Assembly: GCA_009693245.1 (NCBI GenBank)
Contig: SHXO01000008.1
Coordinates: 1 to 54,451 of the forward strand
Reading direction: 5' to 3'
From: Betaproteobacteria bacterium
GTDB taxonomy: Bacteria > Pseudomonadota > Gammaproteobacteria > Burkholderiales > SHXO01
Length of the DNA stretch: 54,451 bases
The notes under the pieces were generated by a model. The model was not told the DNA's origin. It was given only the letters and a program-made list of their open reading frames with translations, and ran no database searches. A program made the position numbers and the translations under genes. Shown in pieces: positions 1-54,451 of the stretch; position 1 is the first letter of the stretch, and every line of letters begins with the position of its first letter.

Positions 1-72
1 CGCGCCCGCGAAGAACACATAGCGTAGCCATTCGCGATTGTCTCTGAGTACCAGTACTCTTTCATTTGCCAT
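1..72 (-). CDS. 5' end of an unidentified protein (partial)
   Basis: An open frame runs off the left edge. It starts at an ATG at 72 with a good ribosome binding site (GAGGAA about eight bases upstream). Only 24 residues are visible, ending in a hydrophobic stretch (YVFFAGA) that could begin a membrane segment. I do not recognise the family. A transporter subunit would fit the neighbouring uronate dehydrogenase, but that is a guess. The 270 bases between this gene and udh hold the divergent promoter region; I see no clear promoter boxes or other gene there. Confidence 0.4.
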   Translation of the reverse strand, partial: MANERVLVLRDNREWLRYVFFAGA

Positions 73-342
73 GGGGCGGCTTCCTCGGTCGCGCAGGCAC
101 GGGGCGGAATTTCCCCGGTGCACTCCTATCGGCGCATGGGGTATTCTCTTGATCACGACTGCGATGAGAAAAATTACCGGCGCTACGCGGCTATAAGTCA
201 TCTTCGGCGACCCGCGCCATAAGGCGGGGACCCCGGAGACTTTCAATGCCATTTGCGGTCGCAAAGGTGTCACGGGCCGCGACAGGGAGGAAGGGCAAGC
301 GGGGCTGATCGCGGCGTTCTTAGGCTTGGAAAACATATACCG

Positions 343-1167
343 ATGAAAACCTTATTGATGACTGGCGCCGCGGGCAGTGTAGGCACCATGCTAAGACCTG
401 AATTGGCCGGAAAATACCGACTCAAACTTTCGGACTTGCACCCCATCAAACGGCTCGCCGAGGGAGAGAAATTCGTGCGTGCCGACATCGCGCGGCTCTC
501 GGACATGGTGCGCGTGACCAAGGGGGTGGACGCCATCCTTCACCTCGGAGGATTTTCCGTGGAAGGCCCGTGGGAAGACATCCTGCGCGCGAACATTGTG
601 GGGTGCTACAACTTGTTCGAGGCCGCCCGGCGCAACGGCGTGAAGCGCATCTTGTTCGCCACCAGCAATCATGCCGCCGGGTTTTACCGGCGCGATGAGA
701 TCATCGATCATCGCGTGTACCCGAAGCCCGATAGCCGCTACGGGGTATCCAAGGTGTTCGGCGAGCAGCTTGGCAGTTTGTATGCGGACAAGTACGGCAT
801 GGAAGTGTTCTGCATGCGTATCGGCAATGTGGCCACGAAGCCGGTGGACAAGCGCCGGTTGTCCATCTGGATCAGTCCGCGTGATCTCGCGCAGTTGGTG
901 TGCATCGGCGTGGACCGGCCTGGCATGCACTTCGAGATCGTCTACGGCGTCTCGGGAAACGAGCGCAGTTGGTACGACAACTCCAATGCCACCCGCGTAG
1001 GCTACCGTCCCGCGGATGATAGCGAACCGCAAGCGGCCGAGGTGCTGGCGAGGGAGAAACCTGGCGACCCGGTGGCCGAACTTTACCAAGGCGGAACATT
1101 CGTCAAGGCCGAGACCGGGGGAGATCCCTCCCGGCCGGCTCCCAAATCGAAAGGACGCAAGAGATGA
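343..1167 (+). CDS. udh: Uronate dehydrogenase-like NAD-dependent epimerase/dehydratase
   Basis: A 274-residue extended SDR protein with the N-terminal nucleotide-binding motif GAAGSVG at residues 8-14. It also has LHLGG, SSN-like (ATSNHAAGFY), and the catalytic YGVSK at about residues 134-138. The internal pattern, including VYGVSGN, the WWDN-like WYDNS and the C-terminal YQGGTFV, is that of uronate dehydrogenases, which oxidise galacturonate or glucuronate to the aldaric lactone with NAD. The ATG at 343 is chosen because homology begins there; an in-frame upstream ATG at 253 would add 30 low-complexity residues. The stop overlaps the start of the next gene (ATGA), so the two are translationally coupled. 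Another NAD-dependent sugar dehydrogenase is possible. Confidence 0.82.
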   Translation: MKTLLMTGAAGSVGTMLRPELAGKYRLKLSDLHPIKRLAEGEKFVRADIARLSDMVRVTKGVDAILHLGGFSVEGPWEDILRANIVGCYNLFEAARRNGVKRILFATSNHAAGFYRRDEIIDHRVYPKPDSRYGVSKVFGEQLGSLYADKYGMEVFCMRIGNVATKPVDKRRLSIWISPRDLAQLVCIGVDRPGMHFEIVYGVSGNERSWYDNSNATRVGYRPADDSEPQAAEVLAREKPGDPVAELYQGGTFVKAETGGDPSRPAPKSKGRKR

Positions 1168-1961
1168 GTGCTACCCCGGTGCTGATGGAAAGCGTGGAGG
1201 AAGGCGTGGTGACGCTCACCATGAACCGGCCGGACCGCCGCAACGCGCTCAATCTCGAAATGACTCTCGCCATGAGGGAAGCTCTCACACGCGCCGCGGA
1301 GGACTCCAGCGTGCGCGCCGTGGTGTTGACCGGTGCTGGACAAGCCTTCTGTGCCGGCGGCGACGTTCAGGCCATGGCGCAGGGCCGGGGGCAAGAGGTA
1401 TGCGCCGAGGAACGCGCGCGCGCATTGCGGATTCGCGCGGAATCATCGCGGTTGTTGTGCGAAATGCCCAAGCCCACTGTCGCGGTTATCGGCGGAGCCG
1501 CGGCCGGTGCGGGTTTAGCGCTCGCCCTGGCGTGCGATTTTCGCGTGGCCGTGAGCGGAGCCAAGATCACCACCGCCTTCGCGAAGGTGGGCCTCTCGGG
1601 AGATTTCGGTATCAGTTATTTTCTACCCAGGTTGGTGGGCGCGGCGCGAGCCAGGGAGTTGATGATGCTCTCGCCCGTGCTGGCGAGCGAGGAAGCCATG
1701 GCTCTGGGCTTGATCCACCGAGTCTACGGGGCCGGGGAGTTCAGCGTGCAGGCGCGTGCCTTCGTGACTACGCTCGCGCAAGGCCCCACTATTGCCCTGG
1801 GGCGCATGAAGCGCAATCTCAACGCTTCCAACGACCGAACGCTCTCCGGCTTTCTGGATAGCGAGTCCGCGATCCAAGTTTCTTGTTTCGGCACCGAGGA
1901 TCACAAGGCCGCTGCCGCGGCCTTCGTGGAGAAGCGGACGCCGCGATTTCTCGGGCGCTAG
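1164..1961 (+). CDS. Enoyl-CoA hydratase/isomerase family protein (crotonase fold)
   Basis: 265 residues, a standard length for the crotonase family. It has the N-terminal LTMNRPDRRNAL motif, the first oxyanion-hole segment FCAGGDVQAM and the second GGAAAGAGLALALACD. At the usual catalytic glutamate 164 site the sequence reads LSGDFGISYFLPRLVG, with Asp rather than Glu, as in PaaG-type isomerases. This argues for an isomerase or other reaction rather than simple hydration. It overlaps udh by four bases and ends in a four-base tail-to-tail overlap with the NicO gene on the opposite strand. The substrate is unknown. Confidence 0.85.
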   Translation: MSATPVLMESVEEGVVTLTMNRPDRRNALNLEMTLAMREALTRAAEDSSVRAVVLTGAGQAFCAGGDVQAMAQGRGQEVCAEERARALRIRAESSRLLCEMPKPTVAVIGGAAAGAGLALALACDFRVAVSGAKITTAFAKVGLSGDFGISYFLPRLVGAARARELMMLSPVLASEEAMALGLIHRVYGAGEFSVQARAFVTTLAQGPTIALGRMKRNLNASNDRTLSGFLDSESAIQVSCFGTEDHKAAAAAFVEKRTPRFLGR

Positions 1962-2785
1962 CCCAAGGTGTTGAGTGTGCGCATCGCATTGATCGTCAGT
2001 AACACGCCCACCAAGACGATGACGAGCGAGGTACCCACCTGAATGCGAACCGCCCAGGCACCGCTTAACCAGTCGAGTACCTTCTGCCCAACCTTGGCCG
2101 CGATGATGCCGACGATGACCAAGGTGGCGGCGAAGCCCACGCTGAACACCACCACGGTGAGCAGGCCCAGCATCACTTTCCCTTGAGCCAGCGCGGAGAG
2201 CAGGATGGCCAGTGCCGCGGGGTCGGGGAGTAATCCGCCCGCGATACCCAGGACGATCAACACCCACAGGCTCATTTTTCTTCCGTCCACGGAAGGTAGC
2301 GCGTGCGAATGTTTGATGCCCCAGCCGTGGCTGTGCCAGCCCATCTCACCCTCGCCATGGGAGTGGGAATGCGGCTGATCGTGGGAATGTTCCGGGTGTC
2401 CGTGAGGATGTTCGTGACCGTGGGCAGGCAATGAAGGCATGGCGGTGCCGGCACCTTCTCCCTTGAGGGCGGGCCGCAAGAGTTCTCGCTGAGTCCACAA
2501 GGTCCATAGGCCTAATACGATGACTAGAGCCCCGGTGAATAAGGCCAGCCACGCCTCGATGCGCTGGGGAACGAAATGCGAAGAACCCATGGAGGCCAGC
2601 ACACCCACCAGCACGATGCCGCTAGTGTGAGACAAGGTGACGAAGATGCCCAGGATGACGGCGTCCATGGGCTTGCCACGGGCGCCGACGATGTATGCCG
2701 CCGCGATGGTCTTGCCATGGCCGGGAGTGGCTGCATGGACGGCGCCTACCCAGAACGCGGAAGCGAGATAGACGAGGGTTTCGAT
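1958..2785 (-). CDS. NicO/RcnA-family nickel/cobalt exporter, non-canonical start
   Basis: An integral membrane protein with the NicO signature HAATPGHGKT near the N-terminus, several hydrophobic segments and a cytoplasmic-type loop of about 40 residues packed with histidines (for example HGHEHPHGHPEHSHD). This is typical of Ni/Co efflux proteins. The first ATG, at 2668, would delete the conserved HAxxPGHGKT motif. The frame upstream is open only back to the TAA of the DUF1501 gene at 2795-2797 and holds no ATG, GTG or TTG. The best candidate start is ATC at 2785, six bases after an AAGGA box, giving 275 residues. Either a rare AUC start is used or the start codon has mutated. It follows the DUF1501 gene by 9 bases. 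Confidence 0.78.
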   Translation of the reverse strand: METLVYLASAFWVGAVHAATPGHGKTIAAAYIVGARGKPMDAVILGIFVTLSHTSGIVLVGVLASMGSSHFVPQRIEAWLALFTGALVIVLGLWTLWTQRELLRPALKGEGAGTAMPSLPAHGHEHPHGHPEHSHDQPHSHSHGEGEMGWHSHGWGIKHSHALPSVDGRKMSLWVLIVLGIAGGLLPDPAALAILLSALAQGKVMLGLLTVVVFSVGFAATLVIVGIIAAKVGQKVLDWLSGAWAVRIQVGTSLVIVLVGVLLTINAMRTLNTLG

Positions 2786-2794
2786 AGGGTTTCC

Positions 2795-4006
2795 TTATCC
2801 GAACACAGGAAAGGGTTTGAACTTCCCGCCCAGCAATGCGCTGGAGTCTTTCACACCCAACCAACCCTCGATCATGGTGGCGTAGGTGCGGCGGAAATCC
2901 GCGGTGTGAATCAAGTTATCGTCTGGAGTGAGTTGCGTAAGGCTTACCGGTGTGCCGTAGTGCCCGCCCTTCACGGGTTTGCCCACGATGAACATGGGGC
3001 CCGCGGTTCCGTGGTCGGTGCCCAGGCTGGTGTTTTCCGGTACGCGGCGCCCGAACTCCGAGAAGGCCATCACCACCACGTCGTCCGCGCGGCCGATGCG
3101 TTCCAGATCGCGCATGAAGCCATACACGGCATCGGAAACATAGGTGAGCAGGCGTTGGTGGACATCGCCCTGGTGCACATGAGTATCGAAGGAATTATTG
3201 CGGTAGGCCACGTAGAACAATCGCGTGGGAAGCCCCGCATGGATCAGCGCCGCGACCTTGGGCAAATCCACCGGGACGATGCCGTAGTCCACGGGTGTTT
3301 TGTATTTGGACCAGGCATCGCGCACCAGCGCGGAAGCGTCGCGCGCGCCGCGCGCCACGTCGAGGAGATAGCGGTGGTTGGTGCTACTCGAAGCGGGCGT
3401 ATCGCTCACCCTTTCGATTAATTCAAGCTCCTGGTAGAAGCTCTTGCGTTGAAACTTCGCAGGGTCGTCGAACACCACGGGCGTGTGAATCTGGCTGCGC
3501 ACGGCGAGCGATTGCGAAGAATCCACGTTGATGAGGAAATTGCGCTCGCCGCCGGGTTCGAGGGTATCGGCGAGACGCCCGACCCAGCCGTACTCCTGCC
3601 CGCTGTTGGGCGCGGCCGTGTGCCAATAGGCCATGGAGGCGAAGTGCGAGAAGCTTGGGTTGTCGTAACCGCAGCCGTGCACGACGGCGAGCTTGCCGTC
3701 CTTGTACAAACTTTCGAAGCCGGCCATGCCGGGGCTAAAGCCGTAGCGGTCGTCGATCTTGCGCAGTTTGTTCGCCTTGAGGCCCACGGTGGGGCGCTGG
3801 CGGTAGTAGGCATCGTCGGTGTAAGGCACCACCGTGTTGAGGCCATCGTTACCGCCCGATAATTCGAGCACGACCAGGATGCGGTTGTCGTTGGCGTCTT
3901 TCATGGCCGCCTGCGCCGCTTGGCCGAATAACGCGGGCAATACGCCCGCCGTGTGAACGCACAAGCCGCCAAGGCCTGCCTTGAGTAACGCGCGTCGTGT
4001 TGGCAT
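2795..4006 (-). CDS. DUF1501 family exported protein
   Basis: 403 residues starting at the ATG at 4006, preceded by AAGGAG. The N-terminus TRRALLKAG followed by a hydrophobic stretch is a twin-arginine signal peptide. The mature start LVVLELSGGNDGLNTVVPY is the hallmark of the DUF1501 family, a predicted alkaline-phosphatase-like/sulfatase-fold protein; DHGTAGPMF lies near the C-terminus. Members are nearly always encoded just downstream of a DUF1800 gene, as here (16-base gap), and are thought to act with it in the periplasm. The biochemical role is not established. Confidence 0.92.
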   Translation of the reverse strand: MPTRRALLKAGLGGLCVHTAGVLPALFGQAAQAAMKDANDNRILVVLELSGGNDGLNTVVPYTDDAYYRQRPTVGLKANKLRKIDDRYGFSPGMAGFESLYKDGKLAVVHGCGYDNPSFSHFASMAYWHTAAPNSGQEYGWVGRLADTLEPGGERNFLINVDSSQSLAVRSQIHTPVVFDDPAKFQRKSFYQELELIERVSDTPASSSTNHRYLLDVARGARDASALVRDAWSKYKTPVDYGIVPVDLPKVAALIHAGLPTRLFYVAYRNNSFDTHVHQGDVHQRLLTYVSDAVYGFMRDLERIGRADDVVVMAFSEFGRRVPENTSLGTDHGTAGPMFIVGKPVKGGHYGTPVSLTQLTPDDNLIHTADFRRTYATMIEGWLGVKDSSALLGGKFKPFPVFG

Positions 4007-4022
4007 GTCGGTGCTCCTTATC

Positions 4023-6053
4023 CTAAGCCTGCGTAGCTGGAAACAAAATGGATGCGCTCGCTTCGGCAACATACGTGTTACGAACAAGGGGAGGTTCCCC
4101 TTGTTTATCCCCCGGAAGGAACAAGGGGACGGCCCCTTGTTGATCCCCGAAACCAGGCAGAAGTTGGGCGAAGTTTTTTCCAAATTTGTCATCGATTAAC
4201 TCGTTAGCGCCTAGCTGGTACTCGGGGCTGCTCAGCATGAGGTGCAACATCATGCGCAGCCCATCTTCCATGTAGGTTTCCGCGGCGCTCAAAGAGCCGG
4301 TACCCAATTCCTTGTTGAGGAATTTCACCAGCGCGTCGCGCTCGCCCGCATCCAGGGAAACGCTCAAGAAGCGCTGCGCGAAATAATCCACGGCCTGCGC
4401 GGTGGTCTTCAAGCCGCGCGCCTTTACCATGGCGGCGAGATCCAAGTGCGCAACGTGGCGGGGAATGGGCTTTACTTTTTCGACTGCCTTTTGCCAGCCG
4501 CGGTAGCTGGCGTAGCGGGTATTGAAATCCTCGTCGCGGTCGGCCATCTTGTTGGACATGGCCATCATGTCGCCGCCGCCCATGTCCTTGCCTTCAGGAA
4601 TCGTAGCCGTGCTGATGTCCATGCCTTGCGATATTTTCTCGTGCACGGCGCGAATTTCGCTGCCGGTAGGGTAGACCGGGTAGCGATCCGCCGGAATGTA
4701 GGTGATGTCCGGGAACATGATGTCGCGGATGTAGTTGGCGCGCTCCATCAGCAACCCTGGGGTGATCCAGCTACGACCATAGGCCCAGCCCGCGACCGTG
4801 GGCGGGCGTAGCAGATTCTGCCCGAGGGCCGTGGTGACTTCGTTGAAATCCGGAACGCCCGGTATTTCCCTTAGCCCCAATTTGCGATAAGTGGAAACCG
4901 CCAGTTCCACCGGGCTCTTGATACGCGTGCCCATGGCGGAGGCGCTGTAGAAGTCCTTCGACAGGAATATCGTTTCCAGCAGCGGTGCGATGTCGTAGCG
5001 GTTATCGCGCAGCACCGCGCCCAGTCTCTTGCGCATTTCGGGCGTGATCTCGTCGCTCACAAAGAAACGGTAAATCTTGCCGGCGAGAAACTCGGCCGTA
5101 ACGGGCTGCTGCAAGATGATGTCGATGGCCTGCACACCGTCGAAGCGGCCGCGATGGCCCAGCAGCAATTTTTCGGCGTCGTCGTGCTGCTCACGGTTGA
5201 CGACGAACCTGGTATCGGCGTAGTTCCAACCGGTGAAGGCGCGCGCCGCTTCGCGAATATCCTTCTCGCTGTAGTTGCCCACGCCCATGGTGAACAATTC
5301 CATGATCTCGCGCGCGAAGTTCTCGTTGGGCGCACCCTTGACGTTCACGCCGGCATCGAGATAGGACAGCATGGCGGGATCTTGCGCCACGCCGATGGCC
5401 AAGTCGCGGAAATTGCCCAATCCTTTGTTCTGAAACATCTGCAGCTGGATGAGCATTTTTCGGTAGTCGCGCACTTTCTCTTCGCTGGTGGCGAAGTGGC
5501 CGTGCCAGAACAGCGCCATTTTTTCTTCCAGGGGCCGTTGCGTGGCCACCATGCGGTTGGCCCACCAGTAAGCCACCCGGTTAGTCTCCAGGCGGCTGGC
5601 GCGCAGCCAGTAGAAGAATTTATTCACCACCGGTTGCAAGGGCCGGTTGCCGGCGGGCTTCACCTTCACGCCCAAGGCTTCGCCCTTTGCCTTGGCTTGG
5701 TCCGTGGTAGCGGGGCGGCTCACGGGGAAGGGTTCGATCCCTTCATCGTGAATGCCGGAATGATCGAAGGCGGGAAGATCGTTGGGGATATTCTTCGGGC
5801 GCACCAGCGCTGCCACCGCTTGCTTGGGTGTCATGGCGGCGAAGCGGGCGACTTCCTCTGGTGTGCCGCCGAACCCAGCGCGTTCGAGCAAGTGAGCGGC
5901 GCGATCCTCGCTCCAATCGCTGGCGGAAATGGCTTGCAGGTCACCGCTCCATTGGGCAGGACCGGGGCTCAGGCGCTGGCCGGCCGAGGCGGCTTGCATG
6001 CATAGGCTGGCGAACGCCAGGACAAGCAGTGGATTCGTGAATGCTTTGGACAT
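4023..6053 (-). CDS. DUF1800 family exported protein
   Basis: 676 residues from the ATG at 6053, which has an AGAAGGAAAA ribosome binding site. An alternative upstream ATG at 6089 is less likely. A Sec signal peptide (KAFTNPLLVLAFASLCMQAASA) is followed by DUF1800 landmarks: HLLERAGFGGTPEEV, KMALFWHGHFATS, NENFAREIMELFTMGVG and AARAFTGW. The family ending LMLSSPEYQ is followed by about 55 extra residues. These are encoded partly by two palindromic repeats at 4083-4141, so the native C-terminus was probably replaced by repeat insertion. It pairs with the DUF1501 gene. Confidence 0.92.
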   Translation of the reverse strand: MSKAFTNPLLVLAFASLCMQAASAGQRLSPGPAQWSGDLQAISASDWSEDRAAHLLERAGFGGTPEEVARFAAMTPKQAVAALVRPKNIPNDLPAFDHSGIHDEGIEPFPVSRPATTDQAKAKGEALGVKVKPAGNRPLQPVVNKFFYWLRASRLETNRVAYWWANRMVATQRPLEEKMALFWHGHFATSEEKVRDYRKMLIQLQMFQNKGLGNFRDLAIGVAQDPAMLSYLDAGVNVKGAPNENFAREIMELFTMGVGNYSEKDIREAARAFTGWNYADTRFVVNREQHDDAEKLLLGHRGRFDGVQAIDIILQQPVTAEFLAGKIYRFFVSDEITPEMRKRLGAVLRDNRYDIAPLLETIFLSKDFYSASAMGTRIKSPVELAVSTYRKLGLREIPGVPDFNEVTTALGQNLLRPPTVAGWAYGRSWITPGLLMERANYIRDIMFPDITYIPADRYPVYPTGSEIRAVHEKISQGMDISTATIPEGKDMGGGDMMAMSNKMADRDEDFNTRYASYRGWQKAVEKVKPIPRHVAHLDLAAMVKARGLKTTAQAVDYFAQRFLSVSLDAGERDALVKFLNKELGTGSLSAAETYMEDGLRMMLHLMLSSPEYQLGANELIDDKFGKNFAQLLPGFGDQQGAVPLFLPGDKQGEPPLVRNTYVAEASASILFPATQA
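4083..4105. repeat. Palindromic repeat, copy 1 (AACAAGGGG hairpin)
   Basis: Nine-base arms AACAAGGGG and CCCCTTGTT around a five-base loop, followed by TATCCCC. A second, near-identical hairpin lies 14 bases further on. Both are inside the 3' end of the DUF1800 reading frame. The form is that of a REP-like element. Confidence 0.8.
4120..4141. repeat. Palindromic repeat, copy 2 (AACAAGGGG hairpin)
   Basis: Perfect nine-base arms AACAAGGGG / CCCCTTGTT with a four-base loop, followed by GATCCCC. It matches copy 1 in both arms and in the 3' flank, which supports a mobile or amplified short element rather than chance. Confidence 0.8.
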
Positions 6054-6122
6054 TGGTTTTCCTTCTGAACCGAAGGCGAAAGGATACACGGCCAGAACGC
6101 TTGCGGCTGGAGGCCGGAAAAT

Positions 6123-6647
6123 TTAGTGCGGCGGCTGGAGGGCGGGATTGAAGAACCGGAACCGGTTCTTGCCGCTTTCCTTGGCGAAGTACATGGCGGT
6201 GTCGGCGTTACGGATGAGAATCTCCGCGCTTTCTCCGTCGTTCGGGTAGATGCTGATGCCCGCTGTGAGTGTGACTCCGATGTCGTGATTTTCGATGCGG
6301 AAGGGCTGGCTCATGGCTGCGGTGATTTTGCGTGCGACCGCGCCCGCATCGGCACCTTCCTTGAGTTCGGGTAGCACGACGACGAATTCGTCGCCGCCCA
6401 GGCGGGAAACCGTATCGATCTCGCGCACGCAACTGCGCAAGCGCTCGCTCATGCCCTTGAGCAGCAAGTCGCCGGCGTGATGGCCATAGCGGGCATTGAC
6501 TTGTTTGAAGCCATCGAAATCGAAGAACAGCATGCCCACGAGGCTCTTGTTGCGCTGGGCGGCGGCTACCGCTTGTTCAAGGCGGTCCACCAGCAACAAC
6601 CGGTTAGGCAGCCCGGTGAGCGCGTCGGAGTAGGCGAGTTGGAATAT
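6123..6647 (-). pseudogene. GGDEF domain, probably 5'-truncated diguanylate cyclase
   Basis: The frame encodes a whole GGDEF domain. It has the entry motif YSDALTGLPNR, the substrate/metal segment FFDFDGFKQVN and an intact active site RLGGDEF, ending soon after DTAMYFAKESGKNRF. Nothing precedes the domain: a TAA at 6663-6665 closes the frame 15 codons before DALTGLPNR, and the stretch has no ATG, GTG or TTG. The first TTG (6599) would remove the DALTGLPNR motif. An ATA at 6647 lies five bases after GGGGAGG and could be a weak start. Its 5' end is overlapped by the 3' end of the M20 peptidase frame. I judge it a fragment of a larger sensory cyclase, but a short stand-alone enzyme is possible. 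Confidence 0.65.
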
Positions 6648-7944
6648 GCGCGCCTCCCCGATTTACCCCGCACCAGCGAGCCATGAAAAGTGCCAGCACC
6701 GTGCATACGCGCCGCGTGCTTTCCAAGCACACCGACTCGTCGATGCCATGAATGTGAGTGGCCTCCGGGCCGTAGCAAGTGGCCGGGGTGGATCCGTACA
6801 GATTGAATACCCGGATGTCCGTGGTGCCTGACATGTCCATCCACCGCGGCGGCGTACCGCACACTTTTTCATGGCTGGCGCGCAGTACCTCTATGGACGG
6901 GTGGCCGGTATCCACTAGACAACCCTCCGATTGCAGGCCTGCGTAGGTCACGCGAACGATCACTTCAGCGAGCTTCGCATGTTCTTGCGCGGTTTGCCGC
7001 AGTGCGGACTCCACTGCTTGTTGGGCCTCCTTGACGCTCATGCCTGGATAAAAGCCGGCGCGAATGTCCATCACGCAGCGCGTGGCCACCGACGAGTGCC
7101 ATTCGCCGCCGCGAATTTTTCCAAGATTGAAGTTGATGGGCCGCTCATGCTGTGCGAACGCCGGGTGCCGGTTCGCGGGCTCGTTCCATTGCGCCTCCAG
7201 GCGTTTGAGTCCCTGATAGAGGGCGAACGCGGCTTCGATAGCATTGATTCCACGCTGGGCTTGAAACACGTGAGCGGGCCGCCCCAGCACCTCCACGCTC
7301 AACCAGAGCACACCCACCTGGGCGCGCAGCACAGTTTCGTTGAAAGGTTCGGGAATGATGGCCGCATCCGCCCGGTAACCTTGCGCCAGACAGGCCAATG
7401 CTCCGTTACCCGTGCACTCCTCCTCCACCACGGATTGCAGATAGACAGGAGCGGCGGGTTCTAGCCCGAGCTGGCGAAGGCTTCGATAAGCCATGACGTA
7501 GGCGGCGATTCCTGCCTTCATGTCACCGGCTCCCCGGCCGTAGAGCCGCCCCTTGTCCACGCGGGGTTCGAAAGGCGGCGAGGCCCAGAGTTCTTCAGCG
7601 CCGACTGGCACCACGTCGATATGGCCGTTGAGGATGAGCGAGCGGCCTGACCTTTTGCCGGGTTCATGCACGCCAACGACATTGTCATGCCGGTGCCAGT
7701 GGCCCGTCACGGGCGCATATCCTGGCATACCCTCCAGTTTTTTTGGATCCACCGGGAAGCGGTCGGTTTTCAATCCGAGGCCTTGGAACAGGCCTTCCAT
7801 GAAGTCCTGGGCGCTGGCCTCTTCTCCCATCAGGCTTGGAAACCTTACCAAGGTGGAGGTGAGCTCGCACAAGGCCTTCGCGTTGTCGTTCACCGCGGCG
7901 ATGATTTCGGCTTCCAGATTCGGATCTACTTTGGCATCTAGCAT
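6604..7944 (-). CDS. M20 family metallopeptidase (ArgE/DapE/CPG2-like)
   Basis: 446 residues. It shows the M20 metal and catalytic motifs: NGHIDVVPVG (metal His and catalytic Asp), GRGAGDMKAG (bridging Asp), VVEEECTGNGA (catalytic Glu pair) and ATHIHGIDE near the C-terminus (metal His). It is likely a cytosolic dinuclear zinc amidohydrolase acting on an N-acyl or N-carbamoyl amino acid or small peptide. The natural end seems to be near ARWCGV; the last roughly 19 residues run into the GGDEF fragment in another frame, which suggests a deletion junction at the 3' end. It is divergent from the D-amino-acid dehydrogenase, consistent with amino acid derivative catabolism. Confidence 0.88.
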   Translation of the reverse strand: MLDAKVDPNLEAEIIAAVNDNAKALCELTSTLVRFPSLMGEEASAQDFMEGLFQGLGLKTDRFPVDPKKLEGMPGYAPVTGHWHRHDNVVGVHEPGKRSGRSLILNGHIDVVPVGAEELWASPPFEPRVDKGRLYGRGAGDMKAGIAAYVMAYRSLRQLGLEPAAPVYLQSVVEEECTGNGALACLAQGYRADAAIIPEPFNETVLRAQVGVLWLSVEVLGRPAHVFQAQRGINAIEAAFALYQGLKRLEAQWNEPANRHPAFAQHERPINFNLGKIRGGEWHSSVATRCVMDIRAGFYPGMSVKEAQQAVESALRQTAQEHAKLAEVIVRVTYAGLQSEGCLVDTGHPSIEVLRASHEKVCGTPPRWMDMSGTTDIRVFNLYGSTPATCYGPEATHIHGIDESVCLESTRRVCTVLALFMARWCGVNRGGAHIPTRLLRRAHRAA

Positions 7945-8071
7945 GTTGCATTACCGGTACTAGTGGCTGGTAGATTAACTTGAAATGTTGCGATTGGCGA
8001 AGAGGCCGGGCATGATTCGCCCTCTTTCATGACCGGCGCATAAGAATGGGTTCAAAAAAGGAAGCAGAACA

Positions 8072-9322
8072 ATGAAAGTGCTGGTCCTGGGGGCGGGCGT
8101 GGTGGGGACCACGAGCGCATGGTTCCTCTCCAAACTCGGGCACGAGGTGGTGGTGGTGGACAGGCAGCCGGTATCGGGGATGGAAACCAGTTTTGCCAAT
8201 GCGGGGCAGATATCCGCGAGCCACGCGGAACCTTGGGCTAATCCAGGGGCGCCCATGACGATCCTGAAATGGCTGGGACGAGAAGACGCGCCCTTGCTGT
8301 TTAGGCTGCGTGCCGACGCCGCGCAATGGGGATGGGGGCTACGATTCTTGCGCGAATGCCTGCCAGGGCGAACGCATCGCAACACCTTGCAGCTCTTGTC
8401 CCTGGGTGTGTACAGCCGTGGCGTCCTCAAGGAGTTGCGCGAGGACTCAGGTATTCAGTACAACCACCTGGAGACGGGTATCTTGCATCTGCACAGCGAG
8501 CTCAAAGCCTTCGACAAGGCGGCCAGTCACGCACAGATGTACGCGAAGATGGGTTGCCGCATCGACGTGCTCGATGCCAAGCAATGCATCAAGACCGAGC
8601 CCGCGCTGGCCAAGTCCAAAATGACATTGGTGGGGGGAACGTACGCTCCGGATGACGAGTCCGGTGATGCCCATGCGTTTACCCGGGCCGTGGAGGAGTA
8701 CGCCATCGCGCATGGCGTGCGCTTCCGGTTTGGTTCGACGATAGTTGGGTTCGAATTTTCGCCTTCCAAGATCCGCGGCGTTCGTGTGCGCGATTTGCAA
8801 GACCGAACCGAAACGCTTAAGGCCGACGCTTACTTGGTATGCCTCGGAAGCTATAGTCCCTTGTTGCTGCGCAACCTGGGCATTCACATCCCGGTGTTTC
8901 CGGTCAAGGGCTACTCGGTGACGATTCCCATAGAGAATCCCTACCATGCCCCCCAGGTGAGCGTTACCCACGAGATTTTCAAGATCGCGTGTTCTCGGTT
9001 GGGGTTGCGCCTGCGCGCGGCGGGCACCGCGGAATTAACGGGCTACGACACTTCCGTGACGGCTTCGCGCTGCGAGTCGCTCCTCAATCGCGTGAAAGAC
9101 CTCTTCCCCGAGATGGGCGGATTCGGCCGGGCCCAGCGCTGGGCTGGCCTTCGTCCCGCCACGCCTAGCAACGTTCCCATTATCGGAAAGTCGAGTTACG
9201 ATAACCTGTACATCAACACAGGCCATGGAACCCTTGGCTGGACGTTGGCCTGTGGGTCTGGGCAGGCCATCGCGCATATCGTTTCAGGAAAAAAACCCGA
9301 AGTTGACTTCGGGTTTTTGTAA
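8072..9322 (+). CDS. dadA: FAD-dependent D-amino acid dehydrogenase (DadA-like)
   Basis: 416 residues. The N-terminal VLVLGAGVVGTTSAW is the FAD-binding GxGxxG motif, followed by the acidic strand end VVVVDRQ. SFANAGQIS and the C-terminal GLRPATPSNVPIIG and YINTGHGTLGWTLACGSG motifs are typical of DadA, which deaminates D-amino acids at the membrane and passes electrons to the respiratory chain. The ATG at 8072 has only a weak GGAAG-type site upstream. An intrinsic terminator hairpin is embedded in the last codons. Substrate range cannot be read from the sequence; a sarcosine- or glycine-oxidase-like role is less likely. Confidence 0.86.
   Translation: MKVLVLGAGVVGTTSAWFLSKLGHEVVVVDRQPVSGMETSFANAGQISASHAEPWANPGAPMTILKWLGREDAPLLFRLRADAAQWGWGLRFLRECLPGRTHRNTLQLLSLGVYSRGVLKELREDSGIQYNHLETGILHLHSELKAFDKAASHAQMYAKMGCRIDVLDAKQCIKTEPALAKSKMTLVGGTYAPDDESGDAHAFTRAVEEYAIAHGVRFRFGSTIVGFEFSPSKIRGVRVRDLQDRTETLKADAYLVCLGSYSPLLLRNLGIHIPVFPVKGYSVTIPIENPYHAPQVSVTHEIFKIACSRLGLRLRAAGTAELTGYDTSVTASRCESLLNRVKDLFPEMGGFGRAQRWAGLRPATPSNVPIIGKSSYDNLYINTGHGTLGWTLACGSGQAIAHIVSGKKPEVDFGFL
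9291..9318. terminator. Intrinsic terminator overlapping the end of dadA
   Basis: A hairpin CCCGAAG / CTTCGGG with loop TTGA is flanked by A5 on the left and T5 on the right, so it can terminate transcription from both directions. It lies inside the coding sequence, two bases before the dadA stop, and encodes the C-terminal KPEVDFGF. Confidence 0.85.
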
Positions 9323-9346
9323 GGTGAGATGTGAGACGTTAAGGGC

Positions 9347-9393
9347 GAAGCGTGAGACGTAAGGGCCGGTTCACGCTTCACCTCTCACGCTTC
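9347..9393. repeat. Intergenic inverted repeat, GAAGCGTGAG arms
   Basis: Perfect ten-base arms (9347-9356 and 9384-9393) lie within a stretch built of GTGAGACG and TTCACGC words between dadA and mscL. It resembles short intergenic dyad repeats; function unknown. Confidence 0.6.
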
Positions 9394-9399
9394 ACGCAT

Positions 9400-9834
9400 T
9401 CACGCCTTCCTCAGAGCATCCCGGATATCGCGAAGCAGCACTATGTCCACGGACGCCGGGGCGGGTGCCGCGGGCGGGGCGGCCGGCGCTTCTCGCTTGA
9501 GCCGGTTTACCTGTTTGATCATGAGGAAGATGACGAAGGCCAGGATGATGAAGTTGATGAGAATGGTAATGAAGTTGCCGTAAGCGAACACGGGCACGCC
9601 GGCCTTCTTCAAGGCATCGAGCGAGTTGGCGGTTCACGCGGGTGCTTCGGCCAAGGCGATGTACATGTTGGAAAAATCGATCTTCCCCACGATTCTTCCC
9701 ACTACCGGCATGATCAGATCGTTGACGGCAGAATCGACGATCTTGCCAAAGGCCGCGCCTATGATGACCCCGACGGCGAGATCCATCACATTGCCCTTCA
9801 TGGCGAATTCCTTGAACTCCGATGTGAAACTCAT
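9400..9834 (-). pseudogene. mscL: Large-conductance mechanosensitive channel, interrupted by in-frame TGA
   Basis: The two halves together make a normal-length MscL of about 144 codons. The N-terminal half has [29 protein letters not shown] (split here as first helix and TM1) and ends at LAEAPA. A TGA at 9634-9636 follows, then the same frame continues with [19 protein letters not shown] and TM2 ([15 protein letters not shown]), ending in the cytoplasmic helix. The stop lies in the periplasmic loop. The start has a good AAGGA site. The frame is otherwise undamaged, so this is a recent nonsense mutation, a read-through case or a sequence error. Confidence 0.85.
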
Positions 9835-9899
9835 TCCGGTCTTCCTTATTGGTGTGGAGGCCGTATGCTAATTGAATAATCGCGGGACGGCACCCGCCC

Positions 9900-10520
9900 T
9901 CAGGGGGGTGCGGGGAGGCGCCGGGCGGATGCAAAATGCCTGGCCCAGTAGGGGAGGGTGAGGCTCTCGGCTCTGACAGCGCCTCCCGAGGATGGAGCGT
10001 GAACGAAGCGCTGGCCGCCCAGATAAATGGCGACATGGGAGTTGCGCTTGCCTTCCACATGGAAAAATAACAGGTCCCCCACGCGTAGTTCACTCGGTTC
10101 GATGGCGAAGCTGGCGCCTAGCAATCCCCGGGTATCTCTGGGAACGGCCAGGCCGAGTTTGCCGTAGCTAAATTGGACAAGGCCGCTACAGTCAAACCCG
10201 CGAGGGGTATTGCCGCCTCGTTTGTAAGGCCGGCCCAACATGGATATCGCGATTTCGGCGGCTCGCGCGGCGAAATCGGGCTCGGCATGAGGCATGGCCT
10301 CGGTGGCCGGCGCAGACTCCGTTTCCGCCTCGGGGGGCGGTGCCGGAGCACGTCGTTCCGGGGGCGGTGGCGTGGTGGATTGCGCCTCGGGAATTTCAAT
10401 GGCGGGTGTGGCAGCTCGCGGCGCGGGGGCGGGCTCGGGTTCTGGAAGCGGCACGGTGATGCAGCCCGCCAGTATTGCCGGGGCAAGTGCGCCCAGGCGC
10501 GAAATTATTTTTCGTCCCAT
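9900..10520 (-). CDS. NlpC/P60 family lipoprotein (peptidoglycan endopeptidase)
   Basis: 206 residues from the ATG at 10520, with an AGGA box seven bases upstream. The N-terminus ends in the lipobox LAGC, giving a predicted lipoprotein. A linker of about 75 residues very rich in Pro, Glu and Ala follows, then an NlpC/P60 domain with the catalytic Cys in RGFDCSGLVQFSYG and the His in GKRNSHVAIYLGG. It probably cuts D-Glu-mDAP-type bonds in the cell wall. Its start overlaps the end of the acyl-CoA ligase frame by 16 bases. Confidence 0.9.
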   Translation of the reverse strand: MGRKIISRLGALAPAILAGCITVPLPEPEPAPAPRAATPAIEIPEAQSTTPPPPERRAPAPPPEAETESAPATEAMPHAEPDFAARAAEIAISMLGRPYKRGGNTPRGFDCSGLVQFSYGKLGLAVPRDTRGLLGASFAIEPSELRVGDLLFFHVEGKRNSHVAIYLGGQRFVHAPSSGGAVRAESLTLPYWARHFASARRLPAPP

Positions 10521-12160
10521 TCGCGTTCCTGGAGCAATCTCCATTGAATTTTTCCCGTGCCGGAACGTGGCAGCGCATCGAGGAATTCTATTTTGCGAGG
10601 AATCTTGTAGGCAGCCATGTTGTCGCGCGACCAAGCGATGATGCTTTCTTCGTCAAGTTTCGCTCCCTCCTTTAATACCACGTAGGCCTTCACGGTTTCT
10701 CCACGCCTACCGCCCGGTGCCGAGACCACGGTGGCTTCCTTGATACTCGGATGGTTGTATAAAGTGGCTTCCACCTCCGCGGGCCAGACCTTATAGCCCG
10801 CGGCATTGATCATGCGTTTGATACGGTCGGACATGTAGAAAAAACCGTCCGCATCGATGCGTCCTAAATCGCCGGTGCGCAAGAAACGCTTGCCGTCCAA
10901 TTCAACCATCGCGGTTTGTGTTGCCTCGGGATTTTTCCAATAGCCCTTGAAGACCTGGGGGCCGCGCGAGAGAATTTCGCCCGGTTCGTTGGTGGCGGCT
11001 GGCAGCAAGGTTTGTGGATCCACCACGATGGATTCCGTATCGAAAGTGGGAATTCCCAGGCATTGCCGGCGCAAATCGCTTGGAGGATTCACATGAGTTT
11101 GGGAAATGGTTTCCGTCATCCCATAACCCTCCATATAGTGCACGCCGCAACGCTCGTGGAGTTGCCGCGCCACGGCTTCAGGCATGGCGAGCCCGCCCCC
11201 GAAAATGTTCCGCAAGGACGACAGGTCGCGGTTCGCGGTGTTTGGGTGCGCCAGTAAGTCCACCACCATGGTCGGGACGTTGGCCCAGTGAGTGCATCCG
11301 TAACGCGCGATCATCGTGCCCGCGATGCTGGCGTCCCAGCGCGGCAAGAGCGCGATGGTGGGGCCCGTGTAAATGGGCCCGTTCATGCTATGTTGCATGC
11401 CCGTGACGTGGAACATGGGCGCGGTGGCGAGCGAGACGGATTGCGATCCTACGCCTTCCCACAGGGCTCCGCCCACCGCCGTGGTGAGAACGGTTTGGTG
11501 CGTGTGCATGCATCCCTTGGGTCTTCCAGGGGTGCCTTAAGTGTAGAGAATGGCGCACAAGTCATCCGTCACGGCGCTGGCTGGCCGCCGTGTGATGTTT
11601 GCCGATAGGGCGTCCATCCAGGGGTAAACCCCCGCCGGAGTGTAGGAATGGTGTTTGTCCGCGAGGAATTCCGGAATGGGCAAGGAAGTTTGCTCGGTCA
11701 AATAATCCGAATAGGCCGCCAGGACGGCGTGGCCGAAGCGTGACCCCAGCAAAGGTTCGAATTGCGGCCACAGTTCGTCTCCGACGATGGCGGTGCGAGC
11801 GCCGCTGTCGTCAAAATAGTGATCCAGTTCGCCCGTGACGTTCATGGGACTCACGGGAACCACCACGGCGTCCGCTCTCAGAATCACGTAGTAGCCAATT
11901 AGAAATTGCGGCGAGTTTTGCAGAGCGAGAAGAACGCGGTCCGCGCGTTCCACCTTGCAGCGATGTTGAAGAAATCCGGCGAGGGCTTCCACTAGGCGGT
12001 GAAATTCCGCGTAGGTGATGCGCGGATCGTAGAAAATGATCGCGGTTTTGTCTGGATAGCGCCGCGCCGCTACCTCCAGGTTGTAGCAAAGCGTGGTCTT
12101 GGGAACGATGAGCGACATGGGAAACTGCTTGGGCCAAAGAGTATAGTCGCTGGGTTGCAT
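10505..12160 (-). pseudogene. Long-chain fatty-acid-CoA ligase-like enzyme, interrupted by in-frame TAA
   Basis: A complete AMP-binding enzyme of about 551 codons is interrupted once. The N-terminal part ends at DDLCAILYT. A TAA at 11537-11539 replaces the Ser codon expected in the ATP-binding loop YTSGTxGxPKG, and the same frame continues GTPGRPKGCMHTH. Downstream motifs are all present: YGMTET, RTGDLGRIDADGFFYMSDR, and the C-terminal catalytic Lys in PRSGTGKIQWRLL. TCA to TAA is a single base change. No independent start near the break gives a functional enzyme. I treat it as a recent pseudogene unless read through. The start near 12160 is uncertain. Confidence 0.85.
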
Positions 12161-12309
12161 GAGCGCGGAGCCGGTTTCGTGGATCAGAAGCAAGAGTAAT
12201 GCATGCGGCGGCCAGCCATGCGACGAGCGAGAGTATTACTTGAGGAGCGCTGCCGCTGCCATGGCAATGATGAGTTCCAAGTTCAACCATGCGATGCAAA
12301 GGAGGGGCG

Positions 12310-13527
12310 ATGATGCCGCCGATTAAGAAGTTCGCGCAGTTAAGCTGGATCATGGTGGCTCTGCTATCGGTAACGGGGCTGGTGCTCGCCGAAAAAAAAT
12401 ACGGCCCAGGTGTCACCGATAGCGATATCAAACTCGGCCAGACCATGCCCTACAGCGGAACGGCCTCGCCCTACGGGGTGATTGGCAAGACGCAACTTGC
12501 CTACTTCAAGATGCTCAACGAGCAAGGCGGCATCAACGGCCGCAAGGTGAATCTGATCAGCCTGGACGATGGATATTCCCCGCCGCGCACGGTGGAACAA
12601 GTGCGCAGGCTGGTGGAAGAGGAGCAGGTGCTGGCGTTGTTTCAGACCTTGGGCACACCCACGAACAGCGCCATCCACAAGTATGTCAACGCCAAGAAGG
12701 TGCCGCATCTCTTCGTCAGCAGCGGCGCGACGAAATGGGGGGATCCGAAGAATTTCCCCTGGACCATGGGCTTTAATCCCAGCTACCAGATCGAATCCAG
12801 GATCTACGCGAAATATATTTTGAAGCACAAGCCGGATGCGAAGATCGCCGTGCTCTACCAGAACGACGATTCGGGCAAGGACTATCTCAAGGGTTTCAGG
12901 GATGGTTTGGGTGCGAAGGCGAACATGATCGTGGCGGAAGCGAGCTACGAAGCCACCGACGCCACGGTGGACTCGCAGATCATCTCCCTCAAGGCCTCCG
13001 GTGCGAACGTCATGTTCACCCATGCCACGCCCAAGTTCGCAGCGCAATCCATTCGCAAGGTGGCCGACACCGGCTGGAAGCCGCTGCATTTTCTGGTCAA
13101 CGTCGCGAGTTCCGTAGGTGCTACGCTGGTACCTGCGGGACTGGACAAGTCGGTAGGACTCATCACCGCGCTATATCTGAAGGATCCCACCGATACGTTG
13201 TGGGCCGCGGATCCTGGGATGAAGCGCTGGCGCGAGTTCATGTCGAAGTACATGGCGGGCGCGGATCAAACGGACTCGCTCTATGTGTGGGGTTACGGGG
13301 CTGCGCAGATCATGGCCCACGTGCTGAGAGCCTGTGGTGACGACTTGTCGAGAGAAAATCTGATGAAGCAAGCTACCAGCATCAAGGATGTCACGCTCGA
13401 TGTAACCTTGCCGGGAATCAAGCTCAATACGGGCCCCGATGATTATTTCCTCATCGAACAACTCCAGCCGGCGCAATTCGACGGCAAGCGCTGGGTGCTG
13501 TTCTCCGAGGTGATGGGGCACGAGTAG
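12310..13527 (+). CDS. Branched-chain amino acid-type ABC transporter substrate-binding protein (SBP1)
   Basis: 405 residues. An AAAGGAGG-like site precedes two tandem ATG codons; 12310 is taken. The signal peptide ends near LVLA, followed by KYGPGVTDSDIKLGQTMPYSG, the usual entry to a type I periplasmic binding protein of the Leu/Ile/Val and amide family. It is a clear paralogue of the protein at 30404 (same length, the same VRRLVEEEQVLALFQTLG block, same ending QFDGKRWVLF..MGHE). It starts the importer operon that runs to livM. Ligand unknown; an amide or cyclic amide would fit the embedded amidase. Confidence 0.9.
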   Translation: MMPPIKKFAQLSWIMVALLSVTGLVLAEKKYGPGVTDSDIKLGQTMPYSGTASPYGVIGKTQLAYFKMLNEQGGINGRKVNLISLDDGYSPPRTVEQVRRLVEEEQVLALFQTLGTPTNSAIHKYVNAKKVPHLFVSSGATKWGDPKNFPWTMGFNPSYQIESRIYAKYILKHKPDAKIAVLYQNDDSGKDYLKGFRDGLGAKANMIVAEASYEATDATVDSQIISLKASGANVMFTHATPKFAAQSIRKVADTGWKPLHFLVNVASSVGATLVPAGLDKSVGLITALYLKDPTDTLWAADPGMKRWREFMSKYMAGADQTDSLYVWGYGAAQIMAHVLRACGDDLSRENLMKQATSIKDVTLDVTLPGIKLNTGPDDYFLIEQLQPAQFDGKRWVLFSEVMGHE

Positions 13528-13573
13528 TCGCTACGCTGTTTATCGATCTTTTCGTAATTCAGGATACATTCCT

Positions 13574-13655
13574 CCCTCACCCTCGGTCCCTCTCCCGGTT
13601 GGCGAGGGAAGCAAAAAAAGCCCTTCTCCCGCCGGGTGAAGGGTGGGGATGAGGG
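13574..13655. repeat. Intergenic repeat with imperfect inverted arms (CCCTCACCC... type)
   Basis: Between the two binding-protein genes, CCCTCACCCTC and CTCTCCCG words are answered by CGGGTGAAGGGTGGGGATGAGGG on the other side, able to form an imperfect hairpin around a run of seven A. The flanks hold no gene. It looks like a dispersed intergenic repeat and may also protect or partition the mRNA. Confidence 0.55.
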
Positions 13656-13725
13656 AAACGACCTGGAATGGAAGTTCTGCCTGTATTTTGGATGCCCAAT
13701 AAGTTCAACGAATAGGGGAGATGCC

Positions 13726-14970
13726 ATGCTTATGATACGAAAGATCCTGCTTGCAGTGATCGCCTTAACCTTGCTTGGACGCGAAAGCGTCCAAGCGGCG
13801 GAGCCGCTTCGCATTGCCACGATCCAACCCCTGTCCGGGCCCTTCGCGTTGCAAGGCGAGGAGATCGCCAGGCAACTCAAGGCCATGGCCGAGCGCTTCA
13901 ACGCCAAGGGCGGGCTCTTCGATGGCCGCAAGATCGAGATTGTCGCCCTCGACGGCAAGGCGAACGCGCAGGACAGTTTGCTGGCGCTCAAGCAAGCCAC
14001 CGACGCGAACATCCGTTACATACACTCGAACATATCGAGCGTGGTGCACGCGCTCTCCGATGGCATCGCCAAGTACAACGCGCGCAATCCGGAGCGCCGC
14101 GTCTTGCTCATCAATACCGACGGGCGCGATCCGGCGTTGAGCGAGGCGAAATGCAAATTCTGGCATTTCCGTCTTAACTACCACACCGATACCGAAGTTA
14201 ATTTCTTGACTGACTATCTTGCGCGCGATCCCGCGGTACGCAAGGTCTACCTTATCAATCAAGACTATGCCTATGGACAGGCGATCCAGCGCGCCTCGCG
14301 CGAGCAACTGCCGCGTAAACGCCCTGACGTGCAGATCGTGGGAGAGGATTTCATTCCGCTCGGTAAAGTGAAGGATTTCGCGCCCTACGCCGCGAAAATT
14401 CGTGCCTCCGGGGCCGATAGCGTCCTCACGGGGAACTGGGGCAACGACATGTTCCTTCTGGTGCGAGCCGGGCACGATGCGGGGCTCGATGTACGTTACT
14501 ACGTGCTGGTGGGAAACATCGCGGGGACCACCGCAGGCCTGGGCGCCGCCGGCGTAGGCAAAGTCTTCAGCCTGTTTCCCTGGCATGCCAACGCCGAATC
14601 CAATCCCTACGAAAGTTTCAACGAGGAATACAAGACGAGGTACAAGAGCACGTCGAATTTCGATTACATCCCGGCGCACCGGGCCATCACGGTGTTAGCC
14701 CAAGCGGTGGAGAAAGCACGCAGCGACGATCCCTTGAAAGTTGCCTACGCTCTGGAGGGCATGGCGTTCGAGGGGCAAGAGGGCAGAACATGGATCCGCC
14801 GGGAGGATCATCAGATGGTCACGCCGCTCTACCTCGCCCGTTTAACCAAGGCCGGCGAACCCGGCGTCAAGTACGATGTGGACAACACGGGCTTCGGTTG
14901 GAAGACCGTGTCGAAGGTCGAGGCCAAGGATGCCGTGCCACCGGTCAAGTGTGTCATGGAAAGGCCGTGA
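13726..14970 (+). CDS. ABC transporter substrate-binding protein, LivJ-like (SBP2)
   Basis: 414 residues from the ATG at 13726 after AGGGGAG. The signal peptide (IRKILLAVIALTLLG to VQAAE) is followed by LRIATIQPLSGPFALQGEE and then the type I binding-protein fold. It differs strongly from SBP1 and SBP3, so the operon carries binding proteins of two subfamilies, presumably for different ligands sharing one permease. It is followed after 89 bases by livG. Confidence 0.88.
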   Translation: MLMIRKILLAVIALTLLGRESVQAAEPLRIATIQPLSGPFALQGEEIARQLKAMAERFNAKGGLFDGRKIEIVALDGKANAQDSLLALKQATDANIRYIHSNISSVVHALSDGIAKYNARNPERRVLLINTDGRDPALSEAKCKFWHFRLNYHTDTEVNFLTDYLARDPAVRKVYLINQDYAYGQAIQRASREQLPRKRPDVQIVGEDFIPLGKVKDFAPYAAKIRASGADSVLTGNWGNDMFLLVRAGHDAGLDVRYYVLVGNIAGTTAGLGAAGVGKVFSLFPWHANAESNPYESFNEEYKTRYKSTSNFDYIPAHRAITVLAQAVEKARSDDPLKVAYALEGMAFEGQEGRTWIRREDHQMVTPLYLARLTKAGEPGVKYDVDNTGFGWKTVSKVEAKDAVPPVKCVMERP

Positions 14971-15059
14971 TACGGTTTGGCCCGCCTGCGCGGCGCGTGG
15001 CTTTACCCGGTCTTTGCCTTGTGGCAGTATCCGCGCATCAATTTAATAAATAAGACAGC

Positions 15060-15848
15060 ATGGGGGAGGCACGGGCACCATCGGCGCAGGCGCTTCTTGG
15101 CATCGAGGACGTGACGGTTCGCTTTGGCGGCATCGTCGCGCTGGATGGCGTTTCCTTTCAAGTAGGCGTGGGCCAGATCGTCGGCCTCATAGGCCCCAAC
15201 GGGGCGGGTAAAACCACGCTTTTCAACTGCCTGTCTCGGCTTTACAACTATGAGCGCGGAACCATTCGTTTCGAGGGCCGGTCCTTGACCGAGGTGCCGC
15301 GCCACGAAATCGCCGGTTTGGGGATTGGGCGCACCTTTCAGAATCTCGCCTTGTTCCGCACCATGACGGTGAGGCAAAACGTCATGCTCGGCGGCCATTG
15401 CCGCACGCGTGGCGGCTTCTTGGTGAATCTGATGCGTCTTCCCCTTTCCAAGTTCGAGGAGAATCACCTGGAGCGCCAAGCTTCGGATCTGATCGGCCTG
15501 CTCGATCTTGGCCCGGTGCAACATAAGCGCGTGATGGACCTTCCCTTCGGTACGCAAAAACGAGTGGAACTCGCTCGTGCACTGGCGAGCCGGCCGAAGC
15601 TGCTGCTGTTGGATGAACCCGCGGGTGGTTTGAATCATGATGAGGTAGGCGATCTCATGAACATGATCCGCCGCCTGCGAGATGAGTTGAATCTCACGGT
15701 GTTGCTGGTGGAGCATCACATGAACCTGGTGATGCGGGTGTCGGATAAGGTCGTGGTGCTCGATTTCGGCCGCAAGATCGCCGATGGAAAACCCTCGGAA
15801 GTGCAAGCGCACCCAGATGTCATTCGCGCTTATCTCGGGGCGGAATGA
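15060..15848 (+). CDS. livG: ABC transporter ATP-binding protein LivG
   Basis: 262 residues. Walker A is GPNGAGKTT, the Q-loop lies in IGRTFQNLALF, the degenerate signature is LPFGTQKRVELARAL, Walker B is LLLLDEPAGGL, and the H-loop is VEHHM. The long insert between Q-loop and signature and the C-terminal HPDVIRAYLG are LivG features. It energises the LivHM permease at the inner membrane. Confidence 0.93.
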   Translation: MGEARAPSAQALLGIEDVTVRFGGIVALDGVSFQVGVGQIVGLIGPNGAGKTTLFNCLSRLYNYERGTIRFEGRSLTEVPRHEIAGLGIGRTFQNLALFRTMTVRQNVMLGGHCRTRGGFLVNLMRLPLSKFEENHLERQASDLIGLLDLGPVQHKRVMDLPFGTQKRVELARALASRPKLLLLDEPAGGLNHDEVGDLMNMIRRLRDELNLTVLLVEHHMNLVMRVSDKVVVLDFGRKIADGKPSEVQAHPDVIRAYLGAE

Positions 15849-15858
15849 TGAGAGACTA

Positions 15859-16572
15859 ATGGCGGCGATACTGGAATCCACTGGATTGACAGCGGGCTAT
15901 GGCGCGACGCAGGTGCTGCAGAATGTCGCGTTCAGCGTGGAAGAGGGCGGTATCACCGCCATTCTCGGCGCCAATGGCGCGGGGAAAACGACCTTGCTGC
16001 GCGCGGTATGCGCCATGGTGAAGCGCAACGGCGACCTGCGTTTGGGCGGGCAAGACATCAGCGCCAAGGCAACCGAGGATATCGTGCGCCTAGGCGTTGC
16101 CCAGGTGCCCGACGGGCGCGGGACGTTCGTCGATTTCACCACGGAGGAGAACTTGCGCGTGGGGGCCTACACGCGCAAGGACAAGGCCGGTGTGGCGCAA
16201 GATTTGGAGCGCGTTTTCACCTACTTCCCAAAATTGAAGGAGCGTCGCGGCCAGCAGGCGGGAACGCTCTCGGGTGGCGAGCAGCAGATGCTGGCCATCG
16301 CGCGCGCGCTCATGCTGCGGCCGCGCCTGCTATTGTTGGATGAGCCTTCTTTCGGTTTGGCGCCATTGATCGTGCAGGAGATCTTTCGCATCATGCGGCG
16401 CATCAACCAAGAAGACAACGTGAGCATGCTGCTGGTGGAGCAGAACGCAAAGCTTGCCTTGGATCTCGCCGGCCACGCCTACGTATTGGAGACTGGGCGG
16501 GTCGTGGCTTCCGGGCCTTCTGCTCAGATTCAAAAAGACGAGACCGTGCGCCGGTCCTATCTCGGGCACTGA
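15859..16572 (+). CDS. livF: ABC transporter ATP-binding protein LivF
   Basis: 237 residues from the ATG at 15859, ten bases after livG. Motifs are Walker A GANGAGKTT, VPDGRGTFVDFT in place of the usual VPEGRxxFxxxT, signature LSGGEQQMLAIARAL, Walker B LLLLDEPSFGL, and the C-terminal VRRSYLGH. An earlier in-frame ATG would overlap livG and is not supported by homology. Confidence 0.93.
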   Translation: MAAILESTGLTAGYGATQVLQNVAFSVEEGGITAILGANGAGKTTLLRAVCAMVKRNGDLRLGGQDISAKATEDIVRLGVAQVPDGRGTFVDFTTEENLRVGAYTRKDKAGVAQDLERVFTYFPKLKERRGQQAGTLSGGEQQMLAIARALMLRPRLLLLDEPSFGLAPLIVQEIFRIMRRINQEDNVSMLLVEQNAKLALDLAGHAYVLETGRVVASGPSAQIQKDETVRRSYLGH

Positions 16573-16588
16573 ACAGGCGGCGGGGGCG

Positions 16589-18007
16589 ATGAAAGAATAC
16601 GAACAATTCGATGCGGTGGGCATGGCGAATCTGGTTCGCACGAAGGCCGTGAGCGCGGAAGAATTGCTCGAAGCCGCCATTACGCGCAGCGAAGCGCTGC
16701 GCACCAAGATCAACGCGCTCTGTGTCCCTTGTTACGAGCATGGGCGCGAGGCCATCAAGCGCGGCCTGCCGCCAGGACCGTTCGCGGGCGTGCCCTTCGT
16801 GCTGAAGGATTTGCACGCGCTGTGCAACGGCACGCTGAGTTCCTATGGCAGCCGCTTCTTCATGGACAATGTGGCGGACCACGACACCGCGCAAGTCGCG
16901 CGCTATAAAAGCGGCGGCCTGGTGATTTTCGGTAAATCTAGCACGCCGGAGTTCGGCCTCACCGTGACCACGGAACCCAAGATATATGGCCCCACACGTA
17001 ATCCCTGGAACGCGGACTACATGGCCGGTGGTTCCAGCGGCGGTGCCGCAGCGGCGGTGGCGGCGGGCGTCGTGCCCGCGGCGCACGCCACCGATGGGGG
17101 CGGTTCCATTCGCATTCCCGCATCGTGCTGCGGCTTGGTGGGATTGAAACCCACGCGAGGGCGCAATCCCGCCGGGCCGGACAGAGGTGAGGGATGGTCG
17201 GGCATGAGCCACGAACATGTGGTTACCCGCTCGGTGCGCGACAGTGCCGCCTTGCTCGATCTCACGGCGGGGCCCGATCTGGGCGCACCCTATTTCGCCG
17301 AGCGGCCCAAGCGTCCCTTCTTGGCGGAAGTGGGCGCCGATCCGGGAAGACTGCGCATCGGTTTGGCCTTGCGCACCCCGGCGGGTGAGGCGTTGCACGC
17401 CGAGTGCGCGGCAGCGGTGCGTGACGCGGCCTTTCTGCTCACCGCCCTGGGACATCACGTGGAAGAGGTGGCATTATCCGCGCTTCCCGAAGATTTTTCC
17501 GAATCCTTCCGCACCGCCATCGGCGGGAGTGTTCGCGCGGCGGTGGATAGTTACGCGAAGAAAAAGGGGAAGACCGCGCAGCGCGAACACTTCGAGTACG
17601 TGACATGGATGTTCTACGAGATGGGCGGAAAAGCGAGTGCGGCCGATTATGCGCGGGCCGTGCTGGGCATCCATGGGGCCGGCCGCCACGTGGCGCAATG
17701 GTTCACCGGTTTCGATCTGCTGCTCACACCCACCCTACCGGATCCTCCCCAGAAAATCGGCGTGTTCAACATGGATTCTCCAGTGCTGGACGATTACGCT
17801 CGCGCGATTACCCGGCTCACCTCCTTTACCGCGCCCTTCAACGCCAGCGGTTCGCCGGCGGTGAGTCTGCCGTTGCATTGGACGGCGGACGGATTACCCG
17901 TGGGCGTGCAACTGGCCGCGCCTTATGGCGAGGAAGCGATCCTGATTCGCGTGGCAAGCCAGTTGGAAGCAGCGAAGCCGTGGTTCAACCGAAGGCCATC
18001 GCAATGA
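16589..18007 (+). CDS. Amidase (amidase signature family)
   Basis: 472 residues. The amidase signature triad is visible: catalytic Lys73 in FVLKDLHAL, the cis-Ser in GGSSGG (residues 147-152) and the nucleophile Ser173 in [11 protein letters not shown]. The C-terminus has the typical [17 protein letters not shown] and [10 protein letters not shown] blocks. It hydrolyses a carboxamide to acid plus ammonia in the cytoplasm. It sits between livF and livH, so it probably works on the imported compound. Urea carboxylase-type partner domains are absent, so it is not an allophanate hydrolase fusion. Confidence 0.92.
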
Positions 18008-18010
18008 GCT

Positions 18011-18042
18011 TCCTCCTCCCTCCTCCCCCCTCCCTCCTCCCT
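18011..18042 (+). repeat. Pyrimidine-rich CTCC repeat before livH
   Basis: A 32-base run made almost only of C and T with repeated TCCTCC and CCTCCC words on the sense strand, ending 11 bases before the livH ATG. TCCTCC matches the anti-Shine-Dalgarno core of 16S rRNA. A ribosome binding site AAGGG sits just after it. Confidence 0.7.
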
Positions 18043-18052
18043 TAGAAGGGCC

Positions 18053-18925
18053 ATGGAAGCCTTCCTCCACCAAGTATTCTCAGGGCTTGCCACCGGCGGT
18101 ATATACGCCAGCTTGGCGCTCGCGTTGGTGATGATTTACCAGTCCACCAATCACATCAATTTCGCTCAAGGCGAGATGGCGATGTTCAGCACCTATCTCG
18201 CGTGGACCATGGCGCAGGCGGGCTTTCCCTTTTGGATAGCCTTCGGAGCCACCATCGCGATTTCCTTCGTGGCAGGCGTGATCATCGAACGCGTGATCAT
18301 CCGTCCCGTGGAGAATGCGCCGGTACTCTCGGTGGTGACCGTGTTCGTCGCGCTCCTAGTCATTCTCAACAGCGTGGCGGGGTGGATCTACACGTACACG
18401 ATCAAGACTTTTCCCAGCCCCTTTCCCGCCGCGCCGCCCTTCGGCAATAAATACATTTCCTCGCACGAACTGGGCACCATTGGCATCACTTTGGTGATGC
18501 TCGTGATGTTGTACTGTTTCTTTCGGTTCACGCCCCTGGGACTCGCGATGCGCGCGGCGGCGCAGAATCCCGTGTCCAGCAAGCTCGCCGGTATTCGGGT
18601 GAGTTGGATGCTGGCTTTGGGCTGGGGCTTGGCGGCGGCCGTCGGTGCCGTTGCGGGCGTGCTGGTGGCCCCGGTGATTTATCTCGAACCCAACATGATG
18701 GCCGGTGTGCTGCTCTATGCCTTTGCCGCCGCCTTGATGGGCGGTATCGATAGTCCCTTCGGCGCCGTGGTCGGAGGCTTTCTCGTGGGTGTCGTGGAAA
18801 ATTTGCTGGGGGCCTACGTGATTGGCACCGAATTAAAACTCACGGTAGCGCTGGCCATCATCATTGTCGTACTGCTTGTCAAGCCGAGCGGATTCTTCGG
18901 CAAGGTGTTCGTGAGGCGCGTATGA
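18053..18925 (+). CDS. livH: Branched-chain amino acid-type ABC permease LivH
   Basis: 290 residues, strongly hydrophobic, with about eight membrane helices. Typical LivH motifs are GLATGGIYASLALALVMIY, INFAQGEMAMFSTY and, near the C-terminus, DSPFGAVVGGFLVGVVENL. It forms the inner-membrane channel with LivM, and its stop overlaps the livM start (ATGA). Confidence 0.93.
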   Translation: MEAFLHQVFSGLATGGIYASLALALVMIYQSTNHINFAQGEMAMFSTYLAWTMAQAGFPFWIAFGATIAISFVAGVIIERVIIRPVENAPVLSVVTVFVALLVILNSVAGWIYTYTIKTFPSPFPAAPPFGNKYISSHELGTIGITLVMLVMLYCFFRFTPLGLAMRAAAQNPVSSKLAGIRVSWMLALGWGLAAAVGAVAGVLVAPVIYLEPNMMAGVLLYAFAAALMGGIDSPFGAVVGGFLVGVVENLLGAYVIGTELKLTVALAIIIVVLLVKPSGFFGKVFVRRV

Positions 18926-19887
18926 GCGAGGTCATGAAGAGTCCCGCCTCCAAAATCACCGGCATCATCGCGCTCATCGTGCTGGCCACGGTGCTGCCGT
19001 TTTTCATCAGCAACTACCGCGTGTTCCAGTTCAACATGGTGCTGGTCTACGCCATCGTGTTGCTGGGCTTGAATCTGCTCACGGGGTACAACGGGCAGAT
19101 CTCCTTGGGCCACGGTGCTTTCTACGCCATCGGCGCCTACGTGGCCGCCGTATTGATGGACAAATTCGGCTGGCCCTATTGGAGCACCATTCCCGTGGCG
19201 GGTATTGTGTGCTTCGTGTCGGGATTCTTGTTCGGCATGCCGGCGCTGCGCTTGAGCGGGCATTACCTCGCGCTGGCGACCTTTGCCTTGGGCGTCGCGA
19301 TGCCGCAGTTACTGAAGTACAAACATCTGGAAGAATGGACAGGGGGTGTGCAAGGCATCGTGATCATGAAACCCGATCCGCCCTTCGGGTTGAAGATCAC
19401 CCCTGATCAATGGTTGTATCTCTTCACGCTTGCCATCACCGTGGTGATGTTCGTCCTTGCGTGGAATTTACTGAGGGGGCGGGTGGGCCGCGCACTGGTG
19501 GCCATTCGCGACCACCCCGTCGCGGCGGAAGCCATGGGTGTCAACATCTCGCTCTACAAGACCATGACCTTCGGCATCAGCGCCTTGTATACCGGCGTTG
19601 CCGGCGCGCTAGGCGCCATCGTCATTCAGTTCGTGGCACCCGACAGCTTTCCAACGGGGCTGTCCATCAGCTTCATGGTGGGTGTGGTGATAGGCGGCGT
19701 GGCCTCCATTTCCGGAGCCATCTACGGCGCCTTCTTCATCCAATTCGTTCCCAACTTCGCCGACCAAATTTCCAAGGCCGCGCCTTGGGCAGTCTACGGA
19801 TTGTTCCTTCTATTTTTCGTCTACCTCATGCCTTTCGGCGTGGCCGGGTCAGTGCGCTGGGTCACGGCGCGGCTGCGCGGGGCCTAA
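18922..19887 (+). CDS. livM: Branched-chain amino acid-type ABC permease LivM
   Basis: 321 residues, multi-spanning. It has [43 protein letters not shown] and the EAA-like loop [18 protein letters not shown], all standard for LivM. It ends in a four-base tail-to-tail overlap with upp. Confidence 0.93.
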
Positions 19888-20534
19888 TTCTTCGTCCCAA
19901 ACAACCGGTCGCCCGCGTCGCCCAAGCCGGGGACGATATAAGCGTGATCGTTTAGGTGATCGTCGATGGAAGCCACGTACATGGTCACATCGGGGTGGGC
20001 ATCGAGATAGGTGCGAATGCCTTCCGGCGTGGCCACCAGGGCGAGGAACTGAATATCCTTGGCCGCCACGCCACGCTTCTTCAGCACATTGACCGCGTGC
20101 ACGGCCGAGTTGCCCGTGCCAATCATCGGGTCGCACACAAGAAATGCGCGGCCCTCGATTTCCGGAAGCCTCACGATGTACTCCACGGGCCTGTGATGCT
20201 CGTCCCGGTACACGCCGATGTGGCCCACGCGGGCCGAGGGGATAAGTTCCAGGAGTCCGTCGGCCATCACGATGCCCGCGCGCAGAATGGGCACCACCGT
20301 GAGCTTCTTGCCGGCGATGATGGGCGCATCCATGGCGGTGATGGGAGTTTCGATGGCCCGCGTGGTGAGCGGCAGATGGCGGGTGGCCTCGTAACCCATG
20401 AGCAGGGTAATCTCGCGCAACAACTCGCGAAAAGTGCGGGTGGAAGTGGTCTTATCCCGCATGTGGCTGAGCTTGTGCTGTATGAGCGGGTGATCGATCA
20501 CGAACACGTTCTTGAACCGGGGATCTTGCCGCAT
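19884..20534 (-). CDS. upp: Uracil phosphoribosyltransferase
   Basis: 216 residues, slightly longer than the common 208. It has the Upp-specific LTTRAIETP, the purine-like segment VPILRAG, the PRPP loop [11 protein letters not shown] and the uracil-binding C-terminus [16 protein letters not shown]. It makes UMP from uracil and PRPP in pyrimidine salvage. It faces the DUF3830 gene divergently. Its place beside a dihydropyrimidinase locus may be meaningful or chance. Confidence 0.96.
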
Positions 20535-20588
20535 GGCGTGTTACTTTCTGGTTGTGAGCGATTGCAAGTTTAGCCTGGAGGAGATTCC

Positions 20589-21011
20589 ATGACGCAAGTG
20601 AACATCACGGTGGGTGCGAAGCCCGGCCTCAAATTTACCGCGCGTTTCGAGGAGGCCCTGGCCCCGCGAACGTGCGCCGCCTTCCGCAAGCTGCTTCCCT
20701 TCCATAATAAACTCATCCAAACGCGCTGGAGCGGGGAATCGGCCTGGGTACCGCTGGGCACGCTGGACCTCGGCCTGGGTGCCGAGAACGCCACCAGCCA
20801 CCCCTCGCGCGGCGATATTCTGCTCTATCCTGCGGGGGCGAGCGAGACGGAGATTCTGTTCCCCTACGGTAGCTGTTGCTTCTCCAGTAAGGTGGGCCAG
20901 TTGGCCGGCAATCATTTCCTCACCCTCACGTCGGGGCATGAATTGCTCGCGGAAATGGGGCGGCGGGTGCTGTGGGAGGGGGCGCAGGATGTTTCGATCG
21001 AGTTGGTGTGA
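20589..21011 (+). CDS. DUF3830 family protein
   Basis: 140 residues. The segment FPYGSCCFSSKVGQLAGNHFLTL is the DUF3830 signature; the family has a cyclophilin-like beta-barrel fold. The ATG at 20589 follows a GGAGG box. Members often lie beside amidases, hydantoinases and ABC importers of amino acid derivatives, which fits this neighbourhood. Its reaction is not known to me. Confidence 0.85.
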   Translation: MTQVNITVGAKPGLKFTARFEEALAPRTCAAFRKLLPFHNKLIQTRWSGESAWVPLGTLDLGLGAENATSHPSRGDILLYPAGASETEILFPYGSCCFSSKVGQLAGNHFLTLTSGHELLAEMGRRVLWEGAQDVSIELV

Positions 21012-21059
21012 TCTCCACCCCACTGAAAATTGCTCGCGTCCAACCGAGAGTGTTTGGTT

Positions 21060-22097
21060 TTAAGCTTTTATGATCTTACCCATGAACGCCATCAGCGATC
21101 TTCGTACGCGCGAGGGTTCCAGTCCTTGAGTGATGAACACGAGCTTCGAGCGGTGGTCCGCATCGGGCCAGCGTTCCATGTGTACTGGAGGATGCACCAG
21201 TTGTTGCACGCCGTGGACGGCCACGGGTGCGCTCTCGCCAGCCACGTTGAGGATGCCTTTGACGCGCAGCACTTCGGTGCCGTGACGGTTGAGCAGCATG
21301 GTGAGCCATAGCCCGAAGTCCGTCCAATCCAGCGGGTCATCGAAGACCAAGCAGAAGGACTGAATATCGTCTCCATGCCGGTTGGGATCGTGACGATGGC
21401 CTGTGTGTATACCGGCCCGGGCTTCTTGCGCGAACCAGCGGCGCACCTCCTCGGTCTTCGAGTCGATATCGAACACGTCCTGCGATAGGAGGCGGCCGGC
21501 TTGGTCCTCTTGCGCCGGGGCCATGAGGATCTGCGCGGAATGGTTGAAACGGCGCACTCGTTCGGCGAGCGTATTCACGGTTTGCGTGGTCGTGAGATCG
21601 GTCTTGGTGATGACGATGCGGTCCGCCACGGCGCATTGCTTGAGGGATTCCGGCTGGCGGTCGAGATGGCTCTGGCCATTCACCGCATCCAAGGTGGTGA
21701 TGACATTACCCAGGCGGTAGTGATGGCATAGCACGGGGTCGGCCGTGACGGTGGTGAGCACGGGCAAGGGATCGGCCAAGCCCGTGGTTTCGATCACCAG
21801 GCGGCGGAAGGCCGGTACGACGCCCTGGTCGCGCTTGGAGTGCAGTTCGCGCATGGCTTTGGAAAGATCGCCGCGAATGGTGCAACACAGGCAGCCCGAT
21901 TGGAGCAAAACCGTGGTCTCGTCCACCCGCTCCAGCAGATGATGATCCAACCCCACCTCACCGAATTCGTTGATAAGGACGGCCGTATCGTGCAGCAGCG
22001 GTGATCGCAACAAACGCTGCAAGAGCGTGGTCTTGCCCGAGCCGAGAAATCCGGTGAGTACGTTGACCGGGGTGAAGGCAGGAAACGCCTCGCTCAT
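21060..22097 (-). CDS. CobW/COG0523 family GTP-binding metal chaperone
   Basis: 345 residues from the ATG at 22097. Walker A is GFLGSGKTTLL, the metal-binding motif is GCLCC, switch-type GLADP follows, and the guanine motif is TKTD (VITKTDL). The C-terminal CobW domain contains VKGILNVAG. A His-rich-like stretch (GIHTGHRHDPNRHGDD) may help bind metal. The family loads Zn or Co into target enzymes using GTP. Nearby metallohydrolases such as the dihydropyrimidinase are possible clients. Its start overlaps the stop of the small upstream gene (ATGA). Confidence 0.92.
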   Translation of the reverse strand: MSEAFPAFTPVNVLTGFLGSGKTTLLQRLLRSPLLHDTAVLINEFGEVGLDHHLLERVDETTVLLQSGCLCCTIRGDLSKAMRELHSKRDQGVVPAFRRLVIETTGLADPLPVLTTVTADPVLCHHYRLGNVITTLDAVNGQSHLDRQPESLKQCAVADRIVITKTDLTTTQTVNTLAERVRRFNHSAQILMAPAQEDQAGRLLSQDVFDIDSKTEEVRRWFAQEARAGIHTGHRHDPNRHGDDIQSFCLVFDDPLDWTDFGLWLTMLLNRHGTEVLRVKGILNVAGESAPVAVHGVQQLVHPPVHMERWPDADHRSKLVFITQGLEPSRVRRSLMAFMGKIIKA

Positions 22098-22420
22098 TTT
22101 GGCTGCCCGAGCCGCTCCATGAGTGCATCGTCCAGCGGATCGCAACGGCGCCCAGCCAGTTTCTCCGCCGTGGGCCAGAGATGGTTCAGACCGTCGAAGA
22201 CTTCGCTCTTGCCCGTGAGCGTACGCAGAATGTAAGCGTTGGATTGCCAGTCTTCGAGCGTGAGAGCGTAGTGCTTCAACACCCGGTTGGCCGCCTGAAT
22301 GCGGTTGGCGCGCTCACGGCGGCGCTCTTGCGGGGAACGATTGCGGGTGTAGACGCCCTCGCGCGCCACGGCGTCGGTCCAGTGGTCTTGACCGCCAAGG
22401 ATGCCGCACAGGCCGCACAT
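22094..22420 (-). CDS. Small CxxC protein coupled to the CobW GTPase
   Basis: 108 residues starting MCGLCGILGG, so a CxxC pair sits at the very N-terminus. The rest is basic and helical with a conserved-looking centre (RANRIQAANRVLKHYALTLEDW). The four-base overlap with the CobW gene implies coupled translation and joint function, perhaps as a metal-binding partner. I recall similar small proteins beside CobW genes in Betaproteobacteria but know no function. No Shine-Dalgarno sequence is visible; a pyrimidine repeat sits just upstream of the ATG on the sense strand. Confidence 0.75.
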   Translation of the reverse strand: MCGLCGILGGQDHWTDAVAREGVYTRNRSPQERRRERANRIQAANRVLKHYALTLEDWQSNAYILRTLTGKSEVFDGLNHLWPTAEKLAGRRCDPLDDALMERLGQPK

Positions 22421-22428
22421 CTTTGTCA

Positions 22429-22452
22429 GGGAGGAGGGAGGAGGGAGGGGGG
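22429..22452 (-). repeat. Pyrimidine-rich CCTCC repeat upstream of the CxxC gene
   Basis: On the minus (sense) strand this is a run of CCTCCCTCCTCCC words ending eight bases before the ATG at 22420. It is the same type of tract, in the same relation to a start codon, as those at 18011 and 26071. Confidence 0.65.
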
Positions 22453-22459
22453 CGAAGTT

Positions 22460-22483
22460 CCTTCCCCCGCTTGCGGGGGAAGG
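22460..22483. repeat. Perfect hairpin CCTTCCCCCGC / GCGGGGGAAGG
   Basis: Eleven-base perfect arms around a two-base centre, about 17 bases after the stop of the deacetylase-like gene. No U-run follows on either strand, so it is more likely a dispersed palindromic repeat or mRNA-stabilising hairpin than a classical terminator. Confidence 0.7.
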
Positions 22484-22499
22484 TTAGGATGGCGGGAGA

Positions 22500-23381
22500 C
22501 TACTTCTTGCGCGGGCTGCGGCGCGCGAAGTCGTCGGCCATTTCGTTCATGGTGACCCACTTCACGCCCGGGTGCCGGGAGATGTGATTGAAAAAGCGTT
22601 CGAGCATCAGCAATACTTGCGGGCGCCCGCTCACGTCCGGGTGGATGGTGATGGGAAACACCGCGTAGTCGTACTCCCGGTAGACCCAATCGAACTGGTC
22701 GCGCCACATTTCCTCCAAATGGCGCGGGTTGACGAAGCCGTGGCTGTTGGGGGCTTTCTTGATGAACATCATGGGCGGCAGGTCGTCCAGGTACCAGTTG
22801 CCGGCGATTTCGATGAGATCGGTTTCCTTGCCGCGCTTCAATGGCACCATCCACTCGCTCGCTTTCTTGGAGTAGTCGATCTTCGTCCAGGAATCGCCCA
22901 CGCGCACGTAGTAGGGCTGGAAGTCGTGATGCATCAGCGAGTGGTCATACTTGATGCCGCGCTCCAGCAGCAGTTCGTTGGTGACGTTGCTGAACTCCCA
23001 CCAAGGCGCCACGTAGCCGGTGGGCCGCTTGCCCTGGAGCTTGCTGACGAGCTCGATGCACTTGTCGAGTACTTCGGTTTCCTGCGAGCGGGTCATGGCG
23101 ATGGGATTCTCGTGCGTGTAACCGTGGATGCCCACCTCGTGACCGGCCTTGGCCACGGCTTCCATCTCCTTCGGGAAGGTTTCGATGGAGTGGCCCGGGA
23201 TGAACCAGGTGGTCTTGATACCGAAGCGGTCGAAGAGCTTCAACAACCGGGGTGAGCCCACTTCTCCGGAGAACATGCCGCGCGAGATGTCGTCCGGGGA
23301 GTCTTCTCCGCCGTAGGAACCCAACCATCCCGCCACCGCGTCAACGTCTATCCCAAACCCACACAGAATTTCCTTCGCCAT
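22500..23381 (-). CDS. Polysaccharide deacetylase-fold hydrolase, possible cyclic imidase
   Basis: 293 residues with a strong AGGAGG site. The carbohydrate esterase 4-type fold is shown by FGIDVDAV, the metal-site HGYTHE (residues around 88-93) and TTWFIPGH. There is no signal peptide, so it is cytosolic, unlike true polysaccharide deacetylases. The same subfamily includes PgdA of Helicobacter pylori and bacterial cyclic imide hydrolases, which have about the same length. With a hydantoinase, amidase and importers around it, a cyclic imide or ureide hydrolase is the better guess. It is divergent from the OCD-like gene across a region with an operator-like dyad. Confidence 0.82.
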
Positions 23382-23434
23382 GGTTTCCTCCTAGAGTGAA
23401 AGTTCTCGGATTAGTTTATCGCTTAAATCCGTCG

Positions 23435-23460
23435 CGGCGCCACTACCTTGCGTGGCGCCG
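23435..23460. promoter_or_regulatory. Operator-like dyad in divergent promoter region
   Basis: Perfect nine-base inverted repeat CGGCGCCAC / GTGGCGCCG with an eight-base spacer, in the 172 bases between the divergent deacetylase-like and OCD-like genes. A dimeric repressor site is plausible. No regulator gene is adjacent, so the cognate protein is unknown. Confidence 0.5.
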
Positions 23461-23480
23461 GCAAATCCCTCGAAAGGGCG

Positions 23481-23509
23481 TTGACGCTCCCGCCTGGTAC
23501 GTCTACTCT
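23481..23509 (+). promoter_or_regulatory. Candidate sigma-70 promoter for the OCD-like gene
   Basis: TTGACG at 23481-23486, a 17-base spacer, then TACTCT at 23504-23509, 44 bases before the ATG at 23554. The -35 is good and the -10 mediocre. It lies just downstream of the operator-like dyad, a sensible place for control. Confidence 0.5.
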
Positions 23510-23553
23510 TCGCGGATAATTGGACTGCCCCGAAGCCAGGGCAGAGGGAGACC

Positions 23554-24567
23554 ATGGAAAGTTGGCGCAATCGCAAGACCCTCATCTTGAGCCGTACCGA
23601 GATGATGGGACTGCTTACCCCCGCGGAATACAACGGATGTGTCGAGCAAGCCTACCGCATGCATGGCGAGCGGCGCTTCTACATGGATCCCAAGGGGCAC
23701 ATCGTTCTCGATAAGTATCCAGGCGAGTGGGAGGCCATGCCCTCCTATATCGAGGAGCCCGAGGCCGCCGCTTGCAAATGGGTTTCGATCCGCGAGCGCA
23801 ACCGCGAGAAATACGATTTGCCGACAGTCTTTTCCATTTTGATCTATACGCACCCCGAGACGGGATTTCCTCTTGCCATCTGCGATGGGAGCTATCACAC
23901 GGTCATGCGCACCGGTTCGGCGGCGGCGGTGTCGGCCAAGTGGCTGGCGCGCAAGAACTCCAAGGTGCTCGCCATAGCTGGGGCGGGTAATATGGCCGAG
24001 GGCGTACTGGCCACCTGCAACGAGATCTTTGCATGGGAAGATGTGCGGGTGTGGAGCCGCTCCCAGAAAACCTTGGACCATTTCCGCGCTACTCAACAGT
24101 CCAAGTACAAGAGCTTCAAGATCAAAACGTCCACCAATCTGGAAGAAGTCGTGCGCGGAGCGGACGTGCTGGTCACCGTGACGCCAGCGCGCGGCGCCAT
24201 CGTCAAGAACGAGTGGATCGGCGAGGGCATGCACATCGCGGCCCTGGGCGCGGACAAGGGTGGCGACCAGGAGCTGGAGGCGAAGATACTTCAGCGCGCA
24301 CGCATCTTCGTGGACGATATCCGCCAGTGCCGCACCGATGGCGAAATCAATGTGCCGCTCTCGCAAGGGTTATTGCGAGAGCAGGATATCGCGGGCGAGA
24401 TCGGAGAGGTTGTCACCGGTAAGAAAATAGGGCGCTCCTCGGACAAGGAAATCACCTTGTTCGATTCGACGGGGATCGCCTTGCAGGATTCGGCCACTAT
24501 TCCGCTGGAGTATGAGCGGGCGGTTGCCGCTGGGGTCGGAATCGAAAAGAAGATGATATCGACCTAA
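23554..24567 (+). CDS. Ornithine cyclodeaminase / mu-crystallin family protein
   Basis: 337 residues, ATG preceded by AGGGAGA. The N-terminal part carries the substrate-side motif VMRTGSAAAVSAKWLA. The Rossmann motif AGAGNMAEG lies at about residues 149-157, and HIAALGADKGGDQEL is the family's post-Rossmann block. Members are ornithine cyclodeaminase, alanine dehydrogenase, ketimine reductases and others, so the substrate cannot be assigned. It heads the Pot-type importer locus and probably acts on an amino acid made from, or imported with, that locus. Tandem 13-base repeats cover its stop codon. Confidence 0.88.
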   Translation: MESWRNRKTLILSRTEMMGLLTPAEYNGCVEQAYRMHGERRFYMDPKGHIVLDKYPGEWEAMPSYIEEPEAAACKWVSIRERNREKYDLPTVFSILIYTHPETGFPLAICDGSYHTVMRTGSAAAVSAKWLARKNSKVLAIAGAGNMAEGVLATCNEIFAWEDVRVWSRSQKTLDHFRATQQSKYKSFKIKTSTNLEEVVRGADVLVTVTPARGAIVKNEWIGEGMHIAALGADKGGDQELEAKILQRARIFVDDIRQCRTDGEINVPLSQGLLREQDIAGEIGEVVTGKKIGRSSDKEITLFDSTGIALQDSATIPLEYERAVAAGVGIEKKMIST

Positions 24568-24607
24568 ACTCGCGACCTAAACTCGCGATTTGAAATCGCG
24601 ACCTAAG
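24561..24607 (+). repeat. Tandem 13-base repeats at the end of the OCD-like gene
   Basis: GACCTAAACTCGC occurs twice head to tail (24561-24573, 24574-24586). A diverged unit GATTTGAAATCGC and a partial GACCTAAG follow. The first unit contains the stop codon. The third unit with its flank forms a self-complementary TCGCGAT..ATCGCGA hairpin at 24583-24601, which might attenuate transcription before the binding-protein gene. Confidence 0.75.
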
Positions 24608-24654
24608 TCACGTAGCTTGTATTTTCTCGGTTTTTCCATCAAAAGGAGGTTGCC

Positions 24655-25980
24655 GTGGCATTGAAGGATCGTATTACCTATAAAGCTGTTGCGCAAGATT
24701 CCAACACCAACGCCAGCCGCCGCCGGTTCCTTAAAACGGCTGGGGCCGTGACAGGCGCGGCGGCCGGTTCGGGCGCCATTACCGGATTCCCCCTGGTCTG
24801 GTCGCAGAACATCAAGGACGTAAAGCTGGTGCAAGTGGGTGGCTCCTACTCCGCCATCAAGGAGATCGCCGACCAGGCCACCAAGGATCTGGGCTTCAAG
24901 GTGGAGATGCAGACCGCCGACCACTCAGCACTTCTGAACCGTTTGGTCACCCAGCCGCAGACCATCGATATCGCCGATATCGAGTACTTCTTCCAGCGCC
25001 ACTTGATCAAGCGTGGCACGCTTCAGCCCATGGACGAGAAGAAGATCAAGCTGTGGGACAAGGTCGTGCCGATTTTCACGAAGGGCACCTATCCCGATGG
25101 CAAGAAGGTTTCCGGCCAAGGCGTGTTGCCCTATGAAGTGCAGTACGTGAATGGTCCGGGGGCCAAGGAATTCTCCAAGGGCCCGACCAAGTGGATCACG
25201 GGTATCCCCACCGTTTACAACGCCGACACCTTGGGCATTCGTCCCGACATGGTCAAGCGCAAGATCGAGAGCTGGTCCGAGTTGCTCAACCCCGAGTGGA
25301 AAGGCAAGACTTCCATCGTGTCCGTGCCTGGCATCGGCATCATGGACGCGGCCATGGCCATCGAAGCGCGCGGGGATATCAAGTACGGCGACAAGGGCAA
25401 CATGACCAAGGCCGAGATCGATAAAACCATCAAGATTCTCAAGGCCGCGAAGAAGGCGGGCCAATTCCGCGCCATGTGGGCTACCTTCGACGAGTCCGTG
25501 AACCTCATGGCGGCGGGCGAAACCATCGTTCAATCCATGTGGTCACCGGCCGTGACCGCCGTGCGTTCGCGCGGCATACCGTGCTACTACGCACCGCTCA
25601 AGGAAGGCTATCGCGCCTGGGGAAGCTGCATCGCCCCCATGGCCCACCTCAAGGGCATCCAGCTTGACGCGGCCTACGAGTACATCAATTGGTATATGTC
25701 GGGCTGGCAGGCGGGTTTCATCGCCAAGCAAGGCTATTACAGTTCCGTCCCCGAGGCCGCCAAGAAATTCATGACCGAGGACGAGTACGGTTATTGGTAC
25801 GAGGGCAAAGCAGCCAAGGGCGAGATCAAGGATCCCTACGGCAGTACCATGGAGAAAGCCGGTGCCGTGCGCGACGGCGGCGCCTTCTGGGATCGCATGG
25901 GTAAGGTCGCGTGCTGGAATACGTTGATGGACGAGAACCAGTACATGGTCAAGAAGTGGAATGAGTTCTTGGCGTCCTGA
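24655..25980 (+). CDS. Extracellular solute-binding protein of a Pot-type ABC importer
   Basis: 441 residues. The GTG start has a strong AAAGGAGG box. An N-terminal twin-arginine signal (RRRFLKTAGAVTGAAAG) is followed by a class D/PotD-like binding-protein fold with WITGIPTVYNADTLG. It delivers ligand to the permease genes that follow. The Tat signal is usual for this subgroup of PotD-like proteins, many of which bind ligands other than polyamines. The intergenic stretch to the permease (25981-26110) holds complementary purine and pyrimidine tracts. Confidence 0.9.
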   Translation: MALKDRITYKAVAQDSNTNASRRRFLKTAGAVTGAAAGSGAITGFPLVWSQNIKDVKLVQVGGSYSAIKEIADQATKDLGFKVEMQTADHSALLNRLVTQPQTIDIADIEYFFQRHLIKRGTLQPMDEKKIKLWDKVVPIFTKGTYPDGKKVSGQGVLPYEVQYVNGPGAKEFSKGPTKWITGIPTVYNADTLGIRPDMVKRKIESWSELLNPEWKGKTSIVSVPGIGIMDAAMAIEARGDIKYGDKGNMTKAEIDKTIKILKAAKKAGQFRAMWATFDESVNLMAAGETIVQSMWSPAVTAVRSRGIPCYYAPLKEGYRAWGSCIAPMAHLKGIQLDAAYEYINWYMSGWQAGFIAKQGYYSSVPEAAKKFMTEDEYGYWYEGKAAKGEIKDPYGSTMEKAGAVRDGGAFWDRMGKVACWNTLMDENQYMVKKWNEFLAS

Positions 25981-25983
25981 TTT

Positions 25984-26105
25984 TTAAGGAGCCAGGAGCT
26001 AGGAACTAGGGGGGAGAGCTTTTCGTCTCCTCCCGCTCCGGTATCCAATCGCGCCGCTGTCTTTTCTCTGTCCTCCGTCCTCCGTCCTCCGTCCTCCGTC
26101 TTCTG
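25984..26105 (+). repeat. Purine tract plus TCCTCCG tandem repeats between binding protein and permease
   Basis: A purine-rich stretch (AAGGAGCCAGGAGCTAGGA, then GGGGGGAGAG) at 25984-26018 is followed by pyrimidine stretches. These include four exact tandem copies of TCCTCCG at 26071-26098 and a fifth diverged copy, TCTTCTG. The two halves can pair in the mRNA. The tract ends six bases before the GTG start of the permease gene, which has no visible Shine-Dalgarno sequence. Confidence 0.75.
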
Positions 26106-26110
26106 ATAGC

Positions 26111-26971
26111 GTGAAAATCTCGCCTACACTAACGTCCTATCTCCAGATCGGGCCGCTGCTACTGGTGCTGCTGCTTTTCTTCGGCATCCCCTTGCTGGTG
26201 GTCGTTGCCTATAGTTTTTTTCAATTCGACGGCATCGATTCCGTTCCCGGCTTCGATTTCCTCAACTACATCGACGTGCTGACTTCCGAAGTGACGGTGT
26301 CGTTGTACGTGAAGACTCTCTTCTACGCCGTGGTCGTGTGGGCCATAACCCTGTTCATCGGGTTCACGGTGGCTTATTTCCTTGCCTTCCATGTTCAGAG
26401 TCTCATTTGGCAGATGGCGCTGTTTCTCCTATGTACCGTGCCTTTCTGGACTTCCAACATCATTCGCATGATTTCCTGGATTCCGTTTCTCGGGCGCAAC
26501 GGAATTTTCAATAACGCGCTCATCGGCGCCGGCATCACTAAAGAGCCGCTCGAATTTCTGCTGTTCTCGGATTTCGCGGTCATCATCGCCTACGTGCATT
26601 TGTTCACCCTCTTCATGATCGTGCCCATCTTCAATTCCATGGCCCGCATCGACAAGTCGCTCATCGAGGCCGCGCGCGATGGCGGCGCCGGGGGCTGGCG
26701 CATCATATGGGACATCATAGTGCCGCTGTCCAAAACCGGCATCGCCCTGGGTTCTATTTTCGTCATCACCTTGGTCATGGGAGATTTCTTCGTGGTCAAG
26801 GTCATGAGCGGCAGCCAGTCCGCTTCCATCGCCTTGGCCATGTCCAACCAAATCGCCATGGTGCAGTATCCGCCTGCCGCGGCCAGCGCGGTCATCTTGC
26901 TCATCGTGGTGAGCTTGATGGTGGCAGCCATTCTTCGCGTGGTCGATGTGCGAAAAGAGATCGCGGGCTAG
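26111..26971 (+). CDS. ABC transporter permease, PotB-like
   Basis: 286 residues with about six membrane helices and the binding-protein-dependent transport signature near EAARDGGAGGWRIIWDIIVPLSKTGI (the EAA loop). The GTG at 26111 has no clear ribosome binding site. The next gene starts four bases after the stop. Confidence 0.9.
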   Translation: MKISPTLTSYLQIGPLLLVLLLFFGIPLLVVVAYSFFQFDGIDSVPGFDFLNYIDVLTSEVTVSLYVKTLFYAVVVWAITLFIGFTVAYFLAFHVQSLIWQMALFLLCTVPFWTSNIIRMISWIPFLGRNGIFNNALIGAGITKEPLEFLLFSDFAVIIAYVHLFTLFMIVPIFNSMARIDKSLIEAARDGGAGGWRIIWDIIVPLSKTGIALGSIFVITLVMGDFFVVKVMSGSQSASIALAMSNQIAMVQYPPAAASAVILLIVVSLMVAAILRVVDVRKEIAG

Positions 26972-26974
26972 GCT

Positions 26975-27850
26975 ATGCGCAAAATACAAACGGGCAAACG
27001 ACCCTTGAGTTTCTACGCGCTGAGCGGCTTCTTCACACTGTTCGTGCTGTTTCTCTACGGGCCCATGTCGGCCATTTACATCTTGTCGTTTCAAGGCCCC
27101 ACCGGCGGGCTCACCTTTCCCATGCGGGGCTGGTCCTTGCATTGGTTCGGCGCCTTGTTCGCGCAGCAGCGCACGGGGGATTTCGCGGGGGCCTTTACCC
27201 GCTCCATGATTCTCGCGGGCATGGTGTTGGTGCTAACGGTCGCTATTTCAGTCGTCGCTGGGCTGGCCTTCCGCCGGCGCTTCGTTGGTTCTGCCTTCGT
27301 GTTCTATCTGGCGGTGGCAAGCCTCATCATGCCAGGCCTGTTGGTGGGCTTGGGCGTGGGCCTGACCTTTCAAACCATGGGGGTTCAAACCAAGTGGTAC
27401 GCCTCGGCCCTGGGCACCCAGCTCACGTGGACCTTGCCCTTTGGCATGCTGATCATGTTCGCGGTGTTCAGCCGCTTTGACCGCGCCTATGAAGAAGCCG
27501 CGCGCGATTTGGGCGCCACCAACTGGCAGATATTCTTGTGGGTGGTGCTGCCCATCTTGTTCCCAGGCATGATCGCCGTGGCGTTGTTTGGATTCACTCT
27601 TTCCTACGACGAGTTTCCTCGCACCTTGCTCACCTCCGGGGCCGCGAACACCCTCCCGATGGAAATTTGGGGCATGACCACGAACGTGACCTCGCCGGCA
27701 CTCTACGCCTTGGGCACCGTCACCACCCTGGTGTCCTTCGCCGCCATCTCCCTGGCCCTGGGCTCCATCGCCATCATTCAGCGCCGGCGCACGCGCGCGG
27801 GCATCAAGAGCGAAAACGACGCGAAGAACGCGATTTCAGGACATCACTAA
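26975..27850 (+). CDS. ABC transporter permease, PotC-like
   Basis: 291 residues, about six membrane helices. The EAA loop EEAARDLGATNWQIFLWVVLPILFPG is canonical for PotC-type subunits, and SYDEFPRTLLTSG matches the family's SFDDF..T block. It pairs with the preceding permease in the inner membrane. Confidence 0.92.
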   Translation: MRKIQTGKRPLSFYALSGFFTLFVLFLYGPMSAIYILSFQGPTGGLTFPMRGWSLHWFGALFAQQRTGDFAGAFTRSMILAGMVLVLTVAISVVAGLAFRRRFVGSAFVFYLAVASLIMPGLLVGLGVGLTFQTMGVQTKWYASALGTQLTWTLPFGMLIMFAVFSRFDRAYEEAARDLGATNWQIFLWVVLPILFPGMIAVALFGFTLSYDEFPRTLLTSGAANTLPMEIWGMTTNVTSPALYALGTVTTLVSFAAISLALGSIAIIQRRRTRAGIKSENDAKNAISGHH

Positions 27851-27859
27851 GAACTCAGC

Positions 27860-28957
27860 ATGGGCAATTCAACCAAGGGCGATATCGAGCTGGCGCGCGT
27901 GACCAAGCGCTTTGGGGAAACGGTGGCGGTGCGCGAAATCGATCTCAAGATTCCAGGCGGCGCCTACTGTTGTTTGCTGGGGCCCTCGGGTTGCGGCAAG
28001 ACCACCATCTTGCGCATGATCGCGGGCCACGAAGATCCCACGCAGGGCGATGTACTCATCGATGGCGAACGTGTCAACGGCGAGCCTCCGGTGCGCCGGG
28101 GTACCGCCATGATGTTTCAGAGCTACGCGCTATTTCCGCATCTCACCTGCGCGGAAAACGTGGCTTTCAATCTCAAGGTACGTGGCATCCCCAGGACCGA
28201 GCGCTTGGCCAAGGCCAGGGATATGTTGGCGCAAGTACGCATGGAGCAGTTTGCCGACCGGGTGCCGGCCCAACTCTCCGGCGGGCAACAGCAGCGCATC
28301 GCGCTCGCGCGGGCACTCATCACCAACCCTCGCGTGCTCTTGCTCGATGAACCGCTTTCCGCCCTGGACGAGTTTCTGCGCTTGCGGATGCGTGGTGAAC
28401 TAAAGCGCATGCAAAAGGAGTTCGGCATCACCTTCATCCACGTGACTCACACGCAAATGGAGGCCATCGCCCTGGCGGACATGGTGGTGGTGATGGACCA
28501 GGGCCGCATCGAACAGGCTGGCCCCGCGCGCGAGGTCTACGAGCGCCCTCGCACCAGCTACGTGGCCCGGTTCATGGGCGGGCAGAATGTACTGGCGGGG
28601 AAGGTTCTGGAGCATCTGGGCGATCACGTTCTCGTGCAATGCGGGCCGCGCAAGGTGCGTGTTTCCGTGGCGGGTGCCATGAAAGCGGGGGATCTTTTCA
28701 ATGCCTCCATACGCCGCGATCGCATCACGGTGCGCCGCGCGCCGGGCGAAAACACCGAGGCCGGATTGAACTCCATCGTTGGAAGAGTCGGCACCATCGA
28801 ATACCAAGGCTCGTGGGTGAAGCTTCCCGTCGAAGGTGCCATGGGCGAGGAGTTCGTGGCCAACCTGCTGGATAATGATTACTTCGCCGAACCGGTCCAG
28901 TCCGGTGACTGGGTCACAGCCGCCTGGAAAGCCGAGGAAATGCACTACGTGACCTAG
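27860..28957 (+). CDS. ABC transporter ATP-binding protein, PotA-like
   Basis: 365 residues. Walker A is GPSGCGKTT, the Q-loop lies in MMFQSYALFPH, the signature is LSGGQQQRIALARAL, Walker B is LLLLDEPLSALD, and the H-loop is FIHVTHTQ. The C-terminal third is a TOBE-type regulatory domain starting near residue 240. It powers the Pot-like importer. Confidence 0.94.
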   Translation: MGNSTKGDIELARVTKRFGETVAVREIDLKIPGGAYCCLLGPSGCGKTTILRMIAGHEDPTQGDVLIDGERVNGEPPVRRGTAMMFQSYALFPHLTCAENVAFNLKVRGIPRTERLAKARDMLAQVRMEQFADRVPAQLSGGQQQRIALARALITNPRVLLLDEPLSALDEFLRLRMRGELKRMQKEFGITFIHVTHTQMEAIALADMVVVMDQGRIEQAGPAREVYERPRTSYVARFMGGQNVLAGKVLEHLGDHVLVQCGPRKVRVSVAGAMKAGDLFNASIRRDRITVRRAPGENTEAGLNSIVGRVGTIEYQGSWVKLPVEGAMGEEFVANLLDNDYFAEPVQSGDWVTAAWKAEEMHYVT

Positions 28958-28977
28958 TCTATGGAGGAGCACGGGCA

Positions 28978-30390
28978 ATGGCTTCAACACTTATAAAGAA
29001 CGGCCGCATCGTCACCGCGGTGGATGACTACACCGCGGACATTCTCGTGGTGGACGGGCGCATACAAACCATCGGCAAGAACCTCGTGGCGGGCGCGGAC
29101 GCGCAAGTGCACGACGCCAGCGGATTGCTGGTGCTGCCCGGCGGCGTGGACGTGCATACCCATCTCGACTGGGAATTCGGTCCCACCTATACCGTGGATA
29201 CCTTCGGTACGGGTACCAAGTCCGCGGCCTTTGGTGGCACCACCACGCTGATCGATTTTTGCAACCAGACCAAGGGCGAGAGCCCGCTCAAGGGCCTGGA
29301 GAACTGGCACGAGCGGCGCAAGAGCGCGGCCGTGGACGTCGGCGCCCACATGATCATGCTGGACGTGAACGATCAAAGCCTGGCTGACATGAAGACCCTT
29401 ATCCGCAACGAGGGCGTCACCACCTTCAAACTGTTCATGGCCTATCCCGGCGTGTTGATGGTGGACGATGGCGCGCTGTTCAAGGCCATGCGCATCGCGG
29501 GCGCCAATGGCGCCATGACCTGCGTTCACGCCGAGAACGGGCAAGTCATCTCCGTGCTGGTGAAAGAAGCCCTCGAGGCTGGCATGACGGCACCCAAATA
29601 CCACGCCACCACGCGGCCTTCCATACTCGAAGGCGAGGCGACTCATCGCGCCATTCGCTTGTCCGAGCTGGCGCAATCGCCCCTATACATCGTGCACCTA
29701 TCCGCCGGCGAGGCGCTCCACGCCGTGACGGAAGCGCGTGACCGCGGCATCCCCGTGCACGCGGAGACTTGTCCTCATTATTTGTTCCTCACGGCGCAAG
29801 ACTACGAGCGGCCCGAATTCGAAGGCGCCAAGTACGTGATGACTCCGCCCTTGCGTGACCACCATCACCAGAACCAGCTTTGGCGCGGACTCAAGACGGA
29901 CGACTTGCAAGTGGTATCCACGGATCATTGCCCCTTCTGCTTCAACGAGCAACCCTATGGAATGAAGTATTCAAAGCAGCAGGGGGCCAACGACTTCAGC
30001 AAGATTCCCAACGGGGCGCCGGGCGTGGAAACGCGCTTACCCCTCATCTTCGACGGGGCGGTGTTAAAGCACGGCATGTCCATCAACCGCTTCGTGGAAA
30101 TCACCTCCACCGCGCCGGCCAAGCTCTTCGGGCTGTTCCCGAAGAAAGGTACCATTGCCGTGGGGACCGACGGCGACATCGTCCTATTCGATCCCAAGGA
30201 GCAATGGACCATTCGCCAGGCGGAGCAGCATAGCCGCAGCGATTACACCTTGTTCGAAGGGCGTAATGTGACGGGCCGTGTAAAGAAAGTATTACTTCGC
30301 GGCCAGTGCATCGTTGAGGGTGCTGCGTGGAAGGGTAGGGAAGGAATGGGCGAATACTTGCGCCGGGGCGAAGCAGGAAGAATTAAATGA
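28978..30390 (+). CDS. Dihydropyrimidinase / D-hydantoinase
   Basis: 470 residues with a GGAGGA site. All cyclic amidohydrolase residues are in place: metal ligands His60 and His62 in VHTHLDWEF, carboxylated Lys151 in TFKLFMAYPG, His184 in CVHAENG, His240 in YIVHLSAGEAL and Asp316 in STDHCPF. It opens dihydropyrimidine or hydantoin rings to N-carbamoyl amino acids. No N-carbamoylase of the usual type follows directly, but an M20 amidohydrolase lies at 6604. It follows potA by 20 bases and overlaps no gene. Confidence 0.93.
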   Translation: MASTLIKNGRIVTAVDDYTADILVVDGRIQTIGKNLVAGADAQVHDASGLLVLPGGVDVHTHLDWEFGPTYTVDTFGTGTKSAAFGGTTTLIDFCNQTKGESPLKGLENWHERRKSAAVDVGAHMIMLDVNDQSLADMKTLIRNEGVTTFKLFMAYPGVLMVDDGALFKAMRIAGANGAMTCVHAENGQVISVLVKEALEAGMTAPKYHATTRPSILEGEATHRAIRLSELAQSPLYIVHLSAGEALHAVTEARDRGIPVHAETCPHYLFLTAQDYERPEFEGAKYVMTPPLRDHHHQNQLWRGLKTDDLQVVSTDHCPFCFNEQPYGMKYSKQQGANDFSKIPNGAPGVETRLPLIFDGAVLKHGMSINRFVEITSTAPAKLFGLFPKKGTIAVGTDGDIVLFDPKEQWTIRQAEQHSRSDYTLFEGRNVTGRVKKVLLRGQCIVEGAAWKGREGMGEYLRRGEAGRIK

Positions 30391-30403
30391 ACGAGGAGAC
30401 CTT

Positions 30404-31621
30404 ATGAAATTTACGAGACGTGCCTATGTGGTGGCGCTGGCCAGTGCCGCCGTGCTGCTGGCCGCGCCGAATGCTTTTGCCCAAAAGAAGTATGGCCCTG
30501 GAGCGAGCGACACGGAAATCAAGATCGGCCAGACCATGCCCTACAGCGGGCCGGCCTCAGCCTACGCCGCCATCGGCAAGACCGAGGTGGCCTACTTTCA
30601 GATGATCAACGACCAGGGGGGCATCAATGGCCGCAAGATCAACTTGATCAGCTTGGACGATGGCTATTCGCCGCCGCGCGCCGTGGAACAGGTGCGCCGG
30701 CTGGTGGAGGAAGAGCAGGTACTGGCGCTATTTCAAACGCTCGGCACGCCCACCAACACGGCCATCCACAAGTACGTGAACGCCAAGAAGGTGCCGCATC
30801 TTTTCATCGCGACTGGGGCGACCAAGTGGGGCGACCCGAAAAGTCACCCGTGGACCATGGGCTGGCAGCCCACTTACCAAACCGAGGCAAATATCTATGC
30901 CAGGTACATACTGGCACACAAGCCTAATGCAAAGGTCGCGATCCTTTATCAGAACGACGATTACGGCAAAGACTACTTGAAGGGATTCAAGGACGGGTTG
31001 GGCGACAAGGCCGCGAGCCTTATCGTAGCGGAGGTGAGTTACGAAGTAACAGACCCTACCGTGGATTCCCAAATCGTCACGCTTAAAGCTTCGGGCGCGG
31101 ATACGTTCTTCAACATCACCACGCCGAAGTTCGCTGCCCAGGCCATTCGCAAAGTGCATGACATGGGCTGGAAGCCGCTACATTTCCTGAACAACGTATC
31201 GTCCTCCGTGGGGTCGACGCTTACGCCTGCCGGGCTGGAAAAATCCGCGGGAATCATTACCGCGCAGTACATGAAGGATGCCGCCGATCCGCAGTGGAAC
31301 AAGGATCCTGCCATGCAGCGCTGGCGCGAGTTCATGGCGAAGTACATGCCCGGCGCCGACTTGAGCGACATAATGCACGTGTACGGGTACGCCGTGGCAC
31401 AACTCATGGTCCAAGTCATCAAGCAATGCGGGGACGATCTCACGCGAGAGAATCTCATGAAGCATGCGGCCAGCGTGAAGAGCTTTGAGCCCGACGGCCT
31501 GCTTCCGGGCATCAAGAACAACACCAGTCCTACAGACTACTACCCTATTGAACAAGTGCAACTCCAGCAGTTCGACGGCAAGCGTTGGGTATTGTTTGGC
31601 TCGCTGATGGGGCACGAATGA
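30404..31621 (+). CDS. Branched-chain-type ABC substrate-binding protein, paralogue of SBP1 (SBP3)
   Basis: 405 residues from the ATG at 30404, preceded by GAGGAGA. The signal peptide ends near NAFAQ; the mature protein begins KKYGPGASDTEIKIGQTMPYSG. It aligns with the protein at 12310 over its whole length without large gaps and with most residues identical. No Liv permease is adjacent, so it probably uses the livHMGF importer at 15060-19887. Its stop overlaps the SDR gene start (ATGA). Confidence 0.9.
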   Translation: MKFTRRAYVVALASAAVLLAAPNAFAQKKYGPGASDTEIKIGQTMPYSGPASAYAAIGKTEVAYFQMINDQGGINGRKINLISLDDGYSPPRAVEQVRRLVEEEQVLALFQTLGTPTNTAIHKYVNAKKVPHLFIATGATKWGDPKSHPWTMGWQPTYQTEANIYARYILAHKPNAKVAILYQNDDYGKDYLKGFKDGLGDKAASLIVAEVSYEVTDPTVDSQIVTLKASGADTFFNITTPKFAAQAIRKVHDMGWKPLHFLNNVSSSVGSTLTPAGLEKSAGIITAQYMKDAADPQWNKDPAMQRWREFMAKYMPGADLSDIMHVYGYAVAQLMVQVIKQCGDDLTRENLMKHAASVKSFEPDGLLPGIKNNTSPTDYYPIEQVQLQQFDGKRWVLFGSLMGHE

Positions 31622-32376
31622 AACCCATAAATCTCACCGGCCGCGTCGCGGTCATCACTGGAGCCAGCCGGGGTATCGGCCGCGCCACCGCACTGGAATT
31701 CGCGAGCGTTGGGGCCAAGCTGGCGCTCGTTAGCCGCAACGAAGCCAAGCTTGCTGAAACGCTCGCCATGGTACGCGCCGCCGGCGCGGAAGCGGAAATC
31801 TATCTATGCGACGTGCGTGATGAGGCGCAAGTGAAGCAGGTGGCGGAGAAGGTCAAGACGCGCTTCGGCAACGCGCATATCCTCGTCAACAATGCCGGCA
31901 CCGCCATCCGCAAGAACATCATCGATTTCACCTATGAAGAATGGCGCACCCAAATCGACACTAACATCAGCGGCGTGTTCCTGATGTGCAAGTACATCGT
32001 GCCGCTCATGAAGGGCCAAGGCTATGGGCGGGTGATCAATCTCGCCTCCATCATGGCCCATGTATCGAGCACGGGGCGCGGTGTTTACTCCGCCACCAAA
32101 CACGCGGTTCTGGGCCTCACACGCGCGCTCGCGCTCGAATTAGTGGACGACAAGATCAACGTGGTTGCCATCAGCCCGGGATTCATCGCCACCGATCTCA
32201 CCGCGCCGCTGCGCGCCGACCCGGCCAAGAACGCGGCGCTCATGGATCAAACCCCCATGCGGCGCTGGGGCACGGCCGAAGAAATCGCCTCCATGGCCCT
32301 ATACATCTGCTCCGATGCCGCCGCCTTCATGACGGGCAGCGATGTGCTGATCGATGGGGGTTGGTGCGCGCAGTAG
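31618..32376 (+). CDS. Short-chain dehydrogenase/reductase
   Basis: 252 residues. It has the nucleotide motif TGASRGIG at about residues 14-21, NNAGT, catalytic Ser in NLASIMA and YSATK (Tyr and Lys). It is a classical SDR, probably NAD(P)-dependent reduction or oxidation of a hydroxyl group, and FabG-like in shape. It is coupled to the SBP3 gene by a four-base overlap, so it belongs to the hydantoin-type locus. Substrate unknown. Confidence 0.9.
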   Translation: MKPINLTGRVAVITGASRGIGRATALEFASVGAKLALVSRNEAKLAETLAMVRAAGAEAEIYLCDVRDEAQVKQVAEKVKTRFGNAHILVNNAGTAIRKNIIDFTYEEWRTQIDTNISGVFLMCKYIVPLMKGQGYGRVINLASIMAHVSSTGRGVYSATKHAVLGLTRALALELVDDKINVVAISPGFIATDLTAPLRADPAKNAALMDQTPMRRWGTAEEIASMALYICSDAAAFMTGSDVLIDGGWCAQ

Positions 32377-32402
32377 GTTTAAGGCATCGAACTTCAAAAT
32401 CC

Positions 32403-32507
32403 CACCACAGAGACACAGAGGCACAGAGGCACAGAGGAAGGCAAATTCCAGAGAGGAAAGAAAACACCTTCAAAAGGCTTTCTCTGTGCCTCTGTGTCTC
32501 TGTGGTG
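32403..32507. repeat. Perfect 26-base inverted repeat with 53-base centre (CACAGAG type)
   Basis: The arms at 32403-32428 and 32482-32507 are exact reverse complements, made of CACAGAGA and CACAGAGG words. They lie between the convergent SDR and LLM genes. It could act as a bidirectional terminator or be a small non-autonomous element. No open frame lies in the centre. Confidence 0.8.
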
Positions 32508-32519
32508 AAAGGGTTCTTA

Positions 32520-33476
32520 CTACCTCACCTTCGGCATGATCTCGCTAGCGAAGCGCTCCATCGCCGCGATGGATTCCTCCAGCGTCGCGCGCTGGAAGGA
32601 GAACAGTAATTCCTTCATCCCCATTTCCTTGAACCGCAGGATGTCCTCGACGACGTTGGCGTCGGTGCCGGTGAAGAGCTGGCGTTTGCCATCGTCCGTG
32701 GTCACGAGGTTGTTTTCCTTATACCAATTCGCCCAGTAGACGACTCCGATGGATTTCGGATCGCGTTTGATTTTCTCCGCCTCCTGATGCAACTTCGCGA
32801 TGCCGCCGTTCAAGCGTTCCACGGTGTTCAACGGAAACTCCGGATTGGTGCCGATGGGGTACCAAGCATCGCCGATGCGCGCCGTGCGGCGCAGCGCCGC
32901 CGGGCTTTCGCCGCCCACCCAGATGGGCAGGTGAGGGCGTTGCACGGGCTTCGGGAGAAACGAGATGTTGCTGAAGCGCACGTACTTGCCCTCGAAGCGC
33001 GGATTGTCCTCGGTCCACAAAATCTTGAACGCATCCAGATATTCGTCCGTGACCTTGCCGCGCTCGGCGAAAGGCGGCGCACCCAGCGCCTGAAATTCCT
33101 CGTCCATCCACCCGGCGCCCACGCCCAGCGTTACGCGCCCGTTGGACAACACGTCGATGGTCGCCAGCAGCTTGGCGGTATACAGGGCAGGGCGGTGTGG
33201 CACGACCATCACCGATGTGAGCAGCCGCGCCTTCTTGGTAATGGCCGCCAGATAAGTCATGACGGCCAGCGGTTCCATGCAATGACCGAGATTCGCGCCC
33301 GCCATCTTGCGATTCGCGCTGTAGGGGTAAGGCGAGGCGATGGAAGTGGGAATGACGATATGATCGGGAATGGCCAGATATGTAAAGCCCAGAGCCTCGC
33401 CTTTCGTGGCGAATGCCGTGATGGAATGCGTGTCCGCGAGCGCGCCGCGAATGGCGATGTTGAAGCCGAAATCCAT
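32520..33476 (-). CDS. LLM-class flavin-dependent oxidoreductase
   Basis: 318 residues of the luciferase-like monooxygenase fold. It has FGFNIAIRGALADT at the N-terminus, AIPDHIVIPT, VLSNGRVTLGVGAGW and LPIWVGGESPAALRRTAR. It resembles the F420-dependent TIGR03619 group, though FMN use is possible in this organism. In this neighbourhood an oxygenase attacking a nitrogen ring or side chain is conceivable. It is convergent with the SDR gene across the 26-base inverted repeat. Confidence 0.87.
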   Translation of the reverse strand: MDFGFNIAIRGALADTHSITAFATKGEALGFTYLAIPDHIVIPTSIASPYPYSANRKMAGANLGHCMEPLAVMTYLAAITKKARLLTSVMVVPHRPALYTAKLLATIDVLSNGRVTLGVGAGWMDEEFQALGAPPFAERGKVTDEYLDAFKILWTEDNPRFEGKYVRFSNISFLPKPVQRPHLPIWVGGESPAALRRTARIGDAWYPIGTNPEFPLNTVERLNGGIAKLHQEAEKIKRDPKSIGVVYWANWYKENNLVTTDDGKRQLFTGTDANVVEDILRFKEMGMKELLFSFQRATLEESIAAMERFASEIMPKVR

Positions 33477-33617
33477 ATTGCACTCCTCAGATAATTTGCA
33501 TGCGGGGCCATGTTAGCAAGGAACCCGGATCGCCTGATTCGCGGTATCTCTGGCTGGTGGTTGGCATGACGCGACGGTACCCGGTGCTAAACTGCGCGCT
33601 CATCCCGCAAGGCACGC

Positions 33618-33694
33618 GCGCCCATAGCTCAGTTGGATAGAGTACCTGGCTTCGAACCAGGTGGTCGGGAGTTCGAGTCTCTCTGGGCGCGCCA
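33618..33694 (+). tRNA. tRNA-Arg (anticodon TCG)
   Basis: A 77-base cloverleaf. The acceptor arms GCGCCCA / TGGGCGC are followed by G and an encoded CCA. The D arm is GCTCAGTTGGATAGAGT, the anticodon stem CCTGG / CCAGG encloses CTTCGAA, and the T arm contains TTCGAGT. The anticodon TCG reads CGA and related arginine codons. The 282 bases after it, up to the next gene, hold no convincing coding sequence. Confidence 0.95.
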
Positions 33695-33976
33695 GAAAAT
33701 CAATGCGTTATATGAGGAATGGCTATTCTTTTTTCTCTCGGTGCTATGCCGAGAGCTATGCCGCGCATGCGATGGCCGTTGCGCTAACCCAATTCATTGG
33801 AGACTGACTGCACTCGGCCATGACCCGCCGGATGAAGGCCGCCTGCGGAGCGTCCCCTGTAGCGTGCAAAGCTGCCATGCAGGGCTCGCAAGAAACTACA
33901 AGGTAGCCGCCTATTTCGAACGAGATCACTTGAGCGCACGATTCGCGCGCCGCAACGAAAAGTCTTCGACGCTTTC

Positions 33977-34975
33977 GTGAAGCCGGAGGTGCTCAGCAAA
34001 TGGTTTGGGCCGCGCGGATTCACTATAACGAATACCGAGATGGATGTGAAAGTGGGCGGGCGCTACCGCATCACCATGCGGGCGCGCACCGGCGAGAGCC
34101 ACACTGTCGTGGGGGAATACCGGGAAATAAACCCCTCCGAGCGTCTTGCGTTCACTTGGCAGTGGGAAGCCGCCGATATGGAGGCCATGGGCGAGACTTT
34201 GGTCACCTTGACCTTCGCGGAAAAGGCGGGGGCGACTTACCTCAAGGTTCATCACGCCGGATTCCCGGCGGCGCAAGCGCGCGACGCGCACAATGGCGGA
34301 TGGAACTCCATGTTTAATTGCTTGCTGGATCATGTGGACGAGCGCGGCAGCGCCGCGACGCTCACGTTGTATGGCGACCCTCGCAGCACCTACACGAGAA
34401 GCGTGCGCATGGGGTTGGCGGAGAAAGGGTTGGCGTACACGCTGCAACCGGAGGGGCCGGGAAGCGAGACCATCGCCGCACTGAATCCCTTCAAGAAAAT
34501 TCCGGTCTTCAAGGACGCCGATCTCACCTTGTACGAGACCAGCGCTATTTTGCGCTACTTGGATGAGTCCTTCGAAGGAACCTCCTTGATTGGAGACAAC
34601 GCACGCTCGCGGGCAACGATGGAGCAGTGGGTGAGTGCCATCAATTGCTACTTGTACCAGGTGTTCATTCGCGGCTATGTCATTCCTTACGTGTTTCCAA
34701 AGGGGCCGGGCGGAAAACCTGACCGGAGCGTGATCGAGGGATCGCTTCCCGCCATGCGCGAATATCTCGCGGTTCTCGATAAGGCCTACGGTTCCAACGA
34801 TTATCTGGCGGGTACCGCGTGCACCATGGCGGATCTGATGCTCGCGCCCATCCTGTCTTACGTGCAGTCGCTACCAGAGGGGAAGGACCTGCTGCCAGCC
34901 GCTCCCAATGTCCGCCGCGCACATGCTGTGATGAGCGAGCGGCCCAGCTTCAAAGCCACGCAACCACAGGCCTAG
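33977..34975 (+). CDS. SRPBCC (AHSA1-like) domain fused to glutathione S-transferase; start uncertain
   Basis: 332 residues from a GTG. Residues 1 to about 112 are an AHSA1/START-type domain (LSKWFGPRGF, GGRYRITM, GGWNSMFNCLLDHV). From about 118 on is a GST with thioredoxin-like start LTLYGDPRSTYTRSVRMGL, the NPFKKIPVF cis-Pro turn, YETSAILRYLDE and the helical domain DYLAGTACTMADLMLAP. The SRPBCC domain clearly continues upstream of the GTG in frame (LERTIRAPQRKVFDAF, 33929-33976), but that stretch has no ATG, GTG or TTG back to a TAG at 33860. So the N-terminal strand is either lost or begun at an unusual codon. The fusion itself is unusual. Function unknown; perhaps glutathione-dependent handling of a hydrophobic compound. 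Confidence 0.72.
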   Translation: MKPEVLSKWFGPRGFTITNTEMDVKVGGRYRITMRARTGESHTVVGEYREINPSERLAFTWQWEAADMEAMGETLVTLTFAEKAGATYLKVHHAGFPAAQARDAHNGGWNSMFNCLLDHVDERGSAATLTLYGDPRSTYTRSVRMGLAEKGLAYTLQPEGPGSETIAALNPFKKIPVFKDADLTLYETSAILRYLDESFEGTSLIGDNARSRATMEQWVSAINCYLYQVFIRGYVIPYVFPKGPGGKPDRSVIEGSLPAMREYLAVLDKAYGSNDYLAGTACTMADLMLAPILSYVQSLPEGKDLLPAAPNVRRAHAVMSERPSFKATQPQA

Positions 34976-35015
34976 GAGGCGTTGTGTCCTTCACGCGAGG
35001 CGCGAAAGCGAAGTA

Positions 35016-35429
35016 GTGCCCGCATTCAAGCCAGTTCCGATGGCGCTCGCCCAGTGCTTCGATGCCAGTCTACCGGGCGATGAGAGGGTGGAAAGGCGCA
35101 AGATGTTCGGCTGCCCATGCGCCTTCGTGAACGGCAATATGTTCGCGGGCGTGCATGAGGACAAGCTGATCGTCCGATTACCGCCGGAAGAACGCGAGCG
35201 GTCCGTCGAGGAAGGACGTGCCCAACCTTGCGAAATCATGGGCCGTGTCATGCGCGAATACGTGCTGTTGCCCGATCCGTTAGAAAGAAAGGCGGGCGAA
35301 CTGCGGGGTTGGATCGAGCGCGCGTTCGCTTACGCGAGCGAACTATCCCCGAAGCAGCCGAAGGAGCCGAAGAAAAAGGCCGCGCGCAAAGCCGGGGGAA
35401 AGCCTGCCGTGACCCGGCGCGGCCGCTGA
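35016..35429 (+). CDS. TfoX N-terminal domain protein
   Basis: 137 residues. The core RRKMFGCPCAFVNGNMFAGVHEDKLIVRL matches the TfoX_N domain; the C-terminal TfoX_C domain of competence regulators is absent. The tail is Lys-rich and low in complexity. A GTG at 35016 or the ATG at 35040 may be the start. Stand-alone TfoX_N proteins are common and of unknown role; there is no reason to call it a competence factor. Confidence 0.82.
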   Translation: MPAFKPVPMALAQCFDASLPGDERVERRKMFGCPCAFVNGNMFAGVHEDKLIVRLPPEERERSVEEGRAQPCEIMGRVMREYVLLPDPLERKAGELRGWIERAFAYASELSPKQPKEPKKKAARKAGGKPAVTRRGR

Positions 35430-35438
35430 CCCGGTCTC

Positions 35439-35912
35439 CTACAAAGTCCCCGGTTTGAGGAAGGTGAGCACGACCTCGCCGCCGTCGGACTGAAGCGTGA
35501 GAATCACTTTTCCGGCGATGGCCCGGCTCGTTCTACGTAGGGCCTCCAGATAAATCCTTTCCTTCTCTTGAAACTCCGATGGCCCGGCTTTCTTTTTCAA
35601 CGTGAACCCCTCCCAAGCGAGCACTCCGTCGTCGCCGAAGTGATAGCCAGCGGAGAAGTCGTTGACGCCACCATTGCCGCCCGCTTGGCCGTCCGCGTCG
35701 AAGCGAGGGCTCATCTTGGAATCCACGTGCATCACCATGTCGTTGCCATCGATGGTGATGGCGCGTAATTCCCACGGCCTGCCGTGCAAGGTTTGAGCGG
35801 TCTTATCCACGACCAGTTGCGGGCCGGGGTCTCGCGTGAACCAGCCGCCGCACCCGCTATGTAGCAGGATGACCGCTGCCAGGCAGCACAACAAATAGAG
35901 CCGGTGGCGCAT
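35439..35912 (-). CDS. META-like domain lipoprotein
   Basis: 157 residues from the ATG at 35912, after GGAATT. The lipobox LLHSGC marks a lipoprotein. The body has GGNGGVNDFSAGYHFGDDGVL, reminiscent of the HslJ/META domain pattern GxNxFxGxY. It ends near the TfoX gene in convergent orientation. The role is probably envelope-related; the family call is moderate. Confidence 0.65.
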   Translation of the reverse strand: MRHRLYLLCCLAAVILLHSGCGGWFTRDPGPQLVVDKTAQTLHGRPWELRAITIDGNDMVMHVDSKMSPRFDADGQAGGNGGVNDFSAGYHFGDDGVLAWEGFTLKKKAGPSEFQEKERIYLEALRRTSRAIAGKVILTLQSDGGEVVLTFLKPGTL

Positions 35913-35995
35913 CGCTAATTCCATGGTTGTTGGTCAAGAGGTCCTAGAATAAACTGATTCGGCCAATAAATTCACATCACGACAAGGAGACTCCA

Positions 35996-36742
35996 ATGAT
36001 CGCATTCGTCACCGGTGCCACCGCCGGATTCGGCTACGCCATCGCGCGCCATTTCGCAAGCAATGGGTGGATGGTCGCCGCCGCGGGACGCCGGGTGGAG
36101 AGACTGGAACCCTTGATGAAGGAGTTTGGCGGCAAGATTTTCCCCGTAAAGTTGGACGTCACCGACCGCGATGCCGTGTCCAGGGTAGTGGAAGGTTTGC
36201 CTGCCGAGTTTGCCCAAGCCGACGTGCTGGTCAACAACGCCGGCGGTGCGCTCGGCTTGGAGCCCGCTCAGAGGGCGAATCTGGATGACTGGGACCGCAT
36301 GGTGGACACCAACATCAAGGGCGTGATGTACTGCACGCGGGCCTTCCTTCCCGGTATGGTTGAGCGTAAGCGAGGGCACGTGATCAACATCGGCTCCATC
36401 GCCGGCGAATTTCCTTATCCTGGTGGTAACGTTTACGGGGGAGTGAAGGCCTTCGTGCGCCAGTTCAGTTTGAATTTGCGCGCCGATTTGCTAGGCACCG
36501 GGGTACGCGTGACGGACGTGGAGCCCGGCCTGACCGGCGGCACCGAATTTTCGGAGGTGCGCTTCAAGGGCGACAAAACCAAGGCCGCCGCGGTCTATGC
36601 CGGTACCGATGCCATGACGCCCGAAGACATCGCGGAGATGGTCTACTGGGTGGCCACCCGCCCGGCGAGAGTCAATATCAACACCATGTCCGTCATGGCG
36701 ACTTGCCAGGCATTCAGTCCCTTCGCGATCCACAGGAACTAA
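35996..36742 (+). CDS. ydfG: SDR of the YdfG type (3-hydroxy acid / malonic semialdehyde reductase)
   Basis: 248 residues with an AAGGAGA site. Motifs are TGATAGFG, NNAGG, Ser in NIGSIAGEFPYPGGNVYGGVK with catalytic YGGVK, and the YdfG hallmark VEPGLTGGTEFSEVRFKGD. YdfG enzymes are NADP-dependent and reduce malonic semialdehyde or 3-hydroxy acids. This is relevant to pyrimidine breakdown, whose uracil branch can give malonic semialdehyde. It overlaps the next gene tail to tail by four bases. Confidence 0.92.
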   Translation: MIAFVTGATAGFGYAIARHFASNGWMVAAAGRRVERLEPLMKEFGGKIFPVKLDVTDRDAVSRVVEGLPAEFAQADVLVNNAGGALGLEPAQRANLDDWDRMVDTNIKGVMYCTRAFLPGMVERKRGHVINIGSIAGEFPYPGGNVYGGVKAFVRQFSLNLRADLLGTGVRVTDVEPGLTGGTEFSEVRFKGDKTKAAAVYAGTDAMTPEDIAEMVYWVATRPARVNINTMSVMATCQAFSPFAIHRN

Positions 36743-37245
36743 ACCGATTCCGATATCGGCGTCTCGGGAGGCGCACCGGTGTCCGCCTGCACATCATAGA
36801 GTGCCTGCAAGCGTTGTTCGATGCGCGCGGTCATCTCTCCGAGGTGATCGAGAACGTCCTGCTTGACTCCCGAGAAGCGTTCAAGCATACGGTCCGCATT
36901 CGCGTCCAAGCGGGCACCAACGTCCGCTTGGGCGTGATCCGGTAACTCTTGGGCGCGGGCGTCAAAGCGGGCCTCGATGTTCGACTGCACGGCGCTAAAC
37001 TTCTCCGCCAGGCGCTCGCTCAGCGCGGTAACCCGCTCTTGGGTATTTTGCAGGCGTTCGATGGCGGCGTCGGTCCCCTTGGCGGGTACCGCACGGACTC
37101 CCTCCCCCGCGGTCGCGGGTTCGTCTGCCGCGCCTGTCTCGGGTTTTCCCCTGGATGTGGGTCCGTGGCTCGGCCGGGCCTGTGCGTCCGCGCGAGCGAG
37201 TGCGTGTCCCATGTTGCGTGAGATCGTGTTTCCAGAATCGTCCAT
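36739..37245 (-). CDS. Hypothetical coiled-coil protein
   Basis: 168 residues with a good AAGGAAG site. The first 60 are polar and low in complexity. From about residue 60 a helical, probably coiled-coil region runs to the C-terminus (IERLQNTQERVTALSERLAEKF, then repeated ARLDAN, RMLERF and RIEQRLQ patterns). No membrane segment or known domain. The 254 bases upstream, to the DUF2934 gene, hold no gene I can support. Confidence 0.65.
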   Translation of the reverse strand: MDDSGNTISRNMGHALARADAQARPSHGPTSRGKPETGAADEPATAGEGVRAVPAKGTDAAIERLQNTQERVTALSERLAEKFSAVQSNIEARFDARAQELPDHAQADVGARLDANADRMLERFSGVKQDVLDHLGEMTARIEQRLQALYDVQADTGAPPETPISESV

Positions 37246-37499
37246 GGCAGCTTCCTTTCGTGTGAGTTCAGGGTGCTTCGCTTAGCGCAATTCGCGCCAG
37301 CCTCAGTTATGGGCTGGTGGGGCGGCGATTGCGGACTTATCTCCGGAAAATATTGCCGCCCATTGAATGCCACCGGCATGGACTTGCCGCGCGTTTGCCA
37401 AAATCGTGAGAAGATATGCGTGCGGGGAGGAGAACCCGCTCACCCAATAGCAATGAAATCATGTGAGCAACATTCCTGGTCCACTATTGGGAGATCCAA

Positions 37500-37826
37500 A
37501 TGAAAGCAGATCCATCCGAAACAAGGAAAGTCGCGAATTCCCGCCCAGCAAATGGTGCGAAGCCTGAGAGCCCAGCGCCCAAGAAGCAGGGCGTCCGAAA
37601 AAATGCCGCCAAGCAACCCGGCGGGCGAGGGTCACAGGCGTCCCAGGTGTCGCTATCGCCCTAAGAGCGCCGCAAGATGATCGAAGTGTGCGCCTATTTC
37701 ATGGCGCAGCAACGCGGATTTGCTCCGGGTCACCAGGAGCAAGACTGGCTTGCCGCCGAAGCGCGCGTCGATGCCACGTTGATTCGGAACATGGCCATGC
37801 CCGCCGCGCTGGCAAAACACTCGTAG
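37500..37826 (+). pseudogene. DUF2934 family protein, interrupted by in-frame TAA
   Basis: An ATG with a GGGAGA site opens a 54-codon Lys/Pro-rich N-terminal segment ending SQVSLSP, then TAA at 37662-37664. The same frame goes on as ERRKMIEVCAYFMAQQRGF and HQEQDWLAAEARVDATL to a TAG at 37824. The second part is a DUF2934 domain (RRxxAYxxxxxxG..xxDWLxAE). The usual residue at the stop would be Glu (GAA), one change from TAA. Together it would be 108 residues. Short DUF2934 proteins are common in Betaproteobacteria and of unknown function. Confidence 0.72.
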
Positions 37827-37844
37827 CCCGGTGCTAGTGCCAGC

Positions 37845-38495
37845 GTGACATCCGCGGATATCGCCCGGATCGCCAAGGCAACGCTGGAGAGTTACGCGGT
37901 GCGTGCCGGTGAATTTTGGGAAGGCACGAAAGACCACGACGTGAGCCAGAATGTCTGCGCGTTTCTGGCTCATGTCGTTGCGCCGCCGCCCTTCGTCATC
38001 CTCGATTTCGGTTGCGGGCCCGGGCGCGATCTAAAAACCTTCACCGAGCTTGGCCACGTGGCTACCGGCCTGGAAGGGGCGGCGCCCTTCGCGGAGCAGG
38101 CCCGCGCTTACAGCGGGTGCGAAGTGTGGCTACAGGATTTTCTGAAGCTTGATCTGCCCGAGGGCTGCTTCGATGGAATATTCGCCAATGCCTCGCTCTT
38201 TCACGTGCCATCCGGCGAATTGCCAAGGGTGTTGCGGGAGTTGCACGGCACGTTGAAACCCGGTGGCGTGCTGTTCTCATCCAACCCGCGCGGCAACAAC
38301 GAGGAGGGATGGAACCGGGGGCGCTACGGCGTCTACCACGACCTGGAGAACTGGCGGCGATACATGACCAGTGCCGGGTTCACCGAGTTAGATCACTACT
38401 ACCGGCCGCCCGGCCTGCCTCGCGAACAACAACCTTGGCTCGCCAGCGTGTGGCGAAAGCCTGATGCGCGAACCTCCGCCGGTGGGCAGCAGTAA
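37845..38495 (+). CDS. Class I SAM-dependent methyltransferase
   Basis: 216 residues from a GTG. SAM motif I is VILDFGCGPGRDL; further motifs are GLEGA, FDGIFANASLFHV and LKPGGVLFSSNPRG. A small-molecule methyltransferase is likely, substrate unknown. It overlaps the zinc-ribbon gene by about 30 bases. Confidence 0.87.
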   Translation: MTSADIARIAKATLESYAVRAGEFWEGTKDHDVSQNVCAFLAHVVAPPPFVILDFGCGPGRDLKTFTELGHVATGLEGAAPFAEQARAYSGCEVWLQDFLKLDLPEGCFDGIFANASLFHVPSGELPRVLRELHGTLKPGGVLFSSNPRGNNEEGWNRGRYGVYHDLENWRRYMTSAGFTELDHYYRPPGLPREQQPWLASVWRKPDARTSAGGQQ

Positions 38496-38856
38496 GCAGC
38501 GGGCCAACGAAATCAAGGCGAAGCAAGCCGCCAGTGCGGCGGAGCGGGCACGCAAGCCCCAGCCAAAAGTCTCCGCGCGCATGGTGCCCGTCAACGAGGC
38601 GTCGCTCGCGCCCTATAACAGCTACGGTGCGCCGGACTACGCAATTCGCGGCTACTACCTGGACATGCCTTTTCGCTGCGCTGGCTGCGGCAAAGACGAG
38701 GTGTGGACGGGCACGCAGCAGAAGTGGTGGTATGAAGTGGCTAAAGGCTACGCGTACTCTGGCCCAAAACTGTGCCGTATGTGCCGCCGCAAGGAACGCG
38801 AGCGCCGGGATGAGGCGCGGCGCGTTCATCTGGAGGGCGTTGCAAGAAAGAAGTAA
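38464..38856 (+). CDS. Zinc-ribbon domain protein (zf-trcl type)
   Basis: 130 residues. The first 40 are basic and Ala-rich. The core PFRCAGCGKDEVWTGTQQKWWYE, followed by CRMCRRKERERR, gives a CxxC..CxxC zinc ribbon with the QQKWWYE signature of the probable zinc-ribbon family. The protein may bind nucleic acid or RNA polymerase; not established. Confidence 0.85.
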   Translation: MREPPPVGSSKQRANEIKAKQAASAAERARKPQPKVSARMVPVNEASLAPYNSYGAPDYAIRGYYLDMPFRCAGCGKDEVWTGTQQKWWYEVAKGYAYSGPKLCRMCRRKERERRDEARRVHLEGVARKK

Positions 38857-38968
38857 GCACGCGATATTCACTATACTGCGTGCCTTTCCGTGATTCGGCG
38901 GCGAGCCGTTCACGGCCATCTCTCGCGGAGTTATCCGTCCGCTCCCTCAATTTTCCAGGAACATTCCC

Positions 38969-39475
38969 ATGGCACTATCGATGTATCAAGCATCCGTCCC
39001 CGTTTTCGTAAAGACCCTCGGCAATCTCACCAGCATCCTCGGCAAGGGCGCGGCTTTCGCGGCCGCGAAGAAAGTAGATCACGCCGTGCTCCTCGGTTAC
39101 CGCATAGCACCCGACATGTTGCCCATGAACCGCCAGGTCCAGATCGCATGTGATTTCGCCAAGGGTGCGTGCGCACGCCTCGCCGGGCTGGACGTGCCGG
39201 CCTGGGAAGATAACGAGAAGACCTTCGAGGATCTCATCTCTCGCGCCGAGCGTACCATCGCTTACTGCAAGGAATTCAAGGCCGCGCAAATCGACGGCTC
39301 GGAGGATCGCGACATCAACGTCAAGGTGGCCGGTAACCCGGTGACCTACAAGGGGCAGCCCTACTTGCTACACAGCGTGATGCCGAATTTTTTCTTTCAT
39401 ACCACCACGGCCTACGACATCCTGCGCCATTGCGGCGTGGAAATCGGCAAGCGGGATTTCATCGGGCAGGTCTAA
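38969..39475 (+). CDS. DUF1993 family protein
   Basis: 168 residues. It has MYQASVPVFVKTLGNLTSILGKG, the central RIAPDMLPMNRQVQIACDFAKGACARLAG and the C-terminal PNFFFHTTTAYDILRHCGV, which are DUF1993 hallmarks. The family is predicted all-helical, like DinB proteins, with His residues that may bind metal. AGGA lies about eight bases before the ATG. Confidence 0.9.
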   Translation: MALSMYQASVPVFVKTLGNLTSILGKGAAFAAAKKVDHAVLLGYRIAPDMLPMNRQVQIACDFAKGACARLAGLDVPAWEDNEKTFEDLISRAERTIAYCKEFKAAQIDGSEDRDINVKVAGNPVTYKGQPYLLHSVMPNFFFHTTTAYDILRHCGVEIGKRDFIGQV

Positions 39476-39514
39476 GCCTTCCCCTACCGGTAAATGCCCG
39501 GTAGGGGCACGCGC

Positions 39515-40246
39515 ATGGAGCTGGAGCAGATTTTATTCAGCCAGGGCTTCGGCACGCGCCGGCAGTGCCGGATGCTGATCGCGCAAGGCGCGGTCGGCAT
39601 TGGCGGCACGGTGCGCGAGGATCCAGCCGCCGCCTTCGATGTGGACGCGGCGCCGTTCGAATTCGAGGTCAACGGTGAGCGCTGGGTATTTCACACCCGC
39701 GCCTATGTCATGTTGCACAAGCCGGCCGGTTACGAATGCTCGCAAAAACCGAAATCCCATCCCAGCGTCTACCGCTTGCTGCCAGCACCGCTGCGCGAGC
39801 GCGGTAAGGGTGGCGTGCAGGCCGTGGGACGCCTCGACCAGGACGCGACCGGATTGCTGTTGTTCTCCGATAACGGCCAGTTCATTCACCGCATGGCATC
39901 GCTTAAACATCATGTGCCGAAGGTCTACGAAGTAACGGCTTCTGAATCGGTATCACCGTTGCAAATGGAACGGTTGCTGGCCGGTGTCGTGTTGGAGGAC
40001 GATCCCGAGCCCGTGAAGGCCTTGGCCTGCGCTGCCACGGGGCCGTGCCAGATCAGCCTTACGCTGGCTTCCGGCAAGTACCACCAAGTGAAGCGCATGC
40101 TGGCGGCGGTGGGCAATCACGTGGAGCAACTGCATCGCAGCCGAATCGGCGGTCTGGCGCTTCCGCCGGATCTCAAGGCGGGCGAGTGGCGCTGGCTAAG
40201 CGGTGAGCAATTGGCTGCCGTGGCGGGGAGCGCTTCCAGGCGATGA
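39515..40246 (+). CDS. rsuA: 16S rRNA pseudouridine(516) synthase RsuA
   Basis: 243 residues. The N-terminal S4-like domain is LEQILFSQGFGTRRQCRMLI. The catalytic motif is GRLDQDATGLLLFSDNG with Asp in the second position of the usual LDxxTxG. The C-terminal block is SLTLASGKYHQVKRMLAAVGNHVEQLHR. The ATG at 39515 is preferred over 39494 because the S4 domain begins there. Its stop overlaps the following methyltransferase (ATGA). Confidence 0.93.
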   Translation: MELEQILFSQGFGTRRQCRMLIAQGAVGIGGTVREDPAAAFDVDAAPFEFEVNGERWVFHTRAYVMLHKPAGYECSQKPKSHPSVYRLLPAPLRERGKGGVQAVGRLDQDATGLLLFSDNGQFIHRMASLKHHVPKVYEVTASESVSPLQMERLLAGVVLEDDPEPVKALACAATGPCQISLTLASGKYHQVKRMLAAVGNHVEQLHRSRIGGLALPPDLKAGEWRWLSGEQLAAVAGSASRR

Positions 40247-41088
40247 CGCCTAAAGCCCGGCACGACGTTGTGGAAGCGCTTGATCTGCGCCCAGGACAAT
40301 CCCTGGAGTTGCTCAAAGAGTTGCACATCCTCACGCGCGAGGGCCGCATCAACCAGGACAGCCGCCGCAAGTTGAAGCAGGTGAATCATCTGGTTCAGTT
40401 CATCGAGCCACTGCTGCGCGAACTCATGATGCAGCCACGGGACATTCGCCTGGCCGATCACGGCGCGGGCAAGTCCTATCTCGGTTTCATCCTCCACGAT
40501 CTCATCTTCAGGGAGGCGCCGGGTAAGCACCGCATTTTCGGCATCGAGACGCGCGAGGACCTGGTGGAGAAATCGCGCGCCTTGGCCAACAGGCTGGGTT
40601 TCTCTGGTATGTCTTTCCTCAAACTATCGGTCGCGGAGTCGGTTGCCTCGGAGCAATTGCCCGGGGAGGTGGATGTGGTCACCGCGCTGCACGCCTGCGA
40701 TACCGCCACTGACGATGCCATCGCCTTCGCGCTTTCGAAACAGGCGAAACACATCGTGCTAGTGCCTTGCTGCCAGGCCGAGGTGGCCAGCGTATTGCGC
40801 CGTAACAAGGCCGGGCAACTGGCGAGAAGCGCGCTGGGTGAAATCTGGCGCCATCCGCTACACACGCGCGAGTTCGGCAGCCAGGTCACCAACGTGTTGC
40901 GCTGCCTGCAATTGGAAGCTCATGGTTACAGCGTGACCGTCACCGAACTGGTCGGCTGGGAGCACTCCATGAAAAACGAACTCATCATCGCAAGCCGAAA
41001 AAATGAAACAGACGCGCGTGCCGCCCAGCGCTTGCAGGAGATACTGCAAACGCTGGGACTCGAGAAATTGCGCCCGCGGTTTTGCTAG
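40243..41088 (+). CDS. SAM-dependent methyltransferase (Methyltransf_32-like)
   Basis: 281 residues. The motif ADHGAGKSYLGFILHDLIF is the SAM-binding segment of a group related to PF13679, with VVTALHACDTATDDAIAFAL and HIVLVPCCQAEV following, as in RNA- or protein-methylating relatives. It is coupled to rsuA and ends in a four-base tail-to-tail overlap with senA. It does not look like the histidine methyltransferase EgtD. Confidence 0.82.
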   Translation: MTPKARHDVVEALDLRPGQSLELLKELHILTREGRINQDSRRKLKQVNHLVQFIEPLLRELMMQPRDIRLADHGAGKSYLGFILHDLIFREAPGKHRIFGIETREDLVEKSRALANRLGFSGMSFLKLSVAESVASEQLPGEVDVVTALHACDTATDDAIAFALSKQAKHIVLVPCCQAEVASVLRRNKAGQLARSALGEIWRHPLHTREFGSQVTNVLRCLQLEAHGYSVTVTELVGWEHSMKNELIIASRKNETDARAAQRLQEILQTLGLEKLRPRFC

Positions 41089-42395
41089 GCCTCTATTGGC
41101 AAGGGCTCCAACGTGCGCGCCGTTCTAAACCCCGCGAAGACGTCACCGCGATCCGGCGTGTAGAAATTGCGAAACCGGTTATGCACCAGGCGCGACTTGG
41201 TGGCGAAGCAACCGCCCCTGAGCACGCGATGGTTGTGGAACCAGGGTTCGGAATATTCCTTGTAGGGGTCCGTTGCGAAATCAGGGTAGGGCGTGAAAGC
41301 GCTCGACGTCCACTCCCACACGTTACCGATCAATTGCCGAACATTGGCGGGCGTGTCCGAGCCGATCAGGGCGGACACCGGGGTGAGGCCCGCGAACATC
41401 CCGTTCACGTTGACCATGCCCGCCGCAGGCTGCGCATAACCCCAGGGATAGCGATATTCGGACAAGGCCTCGGCGCGTGCCGCGTATTCCCATTCCGCTT
41501 CCGATGGCAGACGCTGGCCAACGAAGTTGCAATAGGCTTCCGCCTCGTACGCGTTGACATGGATCACCGGGTTGTCCATGAGCAAGGCTTCCCATCGATC
41601 GAAGCGGCGCGTGTGCCATTTGTCATTGATCTTCTTCCAATAACGCGGTACGCTCGATTTTTCTTTTTGCAGCCATTGCCAACCTTCCGGTGTCCAGAAT
41701 TCCTGGCAGCGGTACCCACCTGCTTCCACGAAGGCGATGTATTGCTCGTTGCTCACGGCCGCGCAAGAGATGGCGAAGGGCGGTAGCTCCACCTCGTGCG
41801 CCCACTTTTCGTTGTCGAACACGAAGTCCTCGCTTGCCCGTCCGGCGCCCATCATGAACTTGCCCCCGGCGTACTCCACCTCCTGTTTGATGGGTTGGGT
41901 CTTTGGGCGTGGCAAATGGAAGGGGCGAAACTTCGGCCCAGGGAGGCCCAGCGTCTGCAAGGTCATGAGCAAGGCTTCGCCGTGCATGTCCTCGTGAAAC
42001 AGTGCTAGTTGAAAGAAGTAACGCTCCTCGGGGGCGGATTTCTCCGATGCCGCCAGGGTATCGTTCAGCACCGAGTCGAGGTAGGCCAAGATGCTGTCCC
42101 ACTGCCACGTATTGAGCTTCCAGCGCTCCTCATGGGGAACCATTGCGGAGTCGAGCATCGCATCGGCGTTGGGCAACCGGGGCGGGAGGGCGTCTTTGCC
42201 GGGCCGGTGGCGCAGGCACCAATACTCCTGAAACCATCCGATATGCCCCAACTCCCATTGGGGCGGATTGACGATGGGCAACCGCGGAAAATTGCGCTGG
42301 TCCTCGGTCACGTGCTTGTAAAGTGTCAGCGTATATTCCCGCGCATCTTGCAGGGCTACCTGCAGCGCGGGAAGTGAAGTCATTAGCGATCGCAT
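41085..42395 (-). CDS. senA: Selenoneine synthase SenA (EgtB-like sulfoxide-synthase fold)
   Basis: 436 residues from the ATG at 42395, which has GGGGGAA five bases upstream. The DinB-like N-terminal half carries the three iron-binding histidines His51 (LGHIGWFQEYW), His134 and His138 (LFHEDMH). The C-terminal half is a formylglycine-generating-enzyme-type domain (VSNEQYIAFVEAGGY, RLPSEAEWEYAARA, GNVWEWT, VLRGGCFATK, FRNFYTPDRGDVFAGFR). In ergothioneine synthesis EgtB joins hercynine to a thiol. Next to senB and selD, the SenA variant, which joins hercynine to a selenosugar to give selenoneine, is the likely identity. Hercynine-forming egtD is not in the window. Confidence 0.9.
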   Translation of the reverse strand: MRSLMTSLPALQVALQDAREYTLTLYKHVTEDQRNFPRLPIVNPPQWELGHIGWFQEYWCLRHRPGKDALPPRLPNADAMLDSAMVPHEERWKLNTWQWDSILAYLDSVLNDTLAASEKSAPEERYFFQLALFHEDMHGEALLMTLQTLGLPGPKFRPFHLPRPKTQPIKQEVEYAGGKFMMGAGRASEDFVFDNEKWAHEVELPPFAISCAAVSNEQYIAFVEAGGYRCQEFWTPEGWQWLQKEKSSVPRYWKKINDKWHTRRFDRWEALLMDNPVIHVNAYEAEAYCNFVGQRLPSEAEWEYAARAEALSEYRYPWGYAQPAAGMVNVNGMFAGLTPVSALIGSDTPANVRQLIGNVWEWTSSAFTPYPDFATDPYKEYSEPWFHNHRVLRGGCFATKSRLVHNRFRNFYTPDRGDVFAGFRTARTLEPLPIEA

Positions 42396-43395
42396 GAATT
42401 CCCCCGTTGTTCGAATAGTCACGCCTGCCCGCTCCGATGCCAACAACGGCAATTGGAGAACCGCTCAGCGGTGGGCCGGTTTCCTCCGTGACGAATGCGA
42501 GGTGATTCTACAAGGGGCCGGTGCTCACGATGGGAGGCGGGATGGCGGGGCCGATGTCCTCATCGCGCTTCACGCCACCCGTAGCCATGCCACGATACGG
42601 CGCTGGCGTGAAAGTAAAACCCGCGCGCCCCTTATCCTGATTCTGACGGGCACGGATCTCTACCGAGATTTGCCGAAGAACGCGCAGACCCGAGAATCCC
42701 TGCACATGGCTGATTGCCTGGTAGTGCTTCAACGGCAAGCCCCGGATGCAATTTCGCCAGAGTTGCGTCCCAAGGTGCGAGTCGTCTACCAATCGGCCAA
42801 ACTTCTCCCCCATGTCCAATCGCGCGCAAGGGGCCTAAATTGCGTCTTCGTGGGGCATCTGCGTGAAGAGAAAGACCCTCTCACGGCAGTTCGAGCATGG
42901 CAGTATCTGCCGTCGCATCTTCCCATTGCGCTCACCATCGTGGGTGGCGAATTGGATGAAGGTCTTGCGCGCGCCGTGCGAGCGGCGGCGAGAAAGGATT
43001 CCCGCATTCGTTGGTTGGGCGCCAAACCGCACGAGTGGACCTTGCGCGCGATTCAGCGCGGGGATTTGCTCATCAACGCTTCGCGCATGGAAGGCGGTGC
43101 CCACGTCATTGCGGAAGCCGTGCGCGCCGCTACCCCCGTGCTTGCCAGTCATATGCCGGGCAACGTGGGCATGCTAGGGCGCTCATACTCAGGCTATTTC
43201 GAGGTGGGGGATGCGCGCGGATTAGCCGCGCTATTGACGGGTCGCTTGCGACACCGAATGGCCTACGACACTTTGCTTGGGCAAACCCTACGCATGCAAG
43301 GGCTATTTGCCCCCGCGCGCGAAGCGGCCAGCGTAAGGCAGCTCGTTGCGGATATGCTGGGATGGCATAAAATGCCCGCCAAGGAGGATTTATGA
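42394..43395 (+). CDS. senB: Selenosugar synthase SenB (TIGR04348-type glycosyltransferase)
   Basis: 333 residues of GT-B fold. It starts VVRIVTPARSDANNGNWRTAQRWAGFL, the pattern of the TIGR04348 family, has LTGTDLYRD and LVVLQ in the first domain, and VFVGHLREEKDP and INASRMEGGAHVIAEAV in the second. SenB uses selenophosphate and a UDP-sugar to make a selenosugar. The ATG shares its A and T with the complement of the senA start (CATG), and the stop overlaps selD (ATGA). Confidence 0.92.
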   Translation: MNSPVVRIVTPARSDANNGNWRTAQRWAGFLRDECEVILQGAGAHDGRRDGGADVLIALHATRSHATIRRWRESKTRAPLILILTGTDLYRDLPKNAQTRESLHMADCLVVLQRQAPDAISPELRPKVRVVYQSAKLLPHVQSRARGLNCVFVGHLREEKDPLTAVRAWQYLPSHLPIALTIVGGELDEGLARAVRAAARKDSRIRWLGAKPHEWTLRAIQRGDLLINASRMEGGAHVIAEAVRAATPVLASHMPGNVGMLGRSYSGYFEVGDARGLAALLTGRLRHRMAYDTLLGQTLRMQGLFAPAREAASVRQLVADMLGWHKMPAKEDL

Positions 43396-44444
43396 ACGCA
43401 CCTGACTTCAAACCTGTCCGCCTGACCAGCCTCTCCCACGGCGGGGGTTGCGGCTGCAAGATCGCGCCCGAGTTGTTGGAGCAAATCATCGCGAAAACGG
43501 CGGCGAGTTTCGTTCCGAAGGAATTGCTGGTGGGCATCGAAACCAGCGACGATGCCGCCGTGTACCAGATCAACGAAACCCAAGCCATCGTGGCGACGAC
43601 GGATTTCTTCATGCCCATCGTGGATGACCCCTACGATTTCGGCGCCATCGCGGCCACCAATGCCATCTCCGATGTGTACGCCATGGGCGGCACGCCGCTG
43701 TTCGCGCTGGCCTTGGTGGGCATGCCCATCAACGTGCTGCCCATGGAAACCATACGCCGCATATTGGAGGGAGGCGAATCCGTGTGCAAGCGCGCGGGCA
43801 TTCCCATCGCGGGCGGGCATAGCATCGATTCCGTCGAGCCCATTTACGGATTGGTCGCCATCGGCTTGGTCGATCCCAAGAATCTCAAGCGCAACTCGGC
43901 CGCTATTCCGGGCGACAAAATCATCCTCGGCAAGCCGCTCGGCGTCGGCATATACAGCGCGGCGCTGAAGAAAGACGCACTCTCCGCGGAGGGCTACCGG
44001 GCCATGCTGGCCACCACCACCCAACTCAACACGCCCGGTTCTTCCCTCGGCGGCGTGCCAGGCGTGCATGCGTTGACCGACGTCACGGGGTTTGGATTGC
44101 TGGGTCATCTGCTGGAGGTGTGCAAGGGATCGAAACTCGGCGCGCGCTTGGAATGGGACAAGGTGCCTTTGCTGCCTGGCGTTCTGGATCTAGTGAAGGA
44201 GGGCTACAGAACCGGCGCCTCGGGGCGCAACTGGGCCGGCTACGGCAGCCGTGTCGAGCTAGGGGCATACGGTGATGTGCAACGCGACCTGCTCACGGAT
44301 CCGCAGACGAGCGGAGGCCTATTGGTGACATGCCGGCCTAGCGCGGCGGCGGCCGTGATCGCGGAATTCCAACGGGCGGGATTCGGCCAAGCGGCGGTGA
44401 TCGGCGATATGACGCCGGGAGATCCTTGTGTCGAATTGCGGTGA
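43392..44444 (+). CDS. selD: Selenide, water dikinase (SelD / SenC)
   Basis: 350 residues. The glycine-rich N-terminal loop GGGCGCK has the catalytic Cys20 and Lys23. ATTDFFMPIVDDPYDFGAIAATNAISDVYAMGG appears here in shorter form as the metal/ATP block, and LTDVTGFGLLGHL and DPQTSGGLL are both SelD hallmarks. It makes selenophosphate from selenide and ATP. Its direct coupling to senB means it supplies the selenoneine route and corresponds to SenC. The active-site residue is Cys, not selenocysteine. No selA, selB or selC is in the window, so a second role in selenoprotein synthesis cannot be judged. Confidence 0.95.
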   Translation: MNAPDFKPVRLTSLSHGGGCGCKIAPELLEQIIAKTAASFVPKELLVGIETSDDAAVYQINETQAIVATTDFFMPIVDDPYDFGAIAATNAISDVYAMGGTPLFALALVGMPINVLPMETIRRILEGGESVCKRAGIPIAGGHSIDSVEPIYGLVAIGLVDPKNLKRNSAAIPGDKIILGKPLGVGIYSAALKKDALSAEGYRAMLATTTQLNTPGSSLGGVPGVHALTDVTGFGLLGHLLEVCKGSKLGARLEWDKVPLLPGVLDLVKEGYRTGASGRNWAGYGSRVELGAYGDVQRDLLTDPQTSGGLLVTCRPSAAAAVIAEFQRAGFGQAAVIGDMTPGDPCVELR

Positions 44445-44458
44445 GTGAGGGCGCGCGG

Positions 44459-45241
44459 ATGAACATCATCGAGAACGAAATTTGGGCTGAATTGAAACGC
44501 CTCGCCATCGCGGAGGCGGAAAAAGAGCCGCTGCTGGCCGATCACCTCTACGATCTGGTCACCCGCCACGAGGGTTACCCAGAAGCGCTGGCCCATCTGC
44601 TGGCGGTCAATCTGCGGGATAGCACTCTGGACAGCGACGCCTTGGACGATTTTTTTTCCGAGACCATCACGCGAAACGCTAACATCGCCACGGCGAGCCT
44701 CTACGATCTGCAAGCCATTCGGGAGCGCGATCCCGCCTGCGAGAACGTGCTGGTTCCATTCCTCTACTACAAAGGCTTCAAGGCCTTGCAGACCCACCGC
44801 GTTGCCCACGAGTTGTGGAAGGAAGGCCGCCGGCAAGTCGCGCGCTTTCTGCAATCGCGCGTGTCCGATGCCTATGGTGTGGATATCAACCCCGGCGCGC
44901 AGATTGGCAAGGGCGTGTTCATAGACCACGCCACCAGCATCGTCATAGGCGAGACCGCCGTGGTGGAAGACGATGTGTCCATGCTGCACGAAGTCAATCT
45001 CGGTGGCACTGGCAAGGTGAGTGGCGACCGGCATCCCAAGATTCGGCGCGGCGTGATGATCGGCGCCGGCGCGAAGATCCTGGGCAACATCGAAGTGGGA
45101 GAAGGTTCGAAGATCGCCGCCGGCAGCGTGGTGCTGAAGCCCGTGCCGCCGCACACCACCGTTGCCGGTGTGCCAGCCAAACCCGTGGGCACGCCAAGCT
45201 CCGCAGTGCCGGCCTTCGACATGCGGCAAGACTTGGAGTGA
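44459..45241 (+). CDS. cysE: Serine O-acetyltransferase
   Basis: 260 residues. An alpha-helical N-terminal domain (IWAELKRLAIAEAEKEPLLA) is followed by a left-handed beta-helix of hexapeptide repeats with the catalytic GVFIDHATSIVIGET and the closing IAAGSVVLKPVPPHTTVAGVPAKPVG. It makes O-acetylserine for cysteine synthesis. It follows selD by 14 bases, so it is probably in the sen transcript, linking sulfur and selenium amino acid metabolism. Confidence 0.95.
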   Translation: MNIIENEIWAELKRLAIAEAEKEPLLADHLYDLVTRHEGYPEALAHLLAVNLRDSTLDSDALDDFFSETITRNANIATASLYDLQAIRERDPACENVLVPFLYYKGFKALQTHRVAHELWKEGRRQVARFLQSRVSDAYGVDINPGAQIGKGVFIDHATSIVIGETAVVEDDVSMLHEVNLGGTGKVSGDRHPKIRRGVMIGAGAKILGNIEVGEGSKIAAGSVVLKPVPPHTTVAGVPAKPVGTPSSAVPAFDMRQDLE

Positions 45242-45277
45242 GGGGGACTCTCGCGGCGTAGACCCGCGATCCAATCC

Positions 45278-45934
45278 ATGAGCCGCGCATCTCTGGACAA
45301 GAAGCTTGAGGCCTTATCCGCGTTGCGCGCCTTGCCGGTCACCGAAGCGGCTCACGCGCAGGTGCGTAAAGCGCTGCGTGACCCGAGCAATTACGTGTGC
45401 GCCAAGGCCGCTACCCTGGCGGGCGAGTTGGAATTGCGCGCGCTGATACCGGATCTCCTCGAAGTCCTAGATCATCATCTCGCCGGGGGAAGCGGCACCG
45501 ACACTCAATGCTGGGCAAAGAACGCCATCATTGAAACGCTTTCCCGCCTTGGGCACAACGACGCCACAGTGTTCTTGCCAGGCATGGCGCACTTTCAGCC
45601 CGAACCGGTATGGGGCGGCAGCGAGGATACGGCAGCCGCCTTGCGGGGGAGTTGTGCGCTGGCTCTGGCGCAGACTTCGATCGATGATCAACACGCGCTC
45701 ACCAGGTTGGTCGATTTTCTGGGCGATCCGGAGAAGCCAGTGCGCACCGAAGCGGTCCGGGCAATTGCTCTTTTCACCAGTGAGCCGGTGCCCTTACTGC
45801 TGCGATTGAAGGCCATACGCGCATTGGCCAACAGCAGGTATCGCGAAACGGTGGAGGAACTGGTGCGAGAAATCGTGACCAAGCGCGGGGAGTGTGCGCT
45901 CGCCAATGCATTCGCAAAGGAGTTTGCAAGTTGA
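45278..45934 (+). CDS. HEAT-repeat domain protein
   Basis: 218 residues of helical repeats, for example VRKALRDPSNYVCAKAATLAGELELRALIPDLLEVL and LGDPEKPVRTEAVRAIALF, each with the Asp-Pro..Val-Arg pattern of bacterial HEAT-like repeats. It is probably an adaptor protein. It lies 36 bases after cysE and its stop overlaps the GNAT start by one base, so it is co-transcribed. Confidence 0.8.
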   Translation: MSRASLDKKLEALSALRALPVTEAAHAQVRKALRDPSNYVCAKAATLAGELELRALIPDLLEVLDHHLAGGSGTDTQCWAKNAIIETLSRLGHNDATVFLPGMAHFQPEPVWGGSEDTAAALRGSCALALAQTSIDDQHALTRLVDFLGDPEKPVRTEAVRAIALFTSEPVPLLLRLKAIRALANSRYRETVEELVREIVTKRGECALANAFAKEFAS

Positions 45935-46455
45935 TGACCCAAGATAACCTTACGATTCGTAGTGCGGGCGAAAGCGATGTGCCCATCCTCCTTGAATTCA
46001 TCAGAGCACTCGCTGAATACGAACGTTTGTCGCATCTGGTTACCGCCACTGAGGTGAGTTTGCGCGAGTCCCTTTTCGGCGCACAGCCTGGCGCCCAGTC
46101 GCTGCTTGCGTTCGAGGACGATACGCCAGTGGGCTTCGCCGTGTACTTCCACAACTTTTCCACCTTCCTCGGCCGCAAAGGCATGTGGTTAGAGGATCTC
46201 TTCGTCAAGCCCGCCTATCGCGGCCGTGGGTACGGCAAGGCTTTGCTGCACCGCGTTGGCCAGATCGCGCATGAACGCGGCTGCGGGCGTTTCGAGTGGT
46301 CCGTGCTGGATTGGAATACGCCCTCCATCGAGTTCTACCGGTCCTTGGGCGCGGAGCCCTTGAACGATTGGACCATTTTTCGCATGACGGGAAAGAGCTT
46401 GGAGCAGTTCGCCCAGAGCAGTTCTGTTTCCACTATACAAGCGGGGACTCCATGA
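45934..46455 (+). CDS. GNAT family N-acetyltransferase
   Basis: 173 residues. It starts LTIRSAGESDVPILLEFIRALAEYERL, has the acetyl-CoA loop VKPAYRGRGYGKALL (R/QxxGxG/A) and the C-terminal WNTPSIEFYRSLGAEPL. This architecture is of the diamine (thialysine/spermidine) acetyltransferase-like group. Coupled at both ends with its neighbours. Substrate unknown. Confidence 0.88.
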   Translation: MTQDNLTIRSAGESDVPILLEFIRALAEYERLSHLVTATEVSLRESLFGAQPGAQSLLAFEDDTPVGFAVYFHNFSTFLGRKGMWLEDLFVKPAYRGRGYGKALLHRVGQIAHERGCGRFEWSVLDWNTPSIEFYRSLGAEPLNDWTIFRMTGKSLEQFAQSSSVSTIQAGTP

Positions 46456-47631
46456 GCATTCACGCGGAACTCGGCGAGTTACGCCAAGCCTTCGACGCCA
46501 TGCAACCCGAACTGGAACTCACGGCGCGCGATCCCGCCATGGGCGTGGAGGGCTACGTGGTGGTATGGAACACCGGCATCAGTACCGGCGGACCGCTGGA
46601 ACGTTGCGGCAAGGGCGGTACGCGAATCACTCCGACACTGACTTTAGATGAAGTGAAGATGCTGGCGCGCACCATGGCGCTCAAGAATGCCGCCGCCGGA
46701 TGGTGCCAAGTCCGGCCTCAAGCTGGATCCCCTGGCGCCCGGATTCGAAAAACAGTACCGCCGCTTCGTGCGCCTATGCGCTCCGGTCTTGCATGAAAAC
46801 GGTGGCCCGTTCGGCGAATTAGGCTTCGATATCGGTGGCCGTCCGGAGCATGCGCTATGGGCCTGCGATGAACTCGAGTCCACCCGTTGTTTCACTGGAA
46901 AGCCCCTGCACATGGGCGGCACCGACTACGACCGTGAAGGCATCGCCGGGTTGGGCGTGGCGGTTGCGGGTGCGACCATGATGCAGGAGCGCGGAGAGAG
47001 CCCGGCCCAAGCCACCTTCGCCATCCAAGGCATGGGTGCTATGGGCGCGGCGGTCTTGCGCTACTTCAGCGAATACGGTGCGCAATTGACCGCATTGGGC
47101 GATCCGAAGTACGGCGGTACCTGGACTTTTTCGAAGCCGCTTTCCGATGCGTTGCATCGCGCGCTGGTCAACCAGGACAGCGATGACGCCGTGAAGTTGC
47201 TGGCGAAAGAAGCTTTGAAGATCTCGGAAAATTCTCAGGATGTTCTCTATCAAAAAGCCAGCATTCTTTTCCCCTGCGCGATTCAGAACGTCGTCCGCGA
47301 AGACAACGTTCATCGCGTTCAAGCACGCTACGTGTGCGAAGGCGCCAACAGCCCGGTAACCCCGGGCGCTCGCACGGCGTTACACCAACGCGGAGTCTCC
47401 CTCATGCCGGATTTCATTGCGAACTCTGGGGGCATCTTCGCGGCCTTCGTGGAACTGACTTCAAGTACACCGAACAAGGCCGGGGAAGCGAAGACGCTCG
47501 CGCGAGAGAAGATCGGCGCCAATGTTCGGCAGTTGTTCGAGATCTGCGGCCGCCAAGGTTGCGAGCCTCAGGACGCGGCGATGTATATGGCGCTATCGAG
47601 AATTCAGCGGACTACTTATGCCGGTGGTTGA
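46452..47631 (+). pseudogene. Glu/Leu/Phe/Val dehydrogenase, frameshifted
   Basis: The first frame (from the ATG at 46452) has MSIHAELGE and GYVVVWNTGISTGGPLERCGKGGTRI, breaking at MALKNAAAG. The second frame resumes within about 15 bases as DGAKSGLKLDP, with the catalytic Lys, then the Rossmann motif IQGMGAMGAAVLRYFSEYGAQL and CEGANSPVTPGA. About five bases coding for the Leu-Pro of AAGLP..GGAKSG seem deleted near 46692-46700. An ATG at 46687 opens the second frame, but a protein starting there would lack the substrate domain. The gene overlaps the GNAT stop (ATGA). Confidence 0.85.
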
Positions 47632-48014
47632 AACTATCGATCCCATGAATAGAGACTGCCTCTGCCGGGCGGCCGCCGCGCAAATACCGTATCCCCCCGC
47701 GCAGCCTATCCCGGAGCGGGAAATTAAGTCTGGATTGACGAATTCCTCGATTCGTTTAGCATTCTCAGATACCCCTGCAGCCTATTTCGTGGTACCTCGG
47801 CAAATAACCCGGTTTGGTTGAAACTGTGCCTAAAAACAGTAATGGTGACGCTCTGGAAAATCAAGGACCATGCTACTATTTCAAGAAAGAACGGCGAGGA
47901 CATTTGAGTGGACCGGGTTCAAGTTGGGATGTTTTTAGGGTGGCTCGTTTTGTTACCATTGCGGCGCCGTACATAGCTATTGTTAGGCTCATTGACCGTT
48001 CGACTTGAGGTTTC

Positions 48015-48380
48015 ATGGTGAGTGCAGTCGTCCGGGCAACGGTGATGCTGACTTTGGTTCTCGCTCATTCAGTTCTCGCAGCAGTTCTTTTCGGCTATGG
48101 GTTCGTTGTGGTAGCGGCGAGGTGCGGAGGGTCCACTGGGGCTGGTGGCGGTTTGGCATTCGCGGGGACATATGTGGCCCTTGTGGCGCTTGCCTGCGTG
48201 ATCGTCATTTGGGCCGTGTTCATGGCCATAGTGTGGAAAAAGCATCGTGCATGGGCGTCCACGAAACAAACGCTGCTGGCGGGCGCAGGTATCCTTTTGT
48301 TCGTGTCAGTTGTTGGGTCCGCCTGCGGGTTCCTCGTGGATCCGAACTGCCCAGCAGTTTCTGTCGCGCCTTATGGCTGA
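48015..48380 (+). CDS. Small membrane protein of unknown function
   Basis: 121 residues with three likely membrane helices (ATVMLTLVLAHSVLAAVLFGYGF; TYVALVALACVIVIWAVFMAIVW in shorter form; LLAGAGILLFVSVVGSA) and a C-terminal tail with CGF and PNC cysteines. The ATG has no strong ribosome binding site. Base composition around it is less GC-rich than the neighbours. The 383 bases before it (47632-48014) hold no gene I can support, only an 11-base direct repeat TGGTTGAAACT at 47625 and 47815. Confidence 0.5.
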   Translation: MVSAVVRATVMLTLVLAHSVLAAVLFGYGFVVVAARCGGSTGAGGGLAFAGTYVALVALACVIVIWAVFMAIVWKKHRAWASTKQTLLAGAGILLFVSVVGSACGFLVDPNCPAVSVAPYG

Positions 48381-48463
48381 GGTGGCCTCTTAGAATAATT
48401 ATTTCCAACGCGGCCTCGAACTGAGTCCTCTATTCATAGCCACTACGTCGCATTCCCCAATGC

Positions 48464-49297
48464 TTAAAATTTCTCCCGCATGCGCTTTGCGTCCGGCGTA
48501 ATGCCCGTGAACAGCCGGAAAGCTTCCGCCGCTTGATATACCGCCATCCCGCCGCCATCCAGCGTCCTGCAGCCCATTGCGCGTGCAACGCGCAGTAATT
48601 CGGTCTCCATGGGGAAGTAGATGATTTCGGCTACCCACAACGCGGGACGCAACAGCGATTCTGGTAGCGGCATGCCGGGATAGGCGGCCATTCCTACCGG
48701 GGTGGCGTTTACCAAACCATCCGCCTGCTGCACGAGACTAAGGTCCGCGCCATGCTGGACGCGGCCTTCGCCAAAGTGCGCGCGGAGCGTGGCGGCCAGC
48801 CGGTCTGCACGATGAACGTCCGTGTCGAAAAGCGCCAACCGCTTTACGCCAAGAGTAAGGAGTGCGTAGGCGACGGCTGCCCCGGCGCCTCCCGCGCCTA
48901 GTTGCACTACTTGGTTCAAACTTGTGCCGGATAACCCTTCCTTGAACGCTTCGGAGAATCCCAGCCAATCCGTGTTGTGGCCTATGCGGCGGCCCGCGCG
49001 CAACACGACTGTATTCACGGCGCCAATGGCGCGAGCGTCATCCGACAGTTCGTGCAGTAATGGCAAGACGGCTTGCTTGCATGGATGGGTAATGTTAAGC
49101 CCGTCGAATCCGAATTGCTCGGCGGCGCCGAGGAGTTCGGGTAAGGCTTCGGCGCCCCGCCCAAGGACGTCCAGATCGATCAACCGGTACACGTAGGGCA
49201 AGCCGTGATGCCGTGCCTCCTGTTCATGCATGCTTGGGGTACGTGACGACTGGATGCCGGATCCGATGAGCCCTACAAGGCGGGAGCGTGGTGGCAT
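48464..49297 (-). CDS. aroE: Shikimate / quinate dehydrogenase (AroE family)
   Basis: 277 residues. The substrate site has SSRTPSMHE (Ser18 and Thr20), NITHPCKQ with catalytic Lys74, Asn95 in GAVNTVV and Asp110 in HNTDWLGF. The cofactor motif is LGAGGAGAAV and the end is GGGMAVYQAAEAFRLFTG. The Ser-x-Thr pair in place of the AroE Ser-x-Ser resembles the quinate/shikimate dehydrogenase of Corynebacterium, so a catabolic enzyme is possible rather than the biosynthetic AroE. Confidence 0.9.
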   Translation of the reverse strand: MPPRSRLVGLIGSGIQSSRTPSMHEQEARHHGLPYVYRLIDLDVLGRGAEALPELLGAAEQFGFDGLNITHPCKQAVLPLLHELSDDARAIGAVNTVVLRAGRRIGHNTDWLGFSEAFKEGLSGTSLNQVVQLGAGGAGAAVAYALLTLGVKRLALFDTDVHRADRLAATLRAHFGEGRVQHGADLSLVQQADGLVNATPVGMAAYPGMPLPESLLRPALWVAEIIYFPMETELLRVARAMGCRTLDGGGMAVYQAAEAFRLFTGITPDAKRMREKF

Positions 49298-49414
49298 GGG
49301 GGCTGGGTGCTAAAGGGCACAGGTGAGTTAGGAGCTATGCTACCGTTCGTGCGGCTGCAAGCGAGCCCGCGCTTTTGATGTAAAAAGGGCGTTCTTGGCG
49401 TTTAAGGAGTACCC

Positions 49415-50296
49415 ATGCCTTTCCAATCTGGCGCTTCGTTGCGCACCAGTGCATTGCCTTCGGTGCGTGCGCCGGTATCGTACTTGGTCGCGCAGGAGCG
49501 CCCGGTGCAGGTGCGCGTTTATCCGCCTGGGAGCGGGATCGCCACGGTGCGCCCGGCGTCTGGCCGTTACCCGGTGCAGGTGCACGATGCGCGCTCCGTT
49601 GCCAGCGAGCTACGGCTAGACGATCAAGGATTCGAGCTGGGTGCCAAACCTACGCGTTTCTCGGAGTTCTATGACGAAGCGGCTGTGCGCGCTAAATATT
49701 ATCCGGAGGTGAGCGCCGTGGTGCGTGAAACGACCGAAGCGCTCGCGGTCATCGTGTTCGATCACAACGTACGAAGTGCTGCACGGGCTGCGCGTGGCGA
49801 GGTGGGGGTGAGGGTTCCGGTGGATCAAGCGCATAACGATTACACGGAGCGCTCGGGCCCAAAACGCAAGCAGGAAATTCTGGAGGCCGCGGGCCGGGCA
49901 GATCTCTCGGCGCGGCGAGTGGCCTTCGTGAATCTATGGCGCCCCATCACGGGTCCGGTACAAGACAACCCTTTGGCTGTGTGCGATGCGCGCAGCGTGG
50001 CGCTCGAAGATCTGGTCGATACGGACATTTATCATTTTGGAGAAGATAACCTTGACATTCCGCGCCACCGGGGCCAGATCTACTCCGTGCGGCATAACCC
50101 CGCGCACCGGTGGTTCTACATCTCGGATATGCGGCCAGAAGAATTTCTGTTACTCAAAGGCTACGATTCCTTGAATGATGGCCGGGCTCGCTTCATGCCT
50201 CACACGGGGTTCAACAATCCCGCGTGTCCGAGTATCTTCGTGCCGCGGGAGAGCATCGAGGCCCGAACATTGGTGGTGTACGACGAAGCGGCATAG
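49415..50296 (+). CDS. CmcJ/NvfI family oxidoreductase-like protein
   Basis: 293 residues with a TTAAGGAG site. It shows the family series VFDHNVRSA, AHNDYTERSGPKR (His-x-Asp-like metal pair), VNLWRPITGPVQDNPLAVCDARSV, DLVDTDIY, HRWFYISDMRPEEFLLLKGYDS and PRESIEARTLVVYDE. The family, named from cephamycin CmcJ and fungal NvfI, has an isopenicillin-N-synthase-like fold and includes Fe(II)/2-oxoglutarate-dependent isomerases and hydroxylases. Its substrate here is unknown. Confidence 0.85.
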   Translation: MPFQSGASLRTSALPSVRAPVSYLVAQERPVQVRVYPPGSGIATVRPASGRYPVQVHDARSVASELRLDDQGFELGAKPTRFSEFYDEAAVRAKYYPEVSAVVRETTEALAVIVFDHNVRSAARAARGEVGVRVPVDQAHNDYTERSGPKRKQEILEAAGRADLSARRVAFVNLWRPITGPVQDNPLAVCDARSVALEDLVDTDIYHFGEDNLDIPRHRGQIYSVRHNPAHRWFYISDMRPEEFLLLKGYDSLNDGRARFMPHTGFNNPACPSIFVPRESIEARTLVVYDEAA

Positions 50297-50391
50297 CGGT
50301 GCCCGCCACCAGTAAACGCCTCCACGGCTGAAATGCGCGTACAGCAACCGATGCTACACTTCCGCACAGTGGCGAACCAAAGGAGCGGGGC

Positions 50392-50820
50392 ATGAAAACG
50401 GTGCAACAGATTCTGGAAGGTAAGACCCACAAGATATTGTCGGTGAGCCCGGATGCATCGGTCTACGACGCTCTGCAACTCATGGCGGACAAGGACGTGG
50501 GAGCCTTGGTGGTGCAGAACAATGACCAGCTCGCGGGCATTTTTTCCGAGCGCGATTACGCGCGCAAAGTTGTCCTGCAAGGCAAGGCATCCAAGGACAC
50601 CTTGGTGAAGGAGGTCATGACCAGCAAAGTGCTGTGCGTGAATCCCTTGCAAACCATGGATGAATGCATGGCGCTCATGACCGACAAACGCGTGCGCCAT
50701 CTCCCCGTGATCGAGCAAAACAAAGTCGTGGGTGTTATTTCCATAGGCGACGTGGTCAAGGAAGTCATAGCCGACCAGCAGTTCCAGATCCATCAACTGG
50801 AACAATACATCCACATGTAA
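50392..50820 (+). CDS. CBS-domain pair protein
   Basis: 142 residues with an AAAGGAG site. Two CBS domains: VSPDASVYDALQLMADKDVGALVV and VNPLQTMDECMALMTDKRVRHLPVI, each ending in the ERDYARK or IGDVVKE motif. Stand-alone CBS pairs sense adenine nucleotides. Followed after nine bases by a small lipoprotein gene. Confidence 0.93.
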   Translation: MKTVQQILEGKTHKILSVSPDASVYDALQLMADKDVGALVVQNNDQLAGIFSERDYARKVVLQGKASKDTLVKEVMTSKVLCVNPLQTMDECMALMTDKRVRHLPVIEQNKVVGVISIGDVVKEVIADQQFQIHQLEQYIHM

Positions 50821-50829
50821 GGACTCCCC

Positions 50830-51087
50830 GTGCACGCCTCGCGCAGCATCGTAATAACCATCTGCCTGGCCATCCTTCACGGGTGCGCGACTCAGAGCCA
50901 GCGCACCGCCAAGGCCGTGGGTTGCAATGTCGTGAGCGCGCACATCATCTCCAGCGAAGCTTCCCGGCGCGGTTCGACGACGGATTGGTGTGCCAAGTGC
51001 AAGGGAATTTTGTACCGGTGTGTCGGTAACGCCGCGAAAGATAAAGTAGAGTGTAGGCCAGCAAGGACGGAAGACAGGTGCGGCTAA
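50830..51087 (+). CDS. Small Cys-rich lipoprotein
   Basis: 85 residues from a GTG with AAGGA six bases upstream. The signal peptide ends in ILHGC, an acceptable lipobox. The mature part has several cysteines (GCNVV, WCAKCKG, RCVG, ECRPA, RCG), including a CxxC, suggesting disulfides or metal binding. It overlaps the next gene by ten bases. No known family. Confidence 0.6.
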   Translation: MHASRSIVITICLAILHGCATQSQRTAKAVGCNVVSAHIISSEASRRGSTTDWCAKCKGILYRCVGNAAKDKVECRPARTEDRCG

Positions 51088-51839
51088 AATTGATTGTTAC
51101 CGTCTTGGCGGGACTCTGGGGCGGGCTCAGCGTTCACGCTGAAAACCAAGAAAACGTGGACGCGAGCATTCAAAATAAATTGGATCCAACGGATTTTCGC
51201 TCGCGGCTGGAGTTTCGCACGGAGCACCAGCGCCTGCGCGACGACGGAAGCCGTAATCTGGTGCTTCCCCGCCTGGACTACGCCGCCAGCAAGCAACTGG
51301 CGTTTCGCGTGGAGTTGCCCTTCGTCGCGGACACGCCTAAGAACCAGCCGAGCGACTCGGGCCTCGGTGATTTGCTCGGGCGCATGGTCTATCGCATGCA
51401 CCGCGGGGACGGTTACGCCTGGGTGGTGGGAGGCGAGGTGGTGTTCGATACCGCCAGCGAAGGGCTTGGAGCAGGAACCAATATCGTCACGGCCCTAACA
51501 TTCATGTCCATCGATGTGCCGAAGTACAAGTCCGTACTGTTTCCGCTCTACCAATATTCCTTCAATGCGGGCGGTGGCCCCGCTATCGGGTTTTCCACGA
51601 TTCGGGCGAGCGTCATGACCAAATGGCCAGAGCGCTACTACACTTTTGTCGAGCCCACGCTCTATGCCGACCACGAACACGGTTCGCGCGTGGCAGGCAC
51701 GTTCGAGGTGGAGGTGGGCAGGTTCGTCTCATCCGACGCAGCCATCTGGGCCCGGCCGGGCGTTGGCATCCGCAAGCATGTGATGCCGCGAGTCTACGAT
51801 TGGAATTTCGAGGTTGGCGTCCGTTTTTTTCTGAACTGA
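51078..51839 (+). CDS. Predicted outer-membrane beta-barrel protein
   Basis: 253 residues from a GTG. A signal peptide (LIVTVLAGLWGGLSVHA) is followed by alternating strands ending each in aromatic residues, SDSGLGDLLGRMVYR, and a last strand NFEVGVRFFLN with the terminal aromatic pattern of barrels. It resembles the MetA-pathway-of-phenol-degradation / transporter-like barrel group (PF13557-type). Confidence 0.7.
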   Translation: MRLKLIVTVLAGLWGGLSVHAENQENVDASIQNKLDPTDFRSRLEFRTEHQRLRDDGSRNLVLPRLDYAASKQLAFRVELPFVADTPKNQPSDSGLGDLLGRMVYRMHRGDGYAWVVGGEVVFDTASEGLGAGTNIVTALTFMSIDVPKYKSVLFPLYQYSFNAGGGPAIGFSTIRASVMTKWPERYYTFVEPTLYADHEHGSRVAGTFEVEVGRFVSSDAAIWARPGVGIRKHVMPRVYDWNFEVGVRFFLN

Positions 51840-51901
51840 CTTAACCCCGCCTTAGGCGCTGCCGCGTTCATAGGAGCGTTCCTTCATTCTTGGAGCGCTT
51901 T

Positions 51902-52666
51902 ATGTTCGCAAAGACAATTCTTGTCCTTGTGCTGTTAGTTCCCATGCGGGCGGCGTTCCCGCTGGGAGGGTTGTCGGATGTAACGGTATTCGATCGTAGC
52001 CAAGGTGTTGAACTGCCCGTGTACCACCAGGGCGGGCGCTACTATGTGGAGGGCCAGCCAGGGAATGAGTACGAAATCCGGTTGCGCAATCAAGGCGAGG
52101 GCGATTTGCTTGCCGTGGTGTCGGTCGATGGCGTCAATGTCATCACGGGCCAAACGGCCTCGCATGCGCAACCGGGCTATGTGTTGGAGGATTACCAACC
52201 CGTGCATGTCGCGGGCTGGCGCAAGAGACTGAGCAAGATTGCGCGTTTTTTCTTCACGCGCTTGCAAGACTCTTACGCCGCGCGTACCGGCCGGCCGGAT
52301 CATGTTGGGGTGATCGGAGTTGCTTTATTTCAACGCCGGGTTCCAGTGCAAGTGGAACCCCCTCTCTCGCGCATGCCCATGGAGTCTTCCTCGGGCGCGG
52401 CCGCCGTGCCGGAGCGGCGTGCCGAGGAAAAAGCGGACGATCGCTTGGGCACGGGTCATGGAAGAATTGAAGGATCTCACGCGCGCTATACAAGCTTCGA
52501 GCGGGCGAGCGATCGTCCCGCGGAGGTGATTGCCATTTATTACGACAGCCGCGCCAATCTGATTGCACGCGGCATCTTGCCAGAGGAACGCCATGGGGCT
52601 CATTCCAGGGATCCCGACCCTTTTCCGAATACTTTCGTACCGGATCCGCCAGCACATGTTAGGTAA
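51902..52666 (+). CDS. Conserved exported protein upstream of an ECF sigma factor
   Basis: 254 residues from the ATG at 51902 after GGAG. A Sec signal (FAKTILVLVLLVPMRAAFP) is followed by a domain with YEIRLRN, VVSVDGVNVITG, GYVLEDYQPVHVAGWRKRL and DSYAARTGRPDHVGVIGVALF, then a low-complexity Glu/Arg/Ala region and a Pro-rich end. I recognise the pattern as conserved beside sigma-factor genes but know no function. It lies 14 bases before the sigma-factor gene, so the two form an operon. Confidence 0.75.
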   Translation: MFAKTILVLVLLVPMRAAFPLGGLSDVTVFDRSQGVELPVYHQGGRYYVEGQPGNEYEIRLRNQGEGDLLAVVSVDGVNVITGQTASHAQPGYVLEDYQPVHVAGWRKRLSKIARFFFTRLQDSYAARTGRPDHVGVIGVALFQRRVPVQVEPPLSRMPMESSSGAAAVPERRAEEKADDRLGTGHGRIEGSHARYTSFERASDRPAEVIAIYYDSRANLIARGILPEERHGAHSRDPDPFPNTFVPDPPAHVR

Positions 52667-52680
52667 AGCCGCGCTCTGAC

Positions 52681-53289
52681 ATGCCTGCACTGTCCGTGGT
52701 GCTTCCCTCCGGGGAGGCGGTTCCCGCTGATCGCGTTGAACCAAGCGATGAGGATCTCATGCAGCGCTTCGGCGCGGGGGATGCGGGCGCCTTCGATGCG
52801 TTGTACGCGCGGCACCGCGGTCCCATGTTTCGCTTCATGCAGCGCCAATGCGCGAATCGCGCGTTGGCCGAGGAGTTGTTCCAGGATGTGTGGATGTCGC
52901 TCATAGCTGCCCGCGAACGCTACCGCCAAGAGGCGAAGTTCACGACCTATCTTTACACGCTGGCGCGCCACCGGGTCATCGACCATTTTCGCCGCCAAGG
53001 CGTGCGCTCGCAGGTGCACGCCGAGGGTGATGAGGACAGTATCGAGCTGGCACCTTCCGCGGCGCCCACGCCGGAGGCGCAACTCGAGTCGCGCCGCGCC
53101 GTGAGCAGGGTATTGGATTTGGTGGAGGCGCTACCAAGCGCGCAACGGGAGGTGATGCTGTTGCGCGCGGAAGCGGGCCTGAGCATTGAAGAGATCGCCG
53201 CCGTTACATTGTCCGAACGCGAAACGGTGAAGAGCCGCTTGCGATATGCCATGGATAAACTCAAACGCGGAATGGAGGGATGGTTATGA
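52681..53289 (+). CDS. ECF-type RNA polymerase sigma factor
   Basis: 202 residues. Region 2 is DAFDALYARHRGPMFRFMQRQ through LAEELFQDVWMSLI and KFTTYLYTLARHRVIDHFRRQ. Region 4 is LPSAQREVMLLRAEAGLSIEEIAAVTLSERETVKSRLRYAMDKL. The start codon ATG follows the upstream stop by 14 bases, without a strong site. Its product overlaps the next gene (ATGA), which is typical of a sigma/anti-sigma pair. Confidence 0.93.
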   Translation: MPALSVVLPSGEAVPADRVEPSDEDLMQRFGAGDAGAFDALYARHRGPMFRFMQRQCANRALAEELFQDVWMSLIAARERYRQEAKFTTYLYTLARHRVIDHFRRQGVRSQVHAEGDEDSIELAPSAAPTPEAQLESRRAVSRVLDLVEALPSAQREVMLLRAEAGLSIEEIAAVTLSERETVKSRLRYAMDKLKRGMEGWL

Positions 53290-54236
53290 GTCCGCGCCCC
53301 ATTGGTGACCATCCGCCGGAAGAAGATCCGCGCGTGATCGCGGCCTACCAGGATGCATCCACGGATGAACCCAGCGCAAGCATCGATGCAACCCTGCGCG
53401 CCGCGGCCAGACGCGCGGCGGGCTCGCGGCCGCATGCGCCCGGCAACTTTCGTTTGGGGATTTGGCAGGCGCCATTAGCGGCGGCGGCCATCGTTGTGTT
53501 GAGCACCACCGTGGTGTTTTGGACGGTGCGCGAAGAAGGCTTGGGCAAGCTTTCCCAGCCGCCTTCCGCTGAAGAGGCCGGCGCGTCGCGGGATTCATCG
53601 CCGCCGAAAATCGAACGGCAAGAAAAGCTCGCGCAGATGAAAGTGCCAAGTCCGCCGCCTTCCGCGCCTGCCCCCGTGCGCAACCGCGCAGCCACGTCCG
53701 AGAGAGGCTACGCATTCGAGGCAGATCCGGCGCTAGCCAAGAAGCTAGAGTCTAGCCCCGCAAAGGTGCAGCCAGCACCGGCGCTCCGCGATCAGTTTGC
53801 CAAGGAGGCGGGCTCCCCCGCCACATCCGTTAGCGCCGCCGAGGCGGACCAATCCTTGACGGTGCGGCGCGGGAGCATGGCACCGGAGAAACGCAAAATG
53901 GATCAAGCGCAATCTGAACGGGCGGACTCGGAGGACAAAGCGTTGCAGCGTGAGGAGCCGCCTACCACCGCGCAGGCGCAACCGGCGTCCGCGACCCCGC
54001 CCGTGGAATCGAAGGATTCCAGCGTGCCGCCCGAGAACGCCGGCGCGGCTTCGTCCATGCGCGAGGAAAGAGTGGAGCCACCCGCGCAATGTATCGAGCG
54101 CGTCGAACACTTGTTGCGGGAGGGGAAAAGGACGCAAGCCATGGAGGCTTTGGCGGCCTTCCGTAAAACCTATCCGGCTTACACATTGCCTGACGCCCTG
54201 GCGCAACTAGAGCGCGAAATGGACCAGCCTCGCTGA
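53286..54236 (+). CDS. Membrane protein coupled to the ECF sigma factor, possible anti-sigma factor
   Basis: 316 residues. A short cytoplasmic N-terminus of about 60 residues (SIDATLRAAARRAAG) precedes one membrane helix (APLAAAAIVVLSTTVVFW). A long Pro/Ala/Glu/Lys-rich periplasmic region and a C-terminal helical segment (CIERVEHLLREGKRTQAMEALAAFRKTYP), TPR-like, follow. Topology and coupling fit an anti-sigma factor, though no zinc-binding anti-sigma motif is present. Confidence 0.72.
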   Translation: MSPRPIGDHPPEEDPRVIAAYQDASTDEPSASIDATLRAAARRAAGSRPHAPGNFRLGIWQAPLAAAAIVVLSTTVVFWTVREEGLGKLSQPPSAEEAGASRDSSPPKIERQEKLAQMKVPSPPPSAPAPVRNRAATSERGYAFEADPALAKKLESSPAKVQPAPALRDQFAKEAGSPATSVSAAEADQSLTVRRGSMAPEKRKMDQAQSERADSEDKALQREEPPTTAQAQPASATPPVESKDSSVPPENAGAASSMREERVEPPAQCIERVEHLLREGKRTQAMEALAAFRKTYPAYTLPDALAQLEREMDQPR

Positions 54237-54451
54237 TTCGCGGGGAATGAGCGGGCGCTCCCAGTGAGTGAATGCCCAATCCCAGATTTCTGTTACGCCC
54301 GCGTGCACCAGTTCGGCGGGCACGGCCTGGCCTAGAAAATTCAGGGCGCTGGCCAATATAGGGCCAGGCTTATCGAGCGGCAGTGAGGGCGCATGAGTCT
54401 GCTTGCTGAGTTTCTCTCGGCCAGGATTCAGGGCGACTGGGAGATGCAGAT
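54207..54451 (-). CDS. gluQ: Glutamyl-Q tRNA(Asp) synthetase, C-terminal part
   Basis: 81 codons visible, running off the right edge, ending at a TAG at 54207-54209. The fragment reads LHLPVALNPGREKLSKQTHA, the KMSKS-like KLSKQ segment of GluQRS. ALNFLGQAVPAEL and the ending WDWAFTHWERPLIPRESAR follow. The enzyme adds glutamate to queuosine in tRNA(Asp). It overlaps the end of the membrane-protein gene by about 30 bases, tail to tail. Confidence 0.88.
   Translation of the reverse strand, partial: LHLPVALNPGREKLSKQTHAPSLPLDKPGPILASALNFLGQAVPAELVHAGVTEIWDWAFTHWERPLIPRESARLVHFAL

Follow-up and report, generated by a model that had tools for sequence, protein, structure and literature searches.

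The closest described relative of the locus reported here is the sen cluster of Variovorax paradoxus DSM 30034, which holds the same three genes, all of the tested SenB residues, and a SenA C-terminal motif like the one in our sequence. By analogy with the characterised homologues, SelD (SenC) would convert selenide to selenophosphate, SenB would move the selenium onto a UDP-sugar and cleave the Se-P bond to yield a selenosugar, and SenA, using iron and O2, would join the selenosugar to hercynine, after which the selenoxide would break down to selenoneine, an antioxidant that contains selenium. The hercynine would be supplied by EgtD, as in ergothioneine synthesis. Two other enzymes enter the comparison. 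OvsA (PDB 8ux5 and 8u41), which belongs to the ovoselenol pathway, is a long-form protein with an iron site, and it reportedly acts on histidine. EgtB type II (PDB 6o6l, Cabther) shares its superfamily and three-His site with the SenA described below.

We analysed a window of 54,451 nucleotides, positions 1 to 54,451 of contig SHXO01000008.1 in assembly GCA_009693245.1, from a Betaproteobacteria bacterium. The original prediction was that its set of senA, senB and senC genes points to selenoneine synthesis; the family models, the trees, the active-site residues and the gene context all support this. We conclude that the locus is an ordinary copy of the known bacterial selenoneine pathway. It is highly probable that it represents a complete senABC locus making selenoneine from hercynine, with egtD most likely in a gap of the assembly, and the organism would then be one more genome among the predicted selenoneine makers.

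Organisation of the sen locus

The three open reading frames are present as originally described, with senA head to head with senB, and senB coupled to selD by an ATGA overlap. The features are as follows:

40243-41088: convergent class I methyltransferase gene (PF13679); its end overlaps the senA stop codon by 4 bases
41085..42395, minus strand: senA, 436 aa, predicted selenoneine synthase with a mononuclear iron site, EgtB superfamily (NF041186, three-His site, tree, SEPWF)
42393..42396, either strand: CATG palindrome common to the start codons of senA (minus strand) and senB (plus strand) (sequence)
42394..43395, plus strand: senB, predicted selenosugar synthase, 333 aa (TIGR04348, identity to V. 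paradoxus SenB, tested residues, PDB matches)
43381..43395, plus strand: AAGGAGG ribosome-binding site (43381-43387), then the ATGA in which the senB stop and selD start overlap (43392-43395) (sequence)
43392..44444, plus strand: senC (selD), encoding a selenide water dikinase of 350 aa (TIGR00476, NF002098)

Because the first ATGs of senA and senB share the CATG, there is, with these starts, no intergenic DNA between the two frames. A scan of positions 41000-45400 for sigma-70-like promoters returned 0 sites, compared to an average of 1.1 in shuffled sequences.

The gene order had been described as split, an apparent oddity. Among the 80 related sen loci of our comparison set, a divergent SenA-class gene next to senB was found in 39, making this the usual order. 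These include Variovorax sp. L108, which we used as a stand-in for the order of the V. paradoxus locus; its start gap is about 43 bases, whereas the starts in the window overlap. In six close relatives the senA-senB start gap is 4 bases, and one further relative has an estimated overlap. The loci L051, L055, L057, L063, L064 and L095, from Burkholderiales/Betaproteobacteria MAGs (L057 is labelled Lysobacter), encode SenA, SenB and SelD proteins that are 48-51%, 47-50% and 72-74% identical, respectively, to those of the window. In L095 the contig ends within senA; the other five have the start-to-start gap of 4 bases. In all six loci a convergent egtD lies behind selD, with egtB in between in L064 and L095, whereas on this far side of selD the window has cysE.

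The window SelD, which adjoins SenB, passed both TIGR00476 (423 bits; cut-off 125) and NF002098 (527 bits; cut-off 299), and it is the one SelD match over cut-off in its own genome. SelU is present in this genome and SelA is absent; SelD would probably serve SelU (tRNA 2-selenouridine) as well. Around selD in the congeners G001 and G002, we found no window neighbour beside the gene.

Identity of SenA

The product of the gene at 41085-42395 passed the SenA model NF041186 (482 bits; cut-off 420) and the TIGR04373 signature (94.8; cut-off 71), but failed the EgtB model TIGR03440 (327 bits; cut-off 360). The three-His iron site is present as predicted, at His51, His134 and His138, numbered from the ATG at 42395. 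The C-terminal motif reads SEPWF, and PWF occupies this position in 72 of the 79 SenA-side tree rows, OvsA set aside. EgtB type II has NGKFM here and also carries HEQQH, unlike the window protein.

The original prediction had called for placing the protein in a tree of EgtB and SenA sequences. We did so with full spans (90 rows; nine identical rows were dropped, and neither this tree nor the best-domain tree below included L001-L004, L013 and L050, which duplicate other loci). The window SenA fell inside a 10-row clade (support 99/96), in which its closest relative is L141 (54% identity), and this clade joined, with moderate support (84/91), a 44-row clade containing V. paradoxus SenA. A tree built from best domains only, for which 14 rows were dropped and the C-termini of the short forms were lost, did not resolve the position of the window clade. 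The protein thus groups with SenA in the full-span tree, and with neither EgtB nor OvsA, indicating that the gene set is senA/senB/senC.

Superfamily and three-His site would be the same if the gene were an ergothioneine EgtB placed by chance next to a glycosyltransferase gene and selD. Yet the tree separates the EgtB type II clade from the window gene with full support (100/100), a true EgtB is encoded elsewhere in the genome, and the divergent SenA-class gene recurs beside senB across the related loci. With the EgtB model failed and the SenA model passed, a chance neighbour of this kind is scarcely credible, and a true EgtB identity for 41085-42395 was rejected on tree and models.

The main chemical rival is an OvsA-type selenoxide synthase, which would put selenium on histidine in an ovoselenol pathway; EgtD would then be dispensable and its absence from the assembly real. 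By score, the best PDB match of the window SenA is indeed OvsA 8ux5, with 275 bits over a single stretch (9-426); SenA 8ryz/8k5i follows with 247 bits, its alignment broken into two pieces. Both OvsA and the window protein are long forms: the relevant stretch spans 53 residues in OvsA, 52 in the window SenA and 10 in the short-form SenA of V. paradoxus, so that the window protein has about 42 extra residues before VWEWT. In addition, OvsA itself passes NF041186 (434 bits against the cut-off of 420), indicating that this SenA family model is not diagnostic. However, OvsA failed the TIGR04373 signature that the window protein passed (54.5; cut-off 71), and its motifs are STLQF and HKTTKGG, whereas the window has SEPWF and a SenA-like HRVLRGG. 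In the tree OvsA, a long branch, pairs with L157 (98/97), apart from the window SenA. Furthermore, egtD is present in the sampled DNA of six of the nine SenA-clade relatives (L051, L055, L057, L063, L064 and L141), in L141 directly upstream of senA. Tree and motifs speak against an OvsA-type enzyme, which we disfavour as very unlikely. The evidence supports SenA as the identity of the gene at 41085-42395, and hercynine and a selenosugar are its predicted substrates. No long-form SenA is known to us to have been assayed biochemically.

The missing egtD

The original prediction noted that egtD is missing from the neighbourhood. This was borne out and extends to the entire assembly (3.0 Mb, 97% complete), in which we found no EgtD using TIGR03438 or using PF10017 at E<=1. 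EgtD is present in 71 of the 72 sampled genomes that have SenB and a SenA/EgtB-class protein, and this genome is the sole exception.

The genome has a second EgtB-class gene, which reads open up to the end of contig C55, where the contig end cuts it. In the tree it lies in the EgtB clade beside the EgtB of congener G002 (100/96), identifying it as a true EgtB. All three congeners have an EgtD match over cut-off, and in G002 this match lies 50 bases after the egtB match. Given the true egtB truncated at the C55 end and the EgtD of the congeners, an assembly gap is the best explanation for the missing EgtD, first taken as an unusual feature. Most likely, egtD fell into this gap, at a position we infer to be just after the truncated egtB, and the apparent hole in the pathway is probably no more than this. 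Synteny does not prove the gap, since about 10 kb separate egtB from egtD in G001, the two lie on separate contigs in G003, and this genome and G002 have different genes upstream of egtB. A DNA overlap search for a contig continuing C55 found none; the last 200 bases match, at full length, only themselves.

It is also conceivable, though improbable, that the locus is senABC and EgtD is truly absent, with hercynine coming from uptake or from a non-homologous methyltransferase, or with the pathway decaying. At 97% completeness little of the genome should be missing. G001, the sole congener given as 100% complete, has one internal TAG in its EgtD match and an EgtB match in two pieces, suggesting possible decay of the egt genes in its species, and the PF13679 methyltransferase gene converges onto the senA stop codon. 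On the other hand, such an absence would be unique among the 72 sampled genomes, and the genome has kept a true EgtB, open to the contig end, which would also need hercynine. The methyltransferase gene at 40243-41088 had no NCBIfam match, and a tblastn search of the 80 sen loci at 1e-8 returned no match to it. Both this gene and the one at 37845-38495 were considered as EgtD substitutes; they have generic methyltransferase domains only and no EgtD model match. Less probable again is that EgtD is truly absent and the long-form SenA uses another acceptor, e.g., histidine, giving an unmethylated or ovoselenol-like selenohistidine, in which case the product would not be selenoneine. We favour the assembly gap over both.

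SenB and the specificity of the family models

The senB product passed TIGR04348 (358 bits; cut-off 300) and is 47% identical to V. paradoxus SenB, and the top four matches in a PDB search were SenB-family chains. It keeps all ten of the tested residues (N20, T23, H58, R61, T83, T85, D86, R155, K158 and E231, numbered as in PMC10891094), together with EGGAHV. Such SenB-specific residues had been offered as a test of identity. The same ten are kept in 54/54 TIGR04348 rows that have no SenA in the sampled DNA, and the residue test is thus not diagnostic.

In a SenB tree made by a quick method without bootstrap, the window SenB, a long branch, grouped with the SenB of six of the nine SenA-clade relatives and with that of L095 (SH-aLRT 96); the SenB proteins of the SenA relatives L069 and L079 were placed elsewhere. 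Within the genus, senB over cut-off occurs in this genome and in none of the three congeners, and it is likewise the only one in the family, which was sampled with four genomes.

A TIGR04348 protein over cut-off occurs in 86 of the sampled genomes, and 14 of these had neither EgtD nor a close SenA/EgtB homologue. Since OvsA passes the SenA model and these 14 genomes pass the SenB model, both family models are unspecific, and the pathway should be called only where egtD is present and a tree supports it. A literature search for bacterial gene clusters that combine a selenosugar glycosyltransferase with selD found only the SenB paper. The more interesting by-product of this survey is that senB-selD pairs occur in complete genomes that lack EgtD and any close SenA/EgtB homologue.

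Structure of the sen locus

All three reading frames of the predicted selenoneine locus lie where the original prediction put them, and family models agree:

41085-42395, minus strand: senA, 436 aa; NCBIfam SenA model 482 bits (cut-off 420)
42393-42396: CATG common to the senA and senB start codons
42394-43395, plus strand: senB; TIGR04348 (now named SenB) 358 bits (cut-off 300)
43392-44444, plus strand: selD; two SelD models passed

The predicted histidines of SenA (His51, His134, His138) were confirmed, and the predicted coupling of senB to selD is seen as an ATGA overlap, preceded by AAGGAGG. Because senA and senB start within one CATG, the promoter of each must lie inside its partner's reading frame or further upstream; a sigma-70 scan of 41000-45400 gave 0 candidates (shuffles average 1.1). 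GC3 is somewhat lower in senB (0.64) than in senA (0.76) or selD (0.78), a difference that says little by itself.

In the known pathway, SelD/SenC forms selenophosphate, SenB a selenosugar, and SenA joins the latter to hercynine, giving a selenoxide and then selenoneine (PMC9814287); passages of PMC10702425 and PMC10903977 describe these steps as well. From homology we infer like activities here: the window SelD/SenC would form selenophosphate, SenB would convert this to a selenosugar, and SenA would join the selenosugar to hercynine, with breakdown of the selenoxide to selenoneine. The source genome also encodes SelU (tRNA 2-selenouridine synthase), while SelA was not found in it. Since the window SelD is its only SelD over the cut-off, this protein most likely supplies SelU as well as SenB. 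SenB was over the cut-off in 0 of 3 congeners, two of which are only 68% and 78% complete; the locus appears patchy within the genus.

Gene order among relatives

The split gene order had been considered unusual. This did not hold: when order was compared in the best 80 of 408 loci found with the window SenB, senA was divergent from and adjoining senB in 39, with SelD directly after senB in 22 of these, and a Variovorax sp. locus (L108) has an order identical to that of the window. A SenA-class match lay elsewhere in the locus in six cases, and SenA was not found in 35, in some of which the DNA examined ends early. As estimated from tblastn coordinates, the senA and senB starts are 4 bases apart in L051, L052, L055, L057, L063 and L064, and the frames overlap by 3 bases in L069. 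Most other divergent loci have distances of ~20-115 bases (outside this range: L127, 2; L090, 6; L079, 13; L083, 19; L088, 313).

In twelve of the 80 loci, no true SelD was found beside senB (L053, L066, L080, L092, L094, L096, L099, L105, L110, L111, L120, L122), and a SelD-like match of 32-35% identity lies ~1.3 kb behind it; L082 and L126 are not included because their matches are cut by the end of the DNA examined. In three genomes (G137, G166, G174), SelD matches of 288-293 bits form part of much longer open frames (758-899 aa), as a fusion of an oxidoreductase to SelD would.

SenA compared with OvsA and EgtB

Among solved structures, the window SenA scored higher against OvsA, the selenoxide synthase of the ovoselenol pathway (275 bits), than against V. 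paradoxus SenA (247 bits, split over two segments). Kayrouz, in 2024, reportedly showed that OvsA makes ovoselenol from histidine, so an OvsA-type enzyme in the window would have no need of EgtD. Passages of PMC13188914 and PMC12631010 mention ovoselenol. OvsA also passes the NCBI SenA model (NF041186; 434 vs 420 bits), and thus this model cannot separate the two. The PDB ranking goes with the length of the stretch before VWEWT, which is 10 residues in V. paradoxus SenA, 52 in the window SenA and 53 in OvsA; of 80 SenA-side rows, 43 are short forms and 37 long.

In a 90-row tree of full spans (support as paired values), the window SenA belongs to a clade of ten long forms (99/96), which joins the 44-row clade containing V. 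paradoxus SenA (84/91); in this larger clade 42 rows are short forms, and two come close with 25 and 27 residues. OvsA instead pairs with L157, a locus of genome G101 (98/97), although OvsA and M. thermoresistibile EgtB have long branches, making the OvsA placement less sure than this value. The C-terminal motif also argues against an OvsA-type enzyme: SEPWF/HRVLRGG in the window SenA and SAPWF/RRVLRGA in V. paradoxus SenA, compared with STLQF/HKTTKGG in OvsA and NGKFM in EgtB. Leaving OvsA aside, 72 of 79 SenA-side rows carry PWF; the rest show PWW (five rows), PYF (one) or a gap (one). Signature TIGR04373 (cut-off 71) is passed by the window SenA (94.8) and failed by OvsA (54.5).

An assignment to EgtB was rejected, as the window SenA is under the EgtB model's cut-off (327 vs 360) and EgtB type II forms a separate clade (100/100). 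The tree thus places the window SenA with SenA and apart from EgtB, and models, tree, motif and residues agree that the selenoneine system had been recognised correctly.

L157 (G101:C226:48237-49529) is a second SenA-class gene, on a contig other than that of senB; it pairs with OvsA yet has the SenA-like motif SAPWF. G101 also carries a SenA adjoining senB.

EgtD and hercynine supply

SenB is over the cut-off in 86 of 300 genomes sampled from the order, and the window locus is a normal member of this common, known system. Counting as SenA any listed match of at least 420 bits or within 4 kb of senB, SenA is present in 65 of the 86, and EgtD accompanies it in 64 (G033 counted at 257 bits, below the cut-off of 290.9, because its match is cut by a contig start); the exception is the source genome. 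Among the remaining 21, seven encode an EgtB/SenA-class protein with an E-value no higher than 1.1e-98, and EgtD is present in all seven. The other fourteen have SenA matches no better than 5.8e-50 and no EgtD, so that EgtD occurs in 71 of 72 SenB genomes with the hercynine-requiring enzyme class and 0 of 14 without. Weaker matches in six of the fourteen (1e-46 to 6e-50) may be OvoA, for instance.

EgtD was seen in the DNA examined for six of the nine clade relatives of the window SenA; among the other three, L069 shows none, while in L052 and L079 the contig stops shortly after selD and senB. In L141, the closest SenA relative (54%), egtD is directly upstream of senA. This egtD linkage and the phylogeny point to selenoneine as the predicted product of long-form SenA.

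The original prediction had noted that egtD was missing, and indeed EgtD was not found anywhere in the source assembly (3,001,929 bases, 130 contigs, 97% complete). A gap in the assembly would probably explain this. Contig C55 (22,203 bases) stops inside a second gene of the EgtB/SenA family, which scores 358 bits over 285 of the 413 EgtB model positions (the cut-off of 360 is for the whole protein) and whose nearest neighbour in the tree is EgtB from congener G002 (100/96). In G002, an egtD match follows the egtB match 50 bases on, and EgtD is over the cut-off in all three congeners. The two genes are ~10 kb apart in G001 and on separate contigs in G003, and the source genome and G002 have different genes upstream of egtB; the C55 end had no full-length match among other contigs. 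The economical, though unproved, reading is that egtD probably lies in the gap after the C55 egtB. Loss of EgtD by decay within the genus is a lesser possibility, raised by G001, whose EgtD match contains one TAG and whose EgtB match is in two pieces; the ergothioneine genes may be decaying there, or the sequence may contain errors. These matches lie at G001:C3:54623-55829 and 65691-66584.

SenB and the limits of family models

The window SenB is 47% identical to V. paradoxus SenB over 314 positions and keeps all ten residues named in PMC10891094, and EGGAHV too. The residue check proposed originally was thus positive but not diagnostic, since the ten are also kept in 54 of 54 family rows without SenA in the DNA examined. 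Better evidence is the apparent grouping with SenB of SenA relatives: the window SenB, on a long branch in a quick tree without bootstrap, groups with L051, L052, L055, L057, L063, L064 and L095 (8-row set, SH-aLRT 96). Agreement with the SenA tree is partial, as SenB of L069 and L079 is placed elsewhere and that of G212 (L141) was left out.

Names from models alone can mislead: OvsA passes NF041186, and the top TIGR04348 score among the 300 genomes (449.7) belongs to G045, which lacks SenA and EgtD. In family f18 (G020, G066, G109, G147, G183, G214, G244, G274), a divergent SenB-like protein reaches 156-229 bits, under the cut-off of 300. Its neighbours in G147, G244 and G274 are a SenA-class protein (422, 384 and 347 bits) and an EgtD match, which in G274 is below the EgtD cut-off. 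Genuine sen loci are therefore probably being missed at the present SenB cut-off.

senB-selD pairs without EgtD or SenA

SelD is over the cut-off in all 14 SenB genomes that have neither EgtD nor a close SenA match. Three of these pairs are:

L173 (G045), 8579-10560: senB adjoining selD
L174 (G071), 7676-9818: senB adjoining selD
L175 (G260), 7981-9965: senB adjoining selD

These genomes are listed as 100% complete, G045 and G071 being single contigs; no EgtD match was found in them, and SenA-model matches are no better than E 2.4e-11. Such pairs, a more interesting by-product than the window locus itself, hint that selenosugars are the end products, or that an unknown selenometabolite is made. 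Loci L016 and L023 are listed with the same pairs.

In the window, a gene at 46296-47631, presumably for glutamate dehydrogenase by the look of its sequence, is split over two frames (N-terminal part to ~46690, then another frame); either the gene is broken or the assembly contains a frameshift.
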